Positions 1-64,000 of a stretch of 64,000 nt of DNA are shown piece after piece. Where the stretch lies: contig JAGCZH010000016.1 in assembly GCA_017960475.1 (NCBI GenBank), positions 62,001-126,000 of the forward strand, read 5' to 3'. A model generated the notes under the pieces. The model saw only the letters and a program-made list of their open reading frames with translations, was not told where the DNA came from and searched no databases. The first letter of the stretch is position 1, and each line of letters starts with the position of its first letter. The position numbers and the translations under genes were made by a program. Source of the stretch: Bacteroidales bacterium. GTDB lineage: Bacteria > Bacteroidota > Bacteroidia > Bacteroidales > P3.

Positions 1-363
1 GTTGATATCCTGCGATGTCAAACCAAAATGCACCATCTCGCGAGGCAGCGTACAGTTCATGGCATCGAGGCGTTCCTTGATAAAATACTCCACAGCCTTT
101 ACATCATGGTTGGTGGTCTGCTCTATCTCTTTGACACGATGAGCCGATTCAAGACTCCAGTCCTGGTATATGGCGCGTAGAGAAGCCTCTTCGGGAAGAG
201 CTCCATTGTCACGACGCAATTCTTTGATGATTGCGATAAAATATTCTATCTCCACTCTGACACGGTAGCGAATCAATGCCGATTCCGAGAAATAGTCGGC
301 CAGTTTCTCGCATTTACCACGATAACGGCCATCTATAGGTGATATAGCTTCTAAAACGTTCAT
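1..363 (-). CDS. purB: Adenylosuccinate lyase, N-terminal part (cut by window edge)
   Basis: The 121 codons present begin MNVLEAISPIDGRY, the usual start of bacterial PurB, and end in HFGLTSQDIN, the conserved lyase segment TSxD. PurB performs two fumarate-releasing steps: SAICAR to AICAR, and adenylosuccinate to AMP in purine synthesis. The catalytic signature near the C terminus lies beyond the left edge. The ATG at 361-363 is the only plausible start. The gene lies 50 bp downstream of the PHP phosphatase gene on the same strand, so co-transcription is possible. Confidence 0.93.
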   Translation of the reverse strand, partial: MNVLEAISPIDGRYRGKCEKLADYFSESALIRYRVRVEIEYFIAIIKELRRDNGALPEEASLRAIYQDWSLESAHRVKEIEQTTNHDVKAVEYFIKERLDAMNCTLPREMVHFGLTSQDIN

Positions 364-413
364 TATATAAAGGTTTGATAGTTATTTAATTGGATTAAAA
401 GTCATGAGAAAAC

Positions 414-1199
414 TCAGTCTGTCACAGCCAAATTCTTATTTTCAAATTCGGTGGTTTCAAGAAGTTTTATGATTTTCTTGTTAGAGGATGCATGTCGCAA
501 AGCCAAGGAATACTCAACATTATGCATGTCGGAGCCCAGAAACTCCACCCAACCGTTCTCAATGAATTCGAAAGCCTTGCGCTGAGCTACCTCACCGTAA
601 AAACCATCAAGCGACAGCACATTGCACTGGAAAAAGACACCCTGCTCTTTAAGTTGCTCCAATTCTTTGCTGTGGCTGTCGTAGTAAGGATAGCGCTCGG
701 GGTGGGCAAGAATGACGTCATAACCTTCCATAAGGCGGTTAAAGATATGCTCATCGATACCCATACGTTTGTGATGAAGAGAGGTCTCGACAAGCAGAAG
801 TCCTTTTTCGGCTCCACGTTTGGGGTCTGCGAAATGATAGGTAAGTAAGTTGCCGTGATCAACATGGCCCTGGAAACCATCGTCAAGATTGTATTCCCCT
901 GTACATTCCATCATGCGAGGCAAATCCCTGTCGCCTTTATTGGCTTCCACCTCATCACGGAAGTGGGAGTAGCGCTCCAGTATCTCCTCCTCTACATTGG
1001 GGAAACGAGGGAAGCTGAAATGTGGTGTTATTTTTATCTGCTGGTATCCCACCGCCTTCATGGCCTCCATGACCTCAAGAGACTCTTCAAGCGATTTGCT
1101 TCCATCGTCGACCAAAGGGAGCAAATGACAATGCATATCAGTCACTAATGGAGCAAAAGTGGGAAGAGTTTTCTGTTTCCTTTTGAAAAAACCAAACAT
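414..1199 (-). CDS. PHP-family tyrosine phosphatase, CpsB/YwqE-like
   Basis: A 261-residue protein. After a short basic N terminus it carries DMHCHLLPLVDDGS, the first metal-binding motif of PHP hydrolases, and later LAHPERYPYY and LGSDMHN, which supply further His/Asp ligands. This matches the Mn-dependent phosphotyrosine phosphatases of the CpsB/CapC/YwqE group, which act on bacterial tyrosine kinases controlling polysaccharide export. No Wzz/Wzc-type kinase or capsule gene is nearby, so its partner is unknown. It is 36 bp downstream of murA. The family assignment is firm; the in vivo substrate is inferred. Confidence 0.85.
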   Translation of the reverse strand: MFGFFKRKQKTLPTFAPLVTDMHCHLLPLVDDGSKSLEESLEVMEAMKAVGYQQIKITPHFSFPRFPNVEEEILERYSHFRDEVEANKGDRDLPRMMECTGEYNLDDGFQGHVDHGNLLTYHFADPKRGAEKGLLLVETSLHHKRMGIDEHIFNRLMEGYDVILAHPERYPYYDSHSKELEQLKEQGVFFQCNVLSLDGFYGEVAQRKAFEFIENGWVEFLGSDMHNVEYSLALRHASSNKKIIKLLETTEFENKNLAVTD

Positions 1200-1235
1200 T
1201 TTGATTTTGTATTATTGTGAAAAATTCGTCTGAAT

Positions 1236-2594
1236 TTAATCTATTCTCTTTATTCTGGCGCCTAACGAATTGAGTCGTTCGTCGATATGTTCGTAACCTC
1301 TGTCAATCTGCTCAATATTGTCGATATGGCTCACCCCTTGCGCAGCCATAGCGGCAATGAGAAGGGCTACACCGGCGCGGATATCAGGTGAAGTCATGTG
1401 CATTCCTTTGAGAGGATGTTCGCGTGCCAACCCTATGACGGTGGCGCGGTGAGGGTCGCAGAGAATAATCTGGGCACCCATGTCTATCAGTTTGTCGACA
1501 AAGAAAAGACGGCTCTCGAACATCTTCTGGTGTATCAGGACACTTCCACGAGCCTGGATAGCTGTGACAAGGGCGATACTTATGAGGTCGGGAGTGAATC
1601 CTGGCCATGGAGCGTCGGAGATAGTAAGAATTGATCCATCCATGAAACGGTCAATCTCATATATTTCTTTGGCGGGAATGTAGAGGTCGTTGCCACGTTG
1701 CCAGATCTCGATGCCAAGGCGACGGAAAATCTGAGGTATGAGACCCAAATGCTCGAGTTCCACACCTCCTATGGTGATGTCGCTTTGAGTCATTGCCGCC
1801 ATACCGATGAAGCTGCCAACCTCAATCATGTCGGGGAGCAGACAATGGTGGGTGCCGCCAAGGCGGTCGACCCCTTCTATTGTCAACCGGTTGCTTCTGA
1901 CACCCGAAATATGGGCACCCATGCGGTTAAGCATTTCACAGAGCTGATATATGTATGGTTCGCAAGCGGCATTCATTATCGTAGTGGTACCCTTGGCCAT
2001 GACAGCGGCCATGATGATGTTGGCAGTACCTGTCACGCTGGCTTCGTCGAGAAGCATATAGGTTCCATTAAGGCCATTGGGAGAGGAGACACGATAGCCA
2101 CCATAGCTGGTTCCTCGAGAGCCATCGGAGGAAGAAATCCTAAGGAGGAAGTCGTCGACCGAGGCACCCAACATTTCCATACCGGTAAGATGTGTGTCTA
2201 TACGACGGCGCCCAATTTTGTCGCCGCCAGGCTGAGGAATCACTGCCATACCGAAACGGGCAAGGAGAGGACCGGCAATCATAATGCTGCCCCTCAACCG
2301 TGAGGCCAAAGAGCAATAATCCTCACTGCCTATGATATTGAGGTCGACATTGTCGGAACAGAAAGTGTAACTTTTACCCACTCCATTCCAAGGATTTTCC
2401 TTAACCTTTACACCTATAAGTTTGAGCAGAGCGATGAGATGGTTCACATCTCTAATGTCAGGGACATTATCGATAGTGACCTCCTCGTCTGTGAGGAGAA
2501 CCGCGCATATGACCTGAAGAGCCTCGTTTTTCGCTCCCTGGGGCTTGATAGTACCATTAAGATGGTATCCACCCTCAATCTCAAAAGTACTCAT
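1236..2594 (-). CDS. murA: UDP-N-acetylglucosamine 1-carboxyvinyltransferase
   Basis: A 452-residue EPSP-synthase-fold enzyme. It transfers enolpyruvate from PEP to UDP-GlcNAc, the first committed step of peptidoglycan synthesis in the cytoplasm. Visible hallmarks are KPQGAKNEAL near residue 17, the loop PGGDKIGRRRIDTH near residue 122, and IRAGVALLIAAMAA near the C terminus. The loop residue that is Cys in E. coli MurA (Cys115, fosfomycin target) is Asp125 here (codon at 2220-2222). The start ATG overlaps the stop of the upstream DUF4290 gene (ATGA at 2591-2594), implying translational coupling. Confidence 0.96.
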   Translation of the reverse strand: MSTFEIEGGYHLNGTIKPQGAKNEALQVICAVLLTDEEVTIDNVPDIRDVNHLIALLKLIGVKVKENPWNGVGKSYTFCSDNVDLNIIGSEDYCSLASRLRGSIMIAGPLLARFGMAVIPQPGGDKIGRRRIDTHLTGMEMLGASVDDFLLRISSSDGSRGTSYGGYRVSSPNGLNGTYMLLDEASVTGTANIIMAAVMAKGTTTIMNAACEPYIYQLCEMLNRMGAHISGVRSNRLTIEGVDRLGGTHHCLLPDMIEVGSFIGMAAMTQSDITIGGVELEHLGLIPQIFRRLGIEIWQRGNDLYIPAKEIYEIDRFMDGSILTISDAPWPGFTPDLISIALVTAIQARGSVLIHQKMFESRLFFVDKLIDMGAQIILCDPHRATVIGLAREHPLKGMHMTSPDIRAGVALLIAAMAAQGVSHIDNIEQIDRGYEHIDERLNSLGARIKRID

Positions 2595-3208
2595 TTCTTT
2601 TTCTTTTTTGGTTGCATTACGTCGACCGGCAAGGTGTTGTTCGGTACAACGATTTTCTTGTTCCTCAGTTTTTCCGCCACACGTTCATCTCCGGATATAC
2701 GTGCTATGTGGTCAACAATAATATTGTCGTCGGCCAATTCACCGTTCCAAGCGAGATAAGAGCGTTTCGTTTGCTGTGCGATAAGCATAGCCAAAGCATC
2801 GTACTCCTCTCCATAAGGGGTGGAGGCCAACTTTTTCATCATAGATTCGAGGTATGCGCCATATTGGCGGATACTTATTTTATCATCCTTGTAAGGGAGC
2901 CTTTTCTCGGGTCTCTCGTTTTTCTTAGCATTCTTTTGTTTGAGCAGTTCCAGCTCTTCTGGTGAGAAGGGCCATGACTTTTCGAGACGAAAATCGGAGA
3001 GCACCATTAAATGGTCCCATAGTTTATGGTATGACACATCGTCCTTGATTGACACACCTGCCACTTGGCTCATGGCATAAACAATAGCGCGAGTTGCCTC
3101 GTCTTTTGAGGCTCCGTCGGGGGCGGCACATACATCCTCGATAATTTTTGTAATGGTACGGCCATACTCGCGATAAAGCATGTCACCTCTATTTGTGTTA
3201 TAATCCAT
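2591..3208 (-). CDS. DUF4290 family protein
   Basis: I take the start at MDYNTNRGDMLYREYG (ATG at 3206-3208). An upstream in-frame ATG at 3241 would add 11 residues that do not resemble the family. The resulting 205-residue protein is mostly helical with charged segments and a Lys-rich C terminus (KKKKK). It resembles DUF4290, a Bacteroidota family of unknown function. It overlaps murA by four bases, so a link to cell-wall synthesis or growth is plausible but unproven. Confidence 0.8.
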   Translation of the reverse strand: MDYNTNRGDMLYREYGRTITKIIEDVCAAPDGASKDEATRAIVYAMSQVAGVSIKDDVSYHKLWDHLMVLSDFRLEKSWPFSPEELELLKQKNAKKNERPEKRLPYKDDKISIRQYGAYLESMMKKLASTPYGEEYDALAMLIAQQTKRSYLAWNGELADDNIIVDHIARISGDERVAEKLRNKKIVVPNNTLPVDVMQPKKKKK

Positions 3209-3309
3209 CTGTTTTTTCTGTGTTGTTCGATAAATATGCAAAAAATTATCGGCTATTTTCGCTTAATATATTTGAACGTGAAATTATAAAAATTATTGTT
3301 ATTACGGGG

Positions 3310-4179
3310 TTATTTATCGAAAAGGGTTGTAAATTCAGGCGGGAATGGGGTTTCGAGCTTTATTTCCTTGCCTGTGACAGGGTGTGTGAAAAAGAGACGG
3401 TAAGCATGCAAAGCCAATCTTTTCAGAGGGGACTTGTCGTCACGATAACCATATATAGGGTCTTTGAGGAGAGGGTGGCCCAGTTCACGCATGTGAACAC
3501 GAATTTGATTGCGACGTCCAGTCTCAAGGTTCATTTTTACCAGAGCGTACGGTCCTTTTTTGTTCAAAGTTTTATAATGTGTTATTGCTAATTTGCCCCC
3601 ATTGTCGGTTGGTGACGAGACAACACCATATTCATTGTCGGTCAGCCACGAACGAACAGTGCCAGAAGCAGGGACTGGAGCTCCCCATGTGACAGCGATA
3701 TAAGAGCGGTCGAAAACGCGCTCTTTCCAGTCTTTTTCGAACTGACGAGCCACGTCTTTTGTTTTTGCCACCAAAAGCAGACCCGATGTGTCGCGATCAA
3801 GACGATGGACGATATGAGCCCTTTGTCGAGAACGGCGTTTAATCAGATATTCATTTATTTCAGTGATGACAGTTATATCATTAGGGAATTTACTATTACT
3901 CAACAACCCCACAGGCTTATCAACAACCATAAGATAACGATCTTCGAAAACAACGGACATTCTTCCATGCATCATCTTATTACGGTCCTCGTCACCCTCT
4001 ATTATTACCTTCATTCCTTCATGCAAAGGAAAGTCAAACTGAGTGATTCGTCTTGATGCAATAATAACACGATGCGCAAGTATTTCCTTTTTCTTAGTGC
4101 GACTAAAATCCGGAAATGTTTTATCTATTAATTCCAGTAATTTTATTGGCTCTTTTACCTCTATTTCTATAGTTTTCAT
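3310..4179 (-). CDS. RluA-family 23S rRNA/tRNA pseudouridine synthase
   Basis: A 289-residue protein with an N-terminal S4-like RNA-binding segment (about residues 10-60) and the RluA/RluC/RluD catalytic motif HRLDRDTSGLLLVAKT, containing the catalytic Asp. RRNQIRVHM and HPLLKDPIYG are the usual C-terminal motifs. It isomerises uridine to pseudouridine in structured RNA. The exact target (RluC-, RluD- or TruC-like) cannot be decided here. It lies 101 bp upstream of the DUF4290 gene, with a parS-like site just upstream of its start. Confidence 0.9.
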   Translation of the reverse strand: MKTIEIEVKEPIKLLELIDKTFPDFSRTKKKEILAHRVIIASRRITQFDFPLHEGMKVIIEGDEDRNKMMHGRMSVVFEDRYLMVVDKPVGLLSNSKFPNDITVITEINEYLIKRRSRQRAHIVHRLDRDTSGLLLVAKTKDVARQFEKDWKERVFDRSYIAVTWGAPVPASGTVRSWLTDNEYGVVSSPTDNGGKLAITHYKTLNKKGPYALVKMNLETGRRNQIRVHMRELGHPLLKDPIYGYRDDKSPLKRLALHAYRLFFTHPVTGKEIKLETPFPPEFTTLFDK

Positions 4180-4201
4180 AATATCATTACCCCACCATCA
4201 T

Positions 4202-4217
4202 TGTTACACGTGAAACA
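4202..4217. other. parS-like ParB binding site
   Basis: A 16-bp element, TGTTACACGTGAAACA, matching the bacterial parS consensus TGTTNCACGTGAAACA at every defined position. It is intergenic, 23 bp before the pseudouridine synthase start. A second, perfectly palindromic copy sits at 17552. Such sites load ParB/Spo0J for origin segregation and cluster near oriC in most bacteria. No parA or parB is present in this window. Confidence 0.82.
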
Positions 4218-4307
4218 TATTCACAACTACTTATTTTACAATATATTATATTATTATTATTTAGAATTTTGATAATATTTGTGATATCAACAATTTTTTT
4301 GTGGTTT

Positions 4308-4817
4308 TCAACAGTTATCACTATCGTATAAATCAAGGATTTTATACTCATTCCCTATTGTTGAGACAAACTTCATCATATCATCGCGGCTGATAACCAA
4401 AGAAGCGCGGTTGTCGTTGGGATGGAAACTGACCTTCTCAACCTTGAGAAGAAATGAGTCGATAAAGAGAATCACTTCATGGTTTGTATCGTTCACTAAA
4501 TTGAAGAGACTGACACTGCCAGGGCGAACACCCAGATATTTCATCATTCTTTCAGGAGAAGCAAACGACAACTTGCCTTGATGGAGCATTTTCTCTATGC
4601 TGTGGATATCCATGTCGCGCTTTGAATCCATAATGACTAAATAATGCTTGTTGCCCTTATGGTTTCTGAAAAAAAGATTCTTACACAATGTTGTTCCCTC
4701 TCCTCTATAAAAATGAGAGGCTATCTCTATAGTAGGAGCTTCAGGATGCTCATAGTAATCAAAACTTATATGAATACTATCCAAGTACTCATAAACCTGC
4801 CTTTGTCCTATCATCAA
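4308..4817 (-). CDS. YbaK/ProX-type aminoacyl-tRNA deacylase-like protein
   Basis: A 169-residue single-domain protein resembling the YbaK/PrdX group of trans-editing factors, which hydrolyse mischarged tRNA such as Ala-tRNA(Pro). Visible features are EHPEAPTIEIA near residue 23, CKNLFFRNHKGNKHYLVIMD with the conserved Lys near residue 46, and FHPNDNRASLVIS near the C terminus, typical of the PrdX branch. No prolyl-tRNA synthetase gene is adjacent. Tandem Met codons at 4812-4817 leave a one-codon start ambiguity. Confidence 0.85.
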   Translation of the reverse strand: MMIGQRQVYEYLDSIHISFDYYEHPEAPTIEIASHFYRGEGTTLCKNLFFRNHKGNKHYLVIMDSKRDMDIHSIEKMLHQGKLSFASPERMMKYLGVRPGSVSLFNLVNDTNHEVILFIDSFLLKVEKVSFHPNDNRASLVISRDDMMKFVSTIGNEYKILDLYDSDNC

Positions 4818-4906
4818 AAGTGTTTATAATTATGATATTATTTTTTTTGATAAGCTCAGAAAAGAGTATTTGATGACCGATTGTTTAATTATCTTTATCA
4901 CCCAAT

Positions 4907-5854
4907 TCATTTTATAATTCCCAACTCACGCGACATATCCAACATGCGGACAATTGGCTTGGCGGCTTTTTCAATTGTTTCAGAATCCATTATTATTTCT
5001 GGAGTTTCACTGAACAAACAATTGTACAATTTTTCCAATGTATTTAGTTTCATGTAAGAACATTCATTACAAGAGCATCCCTCAATATTGAAAACATTTA
5101 AAAAATTTTTTTCTGGATTGTTTTTCTTCATTTCATAAAGAATGCCGGGCTCTGTGGCTACAATAAATTTTCTGCTTTGAGATTTGCTAATATAAGTAAG
5201 CATAGCTTTAGTGGAACCAATAAAGTCAGAGACAGCTAGAACAGCGGCGTTGCATTCAGGATGAGCTACGACAGGAGCATCGGGATGCTCAGCCTTCATC
5301 TTTAAAATATTCTCTGATGTCAAAGAATCATGAACAGTACAAACACCATTCCACAAAAGCATGTTTCTTCCTGTTTGACTATTTATATAACCACCTAGGT
5401 TTTTGTCAGGGGCGAAAATTATTTTTTGATCTTTTGGCAGAGAATTAATCAATTTTTCAGCATTACCTGAAGTACATATAAGGTCAGATTCCGCTTTTAC
5501 AGCAGCGGAACAATTAACATAAGAAACCACGAAATGTCCTGGATGTTTTGCTTTGAATTGACGAAGATCATCACCGGAACAAGATTCTGCCAATGAGCAG
5601 CTAGCAGTTATGTCGGGCAATAGAACTTTTCGTGTAGGATTGAGAATTTTAGCTGTTTCCGCCATAAAATGAACGCCACAGAAAACTATAATTTGAGCCT
5701 GAGTGCGCTGAGCCTCCTGTGCCAAAGCAAGACTATCACCTACATAATCGGATACTTCCTGAATATCGTCGATCTGGTAATAATGCCCCAATATGACAGC
5801 GTTTTTCTCTTTTTTAAGTTTCAGAATTTCTTTTTTTAGATCTTCGTTTCTCAT
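4907..5854 (-). CDS. nadA: Quinolinate synthase A
   Basis: A 315-residue enzyme that condenses iminoaspartate with dihydroxyacetone phosphate to quinolinate in de novo NAD synthesis. It contains VILGHYYQIDDIQEVSDYVGDSL near the N terminus. The three cysteines expected to hold the 4Fe-4S cluster are in SYVNCSAAVKAESD, AHPECNAAVLAVSD and the C-terminal CSCNECSYMKLNTLE. No nadB or nadC is next to it. A TAAATTTG box on the same strand at 6000-6007 may be its promoter, giving a leader of roughly 140 bases. Confidence 0.96.
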   Translation of the reverse strand: MRNEDLKKEILKLKKEKNAVILGHYYQIDDIQEVSDYVGDSLALAQEAQRTQAQIIVFCGVHFMAETAKILNPTRKVLLPDITASCSLAESCSGDDLRQFKAKHPGHFVVSYVNCSAAVKAESDLICTSGNAEKLINSLPKDQKIIFAPDKNLGGYINSQTGRNMLLWNGVCTVHDSLTSENILKMKAEHPDAPVVAHPECNAAVLAVSDFIGSTKAMLTYISKSQSRKFIVATEPGILYEMKKNNPEKNFLNVFNIEGCSCNECSYMKLNTLEKLYNCLFSETPEIIMDSETIEKAAKPIVRMLDMSRELGIIK

Positions 5855-6666
5855 ATTTTTAGTAATTTTATATGATTATAAAATTATATAATAAAAGCTT
5901 AATTTGCATGAGTATATTTGCGGATAGAAAGAGACGGTATTTTCTCTTAATTCTCATTATTAATGATATATATCGTTTCTTATTGTATCCTTAAGATTGC
6001 AAATTTACGAAAAAATAATTGCATTCGATTTTAATTATGATTCAACCGAATTGAAATAAAAATAATAATTCTTTAAAATTTATTTTTTATGTTTTTATTT
6101 TGTGATGTTGATATGTTAATTACAGCCTTTACACTCATTTTTATATAAATTTATAAATTATTTTTCGCATTATTATAAACACCTTTATTAATTTAAATTC
6201 AATAATTTTTGTGTTTATAAACTATATGTTCAATTCGTTTTTCACATAGAAATGTTGATTTGTAATATGTGTTGATTTTTACTCTTATTTGTTTTAATAA
6301 ATCGTGGATTTTTTCACATTAATGAACACATGTTATATGATTAACAGAGTAGTGAATTTTATAAACTTTTATTCAGTTATAAATTAACAGAGCTGTGTTT
6401 ATAATCATTTATAGATTTAAAAATCATTAAGAAGAGTTAATATATAATTATTATTTTACAATTGTAAAACAGCAAAATAAAATATTCACTTATATTATCA
6501 AAGTTTAGAGTAGCTCTTATTTTTACATTATTATATATTCCACATTTTTTTGTATATTTGCATTCTCAATGAAAATATATTTCATGTTATGAATACTATA
6601 ATTCATTGTTTATCATAAATCATTTATTATTTTCAATAAAAATATTTTTTGCTAATTACTATTAAA
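5855..6666. other. AT-rich intergenic region between divergent gene blocks (candidate origin or regulatory region)
   Basis: About 0.8 kb with no credible reading frame. Genes to the left run leftward and genes to the right run rightward. It holds repeated short words: GTGTTTATAA at 6211-6220 and 6395-6404 and inverted at 6173-6182; TTTTTCACA, fitting the relaxed DnaA-box form TTWTNCACA, at 6238-6246 and 6310-6318; and ATTAACAGAG at 6340-6349 and 6383-6392. Promoter-like boxes for nadA and rpiB lie at its ends. That it is non-coding is secure; that it is oriC is only a hypothesis. Confidence 0.4.
6553..6560 (+). promoter_or_regulatory. Candidate -7 box (TATATTTG) for rpiB
   Basis: TATATTTG followed by C fits the Bacteroidota TAnnTTTG -7 element, about 105 bases before the rpiB start. 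No clear TTTG -33 element is at the usual distance, so confidence is limited. Confidence 0.45.
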
Positions 6667-7110
6667 ATGAGAGAAACAATACCTATTGCATCCGATCATG
6701 CCGGATATGAGCTTAAAAAAATAGTTATAGATTATCTTAAATCAAAAAACTATGATGTTGAGGATATGGGAACATATTCATCCGATAGTGTTGATTATCC
6801 TGATTTTGCTCACAAAGTAGGTTCTGTTATAAATAATGGAACCTATAAACGTGGAATAGTAATATGTGGTTCTGGCAATGGAGTTCAGATGACAGTAAAC
6901 AAGTATCCGAATGTAAGATGTGCTCTCTGCTGGAATGAAGAAATAGCAAAGCTTGGCCGTCAACATAACGACGCTAACATAATCTCTATGCCTGCCCGTT
7001 TTGTTTCAACTGAATTGGCTCTAAGTATGGTTGACATTTTCTTGAATACTGAATTTGAGGGAGGTCGTCACTTGCGTCGTGTAGAGAAAATCAATAAAGT
7101 CAATCTGTAG
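6667..7110 (+). CDS. rpiB: Ribose-5-phosphate isomerase B
   Basis: I start at ATG 6667 (MRETIPIASDHAGYELK), which places the RpiB/LacAB N-terminal motif SDHAGYELK correctly; an in-frame TTG at 6649 is unlikely. The 147-residue product contains CGSGNGVQMTVNKY with the active-site Cys and loop, and HNDANIISMPAR. It interconverts ribose 5-phosphate and ribulose 5-phosphate in the pentose phosphate pathway. With deoC further downstream it fits pentose and deoxynucleoside metabolism. Confidence 0.94.
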   Translation: MRETIPIASDHAGYELKKIVIDYLKSKNYDVEDMGTYSSDSVDYPDFAHKVGSVINNGTYKRGIVICGSGNGVQMTVNKYPNVRCALCWNEEIAKLGRQHNDANIISMPARFVSTELALSMVDIFLNTEFEGGRHLRRVEKINKVNL

Positions 7111-7177
7111 TGAGGAACAATGATGATATAATTCAATATTTTACAATTGTATAATTTTTTTTGTCAATTTTTTTTCG

Positions 7178-8329
7178 ATGTCAACAGATTTTCATCAGGA
7201 ATTTAATGTTTTATCAGAAAAGGTTATTGGTGCTGGTAAAATGCCAGAGGGTTTTTCGCTAAAAGAAAATATCCAAAATCCTTTTCTGAATCCTTCTTTT
7301 ATTGCATCAAGGTTAGAATATTCTATGATGAAAAGTATTGAAAATCTTGATGAAGAATATCAAAAATTCGAAAAGAAATTTGTCAATTCCCATAATGCCG
7401 TTTTCTGGGCTTCAGATTATAACGATGTTTTCTCTAATCTTAAATATTTGTTTAAAGCTCAGAAGGCAAAGTCAGTGAGACTTCCTAATGTAAACGCATC
7501 GACAATATTCAGAGAATTGGGAATAAAGTATTTCCTTCATGAAGAGAAGATAAACCTCAGTGAAGAAGGTGCAATACAGTTCTTCCCAGTTGACATGCTT
7601 TTTTCAGATAACGGAAGTATTCTACTTTTAAACCAGTCCGTTAACAGTTATCAGTTTTTGTCCAATTCTAAAACAAATGTTTTTTTTGCAACAATAAACC
7701 AGATTATATGCAATAGTGACTGGGCAGAAATAATACAGCAGATAGTATCGTACCGTAACAATGCTGGGCGTCAGGACATGATTCTGTTCAACGGATCGTC
7801 TAATTGTAATAATTATCTATTTATCATCGACAACCAACGTACTAGTATATTGCAGCATAAAGAGTTGCGACCCGCACTAACATGTCTTAGTTGTGGACGT
7901 TGCAACGATGTTTGTCCTGTATATCAAACGATTGGTGACGAACCTTATAACAATGTTTTCACGGGACCTATAGCACATATATCTCTTCCGTATCTGGAAA
8001 CGGTGGAGACATACAAACATCTCACATATGCTTGTACATTATGTGGACGATGTGAAGAGGTTTGTCCTATTTCATTGCCCATCAGGGATATGATTATTTG
8101 GTCACGACAGAAGTTTGTCAACGATGGATCTATTGACAAAAATCAACGTCGTATGATTTCCGTTTTGAAGAAAAACCTTTTGAACAGAGGGAAGCTTAAC
8201 AGGTCGAAATTCTTGCGTCGACATTTGTTTTACAAATATATGTCGTCAGAAATAAGCAGGTCTCGTCGTATGCCTGTTCTTGCAAATGATACTTTTAACA
8301 AGGACTACAAGATAAAAACAGAATCATAG
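7178..8329 (+). CDS. LutB-like iron-sulfur protein (LUD plus two 4Fe-4S motifs)
   Basis: A 383-residue protein. The first 220 residues resemble a diverged LUD domain. Two ferredoxin motifs follow: CLSCGRCNDVCP (Cys 236, 239, 242, 246) and CTLCGRCEEVCP (Cys 286, 289, 292, 296). This is the arrangement in LutB, the Fe-S subunit of the LutABC L-lactate oxidation system. It is shorter than the roughly 470 residues typical of LutB, and neither lutA nor lutC is adjacent. The gene precedes deoC by 26 bp, so they are probably co-transcribed. An electron-transfer role is likely; the lactate link is inference. Confidence 0.72.
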   Translation: MSTDFHQEFNVLSEKVIGAGKMPEGFSLKENIQNPFLNPSFIASRLEYSMMKSIENLDEEYQKFEKKFVNSHNAVFWASDYNDVFSNLKYLFKAQKAKSVRLPNVNASTIFRELGIKYFLHEEKINLSEEGAIQFFPVDMLFSDNGSILLLNQSVNSYQFLSNSKTNVFFATINQIICNSDWAEIIQQIVSYRNNAGRQDMILFNGSSNCNNYLFIIDNQRTSILQHKELRPALTCLSCGRCNDVCPVYQTIGDEPYNNVFTGPIAHISLPYLETVETYKHLTYACTLCGRCEEVCPISLPIRDMIIWSRQKFVNDGSIDKNQRRMISVLKKNLLNRGKLNRSKFLRRHLFYKYMSSEISRSRRMPVLANDTFNKDYKIKTES

Positions 8330-8355
8330 GTTTTGACCAACATTTTTTCATTTCA

Positions 8356-9198
8356 ATGAATGATTATAGTTTTCAATTCAATACAGAATTCTTTTCTTCT
8401 CTAATCAGTGGTATAAATAATCAGATTGCATCTCTGAGTGAAGTCCAGCAACAATCAGCACTCACCGATATTTTGTGCTGTATTGACAACACCTCTCTTG
8501 GCAACACTGATACAGAGGAGAGTATTGCAAATTTTTGTGAAAACACCCTCTTTATGACTCATAGGGATAGTCATGTCGCTTCAGTATGTGTATATCCTGG
8601 ATTTGTATCCGTCGCCAAGGAACGTCTCCGTCCGTCGGGAATAAGGGTGGCATCGGTCGCAGGTGCTTTCCCTTCAGGGCAATTGCCAATAGAGCTGAAA
8701 CTACGTGAGATAGAATATGCAATCTCTCATGGAGCTGATGAGATAGATTATGTGGTTAATCGTGGAAATATAGTAAGTGGGAAATATGACTTGCTATATA
8801 ATGAAATTGCAAGAGCAAAGGCTGTTTGCGGGCAGCAAGTGTTGTTGAAAGTAATCTTGGAGACAGGTGAGCTGCCAACACCCGAGACGGTGTATGTATC
8901 GTCGCGTATTGTTCTTGATGCCGGAGCCGATTTCATAAAGACATCAACAGGCAAAATATCTGTCGGCGCCACACCTGAAAGTGTATACACTATGCTTTCG
9001 GCATTAAAGGATTTTATGTCAAAATCCCAAAGAACCGTAGGCTTTAAAGCCGCTGGGGGTATTTCATCGATTTCTGACGCTATGCTCTATTATTTTATGG
9101 CAAAAAAAATAATGGAAAAAGAAAATCTTAATTATCAAATTTTTAGAATAGGAACAAGTAGACTGACCGTACAGGTTCATAAACTTTTAACAAAATAA
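8356..9198 (+). CDS. deoC: Deoxyribose-phosphate aldolase
   Basis: A 280-residue class I aldolase that cleaves 2-deoxyribose 5-phosphate to glyceraldehyde 3-phosphate and acetaldehyde. Visible motifs are SVCVYPGFV, EIDYVVNRG, LLKVILETGEL, ADFIKTSTGK (with the Schiff-base Lys) and VGFKAAGGIS. It lies 26 bp after the LutB-like gene and shortly downstream of rpiB, which handles pentose phosphates. Confidence 0.95.
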   Translation: MNDYSFQFNTEFFSSLISGINNQIASLSEVQQQSALTDILCCIDNTSLGNTDTEESIANFCENTLFMTHRDSHVASVCVYPGFVSVAKERLRPSGIRVASVAGAFPSGQLPIELKLREIEYAISHGADEIDYVVNRGNIVSGKYDLLYNEIARAKAVCGQQVLLKVILETGELPTPETVYVSSRIVLDAGADFIKTSTGKISVGATPESVYTMLSALKDFMSKSQRTVGFKAAGGISSISDAMLYYFMAKKIMEKENLNYQIFRIGTSRLTVQVHKLLTK

Positions 9199-9267
9199 CC
9201 CCCTTTATTTCATTTTTTTTTTGTTATTTTGCATTTTTAAACCCTATATATAAATATATTATTTTTA

Positions 9268-10455
9268 ATGAAGCCACTGCAGCAAAAACTTGCAAAATAC
9301 ACTGCTCCCCAAGAGGCAAAAGCCAAAGGGGTTTATCCTTATTTTAGAGAGATTTCCAGTGACCAGGATACTATGGTTACCATGAATGGCCGCAAAGTCC
9401 TTATGCTTGGTTCCAACAGTTATTTAGGTCTTACAAACCATCCAAAGATTAAGGAGGCCGCCAAGGCCGCTATTGATAAATACGGTACAGGATGCGCCGG
9501 TTCACCATTTCTAAACGGTACTCTTGACATACATTTACAACTAGAGAGCATACTGGCAGATTTTCTTGGTAAAGATGGTGTCATGCTTTTCTCGGCGGGA
9601 TTTCAGGCTAATTCAGGTGTTATCCCATGTGTTACCGGTCGTGGAGACTATGTTATCTTCGACGAAATGGATCACGCCTCCATAATAGAAGGCAAGCGTC
9701 TTACTTTTGCCAACACAATAAAGTACAAGCATAACAACATGGAGGATTTGGAGCGTGTGTTGCAGCGTTGTCCTATTGAAGCTGCCAAACTTGTTGTTAC
9801 AGATGGTGTTTTCAGTATGGAAGGAGATGTTGCAAAATTACCCGAAATGCATGCCCTTTGTGAAAAATACCAGGCTACACTTATGGTTGACGAGGCTCAT
9901 GGCCTTGGTGTCTTTGGCCGTGAAGGTCGTGGGGTTACAGACCATTTCAATCTGCTTGACAAAACAGAGCTTATTATGGGCACATTCTCCAAATCGCTGG
10001 CTTCTATAGGTGGTTTCATTGCTGCCGATAAAGACACTATTAACTGGATGCGTCACAATGTTCGCCCATACATATTTACCGCTAGTATTCCTCCTTCAGC
10101 AACAGCATCGGTAATCGCCGCTATTGAAATTATGCGCAGTGAGCCGGAACGCCAGGAGAATCTATGGAAGGTCTCGAATTACGCTCTTAAGTCTTTCCGT
10201 GAAGCCGGCTTTGAGATTGGCAACACTGAAACGCCGATAATCCCTCTATATGTGCGTGACAACGAAAAGACTTTCATGGTTACAAAAATGCTCCTTGATG
10301 AGGGAGTCTTTGTGAATCCTGTCATCTCTCCAGCAGTTCCTCCCGAGGACACACTTATACGTTTGGCGTGGATGGCAACCCACACTATCGAACATGTTGA
10401 TTTTGCTGTGGATAAGACAGTTAAATGTTTCAAGAAACTAGGTCTTTTGCAGTGA
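9268..10455 (+). CDS. spt: Serine palmitoyltransferase (alpha-oxoamine synthase family)
   Basis: A 395-residue PLP enzyme. It carries the family residues His136 (DHASIIEG), Asp208 and His211 (DEAHGLGVFG) and the PLP-binding Lys242 (TFSKSLASIGGF). The N-terminal segment and GSGCAGS-like loop (GTGCAGSPFLNGTLD) closely resemble the Bacteroides enzyme that condenses serine with palmitoyl-CoA to 3-ketosphinganine, the first step of sphingolipid synthesis. Relatives include 2-amino-3-ketobutyrate CoA ligase (KBL), so a KBL label from automated annotation would be misleading. Downstream lie a GNAT-like gene and an opposite-strand SDR. Confidence 0.87.
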   Translation: MKPLQQKLAKYTAPQEAKAKGVYPYFREISSDQDTMVTMNGRKVLMLGSNSYLGLTNHPKIKEAAKAAIDKYGTGCAGSPFLNGTLDIHLQLESILADFLGKDGVMLFSAGFQANSGVIPCVTGRGDYVIFDEMDHASIIEGKRLTFANTIKYKHNNMEDLERVLQRCPIEAAKLVVTDGVFSMEGDVAKLPEMHALCEKYQATLMVDEAHGLGVFGREGRGVTDHFNLLDKTELIMGTFSKSLASIGGFIAADKDTINWMRHNVRPYIFTASIPPSATASVIAAIEIMRSEPERQENLWKVSNYALKSFREAGFEIGNTETPIIPLYVRDNEKTFMVTKMLLDEGVFVNPVISPAVPPEDTLIRLAWMATHTIEHVDFAVDKTVKCFKKLGLLQ

Positions 10456-10459
10456 TAAT

Positions 10460-10489
10460 AACAAGACGTTTCTCATGGAACGTCTTGTT
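10460..10489 (+). terminator. Hairpin between spt and the GNAT-like gene
   Basis: An 11-bp perfect stem (10460-10470 with 10479-10489) around an 8-base loop, starting just after the spt stop and followed by a short T-rich run. It may be a terminator or attenuator. Its position argues for the downstream start at 10531 for the next gene. Confidence 0.6.
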
Positions 10490-10530
10490 TCTCTATGAAC
10501 CATTGTAACCTAAAATTTACTGAAATAATT

Positions 10531-11655
10531 ATGAGCAACACCATTGAAATACGCAAAGTTGTCAGTCGTCGTGACCTAAACAAGTTTATCGCTTTCCCGA
10601 ACGACCTCTTCAAAGATGTGCCTACATACTTGCCTCCTCTTAATCGTGACGAGAGGTCTCTGCTTACCGACAAGAACCCATCCCTTGAACATTGCGATTT
10701 ACAGACATATCTTGCTTTTAGAGACGGTGTTGTTGTCGGCCGCGTTGCAGCCATCATAAACCATAGTGTCAACGAGCATTGGAACAAAAAGGCTGTGCGT
10801 TTTGGTTGGTTCGATTTTATCGAGGATTTTGATGTTTGTAAGGCTCTTTTCGAGAAGGTTGTTGAATATGGACAGTCCAAGGGGATGACAGAAATAGAGG
10901 GCCCGTTTGGATTTACCGACATGGATAAGGAATGCTGGGTTATAGAGGGTTTTGACGCACGGCAGAATCTCAGCACACTGTACAACCCGGAGTATTACAT
11001 CAAATATATTGAGCGCCTTGGTTGCAGCATAAAATGCCGTTGGCAGCAATATAAAATGCACGCCAACCAGCCTATTCCAGACAAAGTTGCCCGCATTAAT
11101 GAATTAATACTGCAACGTTACAACCTCAAACTTCTGCGTTTTAAAAAACGCAAAGAGGTGTATCCATATGCTCACAAGTTTTTCCATACTCTCAACGATG
11201 CCTTCAAGGATCTATACGATTTTGTCCCTATGACCGAGAAGGAGATTGATGTTTATATTAAAGAGTATTTTCCGTTTGTAAATCTTAACTTTGTTAACTT
11301 TATTGTCGACAAGGATGATAATCTGGTGGCTTTTGGTCTTAGTATTCCAAGCCTTACCGAGGCATACAAGAAAGCTAACGGTCATCTGTTCCCGTTTGGT
11401 TGGTATCATCTGCTGCGGGGATTACGCAAATACGACACTATAGATCTGCTGCTCAATGGTGTGCACCCTGATTGGCAAAAAAGGGGAGTTCATTCTATTT
11501 ACTATGCTGAGATGAACCGCAACGCCATCAAGAACAATGTCATATGGGCTTATACCAACCCTCAGATTATTGGCAATGAGGCAGAAAAAATATGGGGTAC
11601 TACCTATCAGACAGAACCCCTTATGAAACGCGCCATTTTTGGCAAGGAGATATAA
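10531..11655 (+). CDS. GNAT-like acyltransferase superfamily protein
   Basis: A 374-residue protein starting MSNTIEIRKVVSRRDL; an ATG 12 codons earlier sits against a hairpin and is less likely. Segments such as EIEGPFGFTDMDKECWVIEGFD and the C-terminal GVHPDWQKRGVHSIYYAEMNR resemble Bacteroidota GNAT-fold proteins often found beside sphingolipid genes. The last segment recalls the Q/RxxGxG/A acetyl-CoA loop in weakened form. An acyl-transfer role in sphingolipid maturation is suggested by its position right after spt, but the substrate is unknown. Confidence 0.6.
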   Translation: MSNTIEIRKVVSRRDLNKFIAFPNDLFKDVPTYLPPLNRDERSLLTDKNPSLEHCDLQTYLAFRDGVVVGRVAAIINHSVNEHWNKKAVRFGWFDFIEDFDVCKALFEKVVEYGQSKGMTEIEGPFGFTDMDKECWVIEGFDARQNLSTLYNPEYYIKYIERLGCSIKCRWQQYKMHANQPIPDKVARINELILQRYNLKLLRFKKRKEVYPYAHKFFHTLNDAFKDLYDFVPMTEKEIDVYIKEYFPFVNLNFVNFIVDKDDNLVAFGLSIPSLTEAYKKANGHLFPFGWYHLLRGLRKYDTIDLLLNGVHPDWQKRGVHSIYYAEMNRNAIKNNVIWAYTNPQIIGNEAEKIWGTTYQTEPLMKRAIFGKEI

Positions 11656-11658
11656 AAA

Positions 11659-12027
11659 TCACATATTGAAATCTATAGCCTCATAATCAATTGAGGCTTT
11701 TTCTTTGTTTGGACATTGGGTTGAGTCTTCAGGATAAACATCATCCCCATATAATTCATTTTCGGAGATAACATCGCCTTCGGTGGCGGTACATGAAGCG
11801 GCAAGACTAATGGTGAAACCTGCCAGAAGCGCAACTTTGCTTAATTTGCCGCGTTTTGAGATGGCATTCTCCAACTGTTGCAATTCTGCATCGCAGCGTG
11901 GGCAGGTACCTTTACAGGGACCGTCGTAATGGCATTCACGCTCCTCCAGTTTAATGCCGTTTTCATTTGCAATATGTTTGCGAATAGTTTTCAGGTATTC
12001 ACAAACCTCTTTACCTTGATTTTCCAT
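11659..12027 (-). CDS. Small protein with Cys-rich N-terminal motif and hydrophobic segment
   Basis: A 122-residue protein of unknown function. It opens MENQGKEVCEYLKTIRKHIA, followed by CHYDGPCKGTCPRCDAEL, a four-Cys cluster (CxYDGxCxGTCPxC) that could bind zinc or an Fe-S centre. After a basic stretch comes a hydrophobic segment (VALLAGFTISLAASC, about residues 63-77), then an acidic tail. I recall similar N-terminal motifs in other Bacteroidota small proteins. The gene ends 3 bp from the GNAT-like gene, convergently. Confidence 0.65.
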   Translation of the reverse strand: MENQGKEVCEYLKTIRKHIANENGIKLEERECHYDGPCKGTCPRCDAELQQLENAISKRGKLSKVALLAGFTISLAASCTATEGDVISENELYGDDVYPEDSTQCPNKEKASIDYEAIDFNM

Positions 12028-12040
12028 AGTATTTGGTAAA

Positions 12041-12841
12041 TTATACTTTATAGTAATCTCTCAATATACCCACCATCCAGTTTCCAGGTATTATTCTTTT
12101 CAACAGCACCGACAGTTTCTGTTCCAAGTTTGCCACCACGTAACGCAGACGAGGTTTGCGAGTGTTTATTATTTTTTCTATTTTTTTAGCCAATATTTCG
12201 GGCTTAAGACCGCCGTTCTCCTCTTTCTCGATGATGGATAGGCTGCGGGCAAAACTTTGCGCATAGGAGGCGTTTTTTGCCGTTGCCTCGCTGTTGAGTC
12301 TTTGTGCAGTGAAATTGGTGGCAAAGTCGCCAGGCTCCACCATGCTCACTTTGATTCCAAAACCGCGTACTTCCGCGGCCATGGCCTCGGTAAAGCCTTC
12401 GATGGCAAATTTTGATGCAGAATAGAAGCCCTGATATGGAAGTCCCATCACTCCTCCGATAGAACTGAGGTTGATTATTTGACCTCCCCCCTGCCCTCTC
12501 ATAATCGGCAGCACGGATTGACAAACATTGACACAGCCCCTGAAGTTTGTTCCCATTTGAAGTTCTATTTCCTCGTTGGTGGCAAGCTCCAGGGAGCCCC
12601 CGATGCCCATGCCGGCATTGTTAACAACGACATCGATACGTCCACACTCTTTCATAATCTGACTTATGGCACTATCCACCGATTGACGGTCGCGGACTTC
12701 CATAACAAGAAAATGTATGTTTTTGTCTTCCTTCTCTTTGCGGCTTGTGCCATAAACGATGTTGCCTTTTGCGGCAAGGCGCTCGGCTATGGCTTTGCCA
12801 AAGCCTGATGAAGCTCCGGTGATAAGGATTACTTTTTTCAT
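12041..12841 (-). CDS. Short-chain dehydrogenase/reductase
   Basis: I start at ATG 12839-12841 (MKKVILITGASSGFG). A longer frame from 12871 would overlap a TATCTTTG promoter box at 12861-12868. The 266-residue product has the NAD(P) motif TGASSGFG, NNAGMGIGG, the catalytic Ser in NLSSIGG and the YSASK motif. Many Bacteroidota SDRs of this form act on lipid or steroid-like ketones. Because spt lies 1.6 kb away, a 3-ketosphinganine reductase role is attractive but unproven. Confidence 0.82.
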   Translation of the reverse strand: MKKVILITGASSGFGKAIAERLAAKGNIVYGTSRKEKEDKNIHFLVMEVRDRQSVDSAISQIMKECGRIDVVVNNAGMGIGGSLELATNEEIELQMGTNFRGCVNVCQSVLPIMRGQGGGQIINLSSIGGVMGLPYQGFYSASKFAIEGFTEAMAAEVRGFGIKVSMVEPGDFATNFTAQRLNSEATAKNASYAQSFARSLSIIEKEENGGLKPEILAKKIEKIINTRKPRLRYVVANLEQKLSVLLKRIIPGNWMVGILRDYYKV

Positions 12842-12860
12842 TTTTTTCTGTTTTGAAATG

Positions 12861-12868
12861 CAAAGATA
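12861..12868 (-). promoter_or_regulatory. -7 promoter box (TATCTTTG) for the SDR gene
   Basis: TATCTTTG followed by CATTT on the minus strand matches TAnnTTTG and lies 20 bp upstream of the ATG at 12841, implying a very short leader and fixing the start choice. A matching -33 TTTG is not at the standard distance. Confidence 0.5.
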
Positions 12869-12986
12869 CACATTATTTCCGAATAATCATTAAATATGCG
12901 TTCTAACCCAAACATTCCGGTTACATTAGACAATATTTATTATCCGTTAGCGTTTTTATATACTATTCATCTTTTTTATAAAAAAA

Positions 12987-15900
12987 GTGGCGTTACAGTC
13001 ATCCATAATAGATAAGCTTGATGCGTTTATACGCAAATACTACAAAAACAGGCTGCTAAAAGGTCTGCTCTACTCTGCAGCCTTCATCTTGGCACTATAT
13101 ATTGTCATTGTGGTATTGGAGTATTTTGGATACTTCGGCATAACTGTACGCACCTTGTTTTTCTGGTTTTTCATAGTTACAATGTCTTTCATTGTCACCT
13201 ATTTTGTGGCGATTCCGTTGCTTAAGATGTTCCGCTTAGGTAAAAGGATATCATTCCAAACGGCAGCGACAATAATAGGAGACCATTTTCCGGAAGTCAG
13301 TGACAAGTTACTAAATTTATTGCAACTGCAAGAGATTGAATCTGCTGCCGACAACGAGTTGCTTCAAGCCAGCATTGAGCAAAAAACAAAGCAGTTAAGC
13401 CCTATTCCTTTTGTAAACGCAATTGATTTGCGAGGTAATGTCAAGTATGTAAAATATGTCGCAATACCGCTGCTTTTCATTGTCGTCTCGCTTATTGTGG
13501 CGCCATCTTTTATTACAGAGCCGTCAAAGCGTATAATAAACCATGGAACTTTTTACGAACGCCCCGCACCATTCTCTTTTGTTCTTGAAAACAATGATTT
13601 GACTGTTTTTCAACAGGATGACTTTCTTGTGAAGGTCTCTGTTGAAGGTAAAGAGATACCCGAAAATGTATCTGTCCTTCTTAACGGGAATAGCTATAGG
13701 ATGAAAAAACTCGACAACACTCACTATAGTTATCTTATTAAAAATATCAACCATTCGCAAGAACTCCAGTTTCAGGCGCTAGGCATTCTCTCGCGACCCT
13801 ATGTAATCGAAGTTATTCCTAGACCTGCGGTGCTGAATTTTCAGGTAAGACTCTCCTACCCTACTTATACGGGTCTTGAGGCCGAAACACTGATGAATGT
13901 CGGTGATATCACCGTTCCTAAAGGCACTCAGATAGAGTGGTCGTTTCAGACAAAGGATGCCGACTCGCTATTTTTCATTAATAATGACATATCTAAGGCT
14001 TTGTTCCTTAAGAATAACGGCAGAGTTAAGAATGCTTTAAGAGCTATGCAGTCGTTTTCATATTCCTTCTTTGCCAATAACACCAGGATTGTTTCAGATA
14101 CTCTCTCCTACTCTGTTTCTGTCGTTGAGGATGCGTTCCCGATGATAGCTGTGATGCAGGTCAAGGATTCCCTTATGCCTGACCGTCATTTTTTTAAGGG
14201 CCAGATAAAGGACGACTATGGTTTTTCTAAGCTTGATTTTGTGATGGTTCGCACTAATCAGGGTGACTCATCCTCCAAAAAGGAAATAATTCCAGTCGCT
14301 ATTACTTCTGCCGCTTCTCAAGAGTTTTCCTATTCTTTCGATTTTTCCCAGATTACACTGGATCCCGGCGACCATGTCCAGTACTATTTTGAGGTTTGGG
14401 ACAACGATGCTGTAAATGGAGCAAAGTCCTCAAAGTCACAGGCTTTTGAAATACAAGTCCCTACAGAGGAAGAAATTGACAAGATTCTGAACCAATCTTC
14501 TTCGGAAATAGGGAAACAGGCTGAATTATCTATTTCAGACCTCCGCAAAATACAAGAGGAAATCAACGAGATGATGCGTCGTCTTGTGGATAAGAAAGAA
14601 TTAACATGGCAAGATAAGCAACAGATTGAGGAGCTGAAGAAAAGGCAGGAGGAGGTTAAAAACCAGCTTCAGCAAATGCGCCAGCAGATGAAAGAAGATC
14701 AGCGTCTTGAGCAAAAATATAGAGATCAGAGCGAGCAACTTCTTGAAAAGCAAAAAGAGTTGGATCGTCTTTTCGACGAAGTACTAACAGAGGAAATGAA
14801 AGAGATGATGAAGGAAATGGAGCGTTTGATGAACGAAATGGACAAGAAAAAGGTTCAAGAGGAGCTTGAGAATCTTAAACTTAAGAATGAGGATCTCGAA
14901 AAGCAATTGGATCAGAATATCGAGTTAATGAAGCGTCTCGAGATTGAAAAGAAGGTGGAACAGGCTGTCAAGAAGGCAGATGAATTGGCAGAAAAACAGG
15001 AAAAGTTGGCCGAAAAACATGATGACAATCAAAGCAAGTTGAAGGAACAGCAGAAATTATCGGAAGAATTTAAACAGCTTCAAAAAGATATAGAGCAAAT
15101 TCAAAAAGATTATAAAAACCTTGAGCAACCTGCTGATTTTAAAGCCGACCAAGAGTTGCAACAAAAAATTCAAAACGAACAAAAAGAATCAGAAAACAAG
15201 CTCTCTAAAGGAAAAGAAAAAGACGCTTCAAAGTCGCAGAAAGAGGCTGCTAGTGACTTAAAGAAGTTGTCAGAGCAATTGGCCGAGGCTCAAACGGATT
15301 TGGAACAGGAGGATTTGGCTGAGGATTCTGAGCAGATACGTCGCATTCTCAAGAATCTTGTTCAGCTCTCGTTTAATCAAGAATCGCTGATTTCAAAGAT
15401 AAATACCGTAAACATACAAGATCCTAAATATCAAACTATAATAGCAGACCAAAATCTTCTAAAGGAGGATTTTCGTAATGTTGAGGATTCGTTGCGTGCC
15501 ATAGCTAAAAGACAGGTGGCGGTGGCTGCGGTAGTTAACAAGGAACTTGCTTCAATTAATAGTAATGTCTCTAAATCGTTATCTGCGCTTCTTCAGTATA
15601 ACCAGTCGATTTACAATAATTTCCGTAATACTACATCGTCAAAAAACATGCAATATGCTATGACTTCGCTCAATAATCTTTCTTTGGTCCTTGCGGAGTC
15701 TCTTGACCAGCTGCAGAATCAGATGCGTCAAAACCAACAGCAAAAAAAGAACGGAAACTGTAAAAAGCCCGGTATGAAAATGAAATCCAATTGCTCTAAT
15801 CCTGGGAAAAACCCTTCGCCAAAATCTATGCGTCAGATGCAGGAGGAATTGAATAAACAGATGCAATCGCTAAAAAAAGAGCTTGAAAAGCAAGGGAAAA

Positions 15901-16367
15901 AACCTGGAGGACGTACACAGATAGGTAACAATAAATCTATGAGTTCCGAATTTGCTAAGATGGCCGCTCAGCAGGAGCAGATACGTCGTATGATGCAACA
16001 ATATGGACAAGAGCTTAAAGAACAAAATGGGGGTAATAGTAAACTGTCTAAGGAGATAGACGAAATTATGCGCCAAATGGAACAAACAGAGACAGATCTT
16101 GTTAACAAAACTATTACCAATCAAACCATAAAACGCCAGCAGCAAATAATGACTCGCCTGCTGCAGCATGAGAAGGCGGAGATGGAACGAGAGAAAGAGG
16201 AGCGTCGCGAAAGCACAGAAGGCAAGGACATTTATCAGCCATCCCAAGGTGATATAGAGGAGTATAAAAAGCTTAAAGAGCGGAACACAGAACTTTTCCA
16301 CTCTACCCCACCCTCTTTTAATGGCTTTTATCGTAACAAGGTGAATGATTATTTCTTCAATTTATAA
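12987..16367 (+). CDS. DUF4175-type large membrane-anchored coiled-coil protein
   Basis: A 1126-residue protein starting with GTG at 12987. The N terminus has hydrophobic segments near residues 24-46, 54-78 and 150-168. A beta-rich region follows (about 190-490), then a very long Lys/Glu/Gln-rich coiled coil (about 495-790, 810-880 and 930-1100) with runs such as EELKKRQEEVKNQ. It resembles the DUF4175 family of Bacteroidota. The function is unknown; the shape suggests a scaffold or stator reaching from the inner membrane. The extreme Q/K/E composition is confined to the coil. Confidence 0.82.
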   Translation: MALQSSIIDKLDAFIRKYYKNRLLKGLLYSAAFILALYIVIVVLEYFGYFGITVRTLFFWFFIVTMSFIVTYFVAIPLLKMFRLGKRISFQTAATIIGDHFPEVSDKLLNLLQLQEIESAADNELLQASIEQKTKQLSPIPFVNAIDLRGNVKYVKYVAIPLLFIVVSLIVAPSFITEPSKRIINHGTFYERPAPFSFVLENNDLTVFQQDDFLVKVSVEGKEIPENVSVLLNGNSYRMKKLDNTHYSYLIKNINHSQELQFQALGILSRPYVIEVIPRPAVLNFQVRLSYPTYTGLEAETLMNVGDITVPKGTQIEWSFQTKDADSLFFINNDISKALFLKNNGRVKNALRAMQSFSYSFFANNTRIVSDTLSYSVSVVEDAFPMIAVMQVKDSLMPDRHFFKGQIKDDYGFSKLDFVMVRTNQGDSSSKKEIIPVAITSAASQEFSYSFDFSQITLDPGDHVQYYFEVWDNDAVNGAKSSKSQAFEIQVPTEEEIDKILNQSSSEIGKQAELSISDLRKIQEEINEMMRRLVDKKELTWQDKQQIEELKKRQEEVKNQLQQMRQQMKEDQRLEQKYRDQSEQLLEKQKELDRLFDEVLTEEMKEMMKEMERLMNEMDKKKVQEELENLKLKNEDLEKQLDQNIELMKRLEIEKKVEQAVKKADELAEKQEKLAEKHDDNQSKLKEQQKLSEEFKQLQKDIEQIQKDYKNLEQPADFKADQELQQKIQNEQKESENKLSKGKEKDASKSQKEAASDLKKLSEQLAEAQTDLEQEDLAEDSEQIRRILKNLVQLSFNQESLISKINTVNIQDPKYQTIIADQNLLKEDFRNVEDSLRAIAKRQVAVAAVVNKELASINSNVSKSLSALLQYNQSIYNNFRNTTSSKNMQYAMTSLNNLSLVLAESLDQLQNQMRQNQQQKKNGNCKKPGMKMKSNCSNPGKNPSPKSMRQMQEELNKQMQSLKKELEKQGKKPGGRTQIGNNKSMSSEFAKMAAQQEQIRRMMQQYGQELKEQNGGNSKLSKEIDEIMRQMEQTETDLVNKTITNQTIKRQQQIMTRLLQHEKAEMEREKEERRESTEGKDIYQPSQGDIEEYKKLKERNTELFHSTPPSFNGFYRNKVNDYFFNL

Positions 16368-16490
16368 TCATCTATCCTTACGAGCTTTATACCTTTCCCC
16401 TTGATTATTGTAGACACATTTGTGTGAAAAATTTTAATATTATTAAAAAATATTTGTAAATTTGTATTTGGAATAATATTAAAATGTGAT

Positions 16491-16940
16491 ATGGAAAGGA
16501 TTGTTATTCAGTCGTCTGTAGACAACATCATAGAAGTTGAAAAGTTTATAAGTGTATTTTGCGACACTTATAATATTAACAATTATGCTGGTTCCATTTC
16601 CATTTCATTGATTCAGGCTGTCAAGAATGCTATCATTCATGGCAATAAGAATGATGCCAACAAGTCGGTTGTTATTGTGGGTGACAAGTGTAGGGGAGGT
16701 GTTTTCTTTACTATTACTGATCAGGGCGAGGGTTTCGATTTTGAAAAAGTCGATGTTGATTTGTCGGATAAATGTACTGGTATTTTTTTGATGCATTCTC
16801 TTTCTGACAAGGTAACATACTCTGATGGGGGCTCGACAGTTCGTCTTGATTTTGTCATCAATGGTATTGACCCCACTTGTGCCCTTGAACGTATAGCAAC
16901 TCTTCATAGGTATTATTCTCCCAAATTAGTCAATGCATAA
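16491..16940 (+). CDS. ATP-binding anti-sigma-factor-like protein (HATPase, RsbW type)
   Basis: A 149-residue single-domain GHKL ATPase. It has the N box (ISLIQAVKNAIIHGNKND), the G1 motif (ITDQGEGFDFEKVD) and the G2 region (CTGIFLMHSLSDKVTY). This is the size and layout of RsbW/SpoIIAB-like serine kinases that control sigma factors through anti-sigma antagonists. No sigma factor or STAS gene is adjacent, so the target is unknown. It lies 123 bp after the DUF4175 gene. Confidence 0.83.
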   Translation: MERIVIQSSVDNIIEVEKFISVFCDTYNINNYAGSISISLIQAVKNAIIHGNKNDANKSVVIVGDKCRGGVFFTITDQGEGFDFEKVDVDLSDKCTGIFLMHSLSDKVTYSDGGSTVRLDFVINGIDPTCALERIATLHRYYSPKLVNA

Positions 16941-17118
16941 TACCCTTTTCTTTTGTTTTTACATGGATAGGTTGCTTAGTCTGTCTGAATATTTCATCCA
17001 GATTGAGCAATAATTATTGTTTTTTAAAATTACATCACTGTAATTCAATTACTTATTCAATGTTATCTGTATAACGATTGTTCTCTCATAAAAACTAATT
17101 AATGGATTATTATATATT

Positions 17119-17541
17119 ATGGCTATTCGTTTTTCTTATCAAGAAAATATAAATACACTATTTGATGAAAAAAATGTCTCGGATTGGATCTGTAGGGTGA
17201 TTCGTCGTCATGGTAAGATTCCTGGCAAAATAAATTACTTGTTTTCGAATGATGAATATGTCCACGATGTTAATGTTCGTTTTCTTAATCATGACACTTA
17301 TACAGATATAATAACATTTGACAATGTTGTTGGTGACCGGATTTCAGGTGATATTATAATCAGTATAGATAGGGTAGAGGAGAATGCCGCATTGTTTGAA
17401 AATACTTTTGATGAAGAATTGAGGCGTGTTATTATTCATGGTGTGCTTCATCTCATAGGCAATAAAGATAAGACAGATGAGGAGGCTAAGAATATGCGTA
17501 AGCTAGAGAATGATGCATTAAAGATGTTTGTTGGGGAGTAA
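17119..17541 (+). CDS. ybeY: Endoribonuclease YbeY (rRNA maturation factor)
   Basis: A 140-residue metalloprotein of the UPF0054 family needed for 16S rRNA 3-prime maturation and ribosome quality control. It has HDTYTDIITFDN, the SGDIIISIDRV strand, and the metal motif HGVLHLIGNKDK. The first two His ligands are present; the third, His in E. coli (HxxxHLxGYDH), is replaced by Asp/Lys here. It is followed 58 bp later by mnmG. Confidence 0.93.
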   Translation: MAIRFSYQENINTLFDEKNVSDWICRVIRRHGKIPGKINYLFSNDEYVHDVNVRFLNHDTYTDIITFDNVVGDRISGDIIISIDRVEENAALFENTFDEELRRVIIHGVLHLIGNKDKTDEEAKNMRKLENDALKMFVGE

Positions 17542-17551
17542 GTGTGTTTTC

Positions 17552-17567
17552 TGTTTCACGTGAAACA
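17552..17567. other. parS site, perfect palindrome
   Basis: TGTTTCACGTGAAACA, identical to the canonical bacterial parS site for ParB/Spo0J and perfectly palindromic. It lies in the 58-bp gap between ybeY and mnmG, 13.3 kb from the matching site at 4202. Finding two in this window suggests origin-proximal location. Confidence 0.9.
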
Positions 17568-17599
17568 ATGAGTGTAAATATATGTAAATTAATTAAACA

Positions 17600-19495
17600 A
17601 TGAGATTTGAAGAGTTTGATGTTGTTGTTGTGGGTGGTGGTCATGCAGGTGCTGAGGCTGCTGCCGCCGCTGCGGGGCTTGGCGCAAAGACATTGCTTGT
17701 GACGCAAAATATTGATACAATTTGTCAGATGTCTTGCAACCCTGCAATGGGTGGTGTGGCAAAAGGGCAGATTGTTCGTGAGATCGATGCATTGGGAGGT
17801 TTTTCAGGTATTATTACTGATCGCTCAATGATACAGTTCCGAATGTTGAATAGATCTAAGGGACCGGCAATGTGGAGTCCTCGGGCTCAGTGTGACAAGT
17901 CTCTCTTTTCTCTCAATTGGCGACACTTACTTGAAAATATCGTTAACCTTTCAATATGGCAAGATGAAGTTGTGGACATCACGCTGGATGGGAATGTGGT
18001 TACAGGCGTGAAAACACGTATGAATATCGATATCCCTTGTAAATCTGTCGTGCTAACAAATGGGACTTTTCTAAATGGTAAAATATTTATAGGTGATTTG
18101 ACATTGTCAGGGGGAAGAATAGGGGAGAGGCCTTCTTGTGGTCTTTCGGATAGACTGATGGAAAGTGGTTTTGAGGTGAGAAAGTTGAAAACAGGGACCC
18201 CTGTCCGTATAGATGGTAGGACAATTGATTTCTCCGTCCTGTCACCCCAGCCCGGTGATGTTAATCCCCAGAAGTTCTCTTTTAGTCCCATGACGACAAC
18301 ACTTCAGGAGCAAAAGCCTTGTTTTCTGGCCTATACAACTTTGAAGACACATGATATATTGCGTAAAGGTTTTAGTAAATCTCCTCTTTTCACAGGTCGG
18401 ATTCAGGGACGGGGGCCTAGATATTGTCCCTCTATAGAAGATAAAATAGAGCGCTTTTCGGATAAGGACCACCATCAATTGTTTGTAGAACCGGAGGGTC
18501 GTATTACAAATTCGTATTATTTAAACGGTTTCTCTTCTTCACTTCCTTTGGATGTCCAGGTAGAGGCTTTGCATTCTATTAATGGTTTTGAAAATGCTAC
18601 AATACTAAAGCCTGGCTATGCTATAGAGTATGATTTTTTCCCACCCACCCAATTAAAATATACTCTGGAAACAAAAAGGGTGGAGAATCTTTATTTTGCA
18701 GGACAGATTAATGGTACTACTGGTTATGAGGAGGCTGCTTGCCAGGGTCTTATGGCTGGTATTAATGCTGTTTTGAAAATAAAGGGGAAGGCGCCGTTTG
18801 TTTTGAATCGTTCTCAAGCCTATATTGGTGTGCTTATAGACGACCTTGTTACAAAAGGCGTTGATGAACCATATAGAATGTTTACATCACGAGCGGAGTA
18901 TCGTATTTTGCTTCGACAGGATAACGCTGATTTTCGACTCACCCCATTGTCCCATGCCTTGGGCTTGGCTTCTGACGATAGGATGCGTCGGGTTGAAGAC
19001 AAGAAAAAAGAGGTTGATAAACTTGTTTCTGCCGTTGGAGATTGTTCGGTTGCACCATTAGATGCTAATGAATACCTTTCAGAGCATTCATCGGCGCCTC
19101 TTCAACAGCGTGTTCGATTGGAAAGCCTACTTCTACGACCTGAGTTGTCTCTGGAAGATATCTCTATCATCTCACCTTCTTTTAAAACTATTGTAGAGAC
19201 GGTCCCGTCAGATTTAAGAGAGGAAGTCTGCTCGGCTGCGGAGATTTTGGTCAAGTATAGTCGATATATTGATAAGGAGAGCGATGTTGCTGATCGTATT
19301 TTGAAATATGAGGGTTTGGAAATCCCGTCAGGAATTGACTATCGTTCTGTGACAGCTCTTTCGTTTGAGGCCCGAGAAAAGCTCTCCGCTATTCAGCCAA
19401 AAACGATAGGACAGGCGTCCCGAATAAGTGGCGTTTCTCCAGCTGATGTTTCTGTGTTGTTGTTGTTGATAGACGGACGAATAACAGCCGTGTAG
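17600..19495 (+). CDS. mnmG: tRNA uridine 5-carboxymethylaminomethyl modification enzyme MnmG (GidA)
   Basis: A 631-residue FAD enzyme that, with MnmE, modifies the wobble uridine of tRNAs reading NNA/NNG codons. It has the dinucleotide motif [14 protein letters not shown] at the N terminus, [23 protein letters not shown], the [10 protein letters not shown] region, [13 protein letters not shown] and the C-terminal [14 protein letters not shown]. The length equals the E. coli enzyme. It is preceded by parS and followed by a strong terminator; mnmG is commonly close to the replication origin. Confidence 0.98.
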
Positions 19496-19567
19496 TAATA
19501 TTACTCCTATGTCTAATGTGCATGGAACATGATATTTATGAGATATTTTGAGGGTAGAAGACAAAAA

Positions 19568-19595
19568 GGGCGATGTTTCTCGTGAAACATCGCCC
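19568..19595. terminator. Hairpin terminator of mnmG containing a parS-like core
   Basis: A 28-bp inverted repeat: a perfect 12-bp stem starting GGGCGATGTTTC (19568-19579 with 19584-19595) and the loop TCGT, followed by TTAAAAT. The central TGTTTCTCGTGAAACA differs from parS at one position. It lies between the convergent mnmG and WbqC-like genes and could stop transcription from either side. Confidence 0.8.
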
Positions 19596-19640
19596 TTAAA
19601 ATACATGTTCTATGGTGTTTACATGGTCGATATGTTCAAT

Positions 19641-20291
19641 TCATAGATCTATTAAAAGAAGATAGTCTTTTGTTTCTGGTCCGATGTTGAACAGCAAATC
19701 AAGTATGCTGACGTTGGGGTTGAATGGCATCCTGTCGTTAAAAACCTGGCTATAGGGTTTGGGTTTTGGTAAAGATTCAGGGTGTTTGTAGGAGAAACAA
19801 TCCCGATAATCATTTGCGTATTTTTCTTTAGTAAGATAGTCTATGGTGTGGTGGAACGAAATATTTATTTTTAGTTTTTCAGATAAAAAATCAGTTATTG
19901 CATCGTTGAGATCTATTAATCTCGTGTATTGTTTTTTTAATAGAGCCTCGACATCATCTCGGTAGTATAAAAAAAACGGGGAGGAGTTATATGCGCTCAT
20001 AATTGCTCGCCAATGGTTAATGTTCCATCGTTCGGTATAGCATATTCCGATTTCTTTTGTTGTTGTGTGATTGCCTTGTGGTCGCAAAACGGGTACGCTT
20101 AAAGACATGGCGCCATTTGCTGTTAAGATGACAGTTCTGTTGCGGAGTGTTTGTTTTGGAAATGTTTCACAATCCTCCACATTGATTATTTCATCTTTGA
20201 CAGCATGTTGTACAATTGCCGCTGCCAAAGCCAAGGGAGGAAAGTATGAGGTTGGAAATATGCTCTTTCCTTTGAGGACGTCATTTCCCAT
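19641..20291 (-). CDS. WbqC-like family protein
   Basis: A 216-residue protein resembling the WbqC family, with FPTSYFPPLALAAAIVQHAV at the N terminus, LRNRTVILTANG, LSVPVLRPQGNHTTTKE and WNINHWRAIMSAYNSSPFFLYY. WbqC-like proteins are linked to surface polysaccharide loci, but their biochemical role is not established. The start ATG at 20289-20291 overlaps the last codons of the upstream 136-residue gene by 11 bp, so the two are co-translated. Confidence 0.82.
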   Translation of the reverse strand: MGNDVLKGKSIFPTSYFPPLALAAAIVQHAVKDEIINVEDCETFPKQTLRNRTVILTANGAMSLSVPVLRPQGNHTTTKEIGICYTERWNINHWRAIMSAYNSSPFFLYYRDDVEALLKKQYTRLIDLNDAITDFLSEKLKINISFHHTIDYLTKEKYANDYRDCFSYKHPESLPKPKPYSQVFNDRMPFNPNVSILDLLFNIGPETKDYLLLIDL

Positions 20292-20691
20292 ATACTATGG
20301 CTGATAGATTCCCATTATCGAAAAAGAAGTCCACGTTGCCTTCACCAAAAGAGATGCGTCTTTCGCCCCAAGCCTCTTCGTCGGCATCTTGTTCATAGTA
20401 TCCGTTGTCCACCATCATGCGTACTATTTCCCGCTCATTCATGTCGAATATTTTGTTTCCAAATAGTGTCGCCGATTCGTCGGAAATATCAATGCATTGC
20501 AAGGTTGGACTTTCGTCTTCAAAGAATAGTCTGAGATTGTCGCCGTAGTGAAGCAGTGTCGTTGGGGCTTCGAGGGCGTTCTCAAAGTTCTCGACCTCGT
20601 CGGGCTCACCCATCAGTTGGACTACATCTTCAACAGGCATTCCAAATAGTATATCGCCAATTCCATTTCGGAGTTTTATTTCGTAGTTCAT
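20281..20691 (-). CDS. Small acidic protein of unknown function
   Basis: A 136-residue acidic protein beginning MNYEIKLRNGIGDILFGMP. It carries GMPVEDVVQLMGEPDEV, similar in style to lipoprotein BLIP/SmpA-type G-M-x-V-x-x-V-x-x-x-x-G-x-P motifs, and a C-terminal beta-rich FGEGNVDFFFDNGNLSAIVYGK. No signal peptide is seen, so it is cytoplasmic. It heads a two-gene unit with the WbqC-like gene. A TACCTTTG box on the minus strand at 20721-20728 is a likely promoter. I do not recognise a specific family. Confidence 0.7.
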   Translation of the reverse strand: MNYEIKLRNGIGDILFGMPVEDVVQLMGEPDEVENFENALEAPTTLLHYGDNLRLFFEDESPTLQCIDISDESATLFGNKIFDMNEREIVRMMVDNGYYEQDADEEAWGERRISFGEGNVDFFFDNGNLSAIVYGK

Positions 20692-20720
20692 GATAATATT
20701 CTTTGGTTATTTTGAAAATA

Positions 20721-20728
20721 CAAAGGTA
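20721..20728 (-). promoter_or_regulatory. -7 promoter box (TACCTTTG) for the 136-residue gene
   Basis: TACCTTTG on the minus strand fits TAnnTTTG and lies 30 bp before the ATG at 20691. No convincing -33 TTTG is seen. Confidence 0.5.
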
Positions 20729-20877
20729 CGAAATTTTTTTGAATTGAAAAATATATTTTTTTCTTTCGTATAGCGATAAGAAGATGGTAACTGTTTTTTT
20801 TAGTGCAATTATATTGATTAAAAATATTGAAATACAAAATATTGATTATGTTTATTGATGCTGGGAAATAAAATATT

Positions 20878-20908
20878 TTTGTCAGTATATAAAAAAGTTG
20901 TACTTTTG
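20878..20908 (+). promoter_or_regulatory. Promoter of the tRNA-Lys pair
   Basis: TTTG at 20878-20881, a 19-bp spacer, then TACTTTTG at 20901-20908: an exact match to the Bacteroidota primary sigma promoter TTTG-N19-TAnnTTTG. It ends 29 bp before the first tRNA. Confidence 0.85.
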
Positions 20909-20937
20909 CAAACTCAAATTGAGGCATTCAAGTTGAT

Positions 20938-21013
20938 GACTACGTAGCTCAGCAGGTAGAGCACATCCCTTTTAAGGATGGGGTCCTGGGTTCGAGCCCC
21001 AGCGTGGTCACCA
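20938..21013 (+). tRNA. tRNA-Lys (anticodon TTT), copy 1
   Basis: Full cloverleaf: acceptor GACTACG pairing with CGTGGTC, D arm AGCTCAGCAGGTAGAGC, anticodon loop CTTTTAA with anticodon TTT, and T arm CTGGGTTCGAGCCCCAG. The 3-prime CCA is encoded (21011-21013). 76 nt including CCA. Confidence 0.97.
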
Positions 21014-21024
21014 CTTTTTGGTTC

Positions 21025-21097
21025 GACTACGTAGCTCAGCAGGTAGAGCACATCCCTTTTAAGGATGGGGTCCTGGGTTCGAGCCCCAGCGTGGTCA
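21025..21097 (+). tRNA. tRNA-Lys (anticodon TTT), copy 2
   Basis: Identical 73-nt body to copy 1, repeated 87 bp downstream. Unlike copy 1, the 3-prime CCA is not encoded (CAC follows), so it must be added by nucleotidyltransferase. Transcribed from the same promoter. Confidence 0.97.
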
Positions 21098-21102
21098 CAC
21101 AG

Positions 21103-21128
21103 AGTCGGCTTTAGTCCGGCTTTTTTTG
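21103..21128 (+). terminator. Rho-independent terminator of the tRNA-Lys unit
   Basis: Stem AGTCGG (21103-21108) with CCGGCT (21116-21121), a 7-base loop and a run of seven T. It begins 5 bp after the second tRNA body. Confidence 0.82.
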
Positions 21129-21446
21129 TTTGTCGTGAATTGATGGTGGGGGGTATGAAGTGTTTTTCCGGGCATTCACCGGATAGCCATTTTTTCTGTA
21201 TTATCTGATTGTCTTATTTATTATCAAGGCAACCATAACTTTTTGTTTTTCTTTTTGTTGTTTCTGAATATTGAATTGTTGAAATATTTGTATTCCAAAA
21301 GGGATTTATTATTTCTCTTAATAATTTGATTTTTTTTAATATTTTTGCTGATTAATTAATTTGACTCATATATTTTTATGAGTCTGTCTAATATATTTAT
21401 TAATAAATAGTTATTTTATTTTTTTAATTTAAAAAAAAAGAATATT
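21129..21446 (+). other. AT-rich leader before glmS
   Basis: About 320 bp without a gene. It is T-rich and ends in a long A tract directly before the glmS start. A TATTTTTG box at 21340-21347 is a possible -7 element, but no -33 TTTG is correctly placed. I see no glmS ribozyme core and no conserved riboswitch structure. Confidence 0.5.
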
Positions 21447-23309
21447 ATGTGTGGAATTGTAGGATATATCGGGGAACAGGAAGCCTATCCCATTCTTATT
21501 AAAGGGCTTCATAGACTGGAATATCGTGGTTATGACAGTGCCGGTGTCTCGATGATAAATGCAGACGGTGTTTTGTCGGTCTATAAATCCAAAGGCAAAG
21601 TGTCGGCATTGGAGGCCTCCGTTGCTGATAAAGATGTAAGTGGAACGATAGGAATTGCCCATACTCGTTGGGCAACCCATGGAGAACCCAATGCTGTAAA
21701 TGCCCACCCGCATTTCTCACAATCTAAAAATCTTTCTTTGGTGCACAATGGCATTATTGAAAACTACAAGTCTCTTCGTATAGAATTGGAGAAGAATGGC
21801 ATGACATTCTGCAGTGAGACTGATACTGAGGTTCTTGTCCAGCTTGTCGAATATACCCAACAGCAGCATGGTTGTGATCTTTATAGAGCCACACAGCTTG
21901 CTCTTAAAAGTGTAATTGGAGCATACGCCATTGCCATTCTCGATAAACGAAACCCGGACCAGCTTATCTGTGCGCGTAAAGGCAGTCCGCTAATTATTGG
22001 AGTGGGTGCCAACAATGTTGCCGGTAATGGAGAATTCTTTTTGGGAAGCGATGCAACACCAATTATAGAATACACCAACAAGGTTATTTATCTCCAAGAC
22101 GAGGAAATTGCCATTATGAACCGTAATGGTGATCTTAAGATCACAAACCTGAGCAATGTAAAGCAGACACCGCAAGTGCATACACTCCAGATGAATCTCG
22201 ATGAGTTGGAGAAAGGAGGATATGCTCACTTCATGTTAAAAGAGATATACGAGCAGCCTAATGCGCTTAGAATATGCACAAAAGGCCGTCTAAACATCGT
22301 TGACAAGGATGTCTTGCTTAGCGGTATTATTGATCATAAAGAGAAGTTTGTAAATGCCCGTCGTATTATTATTTGCGCCTGTGGAACATCCTGGCATTCC
22401 GCTCTAATTGGAAAGTATTTTATTGAGGAGGCCGCACAGATTCCTGTGGAAGTGGAGTATGCGTCAGAGTTCCGTTACCGCAACCCTGTCATTTTCCCTG
22501 ACGATGTCGTTATTGCTGTTTCTCAGTCAGGTGAGACTGCCGATACTCTCGCCGCTATTCAGTTGGCAAAAGAAAAGGGTGCTTTCCTCTATGGTATTTG
22601 CAATGTTATCGGCTCTTCGATACCTCGCGCCACCGACAGCGGTACTTACTTGCATGTAGGCCCCGAAATAGGTGTCGCTTCAACGAAAGCCTTCACAGGA
22701 CAGGTGATAACACTGTTCATGCTTGGTTTGGCTATAGCGAAAGAGAAAAAGACTCTTAGTGATGACATGTTCCACATGCTTGTCAACGAGTTGCAGAAAA
22801 TACCGGACAAAATGCAATGGACTCTCGACCACAACAAAGGTATTGACAACTTTGCACAAATGTTCACGTATGCTCGTAATTTCATCTATTTAGGAAGAGG
22901 ATATAATTATCCTGTCGCATTGGAAGGAGCTTTGAAACTTAAGGAGATAAGCTATATCCATGCTGAGGGTTATCCCGCCGCTGAGATGAAGCACGGTCCT
23001 ATCGCTCTCGTTGATGAGGAGATGCCAGTCGTTGTTATAGCTCCAAAACGTGGCATGTACGATAAGATAGTCAGCAACATTCAAGAGATAAAGTCTCGTA
23101 AAGGTAAGATTATTAGCGTTGTTACGGAAGGTGACACTATAGTTAAGGGGATGTCGGACTATTGCTTCGAAATACCCGACACTCGTGATTGTTATGTGCC
23201 TTTGTTGGCTATTCTGCCACTTCAGCTGCTGTCCTACTATGTCGCTATTGCTAAAGGTCGTAATGTGGACCAACCACGTAATTTGGCGAAATCTGTTACT
23301 GTAGAATAG
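21447..23309 (+). CDS. glmS: Glutamine-fructose-6-phosphate aminotransferase (isomerising)
   Basis: A 620-residue enzyme making glucosamine 6-phosphate for peptidoglycan and LPS. The N-terminal class II amidotransferase starts MCGIVGYIG with catalytic Cys2 and contains GIAHTRWATHGEPN. The two SIS domains hold ACGTSWHSALIGKYF, SQSGETADTLAA and EGYPAAEMKHGPIALVD, and the protein ends in the typical LAKSVTVE. Upstream is a 320-bp AT-rich leader; downstream is a bidirectional terminator. Confidence 0.98.
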   Translation: MCGIVGYIGEQEAYPILIKGLHRLEYRGYDSAGVSMINADGVLSVYKSKGKVSALEASVADKDVSGTIGIAHTRWATHGEPNAVNAHPHFSQSKNLSLVHNGIIENYKSLRIELEKNGMTFCSETDTEVLVQLVEYTQQQHGCDLYRATQLALKSVIGAYAIAILDKRNPDQLICARKGSPLIIGVGANNVAGNGEFFLGSDATPIIEYTNKVIYLQDEEIAIMNRNGDLKITNLSNVKQTPQVHTLQMNLDELEKGGYAHFMLKEIYEQPNALRICTKGRLNIVDKDVLLSGIIDHKEKFVNARRIIICACGTSWHSALIGKYFIEEAAQIPVEVEYASEFRYRNPVIFPDDVVIAVSQSGETADTLAAIQLAKEKGAFLYGICNVIGSSIPRATDSGTYLHVGPEIGVASTKAFTGQVITLFMLGLAIAKEKKTLSDDMFHMLVNELQKIPDKMQWTLDHNKGIDNFAQMFTYARNFIYLGRGYNYPVALEGALKLKEISYIHAEGYPAAEMKHGPIALVDEEMPVVVIAPKRGMYDKIVSNIQEIKSRKGKIISVVTEGDTIVKGMSDYCFEIPDTRDCYVPLLAILPLQLLSYYVAIAKGRNVDQPRNLAKSVTVE

Positions 23310-23379
23310 TTTATTGAAAGGTGTTGCTAAGCCTTTATTAGAAAGATTTCTATTTCACATTGGACTAGCTAAATAGAAA

Positions 23380-23408
23380 GAGGCGTTGCATTTCTTTTGC
23401 AACGCCTC
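23380..23408. terminator. Bidirectional terminator between glmS and the transglutaminase-like gene
   Basis: An 11-bp perfect stem GAGGCGTTGCA (23380-23390) with TGCAACGCCTC (23398-23408) around a 7-base loop, between two convergent genes. Confidence 0.82.
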
Positions 23409-23443
23409 TATTGTATAACCAACTATTTGAAATCGGGTGTCTG

Positions 23444-26044
23444 TTACAAATGCTTCAGTATCTGTTCAGCTAGTCCTATAGAATATCCATGACTATGGAA
23501 CATTATCTCTCCATGGTTGTTGACCAAAGCCACAAGAGGGTAGTCGTTGTTCAAATTGAGTTTCAGAGCGTCAACAATTTGTTTCTCGAAGGGATCTTTG
23601 TCGCTGGCATCACGAATAATACAATCTGTGTTGGGAAGTTTCCATGTGATGGGTTTTGCTGAGGCAGGGGCTACAAGGTATGTCATCCCGCCCCAAGCCG
23701 AATATTCATTTGTGAGACTTTGTAACTCTTTGATAAGGTGTTTAGAAGGCTCTTTATAGTCTCCAACAAATATAAATAGAACACCTGTTGCTCCTGCGTA
23801 GTCGGCAACAGTGGCCATATCTGGCACAATCTCCTGGGTTGGGTCGATAGTTGCCTGTGCTTCATTCAATCGTGATTTCAAAGGTCTTAGAATGATTTCT
23901 TTAGTTACTTTCTCTCCTTCAGAGACAACAAAATACTCTGCTCTGGCAAGAACATCACCTTCGGAGTATCTATTACCTGTTGTCAAACAGTAATATCCTG
24001 GTTCCAAGGTTATTGTGGCAGGGAATTGATACATGCGACTATCGTCCTCGAAATCGAAAGTATTAAAATCTCCATTCTCATATTTTGCAAGTGAGAAATG
24101 TGACCAATATATCGGTTTTGCCAGCTCCTTTGTGCTTTTGAAGGTGAGTGTCAGAGAGGCACTGGGTTGAATTGCATTTTGTAATTCAAATGATATTGTT
24201 CGCCATTCTGGTTTTTCCCCAGTGTTCATGTTATCATATACATATATTGTATTCGTGGCATTGTCAAGATAGGAGGGAATGTTTAATGAGCGACAAGCGG
24301 CGACAAAAAATATGTCACGGCTGTGTTTATCGCTGTGTTTAAGTTTGTATACTCCGCAAGGTGATATTGGACAATTGTAATAGTTACCAGTATCATCAAC
24401 AAGGATATTCTCTTTGGTCCATGTTATCAATTCGTTGGCGTTTTTTATCTGTTTCAGCTCATTGGCAAGAAATACTCTCCAAGGACGTACCATCTCGTTG
24501 CTTATACGTGCAGGCAGGATTCCCTTTTTATAAACATCATAAGGGATTTTGTTGTCTATTGGGGTAATGTGAGCCTCAAGTGTTTCTTCTTCAATATCAC
24601 GCAAATCCTTGTCGCTATAACTTGAAAGATAGTCGTAAACCAGTGCCGTATTATCTTTGTGTTTGTCAATGAACAATCTGATAGCATGGTGGTTACCTTC
24701 GCTATTATGAATAAAGGCCCATTCTCTGTCGTTGTAATTTGAGCATTTCTCTCTTGTCGGGAATGAGGCGACATAGTCTGCACGAACGGAATCCTCATAG
24801 ACCAAGCGTTTTGCGTTGGCGTCTGCCTTCTTTTTGCAGGGTGTTACTTTGGCTACTCCAGCAACGGGAGGAACAACATCGATGTTTTCCACATAGTTTT
24901 CGGATTGGGTGTCAACATTGCGTGTTAGATATATTTCTCCCTCAGCTGTTTTGCGGATATCCAGCATAATATAATTGTATTTATTGCCGTCGGAAGCCCA
25001 AATTTGCAAATCTCCATGTCCTGTTGTAAGGCTAGCCTTTCCTTGCTTATCTGTTTTAATTGTTGCCAGAGGGAAGAACTCACTGTAATTGTATAATTTG
25101 AATTTCACATCTGCTCCTTCGACTGGTTGATTGTCGCTGTTATATACAGTTATTGTCACTTTTTTTGTTGGAGCATAGTGGTTTAGCAGATTCAGTTCGC
25201 TGTAAAGAGCCGTCTCTTTTACAACCTCCTCGTCGCCATTATAACGCCCAAAAGCTTTGCTGTGTACCATCATACAACGTGTTGAAGGAACTGCAAACCA
25301 GCCCATATCTAATTCAGCGTCTGGTTCGCAGGCCCCAAGGAAATACCACTTATTGCTGTCGGCTATGAAAACTTCCACCCATGCATGGTTATCGTCGCAG
25401 TGAGCCCATCTAGGTGTATAGCACTGACGAGCAGGAATACCTACGCTTCTTAATGCTGTGACAGCGAAAGTGGATTCTTCTCCGCATCGTCCTAGTGAGG
25501 TTTTCATTGTTGCCAGTGGCGCGGAGGTGCGTCCATCACTGGCTCTGTAAGCCACATGTTCATGACACCAGTGATTTACCTCTAGAGCGGCATCATACAT
25601 TGACAATCCTTTTATGCGCGGTGTCAACTCTCGTTGCATCAATAATCTAGCGGTATCCAGATTCTCATTGTTGACACGGTATACTAAAACGAAGTGACGG
25701 AATATGTCTTCTGGTATCTTCTTACCCCATTCAAAATACTCACGCGCTGCAAAAGAGGCTTTTATCTGTTGCAAGTAAAAGGATTGGTCATAATCGGCAA
25801 GGTCACTATAGGGCATATAGGCATATAAAAACTCAAGAGCCTCTCGTGTCTCACAATCAAGGGTGTCCATACCATCAAAGAGCTGATGGGTGAGACCTGA
25901 TGCCAATTGTTTACGTTGCATGAAATCAGCATGAACCAGATTCCTGTATTCTTTATCGCTTATAAAGTGTTTCTCTTTTTTGCATGAAATCAAAGCGATA
26001 CATACGACGAAAAAGATGATGGCGATTTTTTTAATTGTTTGCAT
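23444..26044 (-). CDS. Transglutaminase-like lipoprotein with C-terminal thioredoxin-like segment
   Basis: An 866-residue exported protein. A basic start and hydrophobic stretch end in LISC, giving lipid-anchored Cys21. Around residues 175-225 are LGRCGEESTFAVTALRSVG, IPARQCYTPRW and HAWVEVF, the Cys and His blocks of the transglutaminase-like/peptide-N-glycanase fold. Residues about 295-350 look like a beta-sandwich (VTITVYNSDNQPVEGADVKF), and the last 120 residues look thioredoxin-like without a CxxC. Substrate unknown; peptidoglycan peptides or surface proteins are possibilities. It may share transcripts with cutC, 73 bp upstream. Confidence 0.82.
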   Translation of the reverse strand: MQTIKKIAIIFFVVCIALISCKKEKHFISDKEYRNLVHADFMQRKQLASGLTHQLFDGMDTLDCETREALEFLYAYMPYSDLADYDQSFYLQQIKASFAAREYFEWGKKIPEDIFRHFVLVYRVNNENLDTARLLMQRELTPRIKGLSMYDAALEVNHWCHEHVAYRASDGRTSAPLATMKTSLGRCGEESTFAVTALRSVGIPARQCYTPRWAHCDDNHAWVEVFIADSNKWYFLGACEPDAELDMGWFAVPSTRCMMVHSKAFGRYNGDEEVVKETALYSELNLLNHYAPTKKVTITVYNSDNQPVEGADVKFKLYNYSEFFPLATIKTDKQGKASLTTGHGDLQIWASDGNKYNYIMLDIRKTAEGEIYLTRNVDTQSENYVENIDVVPPVAGVAKVTPCKKKADANAKRLVYEDSVRADYVASFPTREKCSNYNDREWAFIHNSEGNHHAIRLFIDKHKDNTALVYDYLSSYSDKDLRDIEEETLEAHITPIDNKIPYDVYKKGILPARISNEMVRPWRVFLANELKQIKNANELITWTKENILVDDTGNYYNCPISPCGVYKLKHSDKHSRDIFFVAACRSLNIPSYLDNATNTIYVYDNMNTGEKPEWRTISFELQNAIQPSASLTLTFKSTKELAKPIYWSHFSLAKYENGDFNTFDFEDDSRMYQFPATITLEPGYYCLTTGNRYSEGDVLARAEYFVVSEGEKVTKEIILRPLKSRLNEAQATIDPTQEIVPDMATVADYAGATGVLFIFVGDYKEPSKHLIKELQSLTNEYSAWGGMTYLVAPASAKPITWKLPNTDCIIRDASDKDPFEKQIVDALKLNLNNDYPLVALVNNHGEIMFHSHGYSIGLAEQILKHL

Positions 26045-26117
26045 ATTTTTTAGTGTTGCAAGTATAATATAATCAATGGATTGTTTTTAAAAAGTCATCT
26101 TTTAATATATGAACAAA

Positions 26118-26798
26118 TTAATTCATTTTATCAGTTATTTTGAATAGATTCCTAACGGTGTTCATGTCTGTAACGGTCATGTTATCAATGATTTTTTTAC
26201 AGCTGGCATGTATTTGTCCCACTTTTGTCTCATTGACTATATATGTCACATTATGAGGTGTTATTCCGGCTGCGGCTATAATACCGATTCTTCCGTCGGC
26301 CTGTTTGACAAGTTCTTTCAGCAAAGGTATTCCTTCTTCGGCAGAGGGCATACATCCGGATGTCAGTAATTTGTTGCATCCGCATTCAATAATCTGCTCT
26401 AATGCTTCTTTGGGGTTGCGGCATTCGTCAAATGCACGGTGAAATGTAATATCCATGCCTTGGGCTGTTTCTACAGCGATGCGTGTTTTCTCAACATCAA
26501 TATCGCCATTGGGTGTTAGGAAGCCAAAGACAACAGCATGGGCTCCCAACAAGTAAGCATGCCGTATGTCGGAAAGGGCGATTTTAAAATCCTCATTATC
26601 ATAAATAAAATTACCCCCACGAGGACGGATTAATACTCGTGTTTGCAGATTAAGTTTTTTTACACAATACTCAATGGCTGCTGCAGATGGGGTGGTTCCG
26701 CCTTCGCTTAAAGCTTGACAGAGCTCTATTCGATAGGCACCTCCGAGTTTGGCATTCCGTGCTGATAGTACCGAATTGCAACATATTTCTACTTCCAT
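26118..26798 (-). CDS. cutC: CutC family copper homeostasis protein
   Basis: A 226-residue TIM-barrel protein: EICCNSVLSARNAKLGGAYRIELC at the N terminus, GGTTPS, VLIRPRGGNFIY, HAVVFGFLTPNGDID and DITFHRAFDECRNP are all CutC signatures. The family name comes from copper sensitivity in E. coli, but the molecular activity is not settled. The residues usually invoked in metal binding (CN, His in FHRAFD) are present. Confidence 0.93.
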   Translation of the reverse strand: MEVEICCNSVLSARNAKLGGAYRIELCQALSEGGTTPSAAAIEYCVKKLNLQTRVLIRPRGGNFIYDNEDFKIALSDIRHAYLLGAHAVVFGFLTPNGDIDVEKTRIAVETAQGMDITFHRAFDECRNPKEALEQIIECGCNKLLTSGCMPSAEEGIPLLKELVKQADGRIGIIAAAGITPHNVTYIVNETKVGQIHASCKKIIDNMTVTDMNTVRNLFKITDKMN

Positions 26799-26891
26799 AT
26801 CAAAATGTTTGTGGTTATTGGAATTTCGGGGAGCTCTATTTTTGTTGGTGGATGTTTAGGTCGTCATAAAGGAGCGACTCCATATAATATA

Positions 26892-26920
26892 ACAATCCCT
26901 TGTATAGAGCAAGGGATTGT
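26892..26920. terminator. Hairpin between the aminotransferase gene and cutC
   Basis: An 11-bp perfect stem ACAATCCCTTG (26892-26902) with CAAGGGATTGT (26910-26920) and a 7-base loop. The best T-tract is on the plus side; on the minus strand, where the aminotransferase ends at 26949, the tail is AT-rich rather than pure T. Probably the terminator of that gene. Confidence 0.7.
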
Positions 26921-26948
26921 TTGTTTTTTTGTGGAAATGCAGGAGTAA

Positions 26949-28151
26949 CTATTGAAGTTTCAATAGAGCCTCTTTTATTCGTTTAATAGCTTCTACCAAA
27001 AGGTCTTCGCTGGTAGCATAACTCAAGCGAATGCAGCTGTCGTCACCGAAGGCCGAGCCCATAACAGTGGCAACATTGGCTTCGTTAAGAAGGTAAAAGG
27101 CCATGTCAGTGCTGTTTTCTATCTTTTTTCCATTATAGCTCTTGCCGTAGTATGAGCTCACCTCAGGGAAGAAATAGAATGCGCCTTGAGGTAGACGGAC
27201 TTTAAGTCCAGGAATGTCGCATAGAAGTTTGTAAACCATGTCGCGACGTTTCTGGAAGATATTGCGCATGTTGATGATGTCTTCACTTGTTGCAGGATCC
27301 ATAAGCATGGCACATACTGTGGCTTTTTGGGCGATGCTGCATGTGGCGGAAGTCACCTGTCCTTGTAGTTTGTTGGCAGCTTTGGCGATGACGGTGGGAG
27401 CGGCTATGAAGCCGATACGCCATCCAGTCATAGCGAATCCCTTGGCAACACCATTTACGGTGATGACGCGGTCTTTAACCTCTGGGAACTGGGCTATGCT
27501 CTCGTGCTTGCCAACAAAGTTTATGTGCTCGTATATTTCATCAGCCATAACGAAGAGATTCTCATGTTTGGCGACAACTTCAGCAATACCTTTGAGTTCT
27601 TCTTTGGTGTACAGCATACCGGTAGGGTTGCTTGGCGAGGAGAACATGATGAGTTTTGTGCGAGGAGTTATTGCAGCCTCAAGTTGTTCGGGGGTAACTT
27701 TGAAATCATTCTCAAGTTTTGTTTTGAGAAATACGCATTTGCCTTCGGCGAGGCGTACAAACTCTTTGTAACTAACCCAATAAGGGGTGGGAATGATGAC
27801 CTCGTCGCCTGGGTTGATGAGACATTGCACAACTTGATATAGGCTCTGTTTAGCGCCAGTGCTGACCACGATTTGCTCTGGTTTGTACTCCAAATTGTTG
27901 TCGCGGCGGAATTTCTCGCAAATGGCTTCACGCAAATCAGGATAACCAGGTACAGGGGGATAGTGGGTGAAGTTGTCGTCAATGGCTTTTTTAGCGGCCT
28001 CCTTGACGATTTCGGGAGTGTTGAAATCCGGTTCACCAATACTTAGACTGATGACGTCTTTACCTTGAGCTTTGAGTTCGCGGGCTTTTGCTGTCATGGC
28101 CAGGGTCTCCGACTCGGCCATATTAAGTATTCTCTGTGATAAAATCTCCAT
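26949..28151 (-). CDS. aspC: Class I aminotransferase, aspartate aminotransferase type
   Basis: A 400-residue fold-type I PLP enzyme of the AAT-Ib group. Motifs: LSIGEPDFNTPEIVKEAA, HYPPVPGYPDLREAI, VSTGAKQSLYQV, SNPTGMLYTKEE, VMADEIYEHI, the PLP Lys in NGVAKGFAMTGWRIGF, and CIRLSYA with the substrate-carboxylate Arg. It most likely transfers amino groups between aspartate and 2-oxoglutarate; prephenate or alanine activity cannot be excluded. A TACTTTTG box at 28268-28275 (minus strand) is a likely promoter. Confidence 0.92.
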   Translation of the reverse strand: MEILSQRILNMAESETLAMTAKARELKAQGKDVISLSIGEPDFNTPEIVKEAAKKAIDDNFTHYPPVPGYPDLREAICEKFRRDNNLEYKPEQIVVSTGAKQSLYQVVQCLINPGDEVIIPTPYWVSYKEFVRLAEGKCVFLKTKLENDFKVTPEQLEAAITPRTKLIMFSSPSNPTGMLYTKEELKGIAEVVAKHENLFVMADEIYEHINFVGKHESIAQFPEVKDRVITVNGVAKGFAMTGWRIGFIAAPTVIAKAANKLQGQVTSATCSIAQKATVCAMLMDPATSEDIINMRNIFQKRRDMVYKLLCDIPGLKVRLPQGAFYFFPEVSSYYGKSYNGKKIENSTDMAFYLLNEANVATVMGSAFGDDSCIRLSYATSEDLLVEAIKRIKEALLKLQ

Positions 28152-28522
28152 GATATCTTATTGTTTAGATGGTTGCATTACATAATTTTCACTAAGAGTA
28201 ATAACCTGCTTCTTATTGTCGAAACATGACTATTAGTTAAGTAGTTATAATAGCGAAAAAGGAATTGCAAAAGTACGAAATTATTTTTGATTTTTATACT
28301 AATAAGCTGTAAGTTGCCACAAATCACTGAATACCAATCTGTTTATATTGTTTTGCCAATAAAGAGAAAAGAGTAATCTATTTTATAGTAAATGAATGAT
28401 TTGTATTTAACCATTAGAAATTCTTTGTTGGGTGGGTGAAAAAACAAAAAAATTGTGTATATTTGTAATTCTCAAAAAAGAAACAATAAACAATATTATA
28501 AATAATCAAATAATTGATAATT
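28152..28522. promoter_or_regulatory. Divergent promoter region between the aminotransferase gene and recA
   Basis: 371 bp without a gene. It carries a minus-strand TACTTTTG at 28268-28275 for the aminotransferase and a plus-strand TATATTTG at 28458-28465 about 58 bp before the recA start. I see no obvious LexA-type palindrome near recA. Confidence 0.55.
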
Positions 28523-29554
28523 ATGGCAAAAGAACAGAACGAAGCAGAAGCAACGAAACTTGAGAAATTGAAAATTCTTCAAAGTACTCTTGACAAGATA
28601 GAGAAGAGCTATGGCAAGGGTTCTATTATGAAACTCGGTGACAGACCTGACGAGACTTATGATGCTATTTCGACAGGCTCTATCAGCCTTGATAACGCCT
28701 TGGGTATTGGAGGTTTTCCAAAGGGTAGAATAATTGAAATATATGGACCTGAATCATCGGGAAAGACAACTTTGGCAATTCATGCTATCGCAGAAAGCCA
28801 GAAGAAAGGTGGCATTGCTGCTTTTATCGATGCAGAGCATGCTTTCGACCCTGTTTATGCTCGCAAACTCGGTGTGGATATTGACAATCTACTTGTCTCT
28901 CAGCCCGATAATGGTGAACAAGCGTTGGAAATCGCTGACAATCTCATACGTTCCGGTGCCATAGATATCATTGTCATTGACTCTGTCGCCGCTTTGACCC
29001 CCAAGGCAGAGATTGATGGCGAGATGGGCGATTCGAAGGTTGGTCTTCATGCCCGTCTTATGTCGCAAGCACTTCGCAAAATGACCTCGACTATCAGTAA
29101 GACAGGCTGCTGCTGCATTTTTATCAACCAATTGCGTGAGAAAATTGGCGTTATGTTTGGCAATCCAGAGACAACAACAGGTGGAAATGCTCTAAAATTT
29201 TACGCCTCAGTACGTCTCGACATTCGTCGTATCCAAGCCATAAAAGATGGCGATCAGAATATTGGCAACCGTGTCAAAGTCAAAGTCGTGAAGAACAAAG
29301 TGGCCCCTCCTTTCCGTGTTTGTGAGTTTGATCTCATGTTTGGCGAAGGTATTTCCAAGACTGGCGAAATCATTGATTTGGGAGTTGAGACAGGCATTGT
29401 AAAGAAAAGTGGCTCATGGTTTAGTTATGGTGACAGCAAATTGGCGCAAGGGCGTGAGGGTGTCAAGGCCCTTCTGCGTGACAATCCGGAACTATGTGAC
29501 GAGCTTGAGCAGCAGATCCGCCTTGCTCTTCATGAACAGCAGGCAGAGAATTAA
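28523..29554 (+). CDS. recA: Recombinase A
   Basis: I start at ATG 28523 ([17 protein letters not shown]); the in-frame TTG three codons earlier is unlikely. A 343-residue RecA with [13 protein letters not shown], Walker [54 protein letters not shown] and the usual [11 protein letters not shown]. It forms filaments on single-stranded DNA for homologous recombination and any SOS response. The Rel gene follows after 12 bp. Confidence 0.98.
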
Positions 29555-29566
29555 TACTCTCGGTTT

Positions 29567-31837
29567 ATGAAAGAAGAATCAGAGGATGCTCTGGTATTGC
29601 AAAAGTATGACGAACTAATCGCAGCTTGTCGCGCTAACCATCCACTCACAGAAGAAGAAGAAAAGCAGATATTCAGTGCCTTCAATATAGCACGTACTGA
29701 ACATGCTGACACCCGCCGTAAATCGGGCGAGCTCTATATTTTCCACCCTCTTGCAGTGGCTCTCATCGCTGTCAAAGAGGTGGGATTGGGTACTATAGCC
29801 GCGGTATGTGCTCTGTTGCATGACGTGGTAGAAGACACCGATTTCACTCTAGACAGCATTCGCGCTATTTTCGGCGATCGTGTCGCTCGAATCGTTGATG
29901 GTGTTACCAAAATTGACAAAGCATCGATGATTGCAGAGCAAAACGAGGACTTTTCTTCACAAGCCGAAAATTATCGCAAAATTCTTCTGGCGATGTGCGA
30001 CGATGCATATGTCATATTCCTCAAACTGTGTGACAGACTGCATAATATGCGTACTCTTGGCTCTATGAAAGACACCAAGAAGCTTGCTATTTCATCAGAA
30101 ACGCAATATCTTTATATCCCTCTGGCTCACCGTCTAGGTCTTTATGGTATTAAGACAGAGCTAGACGACTTGGTTATGCAGTATACCAATCCCGACAAAT
30201 ATGCTGAAATAGCCCAAAAAATAAGAGAAACTATTGGTACAGAGAGAAAACTAAAGACTTGTTTTACAGCCCCTATTCGTAAGATGCTCGATGAGAACGG
30301 CTTCCACTATACCATTAAGACACGTGTCAAGTCGGTCTATTCTTGCTGGAAAAAAATGCAGAACAAAGGCGTTTCATTCGATGAAATCTTCGATCTATAC
30401 GCCATGCGAATAATTTTGGATTTGCCGCAGATTCAGGGCCTGTCTGAAACAGAGGCGCATAAAATAGAGGCGGAAGAGTGTTTTAGAGTATACACTCTTA
30501 TCACCAACACATTCCCTCCTCAGCCTTCGCGCCTCCGCGACTGGATTCGCTCGCCAAAAAACAATGGTTATGAGTCGTTACATATCACCGTAATGTCGCC
30601 CATTGGCCGTTGGGTGGAGGTTCAGATACGTACCACGCGTATGGACCGTATCGCGGAAAAGGGTATGGCCGCGCATTTTCTTTACAAAGAAGCCCATCCT
30701 GATGAGCCTGTCAAGCAAAGCCCTGTCGAGGAGTGGCTCCAACAAATCCGCACCTCGTTGGAGAATCCTAACAAAAACGCTCTTGATCTCGTCGAGGAAT
30801 TCAAAGAAAACCTTTATACCAAGGAAATATACATTTTCACTCCCAAAGGGGAAACTATTAAATTGCCTTCGCGTAGCACTGTTCTGGACTTTGCTTACGC
30901 TATTCATACAGAACTTGGCGATCATTGTATAGGAGCAAAGGTTAACGCACGTGTAGTTCCCATAGGATATCGGTTGCATAGTGGTGAGCAGGTGCAGATA
31001 CTCACATCACAAAAAACCAAACCTTCAGAGGATTGGCTTCAAGAGGTGCAAACATCTCGTGCCAAGGAACATATAAAAGACTCTATTCGTAATCAAAAGA
31101 AAAACCATCGTGATGATGGAGAACAGAAACTGAGGGCTTTTTTGAAAAAGTCTAAACTGCGTTTCTCTAACGACCGTGTAGCCCGACTTAAACTGTATTT
31201 TAACAGCGATAGTGATATTGACCTTTTTTATCGTATTTCCACTGGTCAGATAACGGAAGATGCTATGAGTCAGTGCTTCCATCTTTCGTCACAAGCTCCT
31301 GAGTTCTTGTTCTTAAATAAGGAACAATCCCTTTTTCATAATATTAGTGGAAATGATATTAATGAGCGAGAATCAAGTGGCAAAATCCATACCACTTCAG
31401 CATTCCTAACCGATAGTGATTACGAAAATCTTGAGGCTCAGCCAGCTCCATGCTGCAAACCCATTCAGGGTGACAGAGTGATAGGCATTGTTACCGATGG
31501 CAAAATCATGGTTCATCGAACGAACTGCCCCAATGCAATACATGAGATGTCGACCCATGAGGATAGGATTGTCCGTACACGATGGCGTCCAGGTGAGAAG
31601 ATTGCGTTCCTTACAGGTGTTAAGATCACAGCAATAGACCGCAAGGGATTATTGCAGGACATTACCCGTATTATTAGTGACGAGATGGATCTCAATATGC
31701 GTGCTATAACCATTGAGGCCTCTGAGGGTGTCGGTAGGGGGTTGATTATGCTTTATGTCCATAATCTCAGCGACCTGGATACCCTTATGGAACGACTTCG
31801 CGCCCTCGATAGTGTAGAGCAAGTACAACGTGTGTAA
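29567..31837 (+). CDS. rel: RelA/SpoT homologue, bifunctional (p)ppGpp synthetase/hydrolase
   Basis: A 756-residue stringent-response enzyme. The HD hydrolase domain is intact (HPLAVALIAVK, HDVVED at 85-90). The synthetase domain has YSCWKKMQNKG, RLRDWIRSPKNNGYESLH and VQIRTTRMDRIAEKGMAAH. A TGS domain follows (IYIFTPKGETIKLPSRSTVLDFAYAIH), and an ACT domain ends the protein. It lies 12 bp after recA and probably shares its transcript. It ends 6 bp from the convergent hdrA-like gene. Confidence 0.95.
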   Translation: MKEESEDALVLQKYDELIAACRANHPLTEEEEKQIFSAFNIARTEHADTRRKSGELYIFHPLAVALIAVKEVGLGTIAAVCALLHDVVEDTDFTLDSIRAIFGDRVARIVDGVTKIDKASMIAEQNEDFSSQAENYRKILLAMCDDAYVIFLKLCDRLHNMRTLGSMKDTKKLAISSETQYLYIPLAHRLGLYGIKTELDDLVMQYTNPDKYAEIAQKIRETIGTERKLKTCFTAPIRKMLDENGFHYTIKTRVKSVYSCWKKMQNKGVSFDEIFDLYAMRIILDLPQIQGLSETEAHKIEAEECFRVYTLITNTFPPQPSRLRDWIRSPKNNGYESLHITVMSPIGRWVEVQIRTTRMDRIAEKGMAAHFLYKEAHPDEPVKQSPVEEWLQQIRTSLENPNKNALDLVEEFKENLYTKEIYIFTPKGETIKLPSRSTVLDFAYAIHTELGDHCIGAKVNARVVPIGYRLHSGEQVQILTSQKTKPSEDWLQEVQTSRAKEHIKDSIRNQKKNHRDDGEQKLRAFLKKSKLRFSNDRVARLKLYFNSDSDIDLFYRISTGQITEDAMSQCFHLSSQAPEFLFLNKEQSLFHNISGNDINERESSGKIHTTSAFLTDSDYENLEAQPAPCCKPIQGDRVIGIVTDGKIMVHRTNCPNAIHEMSTHEDRIVRTRWRPGEKIAFLTGVKITAIDRKGLLQDITRIISDEMDLNMRAITIEASEGVGRGLIMLYVHNLSDLDTLMERLRALDSVEQVQRV

Positions 31838-31843
31838 ATCCGA

Positions 31844-32857
31844 CTATTTTATATTTTCGAGTATAGCCAGAGCCGCCGAACGGCCGTCGTTTACGACATC
31901 GTTTATTGACATAGGCCTTTTACATGCTCCGCATACGAAGAGGCCGGGTTGAGAAGATGTGCAGTCATTAATGTGTGGGTCTATGGTTTGAGCGAAACCG
32001 TAGTCGCCACATATACCTGCCGCTTTGGCCAAACAGCGGGTTCCTTCAGAGGCCTCCATCCCGACCATCAGCACTAAAAGGTCGGTTGTCATCTTCAGTG
32101 GCAGGCCCATGAGAGTGTCTTCGGCCTTGATCTGCACTTTCCCATCGAATGTGCCAGAAGCTTCAGAAATACGACCGCGGACAAAGCGAACGCCGTATTC
32201 TTGCTGTGACTCGCGGTACATTTCTTCGAAATGCTGTCCCCACATTCTAAGGTCCATATAGAAAATGTATGCTTCAGCATCTGGAATCTGGCGTTTTACC
32301 TCTATAGCCTGTTTCACAGCAGTGACACAGCATACTTTGGAACAATAATGATTGCCTGATTTTTCATCGCGAGAGCCAACACATTGCAAGAAAACTATAC
32401 GTTTGGGTTTCTCGCCTATAGAATTCAGAATCTGATTATAACGAATCATTTTCTCCATCTCTAGCGATGTAACGACACCATTGTAAATACCATAACCTAA
32501 CTCCTCTTTGCGGTGTGCGTCGAAAGGAGTGTAGCCTGTGGCCAAAAGAACCATGTCAGAATAGTGACTGGTATTTTTGTTATCGATGAGTTTCCATCCT
32601 CTTTCGCCTTCTCGTTCAAGTCCAACTATTTCGGTGTCATAATGTTGAACAATGTTCTGGTTAAGAAGTTTTTTATTCATAAGCTCTGCAACATCTGAGG
32701 CTGCTGCGAAGTTTGGAAACAAAAAGGCTTTGTCTGTAATATTTTTGAGAGGTGATGAGGATTTTTCGAATATATTAACGGTTAATCCTTGTTTGGCCAA
32801 AACCGAAGCTGCTTCGATACCAGCAGGACCAGCACCTATGATGGATATTGTTTTCAT
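31844..32857 (-). CDS. HdrA-like FAD/iron-sulfur oxidoreductase
   Basis: I start at ATG 32855-32857 (MKTISIIGAGPAGIEAA); an upstream in-frame ATG at 32911 adds a basic tail unlike the family. The 337-residue product resembles the flavin core of heterodisulfide reductase subunit A. It has an N-terminal FAD motif, VFLQCVGSRDEKSGNHYCSKVCC (the HdrA Cys cluster), YFIYMDLRMWG-like YIFYMDLRMWGQHFEEMYR, and a C-terminal FVCGACKRPMSINDVVNDG. It is much shorter than methanogen HdrA and lacks the extra ferredoxin domains. It is the last gene of the VOC-Hdr operon. Confidence 0.9.
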   Translation of the reverse strand: MKTISIIGAGPAGIEAASVLAKQGLTVNIFEKSSSPLKNITDKAFLFPNFAAASDVAELMNKKLLNQNIVQHYDTEIVGLEREGERGWKLIDNKNTSHYSDMVLLATGYTPFDAHRKEELGYGIYNGVVTSLEMEKMIRYNQILNSIGEKPKRIVFLQCVGSRDEKSGNHYCSKVCCVTAVKQAIEVKRQIPDAEAYIFYMDLRMWGQHFEEMYRESQQEYGVRFVRGRISEASGTFDGKVQIKAEDTLMGLPLKMTTDLLVLMVGMEASEGTRCLAKAAGICGDYGFAQTIDPHINDCTSSQPGLFVCGACKRPMSINDVVNDGRSAALAILENIK

Positions 32858-32955
32858 TTCTTTTTTTTGTTTCTGACGTTGGATTAATAAGCGTGTATAT
32901 TTATTATCCAACTATTTTATTAATAATAATCACTTTGATTTCCAGGACGATTCTA

Positions 32956-34014
32956 CTATTCTTGTCGCAAGCAGTCGGGACGATTGGGACGTTGGATAAG
33001 GCGACCTGATTTGCCTTGGTATTTTTCGTCGGGATTGTAGGCTATACCTATTTTGTTGAACAAAGGTTCACTTTGGACTTGGTGGAGTTGGAATCCCAGT
33101 TCCCAAGGATCGTAACCCAACAGGAGTCCTGTTAGTTCCTCATATGTGAGTACGGGAATGCCAAAGCCTTCTTTGTCGTAAGTCTTATGTTCCATCTCTG
33201 CTATCGTATACTGCCATTTGTCGAGAAACATACAACAACCAGGGCAGTTAGTAAGTATGAAATCCGGTTCATAGGGCTCCATGGATTGGAATTTTTTCTT
33301 TGTGTTGGCTATTGAATAACCGCGGTTCTCTTGTACAAGATATTGGCGGAATCCAAAGCCGCAGCAATGACGTCTTTCTGGATAGTCTATCACTTCACCG
33401 CCCCATGCCTCTATCATGCCTGCCAGAACATAGGGGAACTCAGCTTTGCCAATGCCTCGTTCAGGAAAAATTTTTGCATAGTGGCATCCTATGTGTTCCA
33501 CAACACGCAGAGGTTTACCTGTAAAACGGTTGATGAGCTGATATTTCATCTTTGGTTTGAGGTCGAAACGGAATTTGTAAATCACATCTGAGGGGTGTGC
33601 CAGGTTCTTAGGCGCTTGAAATTCACGCTTTGTTGCCTCCCATAGGTATTGACGTGTCTTGGCAAGGAGTTCGGGATCTTTTTCCCATTTTTCCATGACT
33701 TCAGAAAACACTCCGAATGATGTGACACAGGAGGGCACATAATTTTCGTACCCACATTCTGTCATCAGAGAGAAAAGTCGCGCTACGACAGTCATTGTTG
33801 TATCCAAAGGCACCACATCGCTGTGGTAACCAATGCCGGTGCAGGTGTGTTGGTGCGGGTTGTCGCAGATGTCCTTACCCAGCTCATTGCGCAGAATGCG
33901 AAGGAATGCTGCTTCTGAGCCAGGGAAGAAAGTCTGGCGTATGCAGCTCCGTTCGTAAAAATAATGATCGTCGGCTATCTCTTTCTGATATTCGTTCCAA
34001 TAGCGTTTTTGCAT
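32956..34014 (-). CDS. HdrB-like CCG-domain protein
   Basis: A 352-residue protein of the heterodisulfide reductase subunit B type. The C-terminal CCG unit is complete: Cys177 (EHIGCHYAK), Cys217-218 (RRHCCGFGF) and Cys257/260 (NCPGCC). The N-terminal half has Cys24, 50, 58, 87 and 96, but the expected CC pair reads TCTG, so it may bind a modified or no cluster. HdrB normally carries the noncubane clusters that reduce a disulfide. The substrate in Bacteroidota is unknown. Confidence 0.88.
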   Translation of the reverse strand: MQKRYWNEYQKEIADDHYFYERSCIRQTFFPGSEAAFLRILRNELGKDICDNPHQHTCTGIGYHSDVVPLDTTMTVVARLFSLMTECGYENYVPSCVTSFGVFSEVMEKWEKDPELLAKTRQYLWEATKREFQAPKNLAHPSDVIYKFRFDLKPKMKYQLINRFTGKPLRVVEHIGCHYAKIFPERGIGKAEFPYVLAGMIEAWGGEVIDYPERRHCCGFGFRQYLVQENRGYSIANTKKKFQSMEPYEPDFILTNCPGCCMFLDKWQYTIAEMEHKTYDKEGFGIPVLTYEELTGLLLGYDPWELGFQLHQVQSEPLFNKIGIAYNPDEKYQGKSGRLIQRPNRPDCLRQE

Positions 34015-34097
34015 ATTAAAATAGGGTAAAAATAATATATTTTATTTGGTTTTGTCAAGAGGTTGACTAATTGTTATTCGAGATGAAGTAATTAATT

Positions 34098-35909
34098 TTA
34101 TTGATTGTCTGCCAAGATGTTCGCTGCCACGATTTCGGCAATATCTTTCACGGGTACAGTCTCGGCGCGTTGGAATGCTTTTTTGCACATGGGGCATGCT
34201 GTGGCAATGGTGTCAGGATTTGGAGCAAGCAAGTTGTCTCGTGAAGCGTTGCGAATCTTGGTTTGTTGTTCTATGTCGAGGAGCAGATTACCAAGGTTGA
34301 AACCACAGCAGAGGCTGTGTTCGCGCTCTTCTTTGGTTTTTAATAATGTACTAGTGGCTTTGAGTATGTTGCGTGGTTGATCGTATATGCCGCACCCTCT
34401 ACCCAATTCGCAGGGATCGTGATATACCACACGTTTGTCGTCATGGCGGAGTTTCAGTTTTCCGCTTTCTATCAGCATGTTTATATATTCGGTGTGATGT
34501 AGAACAGGAATGGATAGTTTGTACTCCTTTTTGAACGATTGGTAACATATCGGGCATGAGGTGACCAGCATTGTCGCCTTACTGTTGACAATCATTTCAG
34601 TATTTTTTCTCCTCAATTCAAAAGCCTGGTGTTCGAAGCCTTGTTGCAGCAGAGGACGTCCGCAACAGATGGTGTCTTCTTTGTCCATGTACCAGTATTT
34701 TTGACCTACAGCGTCAAAGATGGTTTCCATTGCTGAGGTGATACCTGGTGTAAGATGGGACATACAACCACCAAAATATGCTATTCTACCTATGGCGTTG
34801 AATGGTTGTACGTTACGAAGATATCCATAGGTACCCTGTTCGTCGAAAGCCACTTTATTCTTGATTCTTACCTGGCGACGTATTATAGATAGGTTTATAT
34901 TGACAGGGCAGTCAGCCACGCAGCGATCGCACATAAGGCAGTTTTCTGCTATAGACTCTGCATTGCGTTGTAACTCAAGGTTTCGTACCGACTGAAGCAT
35001 ATATACACCTTGCATGTTGACAATGCCAAGTTCTTTGTTCATCGGACATCCGTCAATGCATATTCCGCAACGAGAGCAGGCGCTAAGCTCGAACATGGTG
35101 TATCCGGTTTTTTTGTCATTGTCACGCACTCCGAGCTGGCGGAAATATATTAGGAATATCTCTGTAAAGATATGCATGTAGCGCGAGAAAGGCATAAGGC
35201 AGAAGAAGGTGCCTAGGGCAATACTATAGAGTAGCCAACAACTATATTCGAATGCAGGGTCAGCAAGTCCAATGTTTTTTATAAGGTCTCCTAGTGCTTT
35301 AGTCAAGAAACCCCCATTACCGTTAATGGCCGATGTGGCGCCTTCGGAAAGCAGTCGCATGGGGAAGATACACCACAATGCCAGTTTGGCCACACGGTCC
35401 ATGATTGTGTGGCGGGTTGTGCGTTTCATGCCCAAAGGGCGAGACCATACTTTTTTGAACATAGCCAATGTTAAGCCACTTAACACATAGATAAGAAGGG
35501 CGTCCATAAGGTGGGCATAGAACATGGCTTTGGGGAATGCCACAGGGTTGCATTCCGGTTCAAAATAGTTGTAGAATATCGCTATCCAGAAAGGATGACC
35601 ATCAGGATAGGCTAGTTTGGCTTGAACGGCTCCAACAACTATCAGCAGAAACCATCCAAAAGCAAGGCTGCGGTGCATATAGCCCAGAATAACATTTTTC
35701 TTGGTTATACGCCAATGGAGCAGTCCTTCTCTGAAAGCTTCCCAAATGGCTGGCAGGAAACGCCAGGTCCATATGTTTTTGCGTATTGTGGCACGTTGCA
35801 GTTTGTTGAAACCTCGTATCCATCGCCAATATTTCCATACAGAAATGACTAGCAGAAAAAGCACTCCGGCGCAGAAGGGCAATACAAATATTGAAAAACT
35901 GTTACTCAT
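34098..35909 (-). CDS. Membrane-bound HdrD/DsrK-like iron-sulfur protein fused to a cytochrome-b-like domain
   Basis: A 603-residue protein. Residues 1-260 hold about five membrane segments (near 5-27, 80-102, 130-152, 175-195 and 222-258) with several His, resembling the NarI/HdrE-type cytochrome b. Two 4Fe-4S motifs follow (Cys278-288 and 324-334). Two complete CCG units come next: Cys382/415-416/452/455 and Cys500/534-535/572/575. This puts quinone-facing and disulfide-type chemistry in one chain, as in HdrDE or DsrMK. It starts 2 bp after the upstream ferredoxin gene. Confidence 0.9.
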   Translation of the reverse strand: MSNSFSIFVLPFCAGVLFLLVISVWKYWRWIRGFNKLQRATIRKNIWTWRFLPAIWEAFREGLLHWRITKKNVILGYMHRSLAFGWFLLIVVGAVQAKLAYPDGHPFWIAIFYNYFEPECNPVAFPKAMFYAHLMDALLIYVLSGLTLAMFKKVWSRPLGMKRTTRHTIMDRVAKLALWCIFPMRLLSEGATSAINGNGGFLTKALGDLIKNIGLADPAFEYSCWLLYSIALGTFFCLMPFSRYMHIFTEIFLIYFRQLGVRDNDKKTGYTMFELSACSRCGICIDGCPMNKELGIVNMQGVYMLQSVRNLELQRNAESIAENCLMCDRCVADCPVNINLSIIRRQVRIKNKVAFDEQGTYGYLRNVQPFNAIGRIAYFGGCMSHLTPGITSAMETIFDAVGQKYWYMDKEDTICCGRPLLQQGFEHQAFELRRKNTEMIVNSKATMLVTSCPICYQSFKKEYKLSIPVLHHTEYINMLIESGKLKLRHDDKRVVYHDPCELGRGCGIYDQPRNILKATSTLLKTKEEREHSLCCGFNLGNLLLDIEQQTKIRNASRDNLLAPNPDTIATACPMCKKAFQRAETVPVKDIAEIVAANILADNQ

Positions 35910-35911
35910 AG

Positions 35912-36304
35912 TTACTTATGTGATTCTTCATGTGATTCGGCTTTGATTTCTCGCTGAGGACGCCATGTGACAGGCTCTACATTGGCAAGAATACGTCGCA
36001 TGTTAACAATCAGCGAGCGGGTGTTGACTCCTCGAGGACATACTAGTAGACATTTGCCGCAAAGCATACATCTCTGCAGTTTCTCTTCAAGCCCGTTGTA
36101 TTGTCCTCGCTGAAAAGCGGTATGGATTCTCCTTATGTTGTAGTCGGTGAACCCTGCTGCGGTACATGCCGCTGTACAACCGCCACAACCAATGCATAGT
36201 TTGTACGAAGGCACCAATTCAAGCATTTTTTCGACTTTATCGGTCTTGATTTCGTCGAAGTTTATTTGCCGACCTTGAGAAATAGTAAAACCAAATTTGT
36301 TCAT
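35912..36304 (-). CDS. HdrC-like 2x[4Fe-4S] ferredoxin protein (short)
   Basis: A 130-residue protein with two cluster motifs, CIGCGGCTAACT (Cys37, 40, 43, 47) and CMLCGKCLLVCP (Cys79, 82, 85, 89), in the HdrC arrangement. It is the second HdrC-like gene of the operon, 48 bp after the first, and abuts the membrane HdrD-like gene by 2 bp, suggesting it docks on that subunit. The first motif ends CT rather than CP. Confidence 0.88.
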   Translation of the reverse strand: MNKFGFTISQGRQINFDEIKTDKVEKMLELVPSYKLCIGCGGCTAACTAAGFTDYNIRRIHTAFQRGQYNGLEEKLQRCMLCGKCLLVCPRGVNTRSLIVNMRRILANVEPVTWRPQREIKAESHEESHK

Positions 36305-36352
36305 TCTGTATTGTTCTATGTGAAGAGGTATAATAGTGAGGAGAAAACGTTG

Positions 36353-36958
36353 TCAGGCATCTAAGACTTTTTTTCTTAGTTCCATACCTCCAGTTACTTC
36401 AAAAATACGGCGGACTTCGTCAAGGTCTTCTTCCGATATCTTTCTAAGTGCTCCAGCCCCCTCACCATGGTAATTGGCTCCTAATTTTTGAGAGATGTCC
36501 TCAATATTCTCAATATACCATTCCCATATAGGGCCTTGCTCTGGATGATAGTCAGGCTTAACTACGTCGGGGTGAACACAGTATCCTATGTCGAGAATAT
36601 TTTTCCCAATGGTGTTCATCAGTTGTTTCTGCTGAACGCCTTTTTCACTTTCGGTAAAGTAGCCCAATTCTTGTGATGCACGTCTCAAAACGTTAATAAG
36701 CTCTCCGGGTACATTGCCTCGTGGGCATCGGGTTTTGCATGACATGCATTGTCCACAGTACCATATAGTATCGCTTTTCAACAGATTCTCAATTTCCGCT
36801 TCGTCGCCTCGTTGAACGCTGTCGCATATCCGTCGTGGGTCGTAGTCGTAGAATTCCGCCGCAGGACAAACGGCAGTGCATACTCCGCAATTCATGCATG
36901 CTTTCAGGGCTTCATCAGTGCGGACATCCTGTTTTAGATATTCTATTAAATTGCTCAC
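36353..36958 (-). CDS. HdrC-like 2x[4Fe-4S] ferredoxin protein
   Basis: A 201-residue HdrC homologue with CMNCGVCTAVCP (Cys21, 24, 27, 31) and CGQCMSCKTRCP (Cys68, 71, 74, 78), followed by RGNVPGELINVLRRA, a typical HdrC stretch, and a helical C-terminal part. It lies 13 bp after the VOC gene. It probably links the HdrA flavin to the HdrB clusters. Confidence 0.9.
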   Translation of the reverse strand: MSNLIEYLKQDVRTDEALKACMNCGVCTAVCPAAEFYDYDPRRICDSVQRGDEAEIENLLKSDTIWYCGQCMSCKTRCPRGNVPGELINVLRRASQELGYFTESEKGVQQKQLMNTIGKNILDIGYCVHPDVVKPDYHPEQGPIWEWYIENIEDISQKLGANYHGEGAGALRKISEEDLDEVRRIFEVTGGMELRKKVLDA

Positions 36959-36971
36959 AATTATGTGTTTT

Positions 36972-38039
36972 TTATAGTTTCACTTTGTTCATTGCCATCA
37001 TCTTGAAAAATAATTTCGGGAATGCTTTCTCGCGGTTGCGTTTCAGCATATTGATGTATATATGCGGATGTTTTAGAATGGTTAGTTTGTGGGCCTCTAC
37101 GAGTTCAATAAGGGTTCCGTCGGGGTCTTCCACGTAGGTGAAATGACCGCTGGCCTCGCCCATATCAAAATGTTCGTTGCCTTTGCAGCTATCCACGGTA
37201 AACGGGAATCCCAATGCATTACAATGTCGTTCTAGAGCCCGCATATTGGTGACATCAAAGCATATTTGTATAAATCCAGGGTCGCCCCAGTAGCGTCCCT
37301 CATAAATTTTACGTGGTTTGCCGTCAAGGTTTTGCACCAGTTCAATGGTACTCTCGCCGAAAAGAGGGACGAAGGCGCCTTTTCGTTTCTTGCTGGAAGC
37401 CAACAACACACGTCGGAAATTGCCGTTGCCACCAGCCATAAAACCGAAGTCCTCAAATTGACCTTTTATGTCGTAAACAATGGTGTCGTATCCAAGAACA
37501 TCTTTATATAGAGGAATTGTGCGGTCGATATCGCTACATCCAGTCATGGCGCCAACAATGCCGCCACTGAGTCTTTTTTGCTCTATAAATACGTAGGGGT
37601 CTTCAACCACTTGGAAATAGTTCCCCCATGGGTCTTCGACAATAAAACTGGCAATACCCGACGGGGTGTTTTCCACAGGACTCACTTTCTCGTATTTTTG
37701 CAACAGTTCATCATGAAAAGCTTTAACATTGCGGCTCTTTATTTTAGCTGCAAAAATGCCCAAGTCGCCTACCTGTACTCTAAAATTGGCTGGCATTGGT
37801 TTGCGCTCGCTGTATTGCCAAATCTCAAAACCGCCTCCGCCTTGAAGGTTTACAGCTATGCATGCATGTCTTTTTTGTGCTTTGCCTCCTGTGTAAGGGA
37901 GCATACGCTCAGCCACAGTGTCATCCTCGAGGATACGGACATTCATCTGAAACATATCTATATACCAGCTCCACGCTTCGCTAAAATTTTCACAGCCAAC
38001 GCCTACTTGTTGGATTCCTGATACAAAAAAATCTTCCAT
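36972..38039 (-). CDS. Two-domain VOC (glyoxalase/bleomycin resistance) family protein
   Basis: A 355-residue protein made of two VOC domains, about residues 8-155 and 160-325, ending in helices. The second domain has FIQICFDVTN and TLIELVEAHK, the usual metal-ligand Glu region; the first begins IQQVGVGCENF, where the usual His ligand is not obvious. The family includes dioxygenases such as HPPD, epimerases and lyases. It is the first gene of the operon with the Hdr-like genes, so it may act on the same metabolite. Substrate unknown. Confidence 0.82.
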   Translation of the reverse strand: MEDFFVSGIQQVGVGCENFSEAWSWYIDMFQMNVRILEDDTVAERMLPYTGGKAQKRHACIAVNLQGGGGFEIWQYSERKPMPANFRVQVGDLGIFAAKIKSRNVKAFHDELLQKYEKVSPVENTPSGIASFIVEDPWGNYFQVVEDPYVFIEQKRLSGGIVGAMTGCSDIDRTIPLYKDVLGYDTIVYDIKGQFEDFGFMAGGNGNFRRVLLASSKKRKGAFVPLFGESTIELVQNLDGKPRKIYEGRYWGDPGFIQICFDVTNMRALERHCNALGFPFTVDSCKGNEHFDMGEASGHFTYVEDPDGTLIELVEAHKLTILKHPHIYINMLKRNREKAFPKLFFKMMAMNKVKL

Positions 38040-38131
38040 TATTGATATTTTATTAAAATATGCGTTTTGAATAATAATTTTAAAACGATTCCGAATGTAA
38101 AAAATTGTTTTATATTGCGTTAAAAATAAAA

Positions 38132-38159
38132 GAAAACTCTACATGCATGTAGAGTTTTC
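38132..38159. terminator. Perfect palindromic terminator between the LptF/G gene and the VOC-Hdr operon
   Basis: A 28-bp perfect palindrome, two 14-base halves starting GAAAACTCTACATG. On the minus strand it is followed by a T-rich tail, so it fits a terminator for the gene ending at 38295. It would insulate the VOC-Hdr operon from the envelope operon upstream. Confidence 0.75.
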
Positions 38160-38294
38160 CGGTATTACTGGTAATAATAGAATAATCTCGGGGTTAATTT
38201 TTTGGGGGGAATGTATATTAAATAGTGGGAATATTGATTAATGCCATTGATAAAGCAAGGGTCGTTATTAATCTATTGCTATTTGCCGATCACT

Positions 38295-39665
38295 CTAATA
38301 TCTTACTGCTCGATAGGTAAGAGCTATTCCTATTGGGAGCATGACGAATGTGGATATCCACATTCCCCATGGTCCGATTGCGCCTTCACGGACAGCCTTT
38401 TCGCCAATCATGCCAATGACATAGTATAGTACAAAAAATATCACAGAGGCGACAAGGGGAAGGCCGAGGCCGCCTTTGCGAACTATAGAGCCAAAAGGAG
38501 CCCCGACAAAGAAAAGCACAATACAAGCCAGGCTAAGTGTAAATTTGCGGTGCCATTCAATATAATGTCTATTGATGTAAACAGTTTGGGCCTCATGGCT
38601 TTCTGCATATAATTTTGCATCGCTGCGAGTGCGTTCGCTTCGTACTATGGCATCCCTATATAGGTGACTCAACTGATTGTGGTCCATTGTTCTAGTAATT
38701 AACGACATATCAATCATAGTCCCTTTGTTTTTGTCCTTGGATGTCAACAGAAAATTGGAGCGTTGCCGTATTGATTCCTCTTTGTTGGATTTTTTCAACC
38801 TGACAACATTAGAGTCCAACTGGCTTAAATTCATCATTTGATAGCCGCCTTGGAAAATACTTTCGTCGCTTTTGTTGAATGCAAAGGAGGAGAGATCTAT
38901 GGACAAAAGATTCTTTTTGAAAAAAACACGTGTGAACAGAGGAGACTCAGTGCGTCCTCTATCAATGTTTTCGTTGTAGGAGCAGCCATCGTATAGAGTG
39001 AACAGCATGTAGCGTTCGTCGGGAGACACTTGCATTACGCCGTTTTTGGCAACAATGATGTCGGGGTGGCTTGCGTTTTTGCGTTGGTCGTATATGGTGA
39101 TGTCGTGAAGAATGTTGCCGTTGGGTTCTTTCTCGTTGACACGAATAACAAAACCATCTATCTCGGAATAGTATTCTCCTGGTTTGATGTTGAGAGCCGG
39201 CTTTTTGCGTGTAATGTCATACAAGGTAGCCCGGTATTTCAATACCGCCGAAGGCATGACATTGTTGGCGAAGAAAAAGGCCAGCACAGTGAGCATGGCC
39301 ACTATCACGCCCATAGGTATCATTATGCGCCATAGGGGTATGCCGCCGCCTTTTATAGCCACCAACTCATAGTGTTCTCCCATATTTCCCATTGTCATAA
39401 TCGAGGCGAAGAGAACAGCTATAGGCAGTGCCATAGGCACAAAAGTGGCGGAGGCGTCAAGAAGTAGTTCCATGATGATACCAACTGACAGCCCTTTGCC
39501 GGCGATATCGTCGATATACTTCCAGATAAACTGCATTAAAAGAACAAAAACAGCTATGACAAAAGTCAGCACAAGAGGCCCGACAAAGGATTTTATTACC
39601 AAGCTGTCGAGTCTCTTTACTCTTGAGTTGGTGAAGTTTTTCAGCTGTTTTATAAGCTTTATCAC
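38295..39665 (-). CDS. LptF/LptG family permease (YjgP/YjgQ)
   Basis: A 456-residue inner-membrane protein with three membrane segments in the N-terminal part (about 30-55, 70-90 and 115-140), a periplasmic domain, and three near the C terminus. FASIMTMGNMGEHYELVAIKGGGIPLWRI is the coupling-helix region typical of the family, which moves LPS across the periplasm with LptB. It starts 8 bp after rseP. LptF and LptG cannot be told apart here. Confidence 0.92.
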   Translation of the reverse strand: MIKLIKQLKNFTNSRVKRLDSLVIKSFVGPLVLTFVIAVFVLLMQFIWKYIDDIAGKGLSVGIIMELLLDASATFVPMALPIAVLFASIMTMGNMGEHYELVAIKGGGIPLWRIMIPMGVIVAMLTVLAFFFANNVMPSAVLKYRATLYDITRKKPALNIKPGEYYSEIDGFVIRVNEKEPNGNILHDITIYDQRKNASHPDIIVAKNGVMQVSPDERYMLFTLYDGCSYNENIDRGRTESPLFTRVFFKKNLLSIDLSSFAFNKSDESIFQGGYQMMNLSQLDSNVVRLKKSNKEESIRQRSNFLLTSKDKNKGTMIDMSLITRTMDHNQLSHLYRDAIVRSERTRSDAKLYAESHEAQTVYINRHYIEWHRKFTLSLACIVLFFVGAPFGSIVRKGGLGLPLVASVIFFVLYYVIGMIGEKAVREGAIGPWGMWISTFVMLPIGIALTYRAVRY

Positions 39666-39673
39666 ACGAAGTG

Positions 39674-41125
39674 TTATTTAAAGATTCTTATTATGTCATT
39701 GCCATTGGCAAGGATAAGCAGGGCAAAGAGCAGAATCATGCCTATGGTTTGAGCCACGTTCAGGAAAGAGTCGCTGGGTTTGCGTCTTGTTATTATCTCC
39801 CACAAAGTGAAGAGGATGTGCCCTCCGTCAAGACCAGGGATGGGAATGATATTCATGAAGGCAAGGATCAAAGCGAGGAATGCGGTAATATTCCAGAAAG
39901 AATACCAATCCCATGTTTTGGGGAAGAGTCCGCCAAGGGTGCCAAAGCCACCGAGACCTTTATATCCGTCGGGGGTGAATAGTATTTTGAGTGAGCGGAC
40001 ATACGATGTCATCTGGTTCCATCCATAAGAGATACCTACTGGTATGGCTTGGAAGAAATTGTATTCGTAATGGTTGCATTTGTATACAGATAGGGGATCC
40101 ATAACGTATACGCCTATCTTGCCATCGTCGCCGACCGAAATACTGACTTTCTCAGGGGCTCCGTTACGGTAAATGCCAACTTCCACATTCTCGCCTTTGT
40201 GTTCGGCGAGAGCGGCCGAAATAGCGTCAAAACTCGACATTGGAGTTCCTCCAACACTTATTACGCTGTCACCAATCATCATGCCGCCCTTTTTGGCGTG
40301 AGATCCCGGGGCGAAGTCCTTCACTACAAAAGGCATTCTCACCATGAATAAAATGTTTGTGTCGCGAGGGTCTATCTTTTCCAGTAAGTCAAACTTCATG
40401 TCAATATCGACAAGCAAAATAGTGTCTCTATTGGTCACTAGTAGTGTGGAATCAGGATTGAAAATTGTATCGGAATAGGTGATATGACGTTTTACAGAGA
40501 CGATTTTGGGACTTTCTAGCAATAGTTTATGCTGGGTTTTGATGATGTCGGTCATCTCTTCACCGTCAATACTATAAATAATATCGCCGTTTTGCAGTCC
40601 TTCTTCCAGAAGAAGCTCATGGTAGTTGTATCCTAAGGTGGCATTTTGTAGCGGCAGCTCGTCTTTGCCCCAATGTGCGAAAATACAGGTGTATATGAGC
40701 AGTGCGGAAAGGAAGTTGACAAGTACTCCACCGCTGATAATGCATAGTCTTTGCCATGCTTTTTTGGAACGATATTCGTAGGGTTGAGGTTCTGACGGAA
40801 GGTCGTCTTTGCTCTTTGTTTCGTCAATCATGCCGGCGATATCGCAATAACCGCCTAGTGGAATCCATCCAATGCCCCATAGGGTGTTGTCTTGGTCTTC
40901 GGGTGCCAGATTTTCTTCCTTCCATTCTTCAGGGGTTTCAGCGTTAAAGAACAGAAAATGCCATTTACCGCCAAATTTCTTTGCTTTGAGAATGGAGAAT
41001 TTCCAATTAAAAAAAAGATAAAAACGACGTACTCGTGTTTTGAATAGGCGAGCAAAAAGGAAATGACCAAATTCATGGGTTATTACCAATAGCGATAAGC
41101 TGAGGAGCAGAGCTAATATTTTCAT
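39674..41125 (-). CDS. rseP: RseP-type site-2 metalloprotease
   Basis: A 483-residue intramembrane zinc protease. HEFGH at residues 17-21 gives the zinc His ligands and catalytic Glu, and the C-terminal NIIPIPGLDGGHI gives the third ligand. The middle contains two PDZ-like stretches (about 165-220 and 275-345). RseP cleaves anti-sigma factors or signal peptide remnants in the membrane. It sits between dxr and an LptF/G gene, a common Bacteroidota arrangement. Confidence 0.95.
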   Translation of the reverse strand: MKILALLLSLSLLVITHEFGHFLFARLFKTRVRRFYLFFNWKFSILKAKKFGGKWHFLFFNAETPEEWKEENLAPEDQDNTLWGIGWIPLGGYCDIAGMIDETKSKDDLPSEPQPYEYRSKKAWQRLCIISGGVLVNFLSALLIYTCIFAHWGKDELPLQNATLGYNYHELLLEEGLQNGDIIYSIDGEEMTDIIKTQHKLLLESPKIVSVKRHITYSDTIFNPDSTLLVTNRDTILLVDIDMKFDLLEKIDPRDTNILFMVRMPFVVKDFAPGSHAKKGGMMIGDSVISVGGTPMSSFDAISAALAEHKGENVEVGIYRNGAPEKVSISVGDDGKIGVYVMDPLSVYKCNHYEYNFFQAIPVGISYGWNQMTSYVRSLKILFTPDGYKGLGGFGTLGGLFPKTWDWYSFWNITAFLALILAFMNIIPIPGLDGGHILFTLWEIITRRKPSDSFLNVAQTIGMILLFALLILANGNDIIRIFK

Positions 41126-41180
41126 TTATCTGAAGTGATTCTTTTTTCTATTATTTTCTCGCACCTTGTAACGTAAAACA

Positions 41181-42323
41181 TTATTGTTTATTGCATCGTG
41201 AGCGTATTTCGGAGTCTATGGCAAAAAGGTCGTCAAGTGACGGGTTTTCAATAAATGGTGTTTCGTCGAGGGCTTTTGCCACGAAGTCAGCGATATCGAG
41301 GAATCGGATTCTGCCGTCAATGAACTTCTGTACCGCTATTTCATTTGCGGCATTGAGAACACAGGGCATATTGCCGCCACGCTCAATGGCGTTGTAAGCA
41401 AGTGATAGGCAACGGAATGTGTCGGTGTCGGGGGTTGAAAAAGTGAGTTCCGGATGCTCCAAGAAACTGAAGCGAGGCAGATGGCTTTCTATCCGAAATG
41501 GGTAGCTTAGCGCATATTGGATTGGGGTTTCCATTGTTGGGGTGCCTATTTGTGCCTTTATAGAACCATCTTCAAACTGCACCATTGAATGCACAATACT
41601 CTGAGGATGAATAAGTACTTGAATGTCTTTCGGCTCGACATTGAACAGCCACTTGGCTTCAATAACCTCAAGACCTTTGTTCATAAGGCTTGCCGAGTCT
41701 ATGGTGACTTTTCGACCCATACTCCAATTGGGGTGTTTTAGCACCTCTTCCAGTGTGACGTTGCCAAGTTGTTCTCTCTTTTTACCTCGAAGGGCTCCTC
41801 CTGATGCGGTGAGAAGTATTTTGTCGATACGGTTATGGCTCTCGCCTTGAAGAGTCTGAAATATTGCGGAATGCTCGGAGTCTACAGGCAATATCGCCAC
41901 TTTGTGGCGTTGCGCTTCCATGGTTACTATCGCTCCGGCCACAACCATTGTCTCTTTGTTTGCGAGGGCAATGGTTTTGCCTGCTTGGATAGCTCTTAAG
42001 GTCGGTCGTAAACCAGCGAATCCGACAATTGCAGCCATAACAATATCTACACAGTCCATCTCAACGGCACTGCATATAGATTCTTCTCCCGCAAAAACTT
42101 TAATGTCGGTATGCTGCAGAGCCTCACTGATGATAGGATATTTAGCTTTGTCAGCTATAACGACCATATTAGGCTTGAATTCCAAAGCCTGTTCTATGAG
42201 AAGGTTGGCATTGGTTCCGGCAATCAGCGCCTCAACCTGGAAGAGGTTGGGATGACGGCGTACAACGTTAAGAGTCTGAGTGCCTATAGAGCCTGTGCAG
42301 CCTAAAATAGCTAAATGTTTCAA
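41181..42323 (-). CDS. dxr: 1-deoxy-D-xylulose 5-phosphate reductoisomerase
   Basis: A 380-residue enzyme of the MEP isoprenoid pathway, converting DXP to MEP with NADPH. Motifs: LGCTGSIGTQTLNVVRRHP, ALANKETMVVAG, LPVDSEHSAIFQTLQG, ASGGALRG, HPNWSMGRKVTIDSASLMNKGLEVIEA, and HPQSIVHSMVQFEDGS. Length is standard. It is 55 bp upstream of rseP and 27 bp downstream of a membrane protein gene. Confidence 0.98.
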   Translation of the reverse strand: MKHLAILGCTGSIGTQTLNVVRRHPNLFQVEALIAGTNANLLIEQALEFKPNMVVIADKAKYPIISEALQHTDIKVFAGEESICSAVEMDCVDIVMAAIVGFAGLRPTLRAIQAGKTIALANKETMVVAGAIVTMEAQRHKVAILPVDSEHSAIFQTLQGESHNRIDKILLTASGGALRGKKREQLGNVTLEEVLKHPNWSMGRKVTIDSASLMNKGLEVIEAKWLFNVEPKDIQVLIHPQSIVHSMVQFEDGSIKAQIGTPTMETPIQYALSYPFRIESHLPRFSFLEHPELTFSTPDTDTFRCLSLAYNAIERGGNMPCVLNAANEIAVQKFIDGRIRFLDIADFVAKALDETPFIENPSLDDLFAIDSEIRSRCNKQ

Positions 42324-42350
42324 TGAGTTAAGTGTTAACAGTTGATGTTA

Positions 42351-42890
42351 TTAGTTTTTTTCAGCTTTGTCTTTCCTGCCCTCTACCTCTTGTCGAAGAA
42401 GAGTGTCGGACTTTGAATGTGTGTATGGGGAAGGTTTTGCTTTCACGGTGTCACTGCTCTTGCTTGTGTTATGAATTTTTGTGGGGTCTTTCTCTTGAAG
42501 GATGTTCTGAATGTCGGCGAGCATATCTTCCTGTGCTTTAAGTTGAATCTCGAGTGAGTCGATGATGTGAGCGTTCTCGTATGTCTGACGTACCATGGCA
42601 GGATTTGAGTAGCCTGGAATCAGTTCTCGTAGAGGTGTGAAAGCTAGAAGCAATGCGGTGATAAAGATAAGTACCAGAGAAGTTATCCCAAGAAACACGA
42701 AAACATTGGCACCCGATAGTTGGAAAGAGAGCTTCTCTTTGTAGGTATCGGTGTCGAGAACAACAAAACGGTGTTTGTGCTTCATGAGATCGCTTAAAAC
42801 ATGGCGACCATGCCAGAATCTCAAGAAGAAACGTTTGATTTGCTGTAAAAGATTTGTCAGGGCCTGTTTTATCTTCAAGGGTTGTGACAT
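42351..42890 (-). CDS. Membrane protein resembling the N-terminal part of M23-type proteins, without a peptidase domain
   Basis: A 179-residue protein with one membrane segment (about 61-87) and the motif TPLRELIPGY just after it. This resembles the N-terminal half of Bacteroidota M23 metallopeptidases anchored in the inner membrane. A coiled-coil stretch (about 105-135) and a hydrophilic tail follow. No HxxxD or HxH zinc motif is present. It is either a short non-catalytic relative or a truncated gene. It heads the operon with dxr and rseP. Confidence 0.7.
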   Translation of the reverse strand: MSQPLKIKQALTNLLQQIKRFFLRFWHGRHVLSDLMKHKHRFVVLDTDTYKEKLSFQLSGANVFVFLGITSLVLIFITALLLAFTPLRELIPGYSNPAMVRQTYENAHIIDSLEIQLKAQEDMLADIQNILQEKDPTKIHNTSKSSDTVKAKPSPYTHSKSDTLLRQEVEGRKDKAEKN

Positions 42891-42909
42891 TTATTTTGTT
42901 GAAAAAAAA

Positions 42910-42943
42910 GGCGGTGCAATAGATGTCAGTCCTCCGCACCGCC
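42910..42943 (-). terminator. Terminator of the PpiD-like gene
   Basis: An 8-bp GC-rich stem GGCGGTGC (42910-42917) with GCACCGCC (42936-42943). On the minus strand it is followed by eight T (the A run at 42902-42909). It lies 50 bp past the PpiD-like stop and before the next gene. Confidence 0.78.
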
Positions 42944-42993
42944 TTTCCTAACCCCGTCTGTCGATTATTGTCAAAACAGGGCAATTATGAATG

Positions 42994-45120
42994 CTATAGA
43001 TATTTCAATCTGTTGTCGGTAATCTTGACTCTGTTCTGAAGGACGTTTACGAGGTAGTTGATTGCCTGCATGCCAGTGCTTTCGTAACGCTGACGAATAT
43101 TATCGGCATTCTTGTTTTCAGCAATTGTGTTGTTGTCGACACTTATTACGTAAACTCCACTTGCGCCTTGTATTGGACCAATAATACCAGTATCTTTTTT
43201 GGCGGCGATGGCTCCTGTTGCTTTGGGCTCCATACCGTTGCCACCAAAATAACCACCGAAGGCCACGCCACTGACACTGTCAACTGAAGTCTCGAGTGCG
43301 GCGGCTATTGCTTCGATGTCGTTTTTACCCTTCATGGCCTCACTGGCTTTGTCGCTCAGTTGCTTGCCGAGTTTTTCAAGACGAGCAAGATTGTCGAGAC
43401 GGGTGACATTGCGAGCCTGTTCAAGGGTTAGTTTGTTGGGAATATAGATGTCGCGCAGACCGACAACAATATAGCTGTAGTCGGAGCGGTAAATGGTAGC
43501 GCTGACACTTCCATTAGCTGTTTTTTCGTCGAAAGCCCAACGCACAGCGTCGCGAGTGTCGGTGAATCCGGAGAGAGAGTCGCTCATAGATATGAGCAGG
43601 TCGTTGCGCATATTGACATTCTGCGAAGCGGCTCCTTCAATCATGGCTTGGCAGGTGGCATACTGACTTGCAAACTGATTGGCGCGTTCCTGAATCTCTT
43701 TTTCGGTCTCGTTGCTGGGTGTGATCATTTTCTGAGCTAAAGCCAGACGGTATTTAAGAGTGGGGGTTGTTTTGCCAGTCACTTTCACGATATAGTGTCC
43801 TGCCTTGCCGGGGATTTCCTTTTCAAAGACCTCGCCAACTGCGTGGTGTACGATTTCGTCGCCAAAGACAAGGGAACCATCGGCGCGCCAATCAAGGTCA
43901 CCGCCCTTAGTGGTGTCAATGGAGAACTGGCGGACAGCCTCTTCAAAAGGCATTCCGGCTTTGATGCTTGCCATAGCGCTGTCGCAAAGATGATCCGCGG
44001 CTTCCGGAGTGCGTTGTAAGTTGGGATTGTAGTTGTTGTTAGGTATGAAGATGACAGAGGCGCGAACACTGTCGGGGCGCATCTCGGTCTTCAGTATTTT
44101 TCCCATAACATAATAGCCGTAAGCGTGGCGGCGAGTGTCACTTTTGACAATGCTGGAGACAATCATAGGAGTGATTTCTTTGCCAGCGTGGCTGCCGCGA
44201 ATCACGGTGTCCAGGGGAGATGTGAAAACGTCGCTGCTGACAAACATGGAGTCATAACCGCCATGAATGTTGACGAAGTCGACAAGGGTTCTTTCGTCCA
44301 TGACACGCATGGTGTCCCACCATTCAGTGATTTCTTTCTGTATTTCGCTCATGTCGTTCTGTGATGGCTGAGCGGTGAAGACAGCGTAAGCAACCTCACG
44401 ACGCTCTTTGTTGTCCATACGGAAGAAATCTCTGTTGAGTTCGCCTTTGTGAGCCTCGAAATAATTCTTATAGTCGTCGTCGGACAGTTGAACTTCGTTA
44501 GCGTTGGTGTAACGCATTGTGGCTACACGTACGTCAGAAGACTTGGCGGATATTTCTGCGATTTTGTTTGCAAGGGCATTGGGCATATACATACCTGTTT
44601 GCAGCATTACCAGATATTTGCTCTGTTGACGGTCTTTGCGCAATTGCTCCTGAACTTTAATCCACTGTGCTTTGTATTCCATGGTATCGGGCATCTCATT
44701 CAGTTGGTTGACATAGTTGCTGATGCCGCTGCGATCATACTCGCCAGTTTGGGGATTGGTGAATTGCTGCTGCAGTCTGGGATGGATAAAACGACCGATA
44801 TACATATCGGTGATTTCAGCGTCGGAGACTTCAATTGCCAAAGCGCTCATTTCGTCACCAAGAAGACGTTCGGCAAGAAGCTGTTGCCAAACATAATCTT
44901 TGAAGGATGCACTACTATTGCCGCGCATTTGGTACTCTTCCTCGAATTCCATCAGTCGAGTGTTGAAATAGTCGTAGGTAACCTCGTCGCCGTTGATTTT
45001 GGCAAAGGCCTCTTGTTTACGGTTTTTGGTAAGGTCGCCAATAATGAAAGCTACGATAGCAATACCTACGATTAGTACTGCTATCCATGAGTGTTTTCTG
45101 ATACTTCCTATTATTCCCAT
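42994..45120 (-). CDS. ppiD: Periplasmic peptidyl-prolyl isomerase/chaperone, PpiD/SurA type
   Basis: A 708-residue protein. One N-terminal membrane anchor (about 13-30) is followed by a SurA-N-like helical region (EAFAKINGDEVTYDYFNTRL) and a parvulin-like PPIC domain (about 350-455) with VIFIPNN, FEEAVRQFSIDTTKGGDLDW and AGHYIVKVTGK. This is the PpiD layout: an inner-membrane-anchored chaperone for outer-membrane protein folding. A promoter matching TTTG-N18-TACTTTTG lies 117 bp upstream, and it is a single-gene transcript. Confidence 0.9.
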   Translation of the reverse strand: MGIIGSIRKHSWIAVLIVGIAIVAFIIGDLTKNRKQEAFAKINGDEVTYDYFNTRLMEFEEEYQMRGNSSASFKDYVWQQLLAERLLGDEMSALAIEVSDAEITDMYIGRFIHPRLQQQFTNPQTGEYDRSGISNYVNQLNEMPDTMEYKAQWIKVQEQLRKDRQQSKYLVMLQTGMYMPNALANKIAEISAKSSDVRVATMRYTNANEVQLSDDDYKNYFEAHKGELNRDFFRMDNKERREVAYAVFTAQPSQNDMSEIQKEITEWWDTMRVMDERTLVDFVNIHGGYDSMFVSSDVFTSPLDTVIRGSHAGKEITPMIVSSIVKSDTRRHAYGYYVMGKILKTEMRPDSVRASVIFIPNNNYNPNLQRTPEAADHLCDSAMASIKAGMPFEEAVRQFSIDTTKGGDLDWRADGSLVFGDEIVHHAVGEVFEKEIPGKAGHYIVKVTGKTTPTLKYRLALAQKMITPSNETEKEIQERANQFASQYATCQAMIEGAASQNVNMRNDLLISMSDSLSGFTDTRDAVRWAFDEKTANGSVSATIYRSDYSYIVVGLRDIYIPNKLTLEQARNVTRLDNLARLEKLGKQLSDKASEAMKGKNDIEAIAAALETSVDSVSGVAFGGYFGGNGMEPKATGAIAAKKDTGIIGPIQGASGVYVISVDNNTIAENKNADNIRQRYESTGMQAINYLVNVLQNRVKITDNRLKYL

Positions 45121-45236
45121 ATTATAATTTGTTTGTTAATTTATTCGCTTGTGTTTGTTTTTCAGTGCTTTGTATATATTTTAATATTTAAAAAAATAAT
45201 ATACATTAATATAATTATATGTTCAAAACAAGTTTG

Positions 45237-45266
45237 CAAAAGTACAAAAAAAATCAGTATGACAAA
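45237..45266 (-). promoter_or_regulatory. Promoter of the PpiD-like gene
   Basis: On the minus strand: TTTG (45266-45263), an 18-bp spacer, then TACTTTTG (45244-45237). This fits the Bacteroidota promoter and lies 117 bp before the start codon. Confidence 0.7.
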
Positions 45267-45346
45267 CTTTTGCAAAAAAAAGTTTTTGATTATATATTGT
45301 AAATTATTAAAAACCTGACAATTGGCGTATAGCATTGTTGGTAATG

Positions 45347-45811
45347 CTACATTTCGAAAACAAAAGGAAGCAGGCATTCAACACTCTCAAATACCAATAT
45401 TTTGGCGTCGGAGATGAAACATATTACCCTTAAATTTTTACCTTGTCGTTTCTGTTGTTCAATCATAACTTGTCGACATGCGCCACATGGTAGGGCAGGA
45501 GAGAGTGTGCCTTTTTCATTGCGAGCCACAATGGCAATAGCCTCCATCGCCATGCCCGGGTATTGTGTCGAAGCGGAAAACAGTGCAGTGCGTTCAGCAC
45601 ATAGTCCGCTGGGATAGGCGATATTTTCCTGATTGCTGCCATGCACTATAGTGCCGTTGATCATCCTAATGGCCGCACCCACATGGAAATTTGAATAAGG
45701 TGCGTAGGCATTTTCTGTGGCGGCTATGGCTTCATTTACAAGAGAACGGTCTGAAGCGCTAAGAAGGTCTATGCTATATTCCTGATAGTGTATGGTTTGT
45801 GTTTTGTCCAT
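45347..45811 (-). CDS. cdd: Cytidine deaminase
   Basis: A 154-residue tetrameric-type enzyme converting cytidine or deoxycytidine to the uridine forms. The zinc site is intact: CAERTALFSA (Cys and catalytic Glu) and PCGACRQ (two Cys). AYAPYSNFHVGAA is the usual N-terminal motif. It is divergent from dusB, 57 bp apart. Confidence 0.95.
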   Translation of the reverse strand: MDKTQTIHYQEYSIDLLSASDRSLVNEAIAATENAYAPYSNFHVGAAIRMINGTIVHGSNQENIAYPSGLCAERTALFSASTQYPGMAMEAIAIVARNEKGTLSPALPCGACRQVMIEQQKRQGKNLRVICFISDAKILVFESVECLLPFVFEM

Positions 45812-45826
45812 TTTTTAATATTTTTG
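45796..45826 (+). promoter_or_regulatory. Promoter of dusB
   Basis: TTTG at 45796-45799, a 19-bp spacer, then TATTTTTG at 45819-45826, an exact TTTG-N19-TAnnTTTG. Its -33 element lies inside the 5-prime end of cdd on the other strand. The dusB start is 43 bp downstream. Confidence 0.75.
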
Positions 45827-45868
45827 CATTCTGAAAGAGTAAACGCACTTTTCTGCAAATTATTGTAA

Positions 45869-46846
45869 ATGGTTAAAATAGGGAATATTGAAGTAGGAGA
45901 GTTTCCTTTGTTTTTGTCGCCGATGGACGATGTGACGGACTTGCCGTTCCGTCAATTGTGCAAACGGAATGGGGCGGATGTGCTCATAAGTGAGTTTATA
46001 GCCAGCGAGGCTCTGATTAGAGACGCGGAGAAGAGTATGCGTAAAATGCAATTCGACGATTTTGAACGACCGATAGGTATACAAGTGTTTGGTAACGATG
46101 AGGATTCGTTGTTACGCTGCATAGATGTTGTCGCTAGTGCCAATCCTGATTTCATTGACATTAATTGGGGATGTCCAGTCCGCAAAGTGGCAGGACGGGG
46201 TGCCGGTAGTGGTATGCTGAAGGATATACCTAGATTGTTGAGGATTACTGACTCTCTTGTCAAACGCTCGCCTTTACCTGTGACAGTAAAGACACGCTTA
46301 GGCTATGATGATAATGACAAGCCCATTGTTACACTTGCCGAACAGTTGCAGGATATCGGCATACAGGCGATAAGTATTCATGGGCGAACAAAAAGCCAGA
46401 TGTATCGTGGAGAGGCTGATTGGACATTAATTGCTGAAACCAAAGCAAATCCGAGACTTCATATCCCCGTCTTTGGCAATGGAGATATTACCACACCGCA
46501 ACAAGCCATAGATGCTCGCGACCGATATGGAGTCGATGGCATTCTTATAGGACGTGCGGCAATAGGAAACCCATGGATTTTTGAACAGACGAAACAGTTG
46601 TTTGGGAATGTCACACCAGTTGTTCCCACAGTGCAAGAAAGAGTTGAGGTTTGTCGTGATCATCTGTTGGCTTCAGTAAAATTCAAAGGAGAGCGTCAGT
46701 CAATATTCGAAATGCGCAAACACTATGGATCCTATTTCAAAGGGCTTTTTGATTTTAAACAGTTCCGTATCCCTTTGGTCACAGTCACTTCCCTTGATGA
46801 AGTTCTATCAATACTGGATTGTGTCTCGGAACACTACAAAGAATGA
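45869..46846 (+). CDS. dusB: tRNA-dihydrouridine synthase (DusB type)
   Basis: A 325-residue flavoprotein reducing uridines in tRNA. It has LSPMDDVTDLPFRQLC, GIQVFGNDEDS, DINWGCPVRKVAGRGAGSGML with the catalytic Cys, VTVKTRLGYDD, ISIHGRTKSQMYRGEADW and FGNGDI. The match to the bacterial Dus family is clear; DusB is the usual form in this phylum. Confidence 0.94.
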   Translation: MVKIGNIEVGEFPLFLSPMDDVTDLPFRQLCKRNGADVLISEFIASEALIRDAEKSMRKMQFDDFERPIGIQVFGNDEDSLLRCIDVVASANPDFIDINWGCPVRKVAGRGAGSGMLKDIPRLLRITDSLVKRSPLPVTVKTRLGYDDNDKPIVTLAEQLQDIGIQAISIHGRTKSQMYRGEADWTLIAETKANPRLHIPVFGNGDITTPQQAIDARDRYGVDGILIGRAAIGNPWIFEQTKQLFGNVTPVVPTVQERVEVCRDHLLASVKFKGERQSIFEMRKHYGSYFKGLFDFKQFRIPLVTVTSLDEVLSILDCVSEHYKE

Positions 46847-46969
46847 TTTGTATATGTATTTCCCCCAAAAAAATCTTTTTCTCTGCTAAAACAAACGTTT
46901 AAAAAATGAATCATGTATGATTTACTTTTATTGTAAATCAATGATATGAATATTTTATGTAGAAAATAT

Positions 46970-47000
46970 TTTCATATTTTATATTTATAATGTATATTTG
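46970..47000 (+). promoter_or_regulatory. Promoter of the acyl-CoA ligase gene
   Basis: TTTC at 46970-46973, a 19-bp spacer, then TATATTTG at 46993-47000; one mismatch in the -33 element. The start codon is 35 bp downstream. Confidence 0.6.
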
Positions 47001-47035
47001 CAAAATTTAATAAAATTAACAAAACACAGATACGT

Positions 47036-48820
47036 ATGTCAGAACCCACACGATTGTTTGATCTTCTTGATTGGCGAAAAAATTTAAATCCTGAACGCCC
47101 TGTATTTAAGTTTAAAGAAAATGGTGAGTGGAAAAGCCATTATATAGACGAGTATATCGAAAAGGCTAATCTTATCAGTTATGCCTTGATGCATTTAAAT
47201 GTGAAGAAAGGAGAAAATATTGGTCTTATATCAGCAGGTCGTCCCGAATGGAACTATATTGATTTTGGAGTCCAGCAAACAGGCGCGGTGCTATTACCAA
47301 TATACCCTACAATTAGCGAAGAGGACTATCAGTATATTCTGAACGATGCCCATGTGCGTTTGCTGGTTGTGGAAACGCCTGCTTTATACAATAAAATCAA
47401 TAATATACGCAAGGGGCTTCCTTGTTTGGAGAACTTATGCACTATAATACCCATGGAGGGTGTGAAGTCTCTTGACGACATTTATGAGATAGGGCGTCGT
47501 TATGTCGCGGATAATCCTCAGGCTCCGCAACAGTTGCAAGCCATAAAGGATTCTTTGACAACCGACGATATTTGTACAATGATATACACATCTGGCACCA
47601 CTGGAGTCCCCAAGGGTGCCATGCTTACCCATCGTGGTCTTATTATGAATGTGCAAGAGATCAAGGAAAGCCCTGGGAAAACATGGACAAAGGCTCTTTC
47701 ATGGTTGCCTATGTGCCATATTTATGAACGAATGATGGGGTATCTCTATCAGTGGCTTTGTTTCACTATCGCTTATGCGGAAAGTATTGCCAAGGTCGGT
47801 GATAATTGCAAGGAAATCAGTCCAAATATGATGGCTTGTGTGCCGAGATTTATAGAGAAGGTATATGATAAAATATATCGCAAAGGTGAGAAATTGAGTG
47901 GAATTCGCAAGAAAATATTTGATTGGGCCATCGATTTGGCGTTTGATTATGAGCTTGACGAATCAAAATTAAGCCTGTGGTATAAATTACAAAAGTCCAT
48001 CGCTGACAAGTTGGTGTATAAAGAAATCCGTGAGAGTATGGGAGGTGAATTGTATATGCTTGTCAGTGGCGGTGCCACAATCCAGCCACGTCTTACCCGT
48101 TTCTTCTCATGTGTGGGCCTTGACCTTTATGAAGGTTATGGTTTGACAGAGTGTTCACCCCTTATAGCTGTCACCAACTCGAATAAGAAAGGGAGAAAGA
48201 TTGGTTCTGTCGGTTTCGCAATGAGGAAGATAGAAGTCCGTATTGCATCCGACACCAATGAGATTCTATGCCGTGGTGGAAACGTAATGAAAGGATACTA
48301 TAATCAACCGGAACTTACCGCTGAGGCCATAGACAGTGAGGGCTGGTTCCATACAGGTGATACAGGTTATTTCGACCCTGATGGATACCTTTTCATCACC
48401 GGACGTACAAAGAGTATGTTCAAGACTTCGATGGGAAAATATATCAACCCTGAGGTTATTGAGGAAAAGATGAAACAGTCTCCATTCATCCTTGATATGA
48501 TGGTTGTGGGTGCTGACCAAAAGTTCGCTGCCGCTATCGTGGCTCCGGATTTTGATATGCTAAAAGACTGGTGTAAGCGTCATGGTGTCAAGGCTGCTGA
48601 AAAGGACGAGATGATTTCAGACAAAACGGTTATAGCACGCTACCAGAAAGTTATAGATAAATACAATGCTGAGTTGGGCGTTACTGAACAGGTGAAACGT
48701 TTTGTCCTTGTTGCTGAAACATGGAGCGAAGCCAATAAGTTTCTCACTCCCACGCAGAAACTTATCCGTCGCAACGTTACAGAGGCCTATAAGGATAAAA
48801 TCGACGCCTTATTTAAATAG
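47036..48820 (+). CDS. Long-chain fatty acid-CoA ligase (AMP-binding)
   Basis: A 594-residue ANL-superfamily enzyme activating fatty acids to acyl-CoA via acyl-AMP. The P-loop YTSGTTGVPKGAMLTH, LYEGYGLTECSPL, GWFHTGDTGYFDPDGYLFITGRTK and the hinge region are all clear. It resembles bacterial FAA1-type ligases of about 600 residues. The convergent sulfonolipid gene set starts next to it and uses acyl donors, a possible functional link, but the genes are on opposite strands. Confidence 0.93.
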   Translation: MSEPTRLFDLLDWRKNLNPERPVFKFKENGEWKSHYIDEYIEKANLISYALMHLNVKKGENIGLISAGRPEWNYIDFGVQQTGAVLLPIYPTISEEDYQYILNDAHVRLLVVETPALYNKINNIRKGLPCLENLCTIIPMEGVKSLDDIYEIGRRYVADNPQAPQQLQAIKDSLTTDDICTMIYTSGTTGVPKGAMLTHRGLIMNVQEIKESPGKTWTKALSWLPMCHIYERMMGYLYQWLCFTIAYAESIAKVGDNCKEISPNMMACVPRFIEKVYDKIYRKGEKLSGIRKKIFDWAIDLAFDYELDESKLSLWYKLQKSIADKLVYKEIRESMGGELYMLVSGGATIQPRLTRFFSCVGLDLYEGYGLTECSPLIAVTNSNKKGRKIGSVGFAMRKIEVRIASDTNEILCRGGNVMKGYYNQPELTAEAIDSEGWFHTGDTGYFDPDGYLFITGRTKSMFKTSMGKYINPEVIEEKMKQSPFILDMMVVGADQKFAAAIVAPDFDMLKDWCKRHGVKAAEKDEMISDKTVIARYQKVIDKYNAELGVTEQVKRFVLVAETWSEANKFLTPTQKLIRRNVTEAYKDKIDALFK

Positions 48821-48850
48821 GAGTATTCTTCCTTTACAGTCATATAGTTA

Positions 48851-48891
48851 AGCAGAAAGCGAGGTTTTTTTTCTAAACCTCGCTTTCTGCT
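48851..48891. terminator. Bidirectional terminator
   Basis: A 17-bp perfect stem (48851-48867 with 48875-48891) with a 7-base loop, between the convergent acyl-CoA ligase and SDR genes. Confidence 0.88.
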
Positions 48892-48915
48892 TAGTGAATA
48901 ATATGGAATCTTGTT

Positions 48916-49716
48916 TTACATTGGTTTGATTCTTCTTGCCAGTTTGGCTGCGAGACCTGGGCAGAATTGTTTGATGTATGCCATCAGAAGTTCGTAACGG
49001 CCTACAAGGACCTCACGTTTTTTCCTATATACTGCTTTTACGATTTTGTTGGCTGCCTGTTGCGGTGTTACCCCGCCCGCCTGTCCAGCATCCATCTTGC
49101 CGTGTTGCTTGCCGTCTTTCTCAAGAGCATACTTTGAGATATTTGTCTGAACCCGTCCCGGGCATATTATAGTGACACGGATATTCTGGTCGTAGGTTTC
49201 GGCTTGGACGGTCTCAAAAAAACCATAAAGGGCATGTTTGGCTGAACTATAGGCACAGCGTAAAGGGAATCCGAAACGGCCTGCTATACTGGTGGTAACG
49301 ACAAGTTGGCCCCCTCCGCGCTCTATCATTCTAGGCAGAATATTTTTTGTTAGGATAACAGGGGCATAATAGTCGATGTCCATCACTTTGCGGATTACAC
49401 GCATCTCTGTCTCAATAGTTGTGCCACGTTGGCTTATGCCAGCATTATTGTAGAGTATATCGATGCTACCGAACTGATTCCAAGCCTGTTCTGCCAGGGT
49501 GTCCAGTTGATCGCTTTGGGATAGATCGAAAGGTAACGCGGCTGCATCGGGAGCTCCAAGTTCCTTGCAATGAGCCACAACTTCTTCAAGCAAATCGGCT
49601 TCAAGAGCTGTTACTATTACTTTTGCGCCTTCTTGTGCGAAGCGATAGGCTGTGGCTTCGCCAATACCAGACGATGCTCCTGTGATCCAAACTACTTTAT
49701 TATTAAATTTTTTCAT
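48916..49716 (-). CDS. Short-chain dehydrogenase/reductase, candidate 3-ketocapnine reductase
   Basis: A 266-residue classical SDR: TGASSGIGEATAYRFA, LYNNAGISQRG, VVTTSIAGRFG with the catalytic Ser, and YSSAKHALYG with Tyr and Lys. It is the last gene after the cysteate-synthase-like and alpha-oxoamine synthase genes, 32 bp downstream. In that context the natural proposal is NADPH reduction of the 3-keto group of the condensed sulfonolipid base. Family assignment is certain; substrate is inferred from position. Confidence 0.82.
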   Translation of the reverse strand: MKKFNNKVVWITGASSGIGEATAYRFAQEGAKVIVTALEADLLEEVVAHCKELGAPDAAALPFDLSQSDQLDTLAEQAWNQFGSIDILYNNAGISQRGTTIETEMRVIRKVMDIDYYAPVILTKNILPRMIERGGGQLVVTTSIAGRFGFPLRCAYSSAKHALYGFFETVQAETYDQNIRVTIICPGRVQTNISKYALEKDGKQHGKMDAGQAGGVTPQQAANKIVKAVYRKKREVLVGRYELLMAYIKQFCPGLAAKLARRIKPM

Positions 49717-49748
49717 TTCTTTCTAGTATTACTAGCGCTACTAGTTGA

Positions 49749-50969
49749 CTAGTTTTCATCCACCAAATCCTTGAACCATTGGGAGCGGGAGCATCCTTCG
49801 CCTGTGTTGAGTAGAACGATGTCGCCATCCTTTATCATGCCTTTGTCTACAGCTTGGAAGAATCCGGAATAGCAGACCATGGAGGCAGGTCCCATAAGGA
49901 TGCCGCGAGATCGTTTCATCTCTTTTCCATATTGTGGCAATTCCGCTTCGGCGACACGGATGAATGTACCGCCCGACGAGTGTACCAGAGGTGCGACAAG
50001 AGGATAGTTGCCAGGATTTGCTGCGGTAAGGATCCCGATTCGGGTCTTGATGTTCTTCTTGGCTTCGTATTCCTTTTCCCATCCTGCGGGAAATCCTGCA
50101 GCAGTTGCTTTCTCCCAAGCGGTAACCATAGGGTCGCATTCGTCTTGCTGGACAAGCAGCATACGAGGCAGAGGGGCGCTTGAATCAATCATACCGCAGC
50201 GTTTTAAGTCGCGAAATCCTTTCTCGAAGGCCAGAGGCGAGGTGCCGCCTGCTACTGCTTGCATGTATACCGTTGGAAGCTGTCCTATCTGACGCAGGCA
50301 CTCATAAGCAAGAAGTCGTTTTGACTCGATACGTAGTGGGTCGGTGTTGCCGCCGCTGATAAGCACTTGTTTTTCTTTGTGATATGCTGCGGCTTCAGCC
50401 TTGGCGTCGCCATATCCGCCCTTTGATATGATTATTGGTTGGTTAACTTTTCGAATGGCATCCACGGTGGCGGGATCAATGCAGTTGGGGGCGAATTCAG
50501 TGAAACGTATTCCCGCCTTGGCGCAATATGTGGCGAAAGCAACGCCGGCATTACCAGTCGACGCCAGACAATATTCCTTCACACTGTTTTCTTTCAGCAC
50601 AGAAGCCGCCAAAGCGGCACTGATGTCTTTAAAGGAACCACTGCCATCGTTTTGGTCATTGCGATATACAAACACCTTGCAATCAATACCTTTTGTCTTG
50701 GCATAGGCTTCGAGGTTGTCCCAGCGCTCCATAGGAATAAGACCTTCGCCATAACTGACGATATTCTCTCGATTAACGATAGGTAGTATATCAAAATAAT
50801 AGTCTTGGTATGAGTTGTTTGCAGGCTCGTTGAAACGGAAAGGCATGCTGTCCAGATATTCAACCTCAGCATAGCCGCTTCCGCACTCGCATTGTTGATC
50901 TTGTTTAAACCAAGTGGCAAAGTCAGCTATGACTTTGCCACATTTTTTACATCTTAGTTGGTATTTCAT
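49749..50969 (-). CDS. Cysteate synthase-like PLP enzyme (threonine synthase fold)
   Basis: I start at ATG 50967-50969 (MKYQLRCKKCGKV), 1 bp past the stop of the preceding gene; a longer frame from 51020 would run into that gene. The 406-residue product has an N-terminal Cys4 ribbon (Cys7, 10, 27, 29) and a fold-type II PLP domain with GSGSFKDISAA (PLP Lys), ASTGNAGVAFATYCA and LLNTGEGCSRSQW. It matches the cysteate synthase branch of threonine synthase homologues, making L-cysteate from phosphoserine and sulfite. The next gene gives the obvious use: sulfonolipid base synthesis. Confidence 0.82.
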   Translation of the reverse strand: MKYQLRCKKCGKVIADFATWFKQDQQCECGSGYAEVEYLDSMPFRFNEPANNSYQDYYFDILPIVNRENIVSYGEGLIPMERWDNLEAYAKTKGIDCKVFVYRNDQNDGSGSFKDISAALAASVLKENSVKEYCLASTGNAGVAFATYCAKAGIRFTEFAPNCIDPATVDAIRKVNQPIIISKGGYGDAKAEAAAYHKEKQVLISGGNTDPLRIESKRLLAYECLRQIGQLPTVYMQAVAGGTSPLAFEKGFRDLKRCGMIDSSAPLPRMLLVQQDECDPMVTAWEKATAAGFPAGWEKEYEAKKNIKTRIGILTAANPGNYPLVAPLVHSSGGTFIRVAEAELPQYGKEMKRSRGILMGPASMVCYSGFFQAVDKGMIKDGDIVLLNTGEGCSRSQWFKDLVDEN

Positions 50970-50970
50970 T

Positions 50971-52236
50971 TTAATTATGCTTAATGATATGCATATCAGG
51001 CATCGGCTTGTTGTATACACCTTCGTCGAGCCGTTTCTTAACCTCGCGGAACACCTCGATTGTGCGGTTTGCGTGCTCCATGGTGTGGACAGCGGTGGGT
51101 ATTATGCGCAGCATAATCTGGCCTTTAGGTACAACGGGATATACGACTATTGAGCAGAAGATTCCGTAGTTCTCGCGGAGGTCGACAACGACATTGGTGC
51201 CTTGGTTTACATCGCCGGGGAAGAATACTGGTGTGATAGGAGACTCTGTGACACCGGTGTTGAGACCTTCTGCCTGGAGTGATTTTTGCAGATACGAGGA
51301 GAGTTCCCAGAGTTTTTCGCGGTATTCAGGATGCTGGTTGATAATCTCCAGACGACGTTTGACGCCCCAAACTATAGGCATAGGCAAACTCTTGGCATAG
51401 ATCTGCGAACGCATGTTGAAACGCAGATAGGTAATGATGTCCTCATCATTACAACCGATGAAGCCACCAATGATTGCCATTGTTTTTGCGAAAGCGCAGA
51501 AGTAAAGATCGATATCGTCGGCACAGTTGAAATGAGTGTGTGTTCCGCGTCCTTCAGGACCCATAACACCCATACCATGGGCGTCGTCGATAAGTATACG
51601 GAAGTTGAATTCCTTCTTCAGAGCTACAATTTTGTCCAATGCGCCGAGGTCACCTTCCATGCCGTATACTCCTTCGGTGGCCACAAGTATGCCACCGCCC
51701 TGTTTTTCGGCCAAAGCTGTTGCCTGGGTCAGCTGTTTGCGCAGACTTTCAATGTCGTTGTGTTGATATTTGAAACGTTTTGCGCCGGTTACGCGGAAGC
51801 CATCAATGAGGCATGCGTGTGCCTCACTATCGTATACGATTACGTCACGAAGGCTCACTATTGTGTCTAAAATACTGATTTGGCCTTGATAGCCGAAATT
51901 CAGCAGATAGCCATATTTCTTGTGTGTGTATTCGCATAACATAGCCTCAACTTCTTCGTGCAGAGCAGTGTGGCCGCTCATCATACGGGCACCCATAGGG
52001 TAAGCGAGACCCCAACGGCGCGCACCCTCCTCGTCGGCGGCACGAACCTCAGGATTGTTTGCCAAACCCAGATAATTGTTGAGACTCCAGTTCAAGACTT
52101 TCTTTCCGTTGAATGTCATTTCCGGACCTAACTCACCTTCGAGTTTTGGGAAATAAAAATAACCGTCGGCAAGTTTGCGGTATTGCCCTAAAGGACCGCC
52201 TGTCGACTCTTTAATGCGTTCAAATATATCTTTCAT
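50971..52236 (-). CDS. Alpha-oxoamine synthase, candidate cysteate fatty acyltransferase
   Basis: A 421-residue PLP enzyme with His140 (YDSEAHACLIDG), Asp218/His220 (DDAHGMGVMG) and PLP Lys251 (FCAFAKTMAIIGGF). It belongs to the same family as the serine palmitoyltransferase at 9268 but is clearly a different branch: longer N terminus, LNNYLGLANNPEV and ARMMSGHT. Its coupling to a cysteate synthase gene (1-bp gap) points to condensation of cysteate with an acyl donor, the first committed step to capnine. A role as a second serine palmitoyltransferase remains possible. Confidence 0.82.
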   Translation of the reverse strand: MKDIFERIKESTGGPLGQYRKLADGYFYFPKLEGELGPEMTFNGKKVLNWSLNNYLGLANNPEVRAADEEGARRWGLAYPMGARMMSGHTALHEEVEAMLCEYTHKKYGYLLNFGYQGQISILDTIVSLRDVIVYDSEAHACLIDGFRVTGAKRFKYQHNDIESLRKQLTQATALAEKQGGGILVATEGVYGMEGDLGALDKIVALKKEFNFRILIDDAHGMGVMGPEGRGTHTHFNCADDIDLYFCAFAKTMAIIGGFIGCNDEDIITYLRFNMRSQIYAKSLPMPIVWGVKRRLEIINQHPEYREKLWELSSYLQKSLQAEGLNTGVTESPITPVFFPGDVNQGTNVVVDLRENYGIFCSIVVYPVVPKGQIMLRIIPTAVHTMEHANRTIEVFREVKKRLDEGVYNKPMPDMHIIKHN

Positions 52237-52335
52237 ATTGTTAAAAATTATTATCTATTAATTATTGTTAATTTTTTAGAAATCAATATATAAACATATT
52301 ATTAAAAGATGATGGTACACCTATTTAATAGATTA

Positions 52336-52343
52336 CAAAAATA
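52336..52343 (-). promoter_or_regulatory. Candidate -7 box for the sulfonolipid operon
   Basis: TATTTTTG on the minus strand, 100 bp before the alpha-oxoamine synthase start. No clear -33 partner. Confidence 0.45.
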
Positions 52344-52394
52344 CATTTTTTTTCTTAATTTGTAGAAATAAAAAAAGTATGTAATAGTTTATAC

Positions 52395-52426
52395 TTTCAC
52401 TATAACGACAAAAAAATGTATTTTTG
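52395..52426 (+). promoter_or_regulatory. Promoter of mazG
   Basis: TTTC at 52395-52398, a 20-bp spacer, then TATTTTTG at 52419-52426, 57 bp before the start codon; one mismatch in the -33 element. Confidence 0.6.
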
Positions 52427-52483
52427 TCATTGTTTTTAAACCGTCTTTTTAATACTATTTGATGATTTAGACCGAATTATAAT

Positions 52484-53296
52484 ATGCCGCATCTAACTGA
52501 AGAACAAAAATCGTTCGCATGGTTGTCTACTATACTTGATGTTTTGCGACGTCAATGTCCTTGGGATAGTGTTCAAACCATAGACACTTTACGCTATCTT
52601 ACCATAGAGGAAGTCTACGAGCTTTCCGAAGCAATCACGGAAAAAAAATATGACGACATACGCAAGGAGCTTGGTGATCTTGTTATGCATCTTATGTTTT
52701 ATGCGAAAATTGCCGATGACGAGAGTCGCTTTTCATTGACCGACGTCTTAGATGGTATATGCAATAAGTTGATTTCAAGGCATCCTCATATCTCTCTTCC
52801 CAATAGAGAAGGAGTGTTTGAACCTGCAAGTCAGAATGAGACTCCTCAATGGGAGCAGGTAAAAATGAAAGAGGGTCGCCGTTCAGTTATGGAGGGAGTG
52901 CCTGAAACGTTGCCCCCTCTTGTCAAAGCTATTCGCATTCAGGAGAAAGCCGCAGGGATGGGATTTGAGTTTCCTGACTCCACAGCATCAAAAAGAAAGG
53001 CAGATGAGGAATACGCCGAATTTGTCGAAGCCTTGTCAGAATATAAGTCCAAAAAAGACAGTGCATCTAAGTGCCACGCCAACGAGGAATTAGGCGACCT
53101 TCTATTTGCCATTGTAAAGTGGGGTCGGTTAGAGGGACTTAACGCTGACGATGCACTTTCTTTCGCAAATCAGAAATTTCAGAGACGCTTTAAATATATT
53201 GAAAGCAAAGCATATGAGGCTGGATTGACTGTATCTGATCTCTCGATGGAAGATATGCAACGCTTTTGGAATGAGGCAAAAACAATTGAGGAGTGA
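52484..53296 (+). CDS. mazG: Nucleoside triphosphate pyrophosphohydrolase MazG
   Basis: A 270-residue protein with two MazG domains. The first is clear: CPWDSVQTIDTLRYLTIEEVYELSEAI and ELGDLVMHLMFYAKIA with the metal-binding acidic residues; the second has EEYAEFVEAL and NEELGDLLFAIVKWGR. It hydrolyses non-canonical or signalling nucleoside triphosphates to monophosphates. Length matches the E. coli protein. It ends 11 bp from the convergent U32 gene. Confidence 0.95.
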   Translation: MPHLTEEQKSFAWLSTILDVLRRQCPWDSVQTIDTLRYLTIEEVYELSEAITEKKYDDIRKELGDLVMHLMFYAKIADDESRFSLTDVLDGICNKLISRHPHISLPNREGVFEPASQNETPQWEQVKMKEGRRSVMEGVPETLPPLVKAIRIQEKAAGMGFEFPDSTASKRKADEEYAEFVEALSEYKSKKDSASKCHANEELGDLLFAIVKWGRLEGLNADDALSFANQKFQRRFKYIESKAYEAGLTVSDLSMEDMQRFWNEAKTIEE

Positions 53297-53307
53297 CTTA
53301 GAACTTG

Positions 53308-55182
53308 CTAGTTGGCCGCAAAAATACTCATTTCACATTTTTTGCAGTCAAATTCTAAACGAAATTTTTTTCCGTTATTAATCAAAGTCAAATTGCCAAG
53401 ATATTCTGGCGATATTCTTGTATTACATTTGTGTTTCAAGCATTGTTTTAACTCGTAACGCAGGCAGTATTTGCATGTCATCAGCGGAATGGTTCCATTT
53501 TTCAAGATGTCGCTTTTGACGTCAGGACCTGATTCTATGTTTTTTACCTTGTGGCGTTCGTAAAAAGACCTCGATTTAGCGTTGGTTACATTTGCTCTAC
53601 CATCGATCTCTGGCTCATAGTAGGGGATGTTGTTTGGAATTATCTTTTCAGAATGTGGAAGATAGTGGTTTATTCTTTTATCGCTAAGAGAGTCCAATAC
53701 TTTGCGTCTCAATTCGTTTAGTTGGGAAGAGGGAATAAAGTAGGGTATTAGGGTGTTTATCTCTATGTTTTTGACTCTGAAACAGGTTCCGCCGGTTTTT
53801 GATAGTTGTTTTTGGATGGTATCCAAAGCTTTCTCTTTATTGTTGGCTTTGCTCTTCTCAATATCCAGGCTCTCGGTGGCGACGATACCATCTTCATCCG
53901 TTGCTGACAATAAAAAACCATTGGATGTTTCTTTGAGCGAGAAAGATACATCTATGAGCCTCTCAGCGCTTACACCTTGAAGCATTTTTTCGAAACTGTA
54001 GTCATTGTTGCGCCAAAGAGGTGTCCCAGTGACAATGTCAAGACACTTGTTTGCAGTTATTTCAGTAAAATGTTTCCCTTCTGAGTGGCTAATCTCTCTT
54101 ACATGGTTTACAAGAAAACCAACAGAATCATTGTTTGCATCGAAAAACAACATTCCATCACCAGCGACAATAATTTCCGGTGTGTTTATTGTCAATTTGT
54201 TGCCTTTGCTGTGAAGAACGGTTCCAATTTTCTTGCCTACAGATTTTTGTGTGGCCAGTGAAGCCATAGGTTGTCGGCCGATTAGAAAATAGTCGGTGAA
54301 TGTTCTGTTGAACGTTTTTGTTGTGTCAGGGGTGAAGTGGACGATTGTTTTCCCTGTAGATGAAGGTTGGAGCCCTTCACGACGGCAAATTATGTTATCC
54401 AGTAATTTCCGGTAGTAAGCCGTGTTGTTTTTCACATACGATAAATCTTTCAGACGTCCTTCTATTTTAAAAGAAGTTATACCGGCATCAATCATGTCTT
54501 CAATGTGTTGTGCGGCAGAATAATCTTTCAAAGAGAGTAGATGTTGTTTTTTTTGAAGAATTTTTCCCTCTTCGTTTATCAGGTCGTATGAAGAGCGACA
54601 AGGTTGGGTGCAACTGCCTCTATTCCCGGAACGTTCTCCTTCAGACAGATATAGACTCATGTAACATTGTCCGCTATAGCACACACAGAGAGCTCCCTGT
54701 ACAAAGGCTTCCAGGTCAATGGTTGTGGTTTTTCGAATCTCCTCCATCTGTTTCAATGAGGTCTCACGTGCCAGTATTATTCTCCTGAAACCTGTTTGTT
54801 CCAAGAACTTTATACGTCGTAAGTCGATGTTATGAGTTTGTGTAGACGCATGCAATTCGATAGGAGGTAGGTCTAATTCCAGTAATCCTAGATCTTGGAT
54901 AATGGCGGCGTCGATTCCTGCCTCGTATAGCTGCCAAAGCATTTCCCTTGCATGTTCTATCTCGTTGTCAAAAAGAAGAGTGTTTACTGTTACAAATAGT
55001 TTGGAACCATATAGATGCGAATATTTTGCCAAAATCTCAATCTCTTCTATGCTGTTGCCTGCATTGATACGGGCTCCGAATGCTGGAGCACCAATATATA
55101 ATGCGTCAGCACCATGGTTGATGGCGGCTTTACCCTGTTCAATATTTTTGGCTGGTGAAAGTAGCTCTATTTTTGTTCCCAT
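53308..55182 (-). CDS. Peptidase U32 family protein (RlhA/YegQ-like)
   Basis: A 624-residue protein: IELLSPAKNIEQGKAAINHGADALYIG at the N terminus, then LARETSLKQMEEI, GALCVCYSGQCYMSL, SGNRGSCTQPCRSSYDL and SFKIEGRLKDLSYV, the U32 signature. Cys residues in these blocks and the C-terminal CKYCLRYELKQCLKHKC, with a later CKKCEM, suggest an Fe-S centre. In E. coli, RlhA of this form hydroxylates 23S rRNA, so an RNA-hydroxylation role is more likely than proteolysis. Confidence 0.9.
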   Translation of the reverse strand: MGTKIELLSPAKNIEQGKAAINHGADALYIGAPAFGARINAGNSIEEIEILAKYSHLYGSKLFVTVNTLLFDNEIEHAREMLWQLYEAGIDAAIIQDLGLLELDLPPIELHASTQTHNIDLRRIKFLEQTGFRRIILARETSLKQMEEIRKTTTIDLEAFVQGALCVCYSGQCYMSLYLSEGERSGNRGSCTQPCRSSYDLINEEGKILQKKQHLLSLKDYSAAQHIEDMIDAGITSFKIEGRLKDLSYVKNNTAYYRKLLDNIICRREGLQPSSTGKTIVHFTPDTTKTFNRTFTDYFLIGRQPMASLATQKSVGKKIGTVLHSKGNKLTINTPEIIVAGDGMLFFDANNDSVGFLVNHVREISHSEGKHFTEITANKCLDIVTGTPLWRNNDYSFEKMLQGVSAERLIDVSFSLKETSNGFLLSATDEDGIVATESLDIEKSKANNKEKALDTIQKQLSKTGGTCFRVKNIEINTLIPYFIPSSQLNELRRKVLDSLSDKRINHYLPHSEKIIPNNIPYYEPEIDGRANVTNAKSRSFYERHKVKNIESGPDVKSDILKNGTIPLMTCKYCLRYELKQCLKHKCNTRISPEYLGNLTLINNGKKFRLEFDCKKCEMSIFAAN

Positions 55183-55382
55183 GTTATTGATAACGACAAT
55201 GTATGTTTATTATTGTTGATGTCTCAAGAGCATAGGTCGTATAAATACAATCTGTTAATCATTAGAAAATGATAAACAAATATGGCAGGGATTATCAAAG
55301 AATATCGAGTTTTTTCTTTATATTTGTTTCTGCTTTTATAGCTCTTTTTATTGATGTATATATTTGATATATAATTGTATAT

Positions 55383-56447
55383 ATGAACACGAAATATATT
55401 ATTCATTCTTCCAATCGTGCATTTAGCTCTTTAGACAAGGTGTTGTCGGGCAAAGCATACAACGATGCACGTTACTTCATTCTTTGTGATGAAAACACTT
55501 ATAATCACTGTCTTCCGATATTGATTTCACATACTTCACGACTCCAGGAATCGGAGTTCCTTGAAGTTCCCGTAGGAGAGGAAGCCAAAACCATTGATGT
55601 CGCTATGCAACTATGGAAGACTTTGCTCGACAGTAATGCCGACCGCAAAAGTGTTATTATCAACCTCGGAGGAGGATGTATAAGCGACCTTGGTGGGTTT
55701 GTCGCCTCGGCATATAAAAGAGGTATACGATATATCAATATACCCACCTCTCTAATCGGTATGGTGGATGCATCCATTGGAGGGAAAACGGCTGTGAATA
55801 TTGATAATATTAAAAATCAGATTGGCTATATACACCAGCCCTCCGCTGTAGTAATAAATCCCGATTTCCTTAATACCTTGTCAGAAAAGGATGTTGTTTC
55901 GGGTTATTTCGAGATTGTGAAAACGTTGCTTCTTTGTGATAAATCCGCCTTTCAGAGCCTTTTGGAGAATTCTGACGTAAGCGATGATATTCAAGCAATA
56001 AAGAAAATGATTCCTCTCTGCGTTGATTTTAAGAAAAGTGTTGTTGATGTTGATCCCACAGAGCTATCAATTCGGAGAATATTGAATCTGGGTCACACTT
56101 TTGGTCATGCCATAGAAAGTTTTTTTATTGACAATGGAGATGCGATTTCTCATGGACTTGCTGTCGGCTATGGATTACTGTGCGAATTATATCTCTCTGT
56201 CAAAAAGTTGGGCTTGAGTGACAGCATTCTAAAAGAATATTGTGGATTGTTGAGACGTTTCTCTGCGTTTCCGCGGTTATCTTTACGCGACACAGAGCAG
56301 ATACTTAAATTTATGAGGAGTGACAAGAAAAATGCAGACGGGAATATCCTTTGTGTGTTGCTTCAGGATATTGGCGAGCCTGTCATCGATATTGCCTTGG
56401 ATGAATTGGAGGTGCGTGATGCTTTATTGGCTGTTTCCAAACTCTAA
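55383..56447 (+). CDS. aroB: 3-dehydroquinate synthase
   Basis: A 354-residue NAD- and metal-dependent enzyme, step two of the shikimate pathway. Motifs: GEEAKTIDVAMQLWKTLL, NLGGGCISDLGGFVAS, PTSLIGMVDASIGGKTAVN, LNLGHTFGHAIES with metal His, and HGLAVGYGLL. The last 24 bp overlap, on the opposite strand, the 3-prime end of the nuclease-like gene. Confidence 0.97.
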   Translation: MNTKYIIHSSNRAFSSLDKVLSGKAYNDARYFILCDENTYNHCLPILISHTSRLQESEFLEVPVGEEAKTIDVAMQLWKTLLDSNADRKSVIINLGGGCISDLGGFVASAYKRGIRYINIPTSLIGMVDASIGGKTAVNIDNIKNQIGYIHQPSAVVINPDFLNTLSEKDVVSGYFEIVKTLLLCDKSAFQSLLENSDVSDDIQAIKKMIPLCVDFKKSVVDVDPTELSIRRILNLGHTFGHAIESFFIDNGDAISHGLAVGYGLLCELYLSVKKLGLSDSILKEYCGLLRRFSAFPRLSLRDTEQILKFMRSDKKNADGNILCVLLQDIGEPVIDIALDELEVRDALLAVSKL

Positions 56448-57101
56448 CAGTGCTGCATTGTTTTTCTCGCAGTAGTGTCGGTAAGGGCAGTCGTAAGGCT
56501 TGCCACAATGATCTCCAGGTTTTATGTCAGGTTCAAAGCCTTGTATCACATCTTTGAACCTCTCAACTTTTTCTGCTATATTACTTTCTGCTTTTTGAGC
56601 CTCTTTCAGTCTCTCCTCATAGACAGGATTGTCGTTTCCGTCATTATACACTAATGAAAACGAGGATATGTTATCAACGCAATGACTTATCACATAGTAT
56701 TGTAGATTCAAATCGTTAATGAAAACATCTTTGATTGACAGGGAGTTTTTGATTTCATAAACAGAGATTTCCCCGTTCGCGGATTTGTGCACTACGTCGG
56801 CAAGGACAAGCACTTCATTGAAAACAAAACCAGCTTCGTAAATATTTATCTCGCCCTCTTGTTCCAGTAGTTGTGATGTCAGTATAGGATATTTGTTTAT
56901 CTGACGTCCTAATTGCAGACTTAAGTCTATGGCGTTTGGAAACAGCGATTTGATTCTCGTTTCAAAAAGTCGTCCTTCTCTAAACTTTTTTAGTGTTTCG
57001 GGAGCGAAATGTGCTAATTTCGGTCGATAAACATCCAGGTACAATGCTTTTTCGCATTTCAATCCGAGAATGAATTTGCTCTTTGTAAGTCTGTAAAGCA
57101 T
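56424..57101 (-). CDS. Orphan Cas4/RecB-like PD-(D/E)XK protein with Fe-S cysteines
   Basis: A 225-residue protein starting MLYRLTKSKFILGLKCEKALYL. The nuclease motif is visible as Asp102 (VLADVVHK) and Glu116-x-Lys118 (YEIKNS), with Glu89 before it. Four Cys, at 16 and 199/205/211 (HCGKPYDCPYRHYC), are placed as in Cas4, AddB and DUF2779 proteins, where they hold a 4Fe-4S cluster. No cas genes or CRISPR array are in the window. It overlaps the aroB 3-prime end by 24 bp, convergently. Probably a DNA-repair or defence nuclease; function unproven. Confidence 0.75.
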   Translation of the reverse strand: MLYRLTKSKFILGLKCEKALYLDVYRPKLAHFAPETLKKFREGRLFETRIKSLFPNAIDLSLQLGRQINKYPILTSQLLEQEGEINIYEAGFVFNEVLVLADVVHKSANGEISVYEIKNSLSIKDVFINDLNLQYYVISHCVDNISSFSLVYNDGNDNPVYEERLKEAQKAESNIAEKVERFKDVIQGFEPDIKPGDHCGKPYDCPYRHYCEKNNAALLEFGNSQ

Positions 57102-57205
57102 GTACTTAGTAACGTATAAAGTTTAACGTTTAAAGATTTCTCTCGGTTTATAGTCAATGCTTTATGTGTAATCATCGTTTTACCGTATTGTTTTACGATG
57201 GCTTA

Positions 57206-58474
57206 TTATTGTTGTTCGACAAGCAGTTGGGTTGTTGTTCGCGCCCTCTGTTGCAATAGAATATTGCGGCCACCGACAATGCTGTCGATAATAGACTGAT
57301 TATAGTATCGTATTGTTATTAGTTGCAAATTTGTATTGTATACAAGTCGAAAGTCTTTTTCAAGGTTCTCACGTAGTTTTTTAAGAAGTATCTCGTTGTG
57401 GTCGATACACAAAGAGAAACTAAGCGCTGAGTTTTGCATCATATTCACACGTATATTCAGCTCCGCTAAAACGGCGAAGATGGTATGCAAATTCTCCTCG
57501 GCAATAAATGAGAAGTCTTTAGGTTGTATGGAGATGAGTGTCTGGTTGTTTTTGAAAATGTAGAGAGGAGTGAGAGGTTCGATACTGTCGAAAGGACCTA
57601 TTTTCGACCCTTCTGCAGAGGGGTTGATAAAAGATTTGATATTCAGTTCTATACCCTTGTTCTGTATTGGTTTAACTGTTTTTGGGTGTATTACCGAGGC
57701 TCCGTAATAGGCTAATTCAATTGCTTCGTTGAAAGGTATCTTGTTGATTTTAATTGTTTCTTTGAAGAATTTCGGGTCGGCATTCAAGAAGCCAGGCACA
57801 TCTTTCCAGATGGTCATACTCTCGGCTTCTAGGCAATAGGAAAGTATTGACGCGGAATAGTCACTACCCTCACGGCCTAATGTGGTGGTTGTTCCATTTT
57901 CGGTGCCAGCAATAAAACCTTGAGTTACCACTATGGATTTTGGGGTTTGCAATAAAGGTCGGATTATGGTATTGGCCATTGTGCATGTGGTGTCGAAATC
58001 CACAATACCTTCGCGATAGTTGTTATCGGTGCGGATCACCTGACGGACATCAATCCATGTGTTGTTGATACCGATGCTGTTAAGATAGCCGGAAACAAGA
58101 GTGGTGGAAATAAGTTCTCCAAATGACACAACACGATCGTAGTCGTAATTGTATTCTGTTGGTTTGGAGAATGAGGCGTCTTTCAAACTGTCGAAAAGGA
58201 GACGTAGCTTGACAAAAGTGTCATTTTCAGTATCGTCAAAGAGCTCTCTCGCTATTGAAAAGTGATAGTCATAACATTGTTGAAGTAACTCAGTGTGTTC
58301 TAGCTCGTTTTTCGGGATCCCGGGGATGATTTTTTCGAGAAGATTAGTCGTTTTTCCCATTGCGGATATCACAACGACAAGTGGACTATCTTGGTAATGA
58401 GATACAATATTGGCCATGTTCTTTATGGCCGAGACGCTGTTGACGGAGGCACCGCCGAATTTGAAGACTCTCAT
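57206..58474 (-). CDS. lysC: Aspartate kinase
   Basis: A 422-residue enzyme phosphorylating aspartate, the first step to lysine/DAP, threonine and methionine. It has MRVFKFGGASVNSV, VISAMGKTTNLL, SFGELISTTLVSGYL, TTTLGREGSDYSASIL, WKDVPGFLNADPKF and YYGASVIHPKTVKPIQ. ACT regulatory domains occupy the last 120 residues. There is no fused homoserine dehydrogenase. It lies 77 bp downstream of smpB. Confidence 0.95.
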   Translation of the reverse strand: MRVFKFGGASVNSVSAIKNMANIVSHYQDSPLVVVISAMGKTTNLLEKIIPGIPKNELEHTELLQQCYDYHFSIARELFDDTENDTFVKLRLLFDSLKDASFSKPTEYNYDYDRVVSFGELISTTLVSGYLNSIGINNTWIDVRQVIRTDNNYREGIVDFDTTCTMANTIIRPLLQTPKSIVVTQGFIAGTENGTTTTLGREGSDYSASILSYCLEAESMTIWKDVPGFLNADPKFFKETIKINKIPFNEAIELAYYGASVIHPKTVKPIQNKGIELNIKSFINPSAEGSKIGPFDSIEPLTPLYIFKNNQTLISIQPKDFSFIAEENLHTIFAVLAELNIRVNMMQNSALSFSLCIDHNEILLKKLRENLEKDFRLVYNTNLQLITIRYYNQSIIDSIVGGRNILLQQRARTTTQLLVEQQ

Positions 58475-58551
58475 TTATATAAAAAGGTAAAGGTTAGCAG
58501 CGTGAATTATGTGGTTAATGAATTAATTGTTAATGTTGTGACACGGGTGTA

Positions 58552-59004
58552 TTATAGAAGTTGGCGCTCCATATCTCTGCGGGTGTCTTTGGCTTTGATG
58601 GTTTCCCGTTTGTCAAAGAATTTCTTGCCTCGAGCAAGGCTAATATCCAGTTTTGCATATCCTTGCGGATTGACATATAGCAGTGTTGGAATAATGGTAT
58701 AGCCGCGTTCTTTTATTTTGTTTTGTAGTTTTCTCAACTCTTTACGGGTTAGAAGCAATTTACGGTCTCGTTTTGCGGGATGATTTAGCCAGCTTCCAAA
58801 GCGGTATTCGCTGATATGCATCTGTTTTACAAATAATTCGTTTCCAATAAAAGCACAATAGGCGTCAGTGAGATTGGCTCGTCCATCTCGAATACTTTTT
58901 ATTTCTGTCCCTGTCAATACTATACCGGCAGTGAATGAATCAATTAAAAAATACTGGTACTCGGCTTTCTTGTTTTTTATCTCAATAATGTTTTTTGCTT
59001 CCAT
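58552..59004 (-). CDS. smpB: SsrA-binding protein SmpB
   Basis: A 150-residue partner of tmRNA in ribosome rescue. It has YFLIDSFTAGIVLTGTEIKSIRDGRANLTDAYC, the oligonucleotide-binding beta barrel, NHPAKRDRKLLLTRKEL and the basic C-terminal tail KFFDKRETIKAKDTRRDMERQL. Length and motifs are standard. No tmRNA gene is seen next to it. Confidence 0.97.
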   Translation of the reverse strand: MEAKNIIEIKNKKAEYQYFLIDSFTAGIVLTGTEIKSIRDGRANLTDAYCAFIGNELFVKQMHISEYRFGSWLNHPAKRDRKLLLTRKELRKLQNKIKERGYTIIPTLLYVNPQGYAKLDISLARGKKFFDKRETIKAKDTRRDMERQLL

Positions 59005-59088
59005 GATGTTATATTACGTCAAATATCCCGAAATGTTGTTTCCCTAACGTATTTATTTTCTCCGAGTATTACATATAGGTCAATATGG

Positions 59089-59118
59089 AAAAGGGTCTCC
59101 TCGCAAGGAAACCCTTTT
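59089..59118 (-). terminator. Hairpin after the Ser-rich gene
   Basis: An 8-bp stem AAAAGGGT (59089-59096) with ACCCTTTT (59111-59118), extended inside by TCCT/AGGA past one mismatch. Located 100 bp past the Ser-rich gene stop and before smpB. Confidence 0.65.
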
Positions 59119-59218
59119 CTTTGAACAACATTAAATTTTTTCTGAGTTATTAATGTGAATGTGATTGTTCAACTCATGTTATTGCGTTGTTGACTCAGAA
59201 ACAACTTCGCTTTTTCAA

Positions 59219-60307
59219 TTAATCGGCCTCGTATATTAGTAATTCTCCTTCAGCATACATGAACAGCATGGGGTCTTTGTCGCGTTTTTTGAAAATCCAG
59301 CATCCGCCGTTTTCTCTGTCAATCTCTGTTTTGATGTATTTTGAACTGATTTTTTGTTCGGCAAGTAATTTGTCGTTTCTGTCGAAGACTTGCATATAAG
59401 TGTTGCCGTCTACATCGTTGACGATAGCATACATAAGGTCGCCGCTGATTGCATAGCTTACCATGTCTACGTTATATGTGTCGTGTATGTATTTGTGGAC
59501 CACCACAACGTCGGTAACATGATAGTCGTACCAATAGGAGTTGCAGTATAGCCAGAATCCGGGCCAGAAGATGGGGCGGGGAGGTACGGGGTGCCAGAAT
59601 ATTGGGTGCATATGAATCATGCAGTGGTGATAGGGGTGGTAGAAATAGGGTGCGGGGTGCATGGGGCGATGTGATGGAGGCATGGGACCTGGGCGTCCTG
59701 GGCGAGCATAGCTATGGCCTGGGTGGTTCTGTGGATTAACGTTAGGACGACTGTCGCCACGATTACCGGTCCCTCTTGGTGCTCCAGCTCCAGGTTTTCC
59801 ACTAGTGCCTGTACGACCGCTGGGGTTGGCGGAAGAGCCTGTACGGCCATTGCCGTCTTTCGACCCTTTAGGGGCGGTGCTGGTAGGAGATCCTACACGT
59901 GAGCGTGATGAGGATGGTCTGTTGTCGATAATTCTGTCCTTGCTTGTGGTTTCGCCGCGACCTCTATCACTATTTCCATAAGTTGTGGTGCCTCTGCGGC
60001 TTGAAGGTGACACATCGCTGTGGCTTGATGGACTGGAGTGGCTGCTGCGGCTCGATGGGCTGGAGTAGCTGCCACGGCTTGATGGCGATGAACTGCTGCG
60101 GCTTGAGGAACTAGAGTAGCTACCACGGCTTGAAGAAGAACTGCCGCGACTTGAGCTGGAAGATACACTTCCACCGCCGCGTGAACCAGACGATGATGAG
60201 TGGCTTCCACCGCCGCGACTTCCACCACTTCTGCCTTGCGCCAGGGCTGGAGTTGTCCCTAGGAGTGCAAGAACTGCGAATATTGCTATCAATTTACTGG
60301 TTTTCAT
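59219..60307 (-). CDS. Exported Ser/Gly-rich protein with His/Pro-rich middle
   Basis: A 362-residue protein of unknown function. A Sec signal peptide ends near ALAQ-GRSGG (about residue 24). Residues 25-115 are almost only Ser, Arg, Gly and Pro in imperfect repeats (units such as SSRGSYSSSSSR), and 115-200 are Gly/Pro/Arg-rich. Residues 205-250 are rich in His, Pro, Trp and Tyr (YHPYHHCMIHMHPIFWHP), which could bind metal. The last 110 residues look folded, beta-rich (VDGNTYMQVFDRNDKLLAEQ). Probably a periplasmic or surface protein. Confidence 0.78.
   Translation of the reverse strand: MKTSKLIAIFAVLALLGTTPALAQGRSGGSRGGGSHSSSSGSRGGGSVSSSSSRGSSSSSRGSYSSSSSRSSSSPSSRGSYSSPSSRSSHSSPSSHSDVSPSSRRGTTTYGNSDRGRGETTSKDRIIDNRPSSSRSRVGSPTSTAPKGSKDGNGRTGSSANPSGRTGTSGKPGAGAPRGTGNRGDSRPNVNPQNHPGHSYARPGRPGPMPPSHRPMHPAPYFYHPYHHCMIHMHPIFWHPVPPRPIFWPGFWLYCNSYWYDYHVTDVVVVHKYIHDTYNVDMVSYAISGDLMYAIVNDVDGNTYMQVFDRNDKLLAEQKISSKYIKTEIDRENGGCWIFKKRDKDPMLFMYAEGELLIYEAD
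60017..60213 (-). repeat. Imperfect Ser-codon repeat region
   Basis: Short imperfect repeats of the unit AGCCGCAGCAGT/TCATCG type encode the Ser/Arg-rich stretch of the exported protein. Such tracts are prone to slip-strand length change. Boundaries are approximate. Confidence 0.6.
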
Positions 60308-60474
60308 AATATATCCTTTCTTTTATTGTTTTCTATTGCGTTTTTTCACAATGCAAAAATATACACAGATTTCAAAGTAAAACCCTATAGGGTCGCATAT
60401 TTTTCCGGATTTTTCCGTAAATTCCCTAAAAATATCCTTTTTTATGATTATAGATTTGATAATTATTATTTTAG

Positions 60475-60507
60475 AAAAGACTGGATTATTTCGTTATCCA
60501 GTCTTTT
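60475..60507. terminator. Terminator after the 172-residue membrane protein gene
   Basis: A 12-bp perfect stem AAAAGACTGGAT (60475-60486) with ATCCAGTCTTTT (60496-60507) and a 9-base loop, starting 3 bp beyond the stop at 60510. T-tracts flank it on both strands, so it works in either direction. Confidence 0.82.
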
Positions 60508-60509
60508 TT

Positions 60510-61028
60510 TCATTCTTCTTCATCATTTTTGTTTTCTTCAGTTGGACTTTCCGAGACCTCCGTTCGGTTGAACGCTCCTAGATTTCGTAAAGATATATAG
60601 TAGTATAAAACAAAAAGGATGGTGAGCATTATGTCGCCCAGCGGCATACTTTCCCTGCCTAAGAACAGCACCGTAATAAGCATGATAAGCATCTGGGCAA
60701 GAGTGTACATGTGGAATCCGCTTTTTCGCAGATTCCACATCAGAATGGCTCCAGTTAGTGACATGGCGTTAAGCAGAGCACTGCATAGAAAAAAAGAACG
60801 CGGCGTATCAAGCATTTGCTCTATTGCCACAGTATAGGTTGACATTTGTCCTGACAACTTTATGGCGCCAGATTCATAGGCGCTTTTCATTACTGGTTGA
60901 GCGATACCGGTTATAGTGTTGCTTATGAAGTAGAAACCCGATCCGATCATGCTAAGTACCAAAACTATACGCAATGTTCTTCGGCGTGCTTCAAACATTC
61001 TCTGTTCTATCGACCCGTCGTTATTCAT
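60510..61028 (-). CDS. Small four-helix membrane protein of unknown function
   Basis: A 172-residue protein with four hydrophobic segments (about 18-38, 78-98, 104-124 and 128-147), a basic N terminus and an acidic tail ending NKNDEEE. I do not recognise a family. It lies 80 bp after pyrF on the same strand and ends in a strong terminator, so it may be the last gene of that unit. Confidence 0.72.
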   Translation of the reverse strand: MNNDGSIEQRMFEARRRTLRIVLVLSMIGSGFYFISNTITGIAQPVMKSAYESGAIKLSGQMSTYTVAIEQMLDTPRSFFLCSALLNAMSLTGAILMWNLRKSGFHMYTLAQMLIMLITVLFLGRESMPLGDIMLTILFVLYYYISLRNLGAFNRTEVSESPTEENKNDEEE

Positions 61029-61108
61029 TTGGAAAGATGTGTGGATAAAAAATTCCTGATAATGGATAGAAAAAAATGGAAATCAGGCTTTCAATGTAAA
61101 GACCTTGT

Positions 61109-61951
61109 TTAGATAACATTGTGGTTTTTAAGCTCTTCAGCCATCTGACATTGAAGTTTATGAGCCTCTTGAGCGGCACGTTCGGCAAAGTCTTTCTCGC
61201 CAGAGGCATAGATAATGCCTCGGGACGAGTTGACCAATAGTCCGCACTCCGATGTCATGCCATAGCGGCACACTTCCGTCAGGCTACCTCCTTGAGCGCC
61301 AACGCCAGGCACCAAAAGGAAATTGTTGGGTACAATAGCACGTACTGTTGTCAGCATGTCGGCTTTGGTGGCACCGACAACATACATCATGTTTCCGTCG
61401 TTACCCCATTTTAGGGATGTCTCCAATACTTTCTCGAAAAGATGTTTGCCGTCGTCATTGTCTTTTAGGAATTGGAAATCAAAGGCACCTTTATTGGAGG
61501 TAAGAGCCAGGAGAATAACCCATTTGTTTTCGTATACTGTGAAAGGAGTCACGGAGTCTTCACCCATATAAGGAGCTATGGTAAGAGAGTCGAAATTGAA
61601 ATCTCCGTCAGGGTCAAGAAAAGCCTTGGCATATTGCTGTGAGGTGTTGCCTATGTCACCGCGTTTGGCATCGGCGATGGTGAACACCTTCTCGTTAAGG
61701 CTATGAAGATAGTCCATGGTCATCTTCAGTTGCTCTAGCCCCTTGATTCCCCCTGCCTCATAGAAAGCCAAATTAGGCTTGTATGCCACAGCATAGGGGA
61801 GTGTGGCATCAATGATTGCTTTATTGAAATTAAATATGGCGTCTTTATCGTTACGCAAGTGTTGCGGTATCTTGTTAATGTCGCTATCAAGACCGACGCA
61901 AAGGAATGATTTTTTTGTGTGTATTGTTTGAATAAGTTCTTGGCGTGTCAT
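61109..61951 (-). CDS. pyrF: Orotidine 5-phosphate decarboxylase (type 2)
   Basis: A 280-residue TIM-barrel enzyme making UMP, the last step of pyrimidine synthesis. Motifs are [37 protein letters not shown], the catalytic [18 protein letters not shown] and [10 protein letters not shown]. The longer type-2 form is usual in Bacteroidota and some others. It is followed by a small membrane protein gene. Confidence 0.97.
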
Positions 61952-62030
61952 AATTGAAAGAAAAATTAATAAGATATAGTGTGATGAATGATCATGTAAG
62001 ACGGTTGTTTTTCGAATTGCTGTCGGATTA

Positions 62031-62735
62031 TCACGCTTTTGTTAATTGATGGAAAATCTCTTCCAGATTGGATTGACCTTGGGATTTCAATTCCTCAATG
62101 CTGCCGTCGGCGACAATTTTGCCGTGGTTGATAATCACAGCTCTACCGCACATAGCCTCAACCTCTTGCATTATGTGCGTCGACAGCAATACAATCTTGT
62201 TTTTGCCTGCATTGCGAATCACTTTTCGTATCTCGTCCAGCTGGTTGGGGTCAAGTCCAGTGGTTGGCTCGTCAAGGATCAGCACTTTGGGATCGTGGAT
62301 CATAGCATGTGCCAGTCCAACACGCTGACGGTAACCTTTAGAGAGTGCGCCGATTTTTTTGCCTAGTTCGGGTTGCAACCCGGTGAGTTCTATCATTTCA
62401 TCCACACGTTTCTTTGCATCATTAAGTTTGTAAATGTCGGCGGTGAAACGTAGAAACTCGGGTATATACATGTCGGTATAAAGAGGGTTTTGTTCTGGCA
62501 GGTAGCCTATGTTGCGACACACCTCGCGGGGTTCATCGTAAATACTGTGGCCGTACACTGTGACTTCGCCTTCAGAGGGAGGTATGAAGCATGTTATTAT
62601 CTTCATCAACGTGGATTTGCCTGCGCCATTGGGGCCGAGCAATCCCACTATCTCCCCTGGTTGAACGGAGAAGCTAACGTTGTCTAATGCTCTCTGTGTT
62701 CCGTATAGTTTGGTGATATCTTTGACTTCTAACAC
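62031..62735 (-). CDS. ABC transporter ATP-binding protein, GldA-like
   Basis: A 234-residue ATPase with Walker [14 protein letters not shown]-loop [14 protein letters not shown], signature [14 protein letters not shown], Walker [16 protein letters not shown] and the switch [12 protein letters not shown]. The Q-loop and signature region closely resemble GldA, the gliding-motility ATPase, and ABC-2-type exporters. No permease gene is beside it, and it is shorter than Flavobacterium GldA. The substrate is unknown. It lies 42 bp after the amidase gene. Confidence 0.88.
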
Positions 62736-62777
62736 TGTCTCAATTATTTGTTAAGGTTCTCCCACTCAATGCACTTT

Positions 62778-64000
62778 TTATTGCTCTTGAAGTTCGCGGG
62801 CCTCTTGGAGGCTAATGCGTTTGCCATTGTAAAAAGCGATAACAAAGGCATCCTTAAAACCTTTCTTGCGGAGTTCGTTTTGAATGTTCTTCGCTTTCGA
62901 CACTGTGCTTTCATTGCCCATAGTGTAGCGATACACATTGCCTTGCTTGTATTGGTCATATCCTGTCAGGCCCTTGAATTCCTTTGAACCGGCCTTAAGC
63001 TCTTTTTCGCTGGATAGGAATTGCACTCGGTATGTGACGCCCGCCACCTCTTTGTCGTCCTGTTTAACAGTGACTTGCACGTCGTCTTGCTGCTGAAGGT
63101 ATGGCTCTATCGAGGGAGGAACATTTTTTTCAGGGAACGGGTTGTTGTCCTGTGGTCTTTTGACTTCGGCTTTAGGAGCCTCCTCGCCTTGCGACTGGAG
63201 AATGGCGGCTTCCAAGGCTCCATCCTGACGTATTTGTTCGTCTAGGGTGCTGTCGGCAATAGCGTCGCCTTGAGGTATGGGTTTCTTGGTCTTGTTCTTG
63301 CCATAGCCAGGAAGGTCTATTTCCATCTTTTTGGGTTTTGCCACAGACTCCTCATGCGACTTGTAGTTGGCAAAAGCGTTGAGTAGACAAACCGCTATAG
63401 TGGCCTGGCCTTCATCCGACATCATGTAAGCCTCCTCAGCAGGGTTGCTTATAAAACCAACCTCAGTAAGCACGGATGGCATAGCCGTTTTGTAGATAAC
63501 AAAGAATTCGGCTTGTTTGACTCCGCGGTTGGTGGTTTTGATGGCGCTTTTATACTGGTCTTGCACGTATTGTGCAAAATTGAGACTTTTGTCGATGTAG
63601 GCATTTTGGTACATTGCGAACATCACATAGCTTTCTGGCGAATTAGGGTCAAAGCCTTTGTATTCGCTGTTGTCCTTGTAACCATCTTCCAGCAGGATGT
63701 CGGCATTTTCCTTTTTTGCCACTTCCATATTCGCGCGGCTACGCGAAAGCCCCATGACGTAAGTCTCCATGCCTACAGGCACCGAGGTGGGGTGCGAATT
63801 GATGTGTATAGACACAAAGAGGTCGGCTTTGGCGCGATTGGCTATGTTGGCGCGTTCGGCCAAGGTGACGTCGACATCTGTAGTGCGGGTGTAGATTACC
63901 TTTACATCAGGATAGTTGTCTTCCACCAATTTACCAAATTTTTTAGCGATTGACAAGGTAAGTTCTTTCTCCTTGCTATGCTTACCCAATGCACCTGGTT
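62778..64000 (-). CDS. N-acetylmuramoyl-L-alanine amidase, C-terminal part (cut by window edge)
   Basis: The frame stays open to the right edge: codons before GKHSKEKELTLSIAKKFG read P-G-A-L, the usual DPGHGGxxPGALG context, so the annotated internal TTG at 63989 is not the start. The amidase_3 zinc hydrolase domain shows VKVIYTRTTDVDVTLAERANIAN, FVSIHINSH and LTEVGFISNPAEE with the catalytic Glu. After a Pro/Gln/Lys linker, the last 90 residues (VTYRVQFLSSEKEL) resemble a SPOR peptidoglycan-binding domain. It cleaves the peptide stem from glycan in cell division. Confidence 0.93.
   Translation of the reverse strand, partial: PGALGKHSKEKELTLSIAKKFGKLVEDNYPDVKVIYTRTTDVDVTLAERANIANRAKADLFVSIHINSHPTSVPVGMETYVMGLSRSRANMEVAKKENADILLEDGYKDNSEYKGFDPNSPESYVMFAMYQNAYIDKSLNFAQYVQDQYKSAIKTTNRGVKQAEFFVIYKTAMPSVLTEVGFISNPAEEAYMMSDEGQATIAVCLLNAFANYKSHEESVAKPKKMEIDLPGYGKNKTKKPIPQGDAIADSTLDEQIRQDGALEAAILQSQGEEAPKAEVKRPQDNNPFPEKNVPPSIEPYLQQQDDVQVTVKQDDKEVAGVTYRVQFLSSEKELKAGSKEFKGLTGYDQYKQGNVYRYTMGNESTVSKAKNIQNELRKKGFKDAFVIAFYNGKRISLQEARELQEQ

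Follow-up and report, generated by a model that had tools for sequence, protein, structure and literature searches.

Gene neighbourhoods link a VOC-Hdr operon of Bacteroidales to sulfonolipid synthesis

In a 64,000 nt stretch of DNA from the gut-type genome of a Bacteroidales bacterium, here called the window, we analysed an operon coding for a VOC protein and five Hdr subunits. Comparison of gene neighbourhoods gives good support for a link of both the VOC and the Hdr genes to sulfonolipid synthesis and for their belonging to sulfonolipid loci, a part that was absent from the first-pass annotation of this DNA. Tentatively, and with a confidence somewhat short of calling it probable, we propose that the operon serves capnine/sulfobacin-type sulfonolipid synthesis as an accessory module, in which a quinone-linked Hdr complex would feed sulfite to cysteate synthesis. 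The VOC protein is best explained as a member of the same lipid pathway, of the glyoxalase I type and probably metal-binding. Sulfonolipids are akin to sphingolipids but contain sulfur. In mouse models, those made by gut Bacteroidota are said to dampen inflammation (PMC9304779, available part). Where anaerobes get the sulfonate sulfur from looks like an open question, since the available parts of the sulfonolipid papers PMC11211663 and PMC9304779 do not contain the word sulfite; the word glyoxalase is absent from the same parts, and our literature search found no paper that brings heterodisulfide reductase and sulfonolipid together.

The six genes are packed tightly at 31844-38039, with intergenic gaps of 13, 48, 2, 83 and about 98 bases in the order from VOC to HdrA. 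The features of the operon are:

36972..38039, minus strand: two-domain VOC (glyoxalase-I-like) protein (Pfam/NCBIfam, structure prediction)
36353..36958, minus strand: HdrC1, two [4Fe-4S] ferredoxin motifs (Pfam/NCBIfam, alignment)
35912..36304, minus strand: HdrC2, short two-cluster ferredoxin-like subunit (Pfam/NCBIfam, alignment)
34098..35909, minus strand: HdrD, EtfD-like, with a membrane N-terminal part, a two-cluster ferredoxin domain and two intact CCG domains
32956..34014, minus strand: HdrB (Pfam/NCBIfam, alignment)
31844..32857 (ORF to 32911), minus strand: short HdrA, a flavoprotein with the motif CVGSRDEK...CSKVCC (PDB match, profile scans)
38131..38160, minus strand: intrinsic-terminator-like hairpin, parting the operon from an upstream lptG-like gene (structure-versus-shuffle test)

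All six co-directional open reading frames of the first-pass annotation were found, and Pfam and NCBIfam scans agree with their names at the family level. The hairpin that it had placed on the 5' side as an insulator of the operon is also strong, with a 13 bp stem, a U-rich tail on the minus strand and a z-score of -5.2, none of 200 shuffles being equally stable, and most likely terminates the lptG-like gene. Across the whole region neither terminator-like sites (6 against 6.1 expected from shuffles) nor promoter-like sites (14 against 13.9) were in excess.

Eight cysteines are invariant in HdrC1 (111 sequences aligned) and eight in HdrC2 (12 sequences), and HdrB has an intact C-terminal CCG motif (C177, C217, C218, C257, C260) and an N-terminal one reduced to C24, C58 and C96. 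Four hydrophobic segments were called in the N-terminal part of HdrD, and among 93 sequences H65, H79, H246, eight ferredoxin cysteines and ten CCG cysteines are invariant. HdrD thus has the feature set of the EtfD and HdrDE-type membrane quinone reductases, that is membrane segments with conserved histidines, a ferredoxin domain and two CCG domains, and differs from them in being accompanied by HdrA, HdrB and HdrC instead of ETF. EtfD is said to conduct electrons through Fe-S clusters and heme b to menaquinone, and HdrD looks quinone-reactive on the basis of its sequence, in keeping with the quinone link suggested earlier for this operon.

The more probable start of HdrA is the ATG at 32857, giving 337 aa. 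Residues 19-351 of the ORF align with positions 1-337 of PDB 6tjr_A, a full-length match to sHdrA of Hyphomicrobium, and the Hdr-type match of HdrA to the 777 aa HdrA2 model spans only about positions 320-554. We therefore rejected the electron bifurcation considered in the first-pass annotation, as HdrA is a short form. The A, B and C subunits are homologous to those of methanogen HdrABC(-MvhAGD), but HdrA is truncated and every methanogen Hdr-subunit model of NCBIfam scored under its curated cut-off, far so for the equivalogs (HdrA 215 bits against 1100, HdrB 136 against 450, HdrC1 98 against 350). As HdrA is not full-length and all three subunits score under the equivalog cut-offs, membership of methanogen CoB-CoM HdrABC was rejected.

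A closer likeness is to sHdr of Hyphomicrobium and Acidithiobacillus, which shares a short 6tjr-like HdrA lacking the N-terminal part, HdrB and two HdrC, with sulfite as the predicted product here. sHdr also includes a soluble second HdrB, whereas the present operon has a membrane HdrD with a cytochrome-b-type part; it is tied to a lipid pathway and sHdr to energy metabolism. The lipoate-binding protein LbpA was not found: PF01597, the model that we presume would catch it, gave one match in six of seven genomes, none in G000 and none adjoining Hdr, and by eye the matches resemble ordinary GcvH. Since no LbpA was found in these genomes, we do not count the operon as an sHdr member.

About 11 kb from the VOC-Hdr operon the window contains a second operon:

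50971..52236, minus strand: cysteate fatty acyltransferase (CFAT/SulA), PDB 7u7h E 3e-174 and 28eh E 3e-154
49749..51020, minus strand: cysteate-synthase-like PLP enzyme CysS, threonine-synthase-related
48916..49716, minus strand: SDR, candidate 3-ketocapnine reductase, from operon position and the generic SDR model NF004825 (243.7 bits, cut-off 215)

The CFAT is a close match to a known structure, 28eh being titled 'Cysteate-C-fatty acyltransferase'. The window CysS reaches only 94 bits on TIGR03844 (cut-off 324.9) and is not a cysteate synthase by that model; the non-orthologous CysS2 of related loci scores 457 bits and matches the PDB cysteate synthase 9k3c. The Cys-CFAT-KCR pathway of Chryseobacterium gleum and Alistipes finegoldii is matched by CFAT and SDR homologues, and by a curated cysteate synthase in loci related to the window.

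The main evidence for the sulfonolipid link comes from the loci around VOC relatives, of which we used the best 80 of at least 549 found in a genome scan; these are closest kin, not a random sample, and some are clipped by contig ends. HdrC1, which directly follows VOC in the window and in relatives, occurs in 43 of these best 80 loci and all five Hdr genes in 32, so the neighbourhood check bears out the VOC-Hdr association and rejects an accidental pairing, which the first-pass annotation had named as its own refutation. CFAT is present in 44 and SDR in 60 of the same best 80, and the CFAT-bearing loci hold a cysteate-synthase-like gene in 41 cases and the Hdr set in 20. In ten of the best 80 all five Hdr genes are present and neither CFAT nor cysteate synthase was seen, though locus ends may conceal these genes, as in L086, where SDR lies at the extreme edge. 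Some loci are single nine-gene arrays on one strand:

L154: VOC-CFAT-SDR-HdrC1-B-A-C2-D-CysS2
L160: HdrC1-B-A-C2-D-CFAT-CysS-SDR-VOC
L055: CFAT-CysS-HdrC1-B-A-C2-D-SDR-VOC
L114: VOC-CFAT-CysS-SDR-HdrC1-B-A-C2-D

In L142, L143, L148, L158, L159 and L161 VOC stands with CFAT, cysteate synthase and SDR and without Hdr, and HdrB was not found in these genomes. Conversely, G108 has a linked Hdr set and no VOC match in its genome.

Further we looked at a sample of 198 genomes of the order. Full-length HdrB was present in 64 (the partial HdrB genomes G063 and G012 were left out) and lay within 12 kb of CFAT, cysteate synthase or VOC in seven, the window's own included. In the other 57 it was unlinked, Hdr being mostly a stand-alone operon elsewhere in the order, although HdrC1 still adjoins VOC in G120 and G001, which are among the 57. 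By hand tally, 10 of 63 genomes have VOC and CFAT no more than 15 kb apart. After dropping weak matches (12 of 78 for HdrB and one of 64 for VOC, leaving 66 and 63), we found no genome-wide association of HdrB with cysteate synthase, with 33 co-occurrences against 30.3 expected in the 198 genomes. The unlinked majority and this lack of co-occurrence indicate that the ancestral job of Hdr was not cysteate-specific. In a quick tree of 100 HdrB rows the sulfonolipid-linked copies fall in two separate groups with several gene orders. One clade of linked copies was rejected by an AU test (LG+G4) on a 42-row subset chosen after viewing the quick tree (p 6.4e-7, or 0.0015 without three neighbouring unlinked rows), hence HdrB became linked on two or more occasions, or on one that was followed by losses.

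We also tallied sulfite-related genes at 114 cysteate-synthase loci, keeping 40 of 117 matching genomes for the window-type enzyme (E under 1e-100) and taking 29 CysS2 loci from 51 genomes. Counted without regard to kinship, 27 loci had Hdr alone, 12 sulfate-to-sulfite genes alone, 8 YeiH alone and 66 none; Hdr occurred together with YeiH once (L149) and never with sulfate-to-sulfite genes. L094, L095, L100 and L117 duplicate the contigs of G185, G081, G120 and G001, and as G185 and G081 were each counted twice, 25 of the 27 Hdr-only loci are distinct. The window itself was scored as none, its operons being counted as more than 12 kb apart. The 12 sulfate loci include four based on CysQ, CysN or CysD alone and two on a lone 31% CysH match, and omit L221, whose CysH-family neighbour appeared only in protein clustering. 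For relatives of the window-type CysS the sulfate-to-sulfite genes were nearby in 12 of 39 order-sample loci and in 0 of 27 VOC-anchored loci. The 66 loci without a module, the joint presence in L149 and the distance between the two window operons are caveats to our best explanation.

CysH (NF002537) was searched for in 50 of the genomes behind the best 80 of at least 549 VOC loci, and was found in 4 of 27 with linked Hdr and 1 of 23 others. The window's genome has two PAPS-reductase-family matches, and none above cut-off was seen in the six relatives G041, G081, G185, G108, G120 and G001. A strict rule that Hdr replaces CysH was not upheld, given these CysH counts and the PAPS-reductase-family genes of G000. 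The four linked genomes with CysH and the matches in the window's genome mean that Hdr is not the sole possible sulfite source, and as CysH is missing in 22 of the 23 genomes without linked Hdr, its absence is no predictor of Hdr.

The predicted structure of the VOC protein (pLDDT 92) is a two-domain fold with paired beta-alpha-beta modules, and its top fold match is a dioxygenase. From strand positions and the ligands of glyoxalase I, Q11, E72, Q258 and E312 are candidate metal ligands. Residue 258 was scored as Q in all 80 loci (best 80 of at least 549 relatives). In an alignment of 24 members it is H in 18, with Q in the window, in the Hdr-linked L002-L005 and in the unlinked L019, the linked L055 having H. 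With Q/E/(H or Q)/E as the residues and a habitat presumed to be anaerobic, an Fe dioxygenase is a less likely reading. The protein differs from glyoxalase I and PcpA-type two-domain VOC proteins (10-15% identity), and with 26 bits on TIGR00068 (glyox_I, cut-off 120) it is not a glyoxalase I by that model.

In the mechanism we propose, HdrA (FAD), HdrC1 and HdrC2 (Fe-S wires) and HdrB with HdrD (non-cubane-type cluster sites) would form a complex that generates sulfite by oxidising reduced sulfur, be it sulfide, a persulfide or a thiol, with electrons passing to the cytochrome-b-type part of HdrD and on to menaquinone. Cysteate synthase would take the sulfite to form cysteate, CFAT would yield 3-ketocapnine and the SDR would then reduce it. 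Coenzyme M synthesis was considered as another conceivable use of the cysteate. A broader version, which we hold to be possible with less confidence, is that an Hdr independent of lipoate protein and oxygen, oxidising reduced sulfur to sulfite via menaquinone, was drawn more than once into sulfonolipid synthesis, together with a glyoxalase-type step, in anaerobic Bacteroidales of gut and rumen, the majority of which show no CysH.

The unlinked HdrB of most genomes and the missing co-occurrence with cysteate synthases would also suit a general thiol/disulfide (or flavin)-to-menaquinone module that adjoins sulfonolipid genes through shared conditions, e.g. redox or envelope stress, with no common metabolic step. 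We regard this as unlikely, though worth serious consideration, as Hdr shares single operons of varied gene order with CFAT and cysteate synthase in both HdrB-tree groups. The metabolite model of the first-pass annotation, where VOC makes or uses a compound and the Hdr complex performs its redox step, draws on the position of VOC immediately before HdrC1. The six Hdr-less loci in which VOC accompanies CFAT, CysS and SDR, the VOC-less G108, and the glyoxalase-type site, which predicts a non-redox reaction, make it very improbable.

There are two other readings. The ten loci (best 80 of at least 549) with Hdr and neither CFAT nor cysteate synthase found, and thiols as substrates of non-cubane Hdr clusters, an action established for methanogen HdrB, would fit a direct conversion of a pathway thiol (cysteine or a thiol lipid from it) into sulfonate, bypassing free sulfite. 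Free sulfite is however pointed to by the cysteate-synthase-like genes of 41 of 44 CFAT loci in the same best 80 and by the sulfate-to-sulfite genes beside window-type CysS, and we think this route improbable. We give just as little credence to a reversed Hdr, driven by menaquinol or thiol, that would dispose of excess sulfite as a protection. It would be in line with YeiH standing in Hdr's place in eight loci and beside it in one, YeiH being known to underlie sulfite resistance in Salmonella (PMC12880088, available part). The 12 loci with sulfite-producing genes in place of Hdr fit supply better, and family scans of the six operon proteins show no sulfite reductase. In Hyphomicrobium, YeiH is described in the same organism as sHdr and as probably exporting the sulfite that sHdr makes (PMC12423496, available part), which speaks for sulfite supply and is a further likeness to sHdr.

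The analysis connects two orphans, a quinone-linked Hdr complex and a VOC protein, with the sulfonolipid pathway, and it offers the Hdr genes as a specific candidate for the sulfite step, one that is open to deletion. If sulfite supply is indeed their role, Hdr chemistry would reach beyond energy metabolism into the building of lipids.

Inspection of the open reading frames showed that the six genes of the minus-strand operon at 31844-38039 are real, closely packed and all on the same strand, and the domain and subunit names of the first-pass annotation (VOC, HdrC1, HdrC2, membrane HdrD, HdrB and short HdrA) held at family level in family profile scans. The 5' hairpin it had noted is likewise present, as a strong terminator-like hairpin between the operon and the upstream gene. 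HdrA is the short flavoprotein form, matching 6tjr over its full length, and HdrB has one full and one reduced CCG motif. HdrD, compared over 93 sequences, has a membrane part in which three histidines are invariant, followed by a ferredoxin domain and two CCG domains, both intact. Among solved structures the closest to it is 9ojn (E 1.5e-18), the mycobacterial EtfD, which excerpts of PMC13083937 describe as a wire of Fe-S and heme b leading to menaquinone.

Of the 198 genomes sampled from the order, 63 have VOC and 66 have HdrB, full or partial, once weak matches are set aside. Hdr genes stand next to VOC at 5 of the 30 short VOC loci, one of these being that of the window; among 20 longer loci 4 show this, and a case in genome G041 was found later. 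The neighbours recurring in the remaining VOC loci, namely an SDR, a CFAT-like enzyme, a threonine-synthase-like enzyme, PAPS reductase and a PlsC-like acyltransferase, pointed to sulfonolipids. The window holds the following genes of this kind:

48916-49716, SDR, candidate 3-ketocapnine reductase
49749-51020, CysS, cysteate-synthase-like gene
50971-52236, CFAT, cysteate fatty acyltransferase

The identity of the CFAT is firm. The cysteate-synthase role of CysS rests on genomic context, as by profile score the protein lies outside the curated cysteate synthase family, and its match to a PDB cysteate synthase is weak (4e-8). By hand tally, VOC and CFAT share a contig and are within 15 kb of each other in 10 of the 63 genomes.

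From a genome scan with the VOC alignment the best 80 of 549 relatives' loci were kept; all 80 are from Bacteroidota, mainly rumen and gut metagenome-assembled genomes. Within the fetched flanks of these 80 loci we detected SDR at 60, CFAT at 44, HdrC1 at 43, HdrC2 and HdrD at 36 each, HdrB and HdrA at 32 each and window-type CysS at 29. Many CFAT loci of this set that lack window-type CysS have CysS2 instead, another cysteate synthase that is not its orthologue (the one tested passes TIGR03844 and matches PDB 9k3c), and one or the other is found at 41 of the 44 CFAT loci. As gene order varies between lineages (VOC-CFAT-SDR-Hdr-CysS2; Hdr-CFAT-CysS-SDR-VOC; CFAT-CysS-Hdr-SDR-VOC; CFAT-CysS-SDR-VOC-Hdr), the association has outlasted rearrangement. 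We consider it highly probable that VOC and Hdr are associated with sulfonolipid genes. The parts are ordinary; for the combination, no report pairing 'heterodisulfide reductase' with 'sulfonolipid' was found in the literature searched, which covered few subscription journals, and further searches gave no title or abstract opening joining the two.

Five genomes (G036, G084, G157, G171 and G174) have VOC and window-type CysS and no close CFAT match, which may reflect either incomplete assembly or another acyltransferase. At 9268-12871 the window also encodes a canonical Bacteroides-type serine palmitoyltransferase, which scores 661.7 bits on NF047600 against a cut-off of 640, and after it a 386-aa protein that matches nothing in NCBIfam at E 1e-15 and an SDR; this genome seems able to make sphingolipids as well as sulfonolipids.

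Structure prediction gives VOC two domains with high confidence (pLDDT 92), and in structure comparison the fold comes closest to PcpA-type dioxygenase, glyoxalase I and GLOD4. Q11, E72 and E312 are invariant and position 258 is H or Q; we take these to be the positions of the glyoxalase I metal ligands, and hence a candidate site. In Hdr-free loci, VOC and SDR repeatedly have in their vicinity a PlsC-like acyltransferase that carries a membrane tail (8 of 20 VOC loci, among them L045:7928-9274); this enzyme is perhaps the N-acylation step.

The co-substrate of cysteate synthase is sulfite, and this step is the one in the pathway most plainly in need of sulfur redox. As given in part of PMC11211663, the pathway runs from phosphoserine through cysteate and 3-ketocapnine to capnine. 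The Hdr complex would supply sulfite for cysteate synthesis, a reading we hold tentatively and lean slightly against. Classed by neighbours, the 114 cysteate-synthase loci (two genomes counted twice) showed Hdr only at 27, sulfate genes at 12, YeiH only at 8, Hdr with YeiH at one (L149), Hdr with sulfate genes at none and nothing recognised at 66. The sulfate-gene class requires at least one of sulfate permease, CysN, CysD, CysH and CysQ near cysteate synthase, and at its weak end four loci enter by CysQ, CysN or CysD alone and two by a 31% CysH match alone. Such loci make up 12 of 39 window-type CysS loci in the order sample, against 0 of 27 in the VOC-anchored set (best 80 of 549). Three fetched loci, L219 (10489-16823), L240 and L243, have the full sulfate-to-sulfite set (sulfate permease, CysN, CysD, CysH, CysQ) between VOC and CysS, embedded in the sulfonolipid locus; no sulfite reductase was recognised among the L219 reading frames checked by eye, and sulfate activation at these loci is perhaps dedicated to the lipid sulfonate.

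YeiH confers sulfite resistance in Salmonella (PMC12880088, in part) and is described in a portion of PMC12423496 as a likely sulfite exporter in Hyphomicrobium, which has the sulfur-oxidising system sHdr. A YeiH-family transporter adjoins the VOC-CFAT-cysteate synthase genes at L128 (4997-6349), L130, L132, L134, L137, L144, L157 and L162, in the part of the locus occupied elsewhere by Hdr. At least one of HdrB, YeiH and CysH is present in 49 of 50 tested genomes, and YeiH in 13 of the 15 that lack HdrB versus 15 of the 35 that have HdrB (p 0.005, kinship ignored). Since YeiH is widespread anyway, with 6 of 14 control genomes carrying it, this inverse distribution is only suggestive. Against sulfite supply, the window's own genome has two PAPS-reductase-family matches, which lie next to a CysN-like gene on a different contig. 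CysH is present in 4 of 27 genomes with linked Hdr and missing from 22 of the 23 others, hence its absence alone does not predict Hdr. LbpA, the carrier on which sHdr works, was found neither by lipoate-binding-protein profile search nor in the loci inspected, so the sulfur carrier must differ if sulfite is made. The poor fit of the window's CysS to known cysteate synthases counts against it too, as do two genomes from the same family as the window, G079 and G183, where VOC, HdrB and CysS all lack a match.

Hdr is not specific to sulfonolipids. The stand-alone order HdrC1-B-A-C2-D is the usual arrangement in the 198 genomes, and in 57 of 64 HdrB genomes inspected, some limited by contig ends, CFAT, cysteate synthase and VOC are all absent within 12 kb of HdrB; in two of the 57 (G120, G001) HdrC1 adjoins VOC elsewhere. 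In the same 198 genomes HdrB and cysteate synthase co-occur no better than chance (33 observed, 30.3 expected), VOC and window-type CysS co-occur in 29 against 12.7 expected (p 3e-9, kinship ignored), and VOC and CysS2 do not co-occur beyond chance (13 against 16.2). Eight fetched loci (L168, L173, L178, L180, L181, L185, L191, L200) have HdrC1 and HdrB without HdrA, C2 and D, and in six of the genomes this is an additional copy, a fuller operon being present elsewhere.

When 100 HdrB proteins were placed on a quick tree, the 37 sulfonolipid-linked copies formed two groups among the unlinked ones, needing at least four label changes. A single early gain of the linkage with later losses is less likely. 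The AU test, with groups defined by neighbourhood and a 42-row subset picked after the first tree was seen, rejects the linked copies as one group (p 6.4e-7, or 0.0015 without three nearby unlinked rows). From tree and test together, sulfonolipid loci probably recruited a pre-existing quinone-linked Hdr module on more than one occasion.
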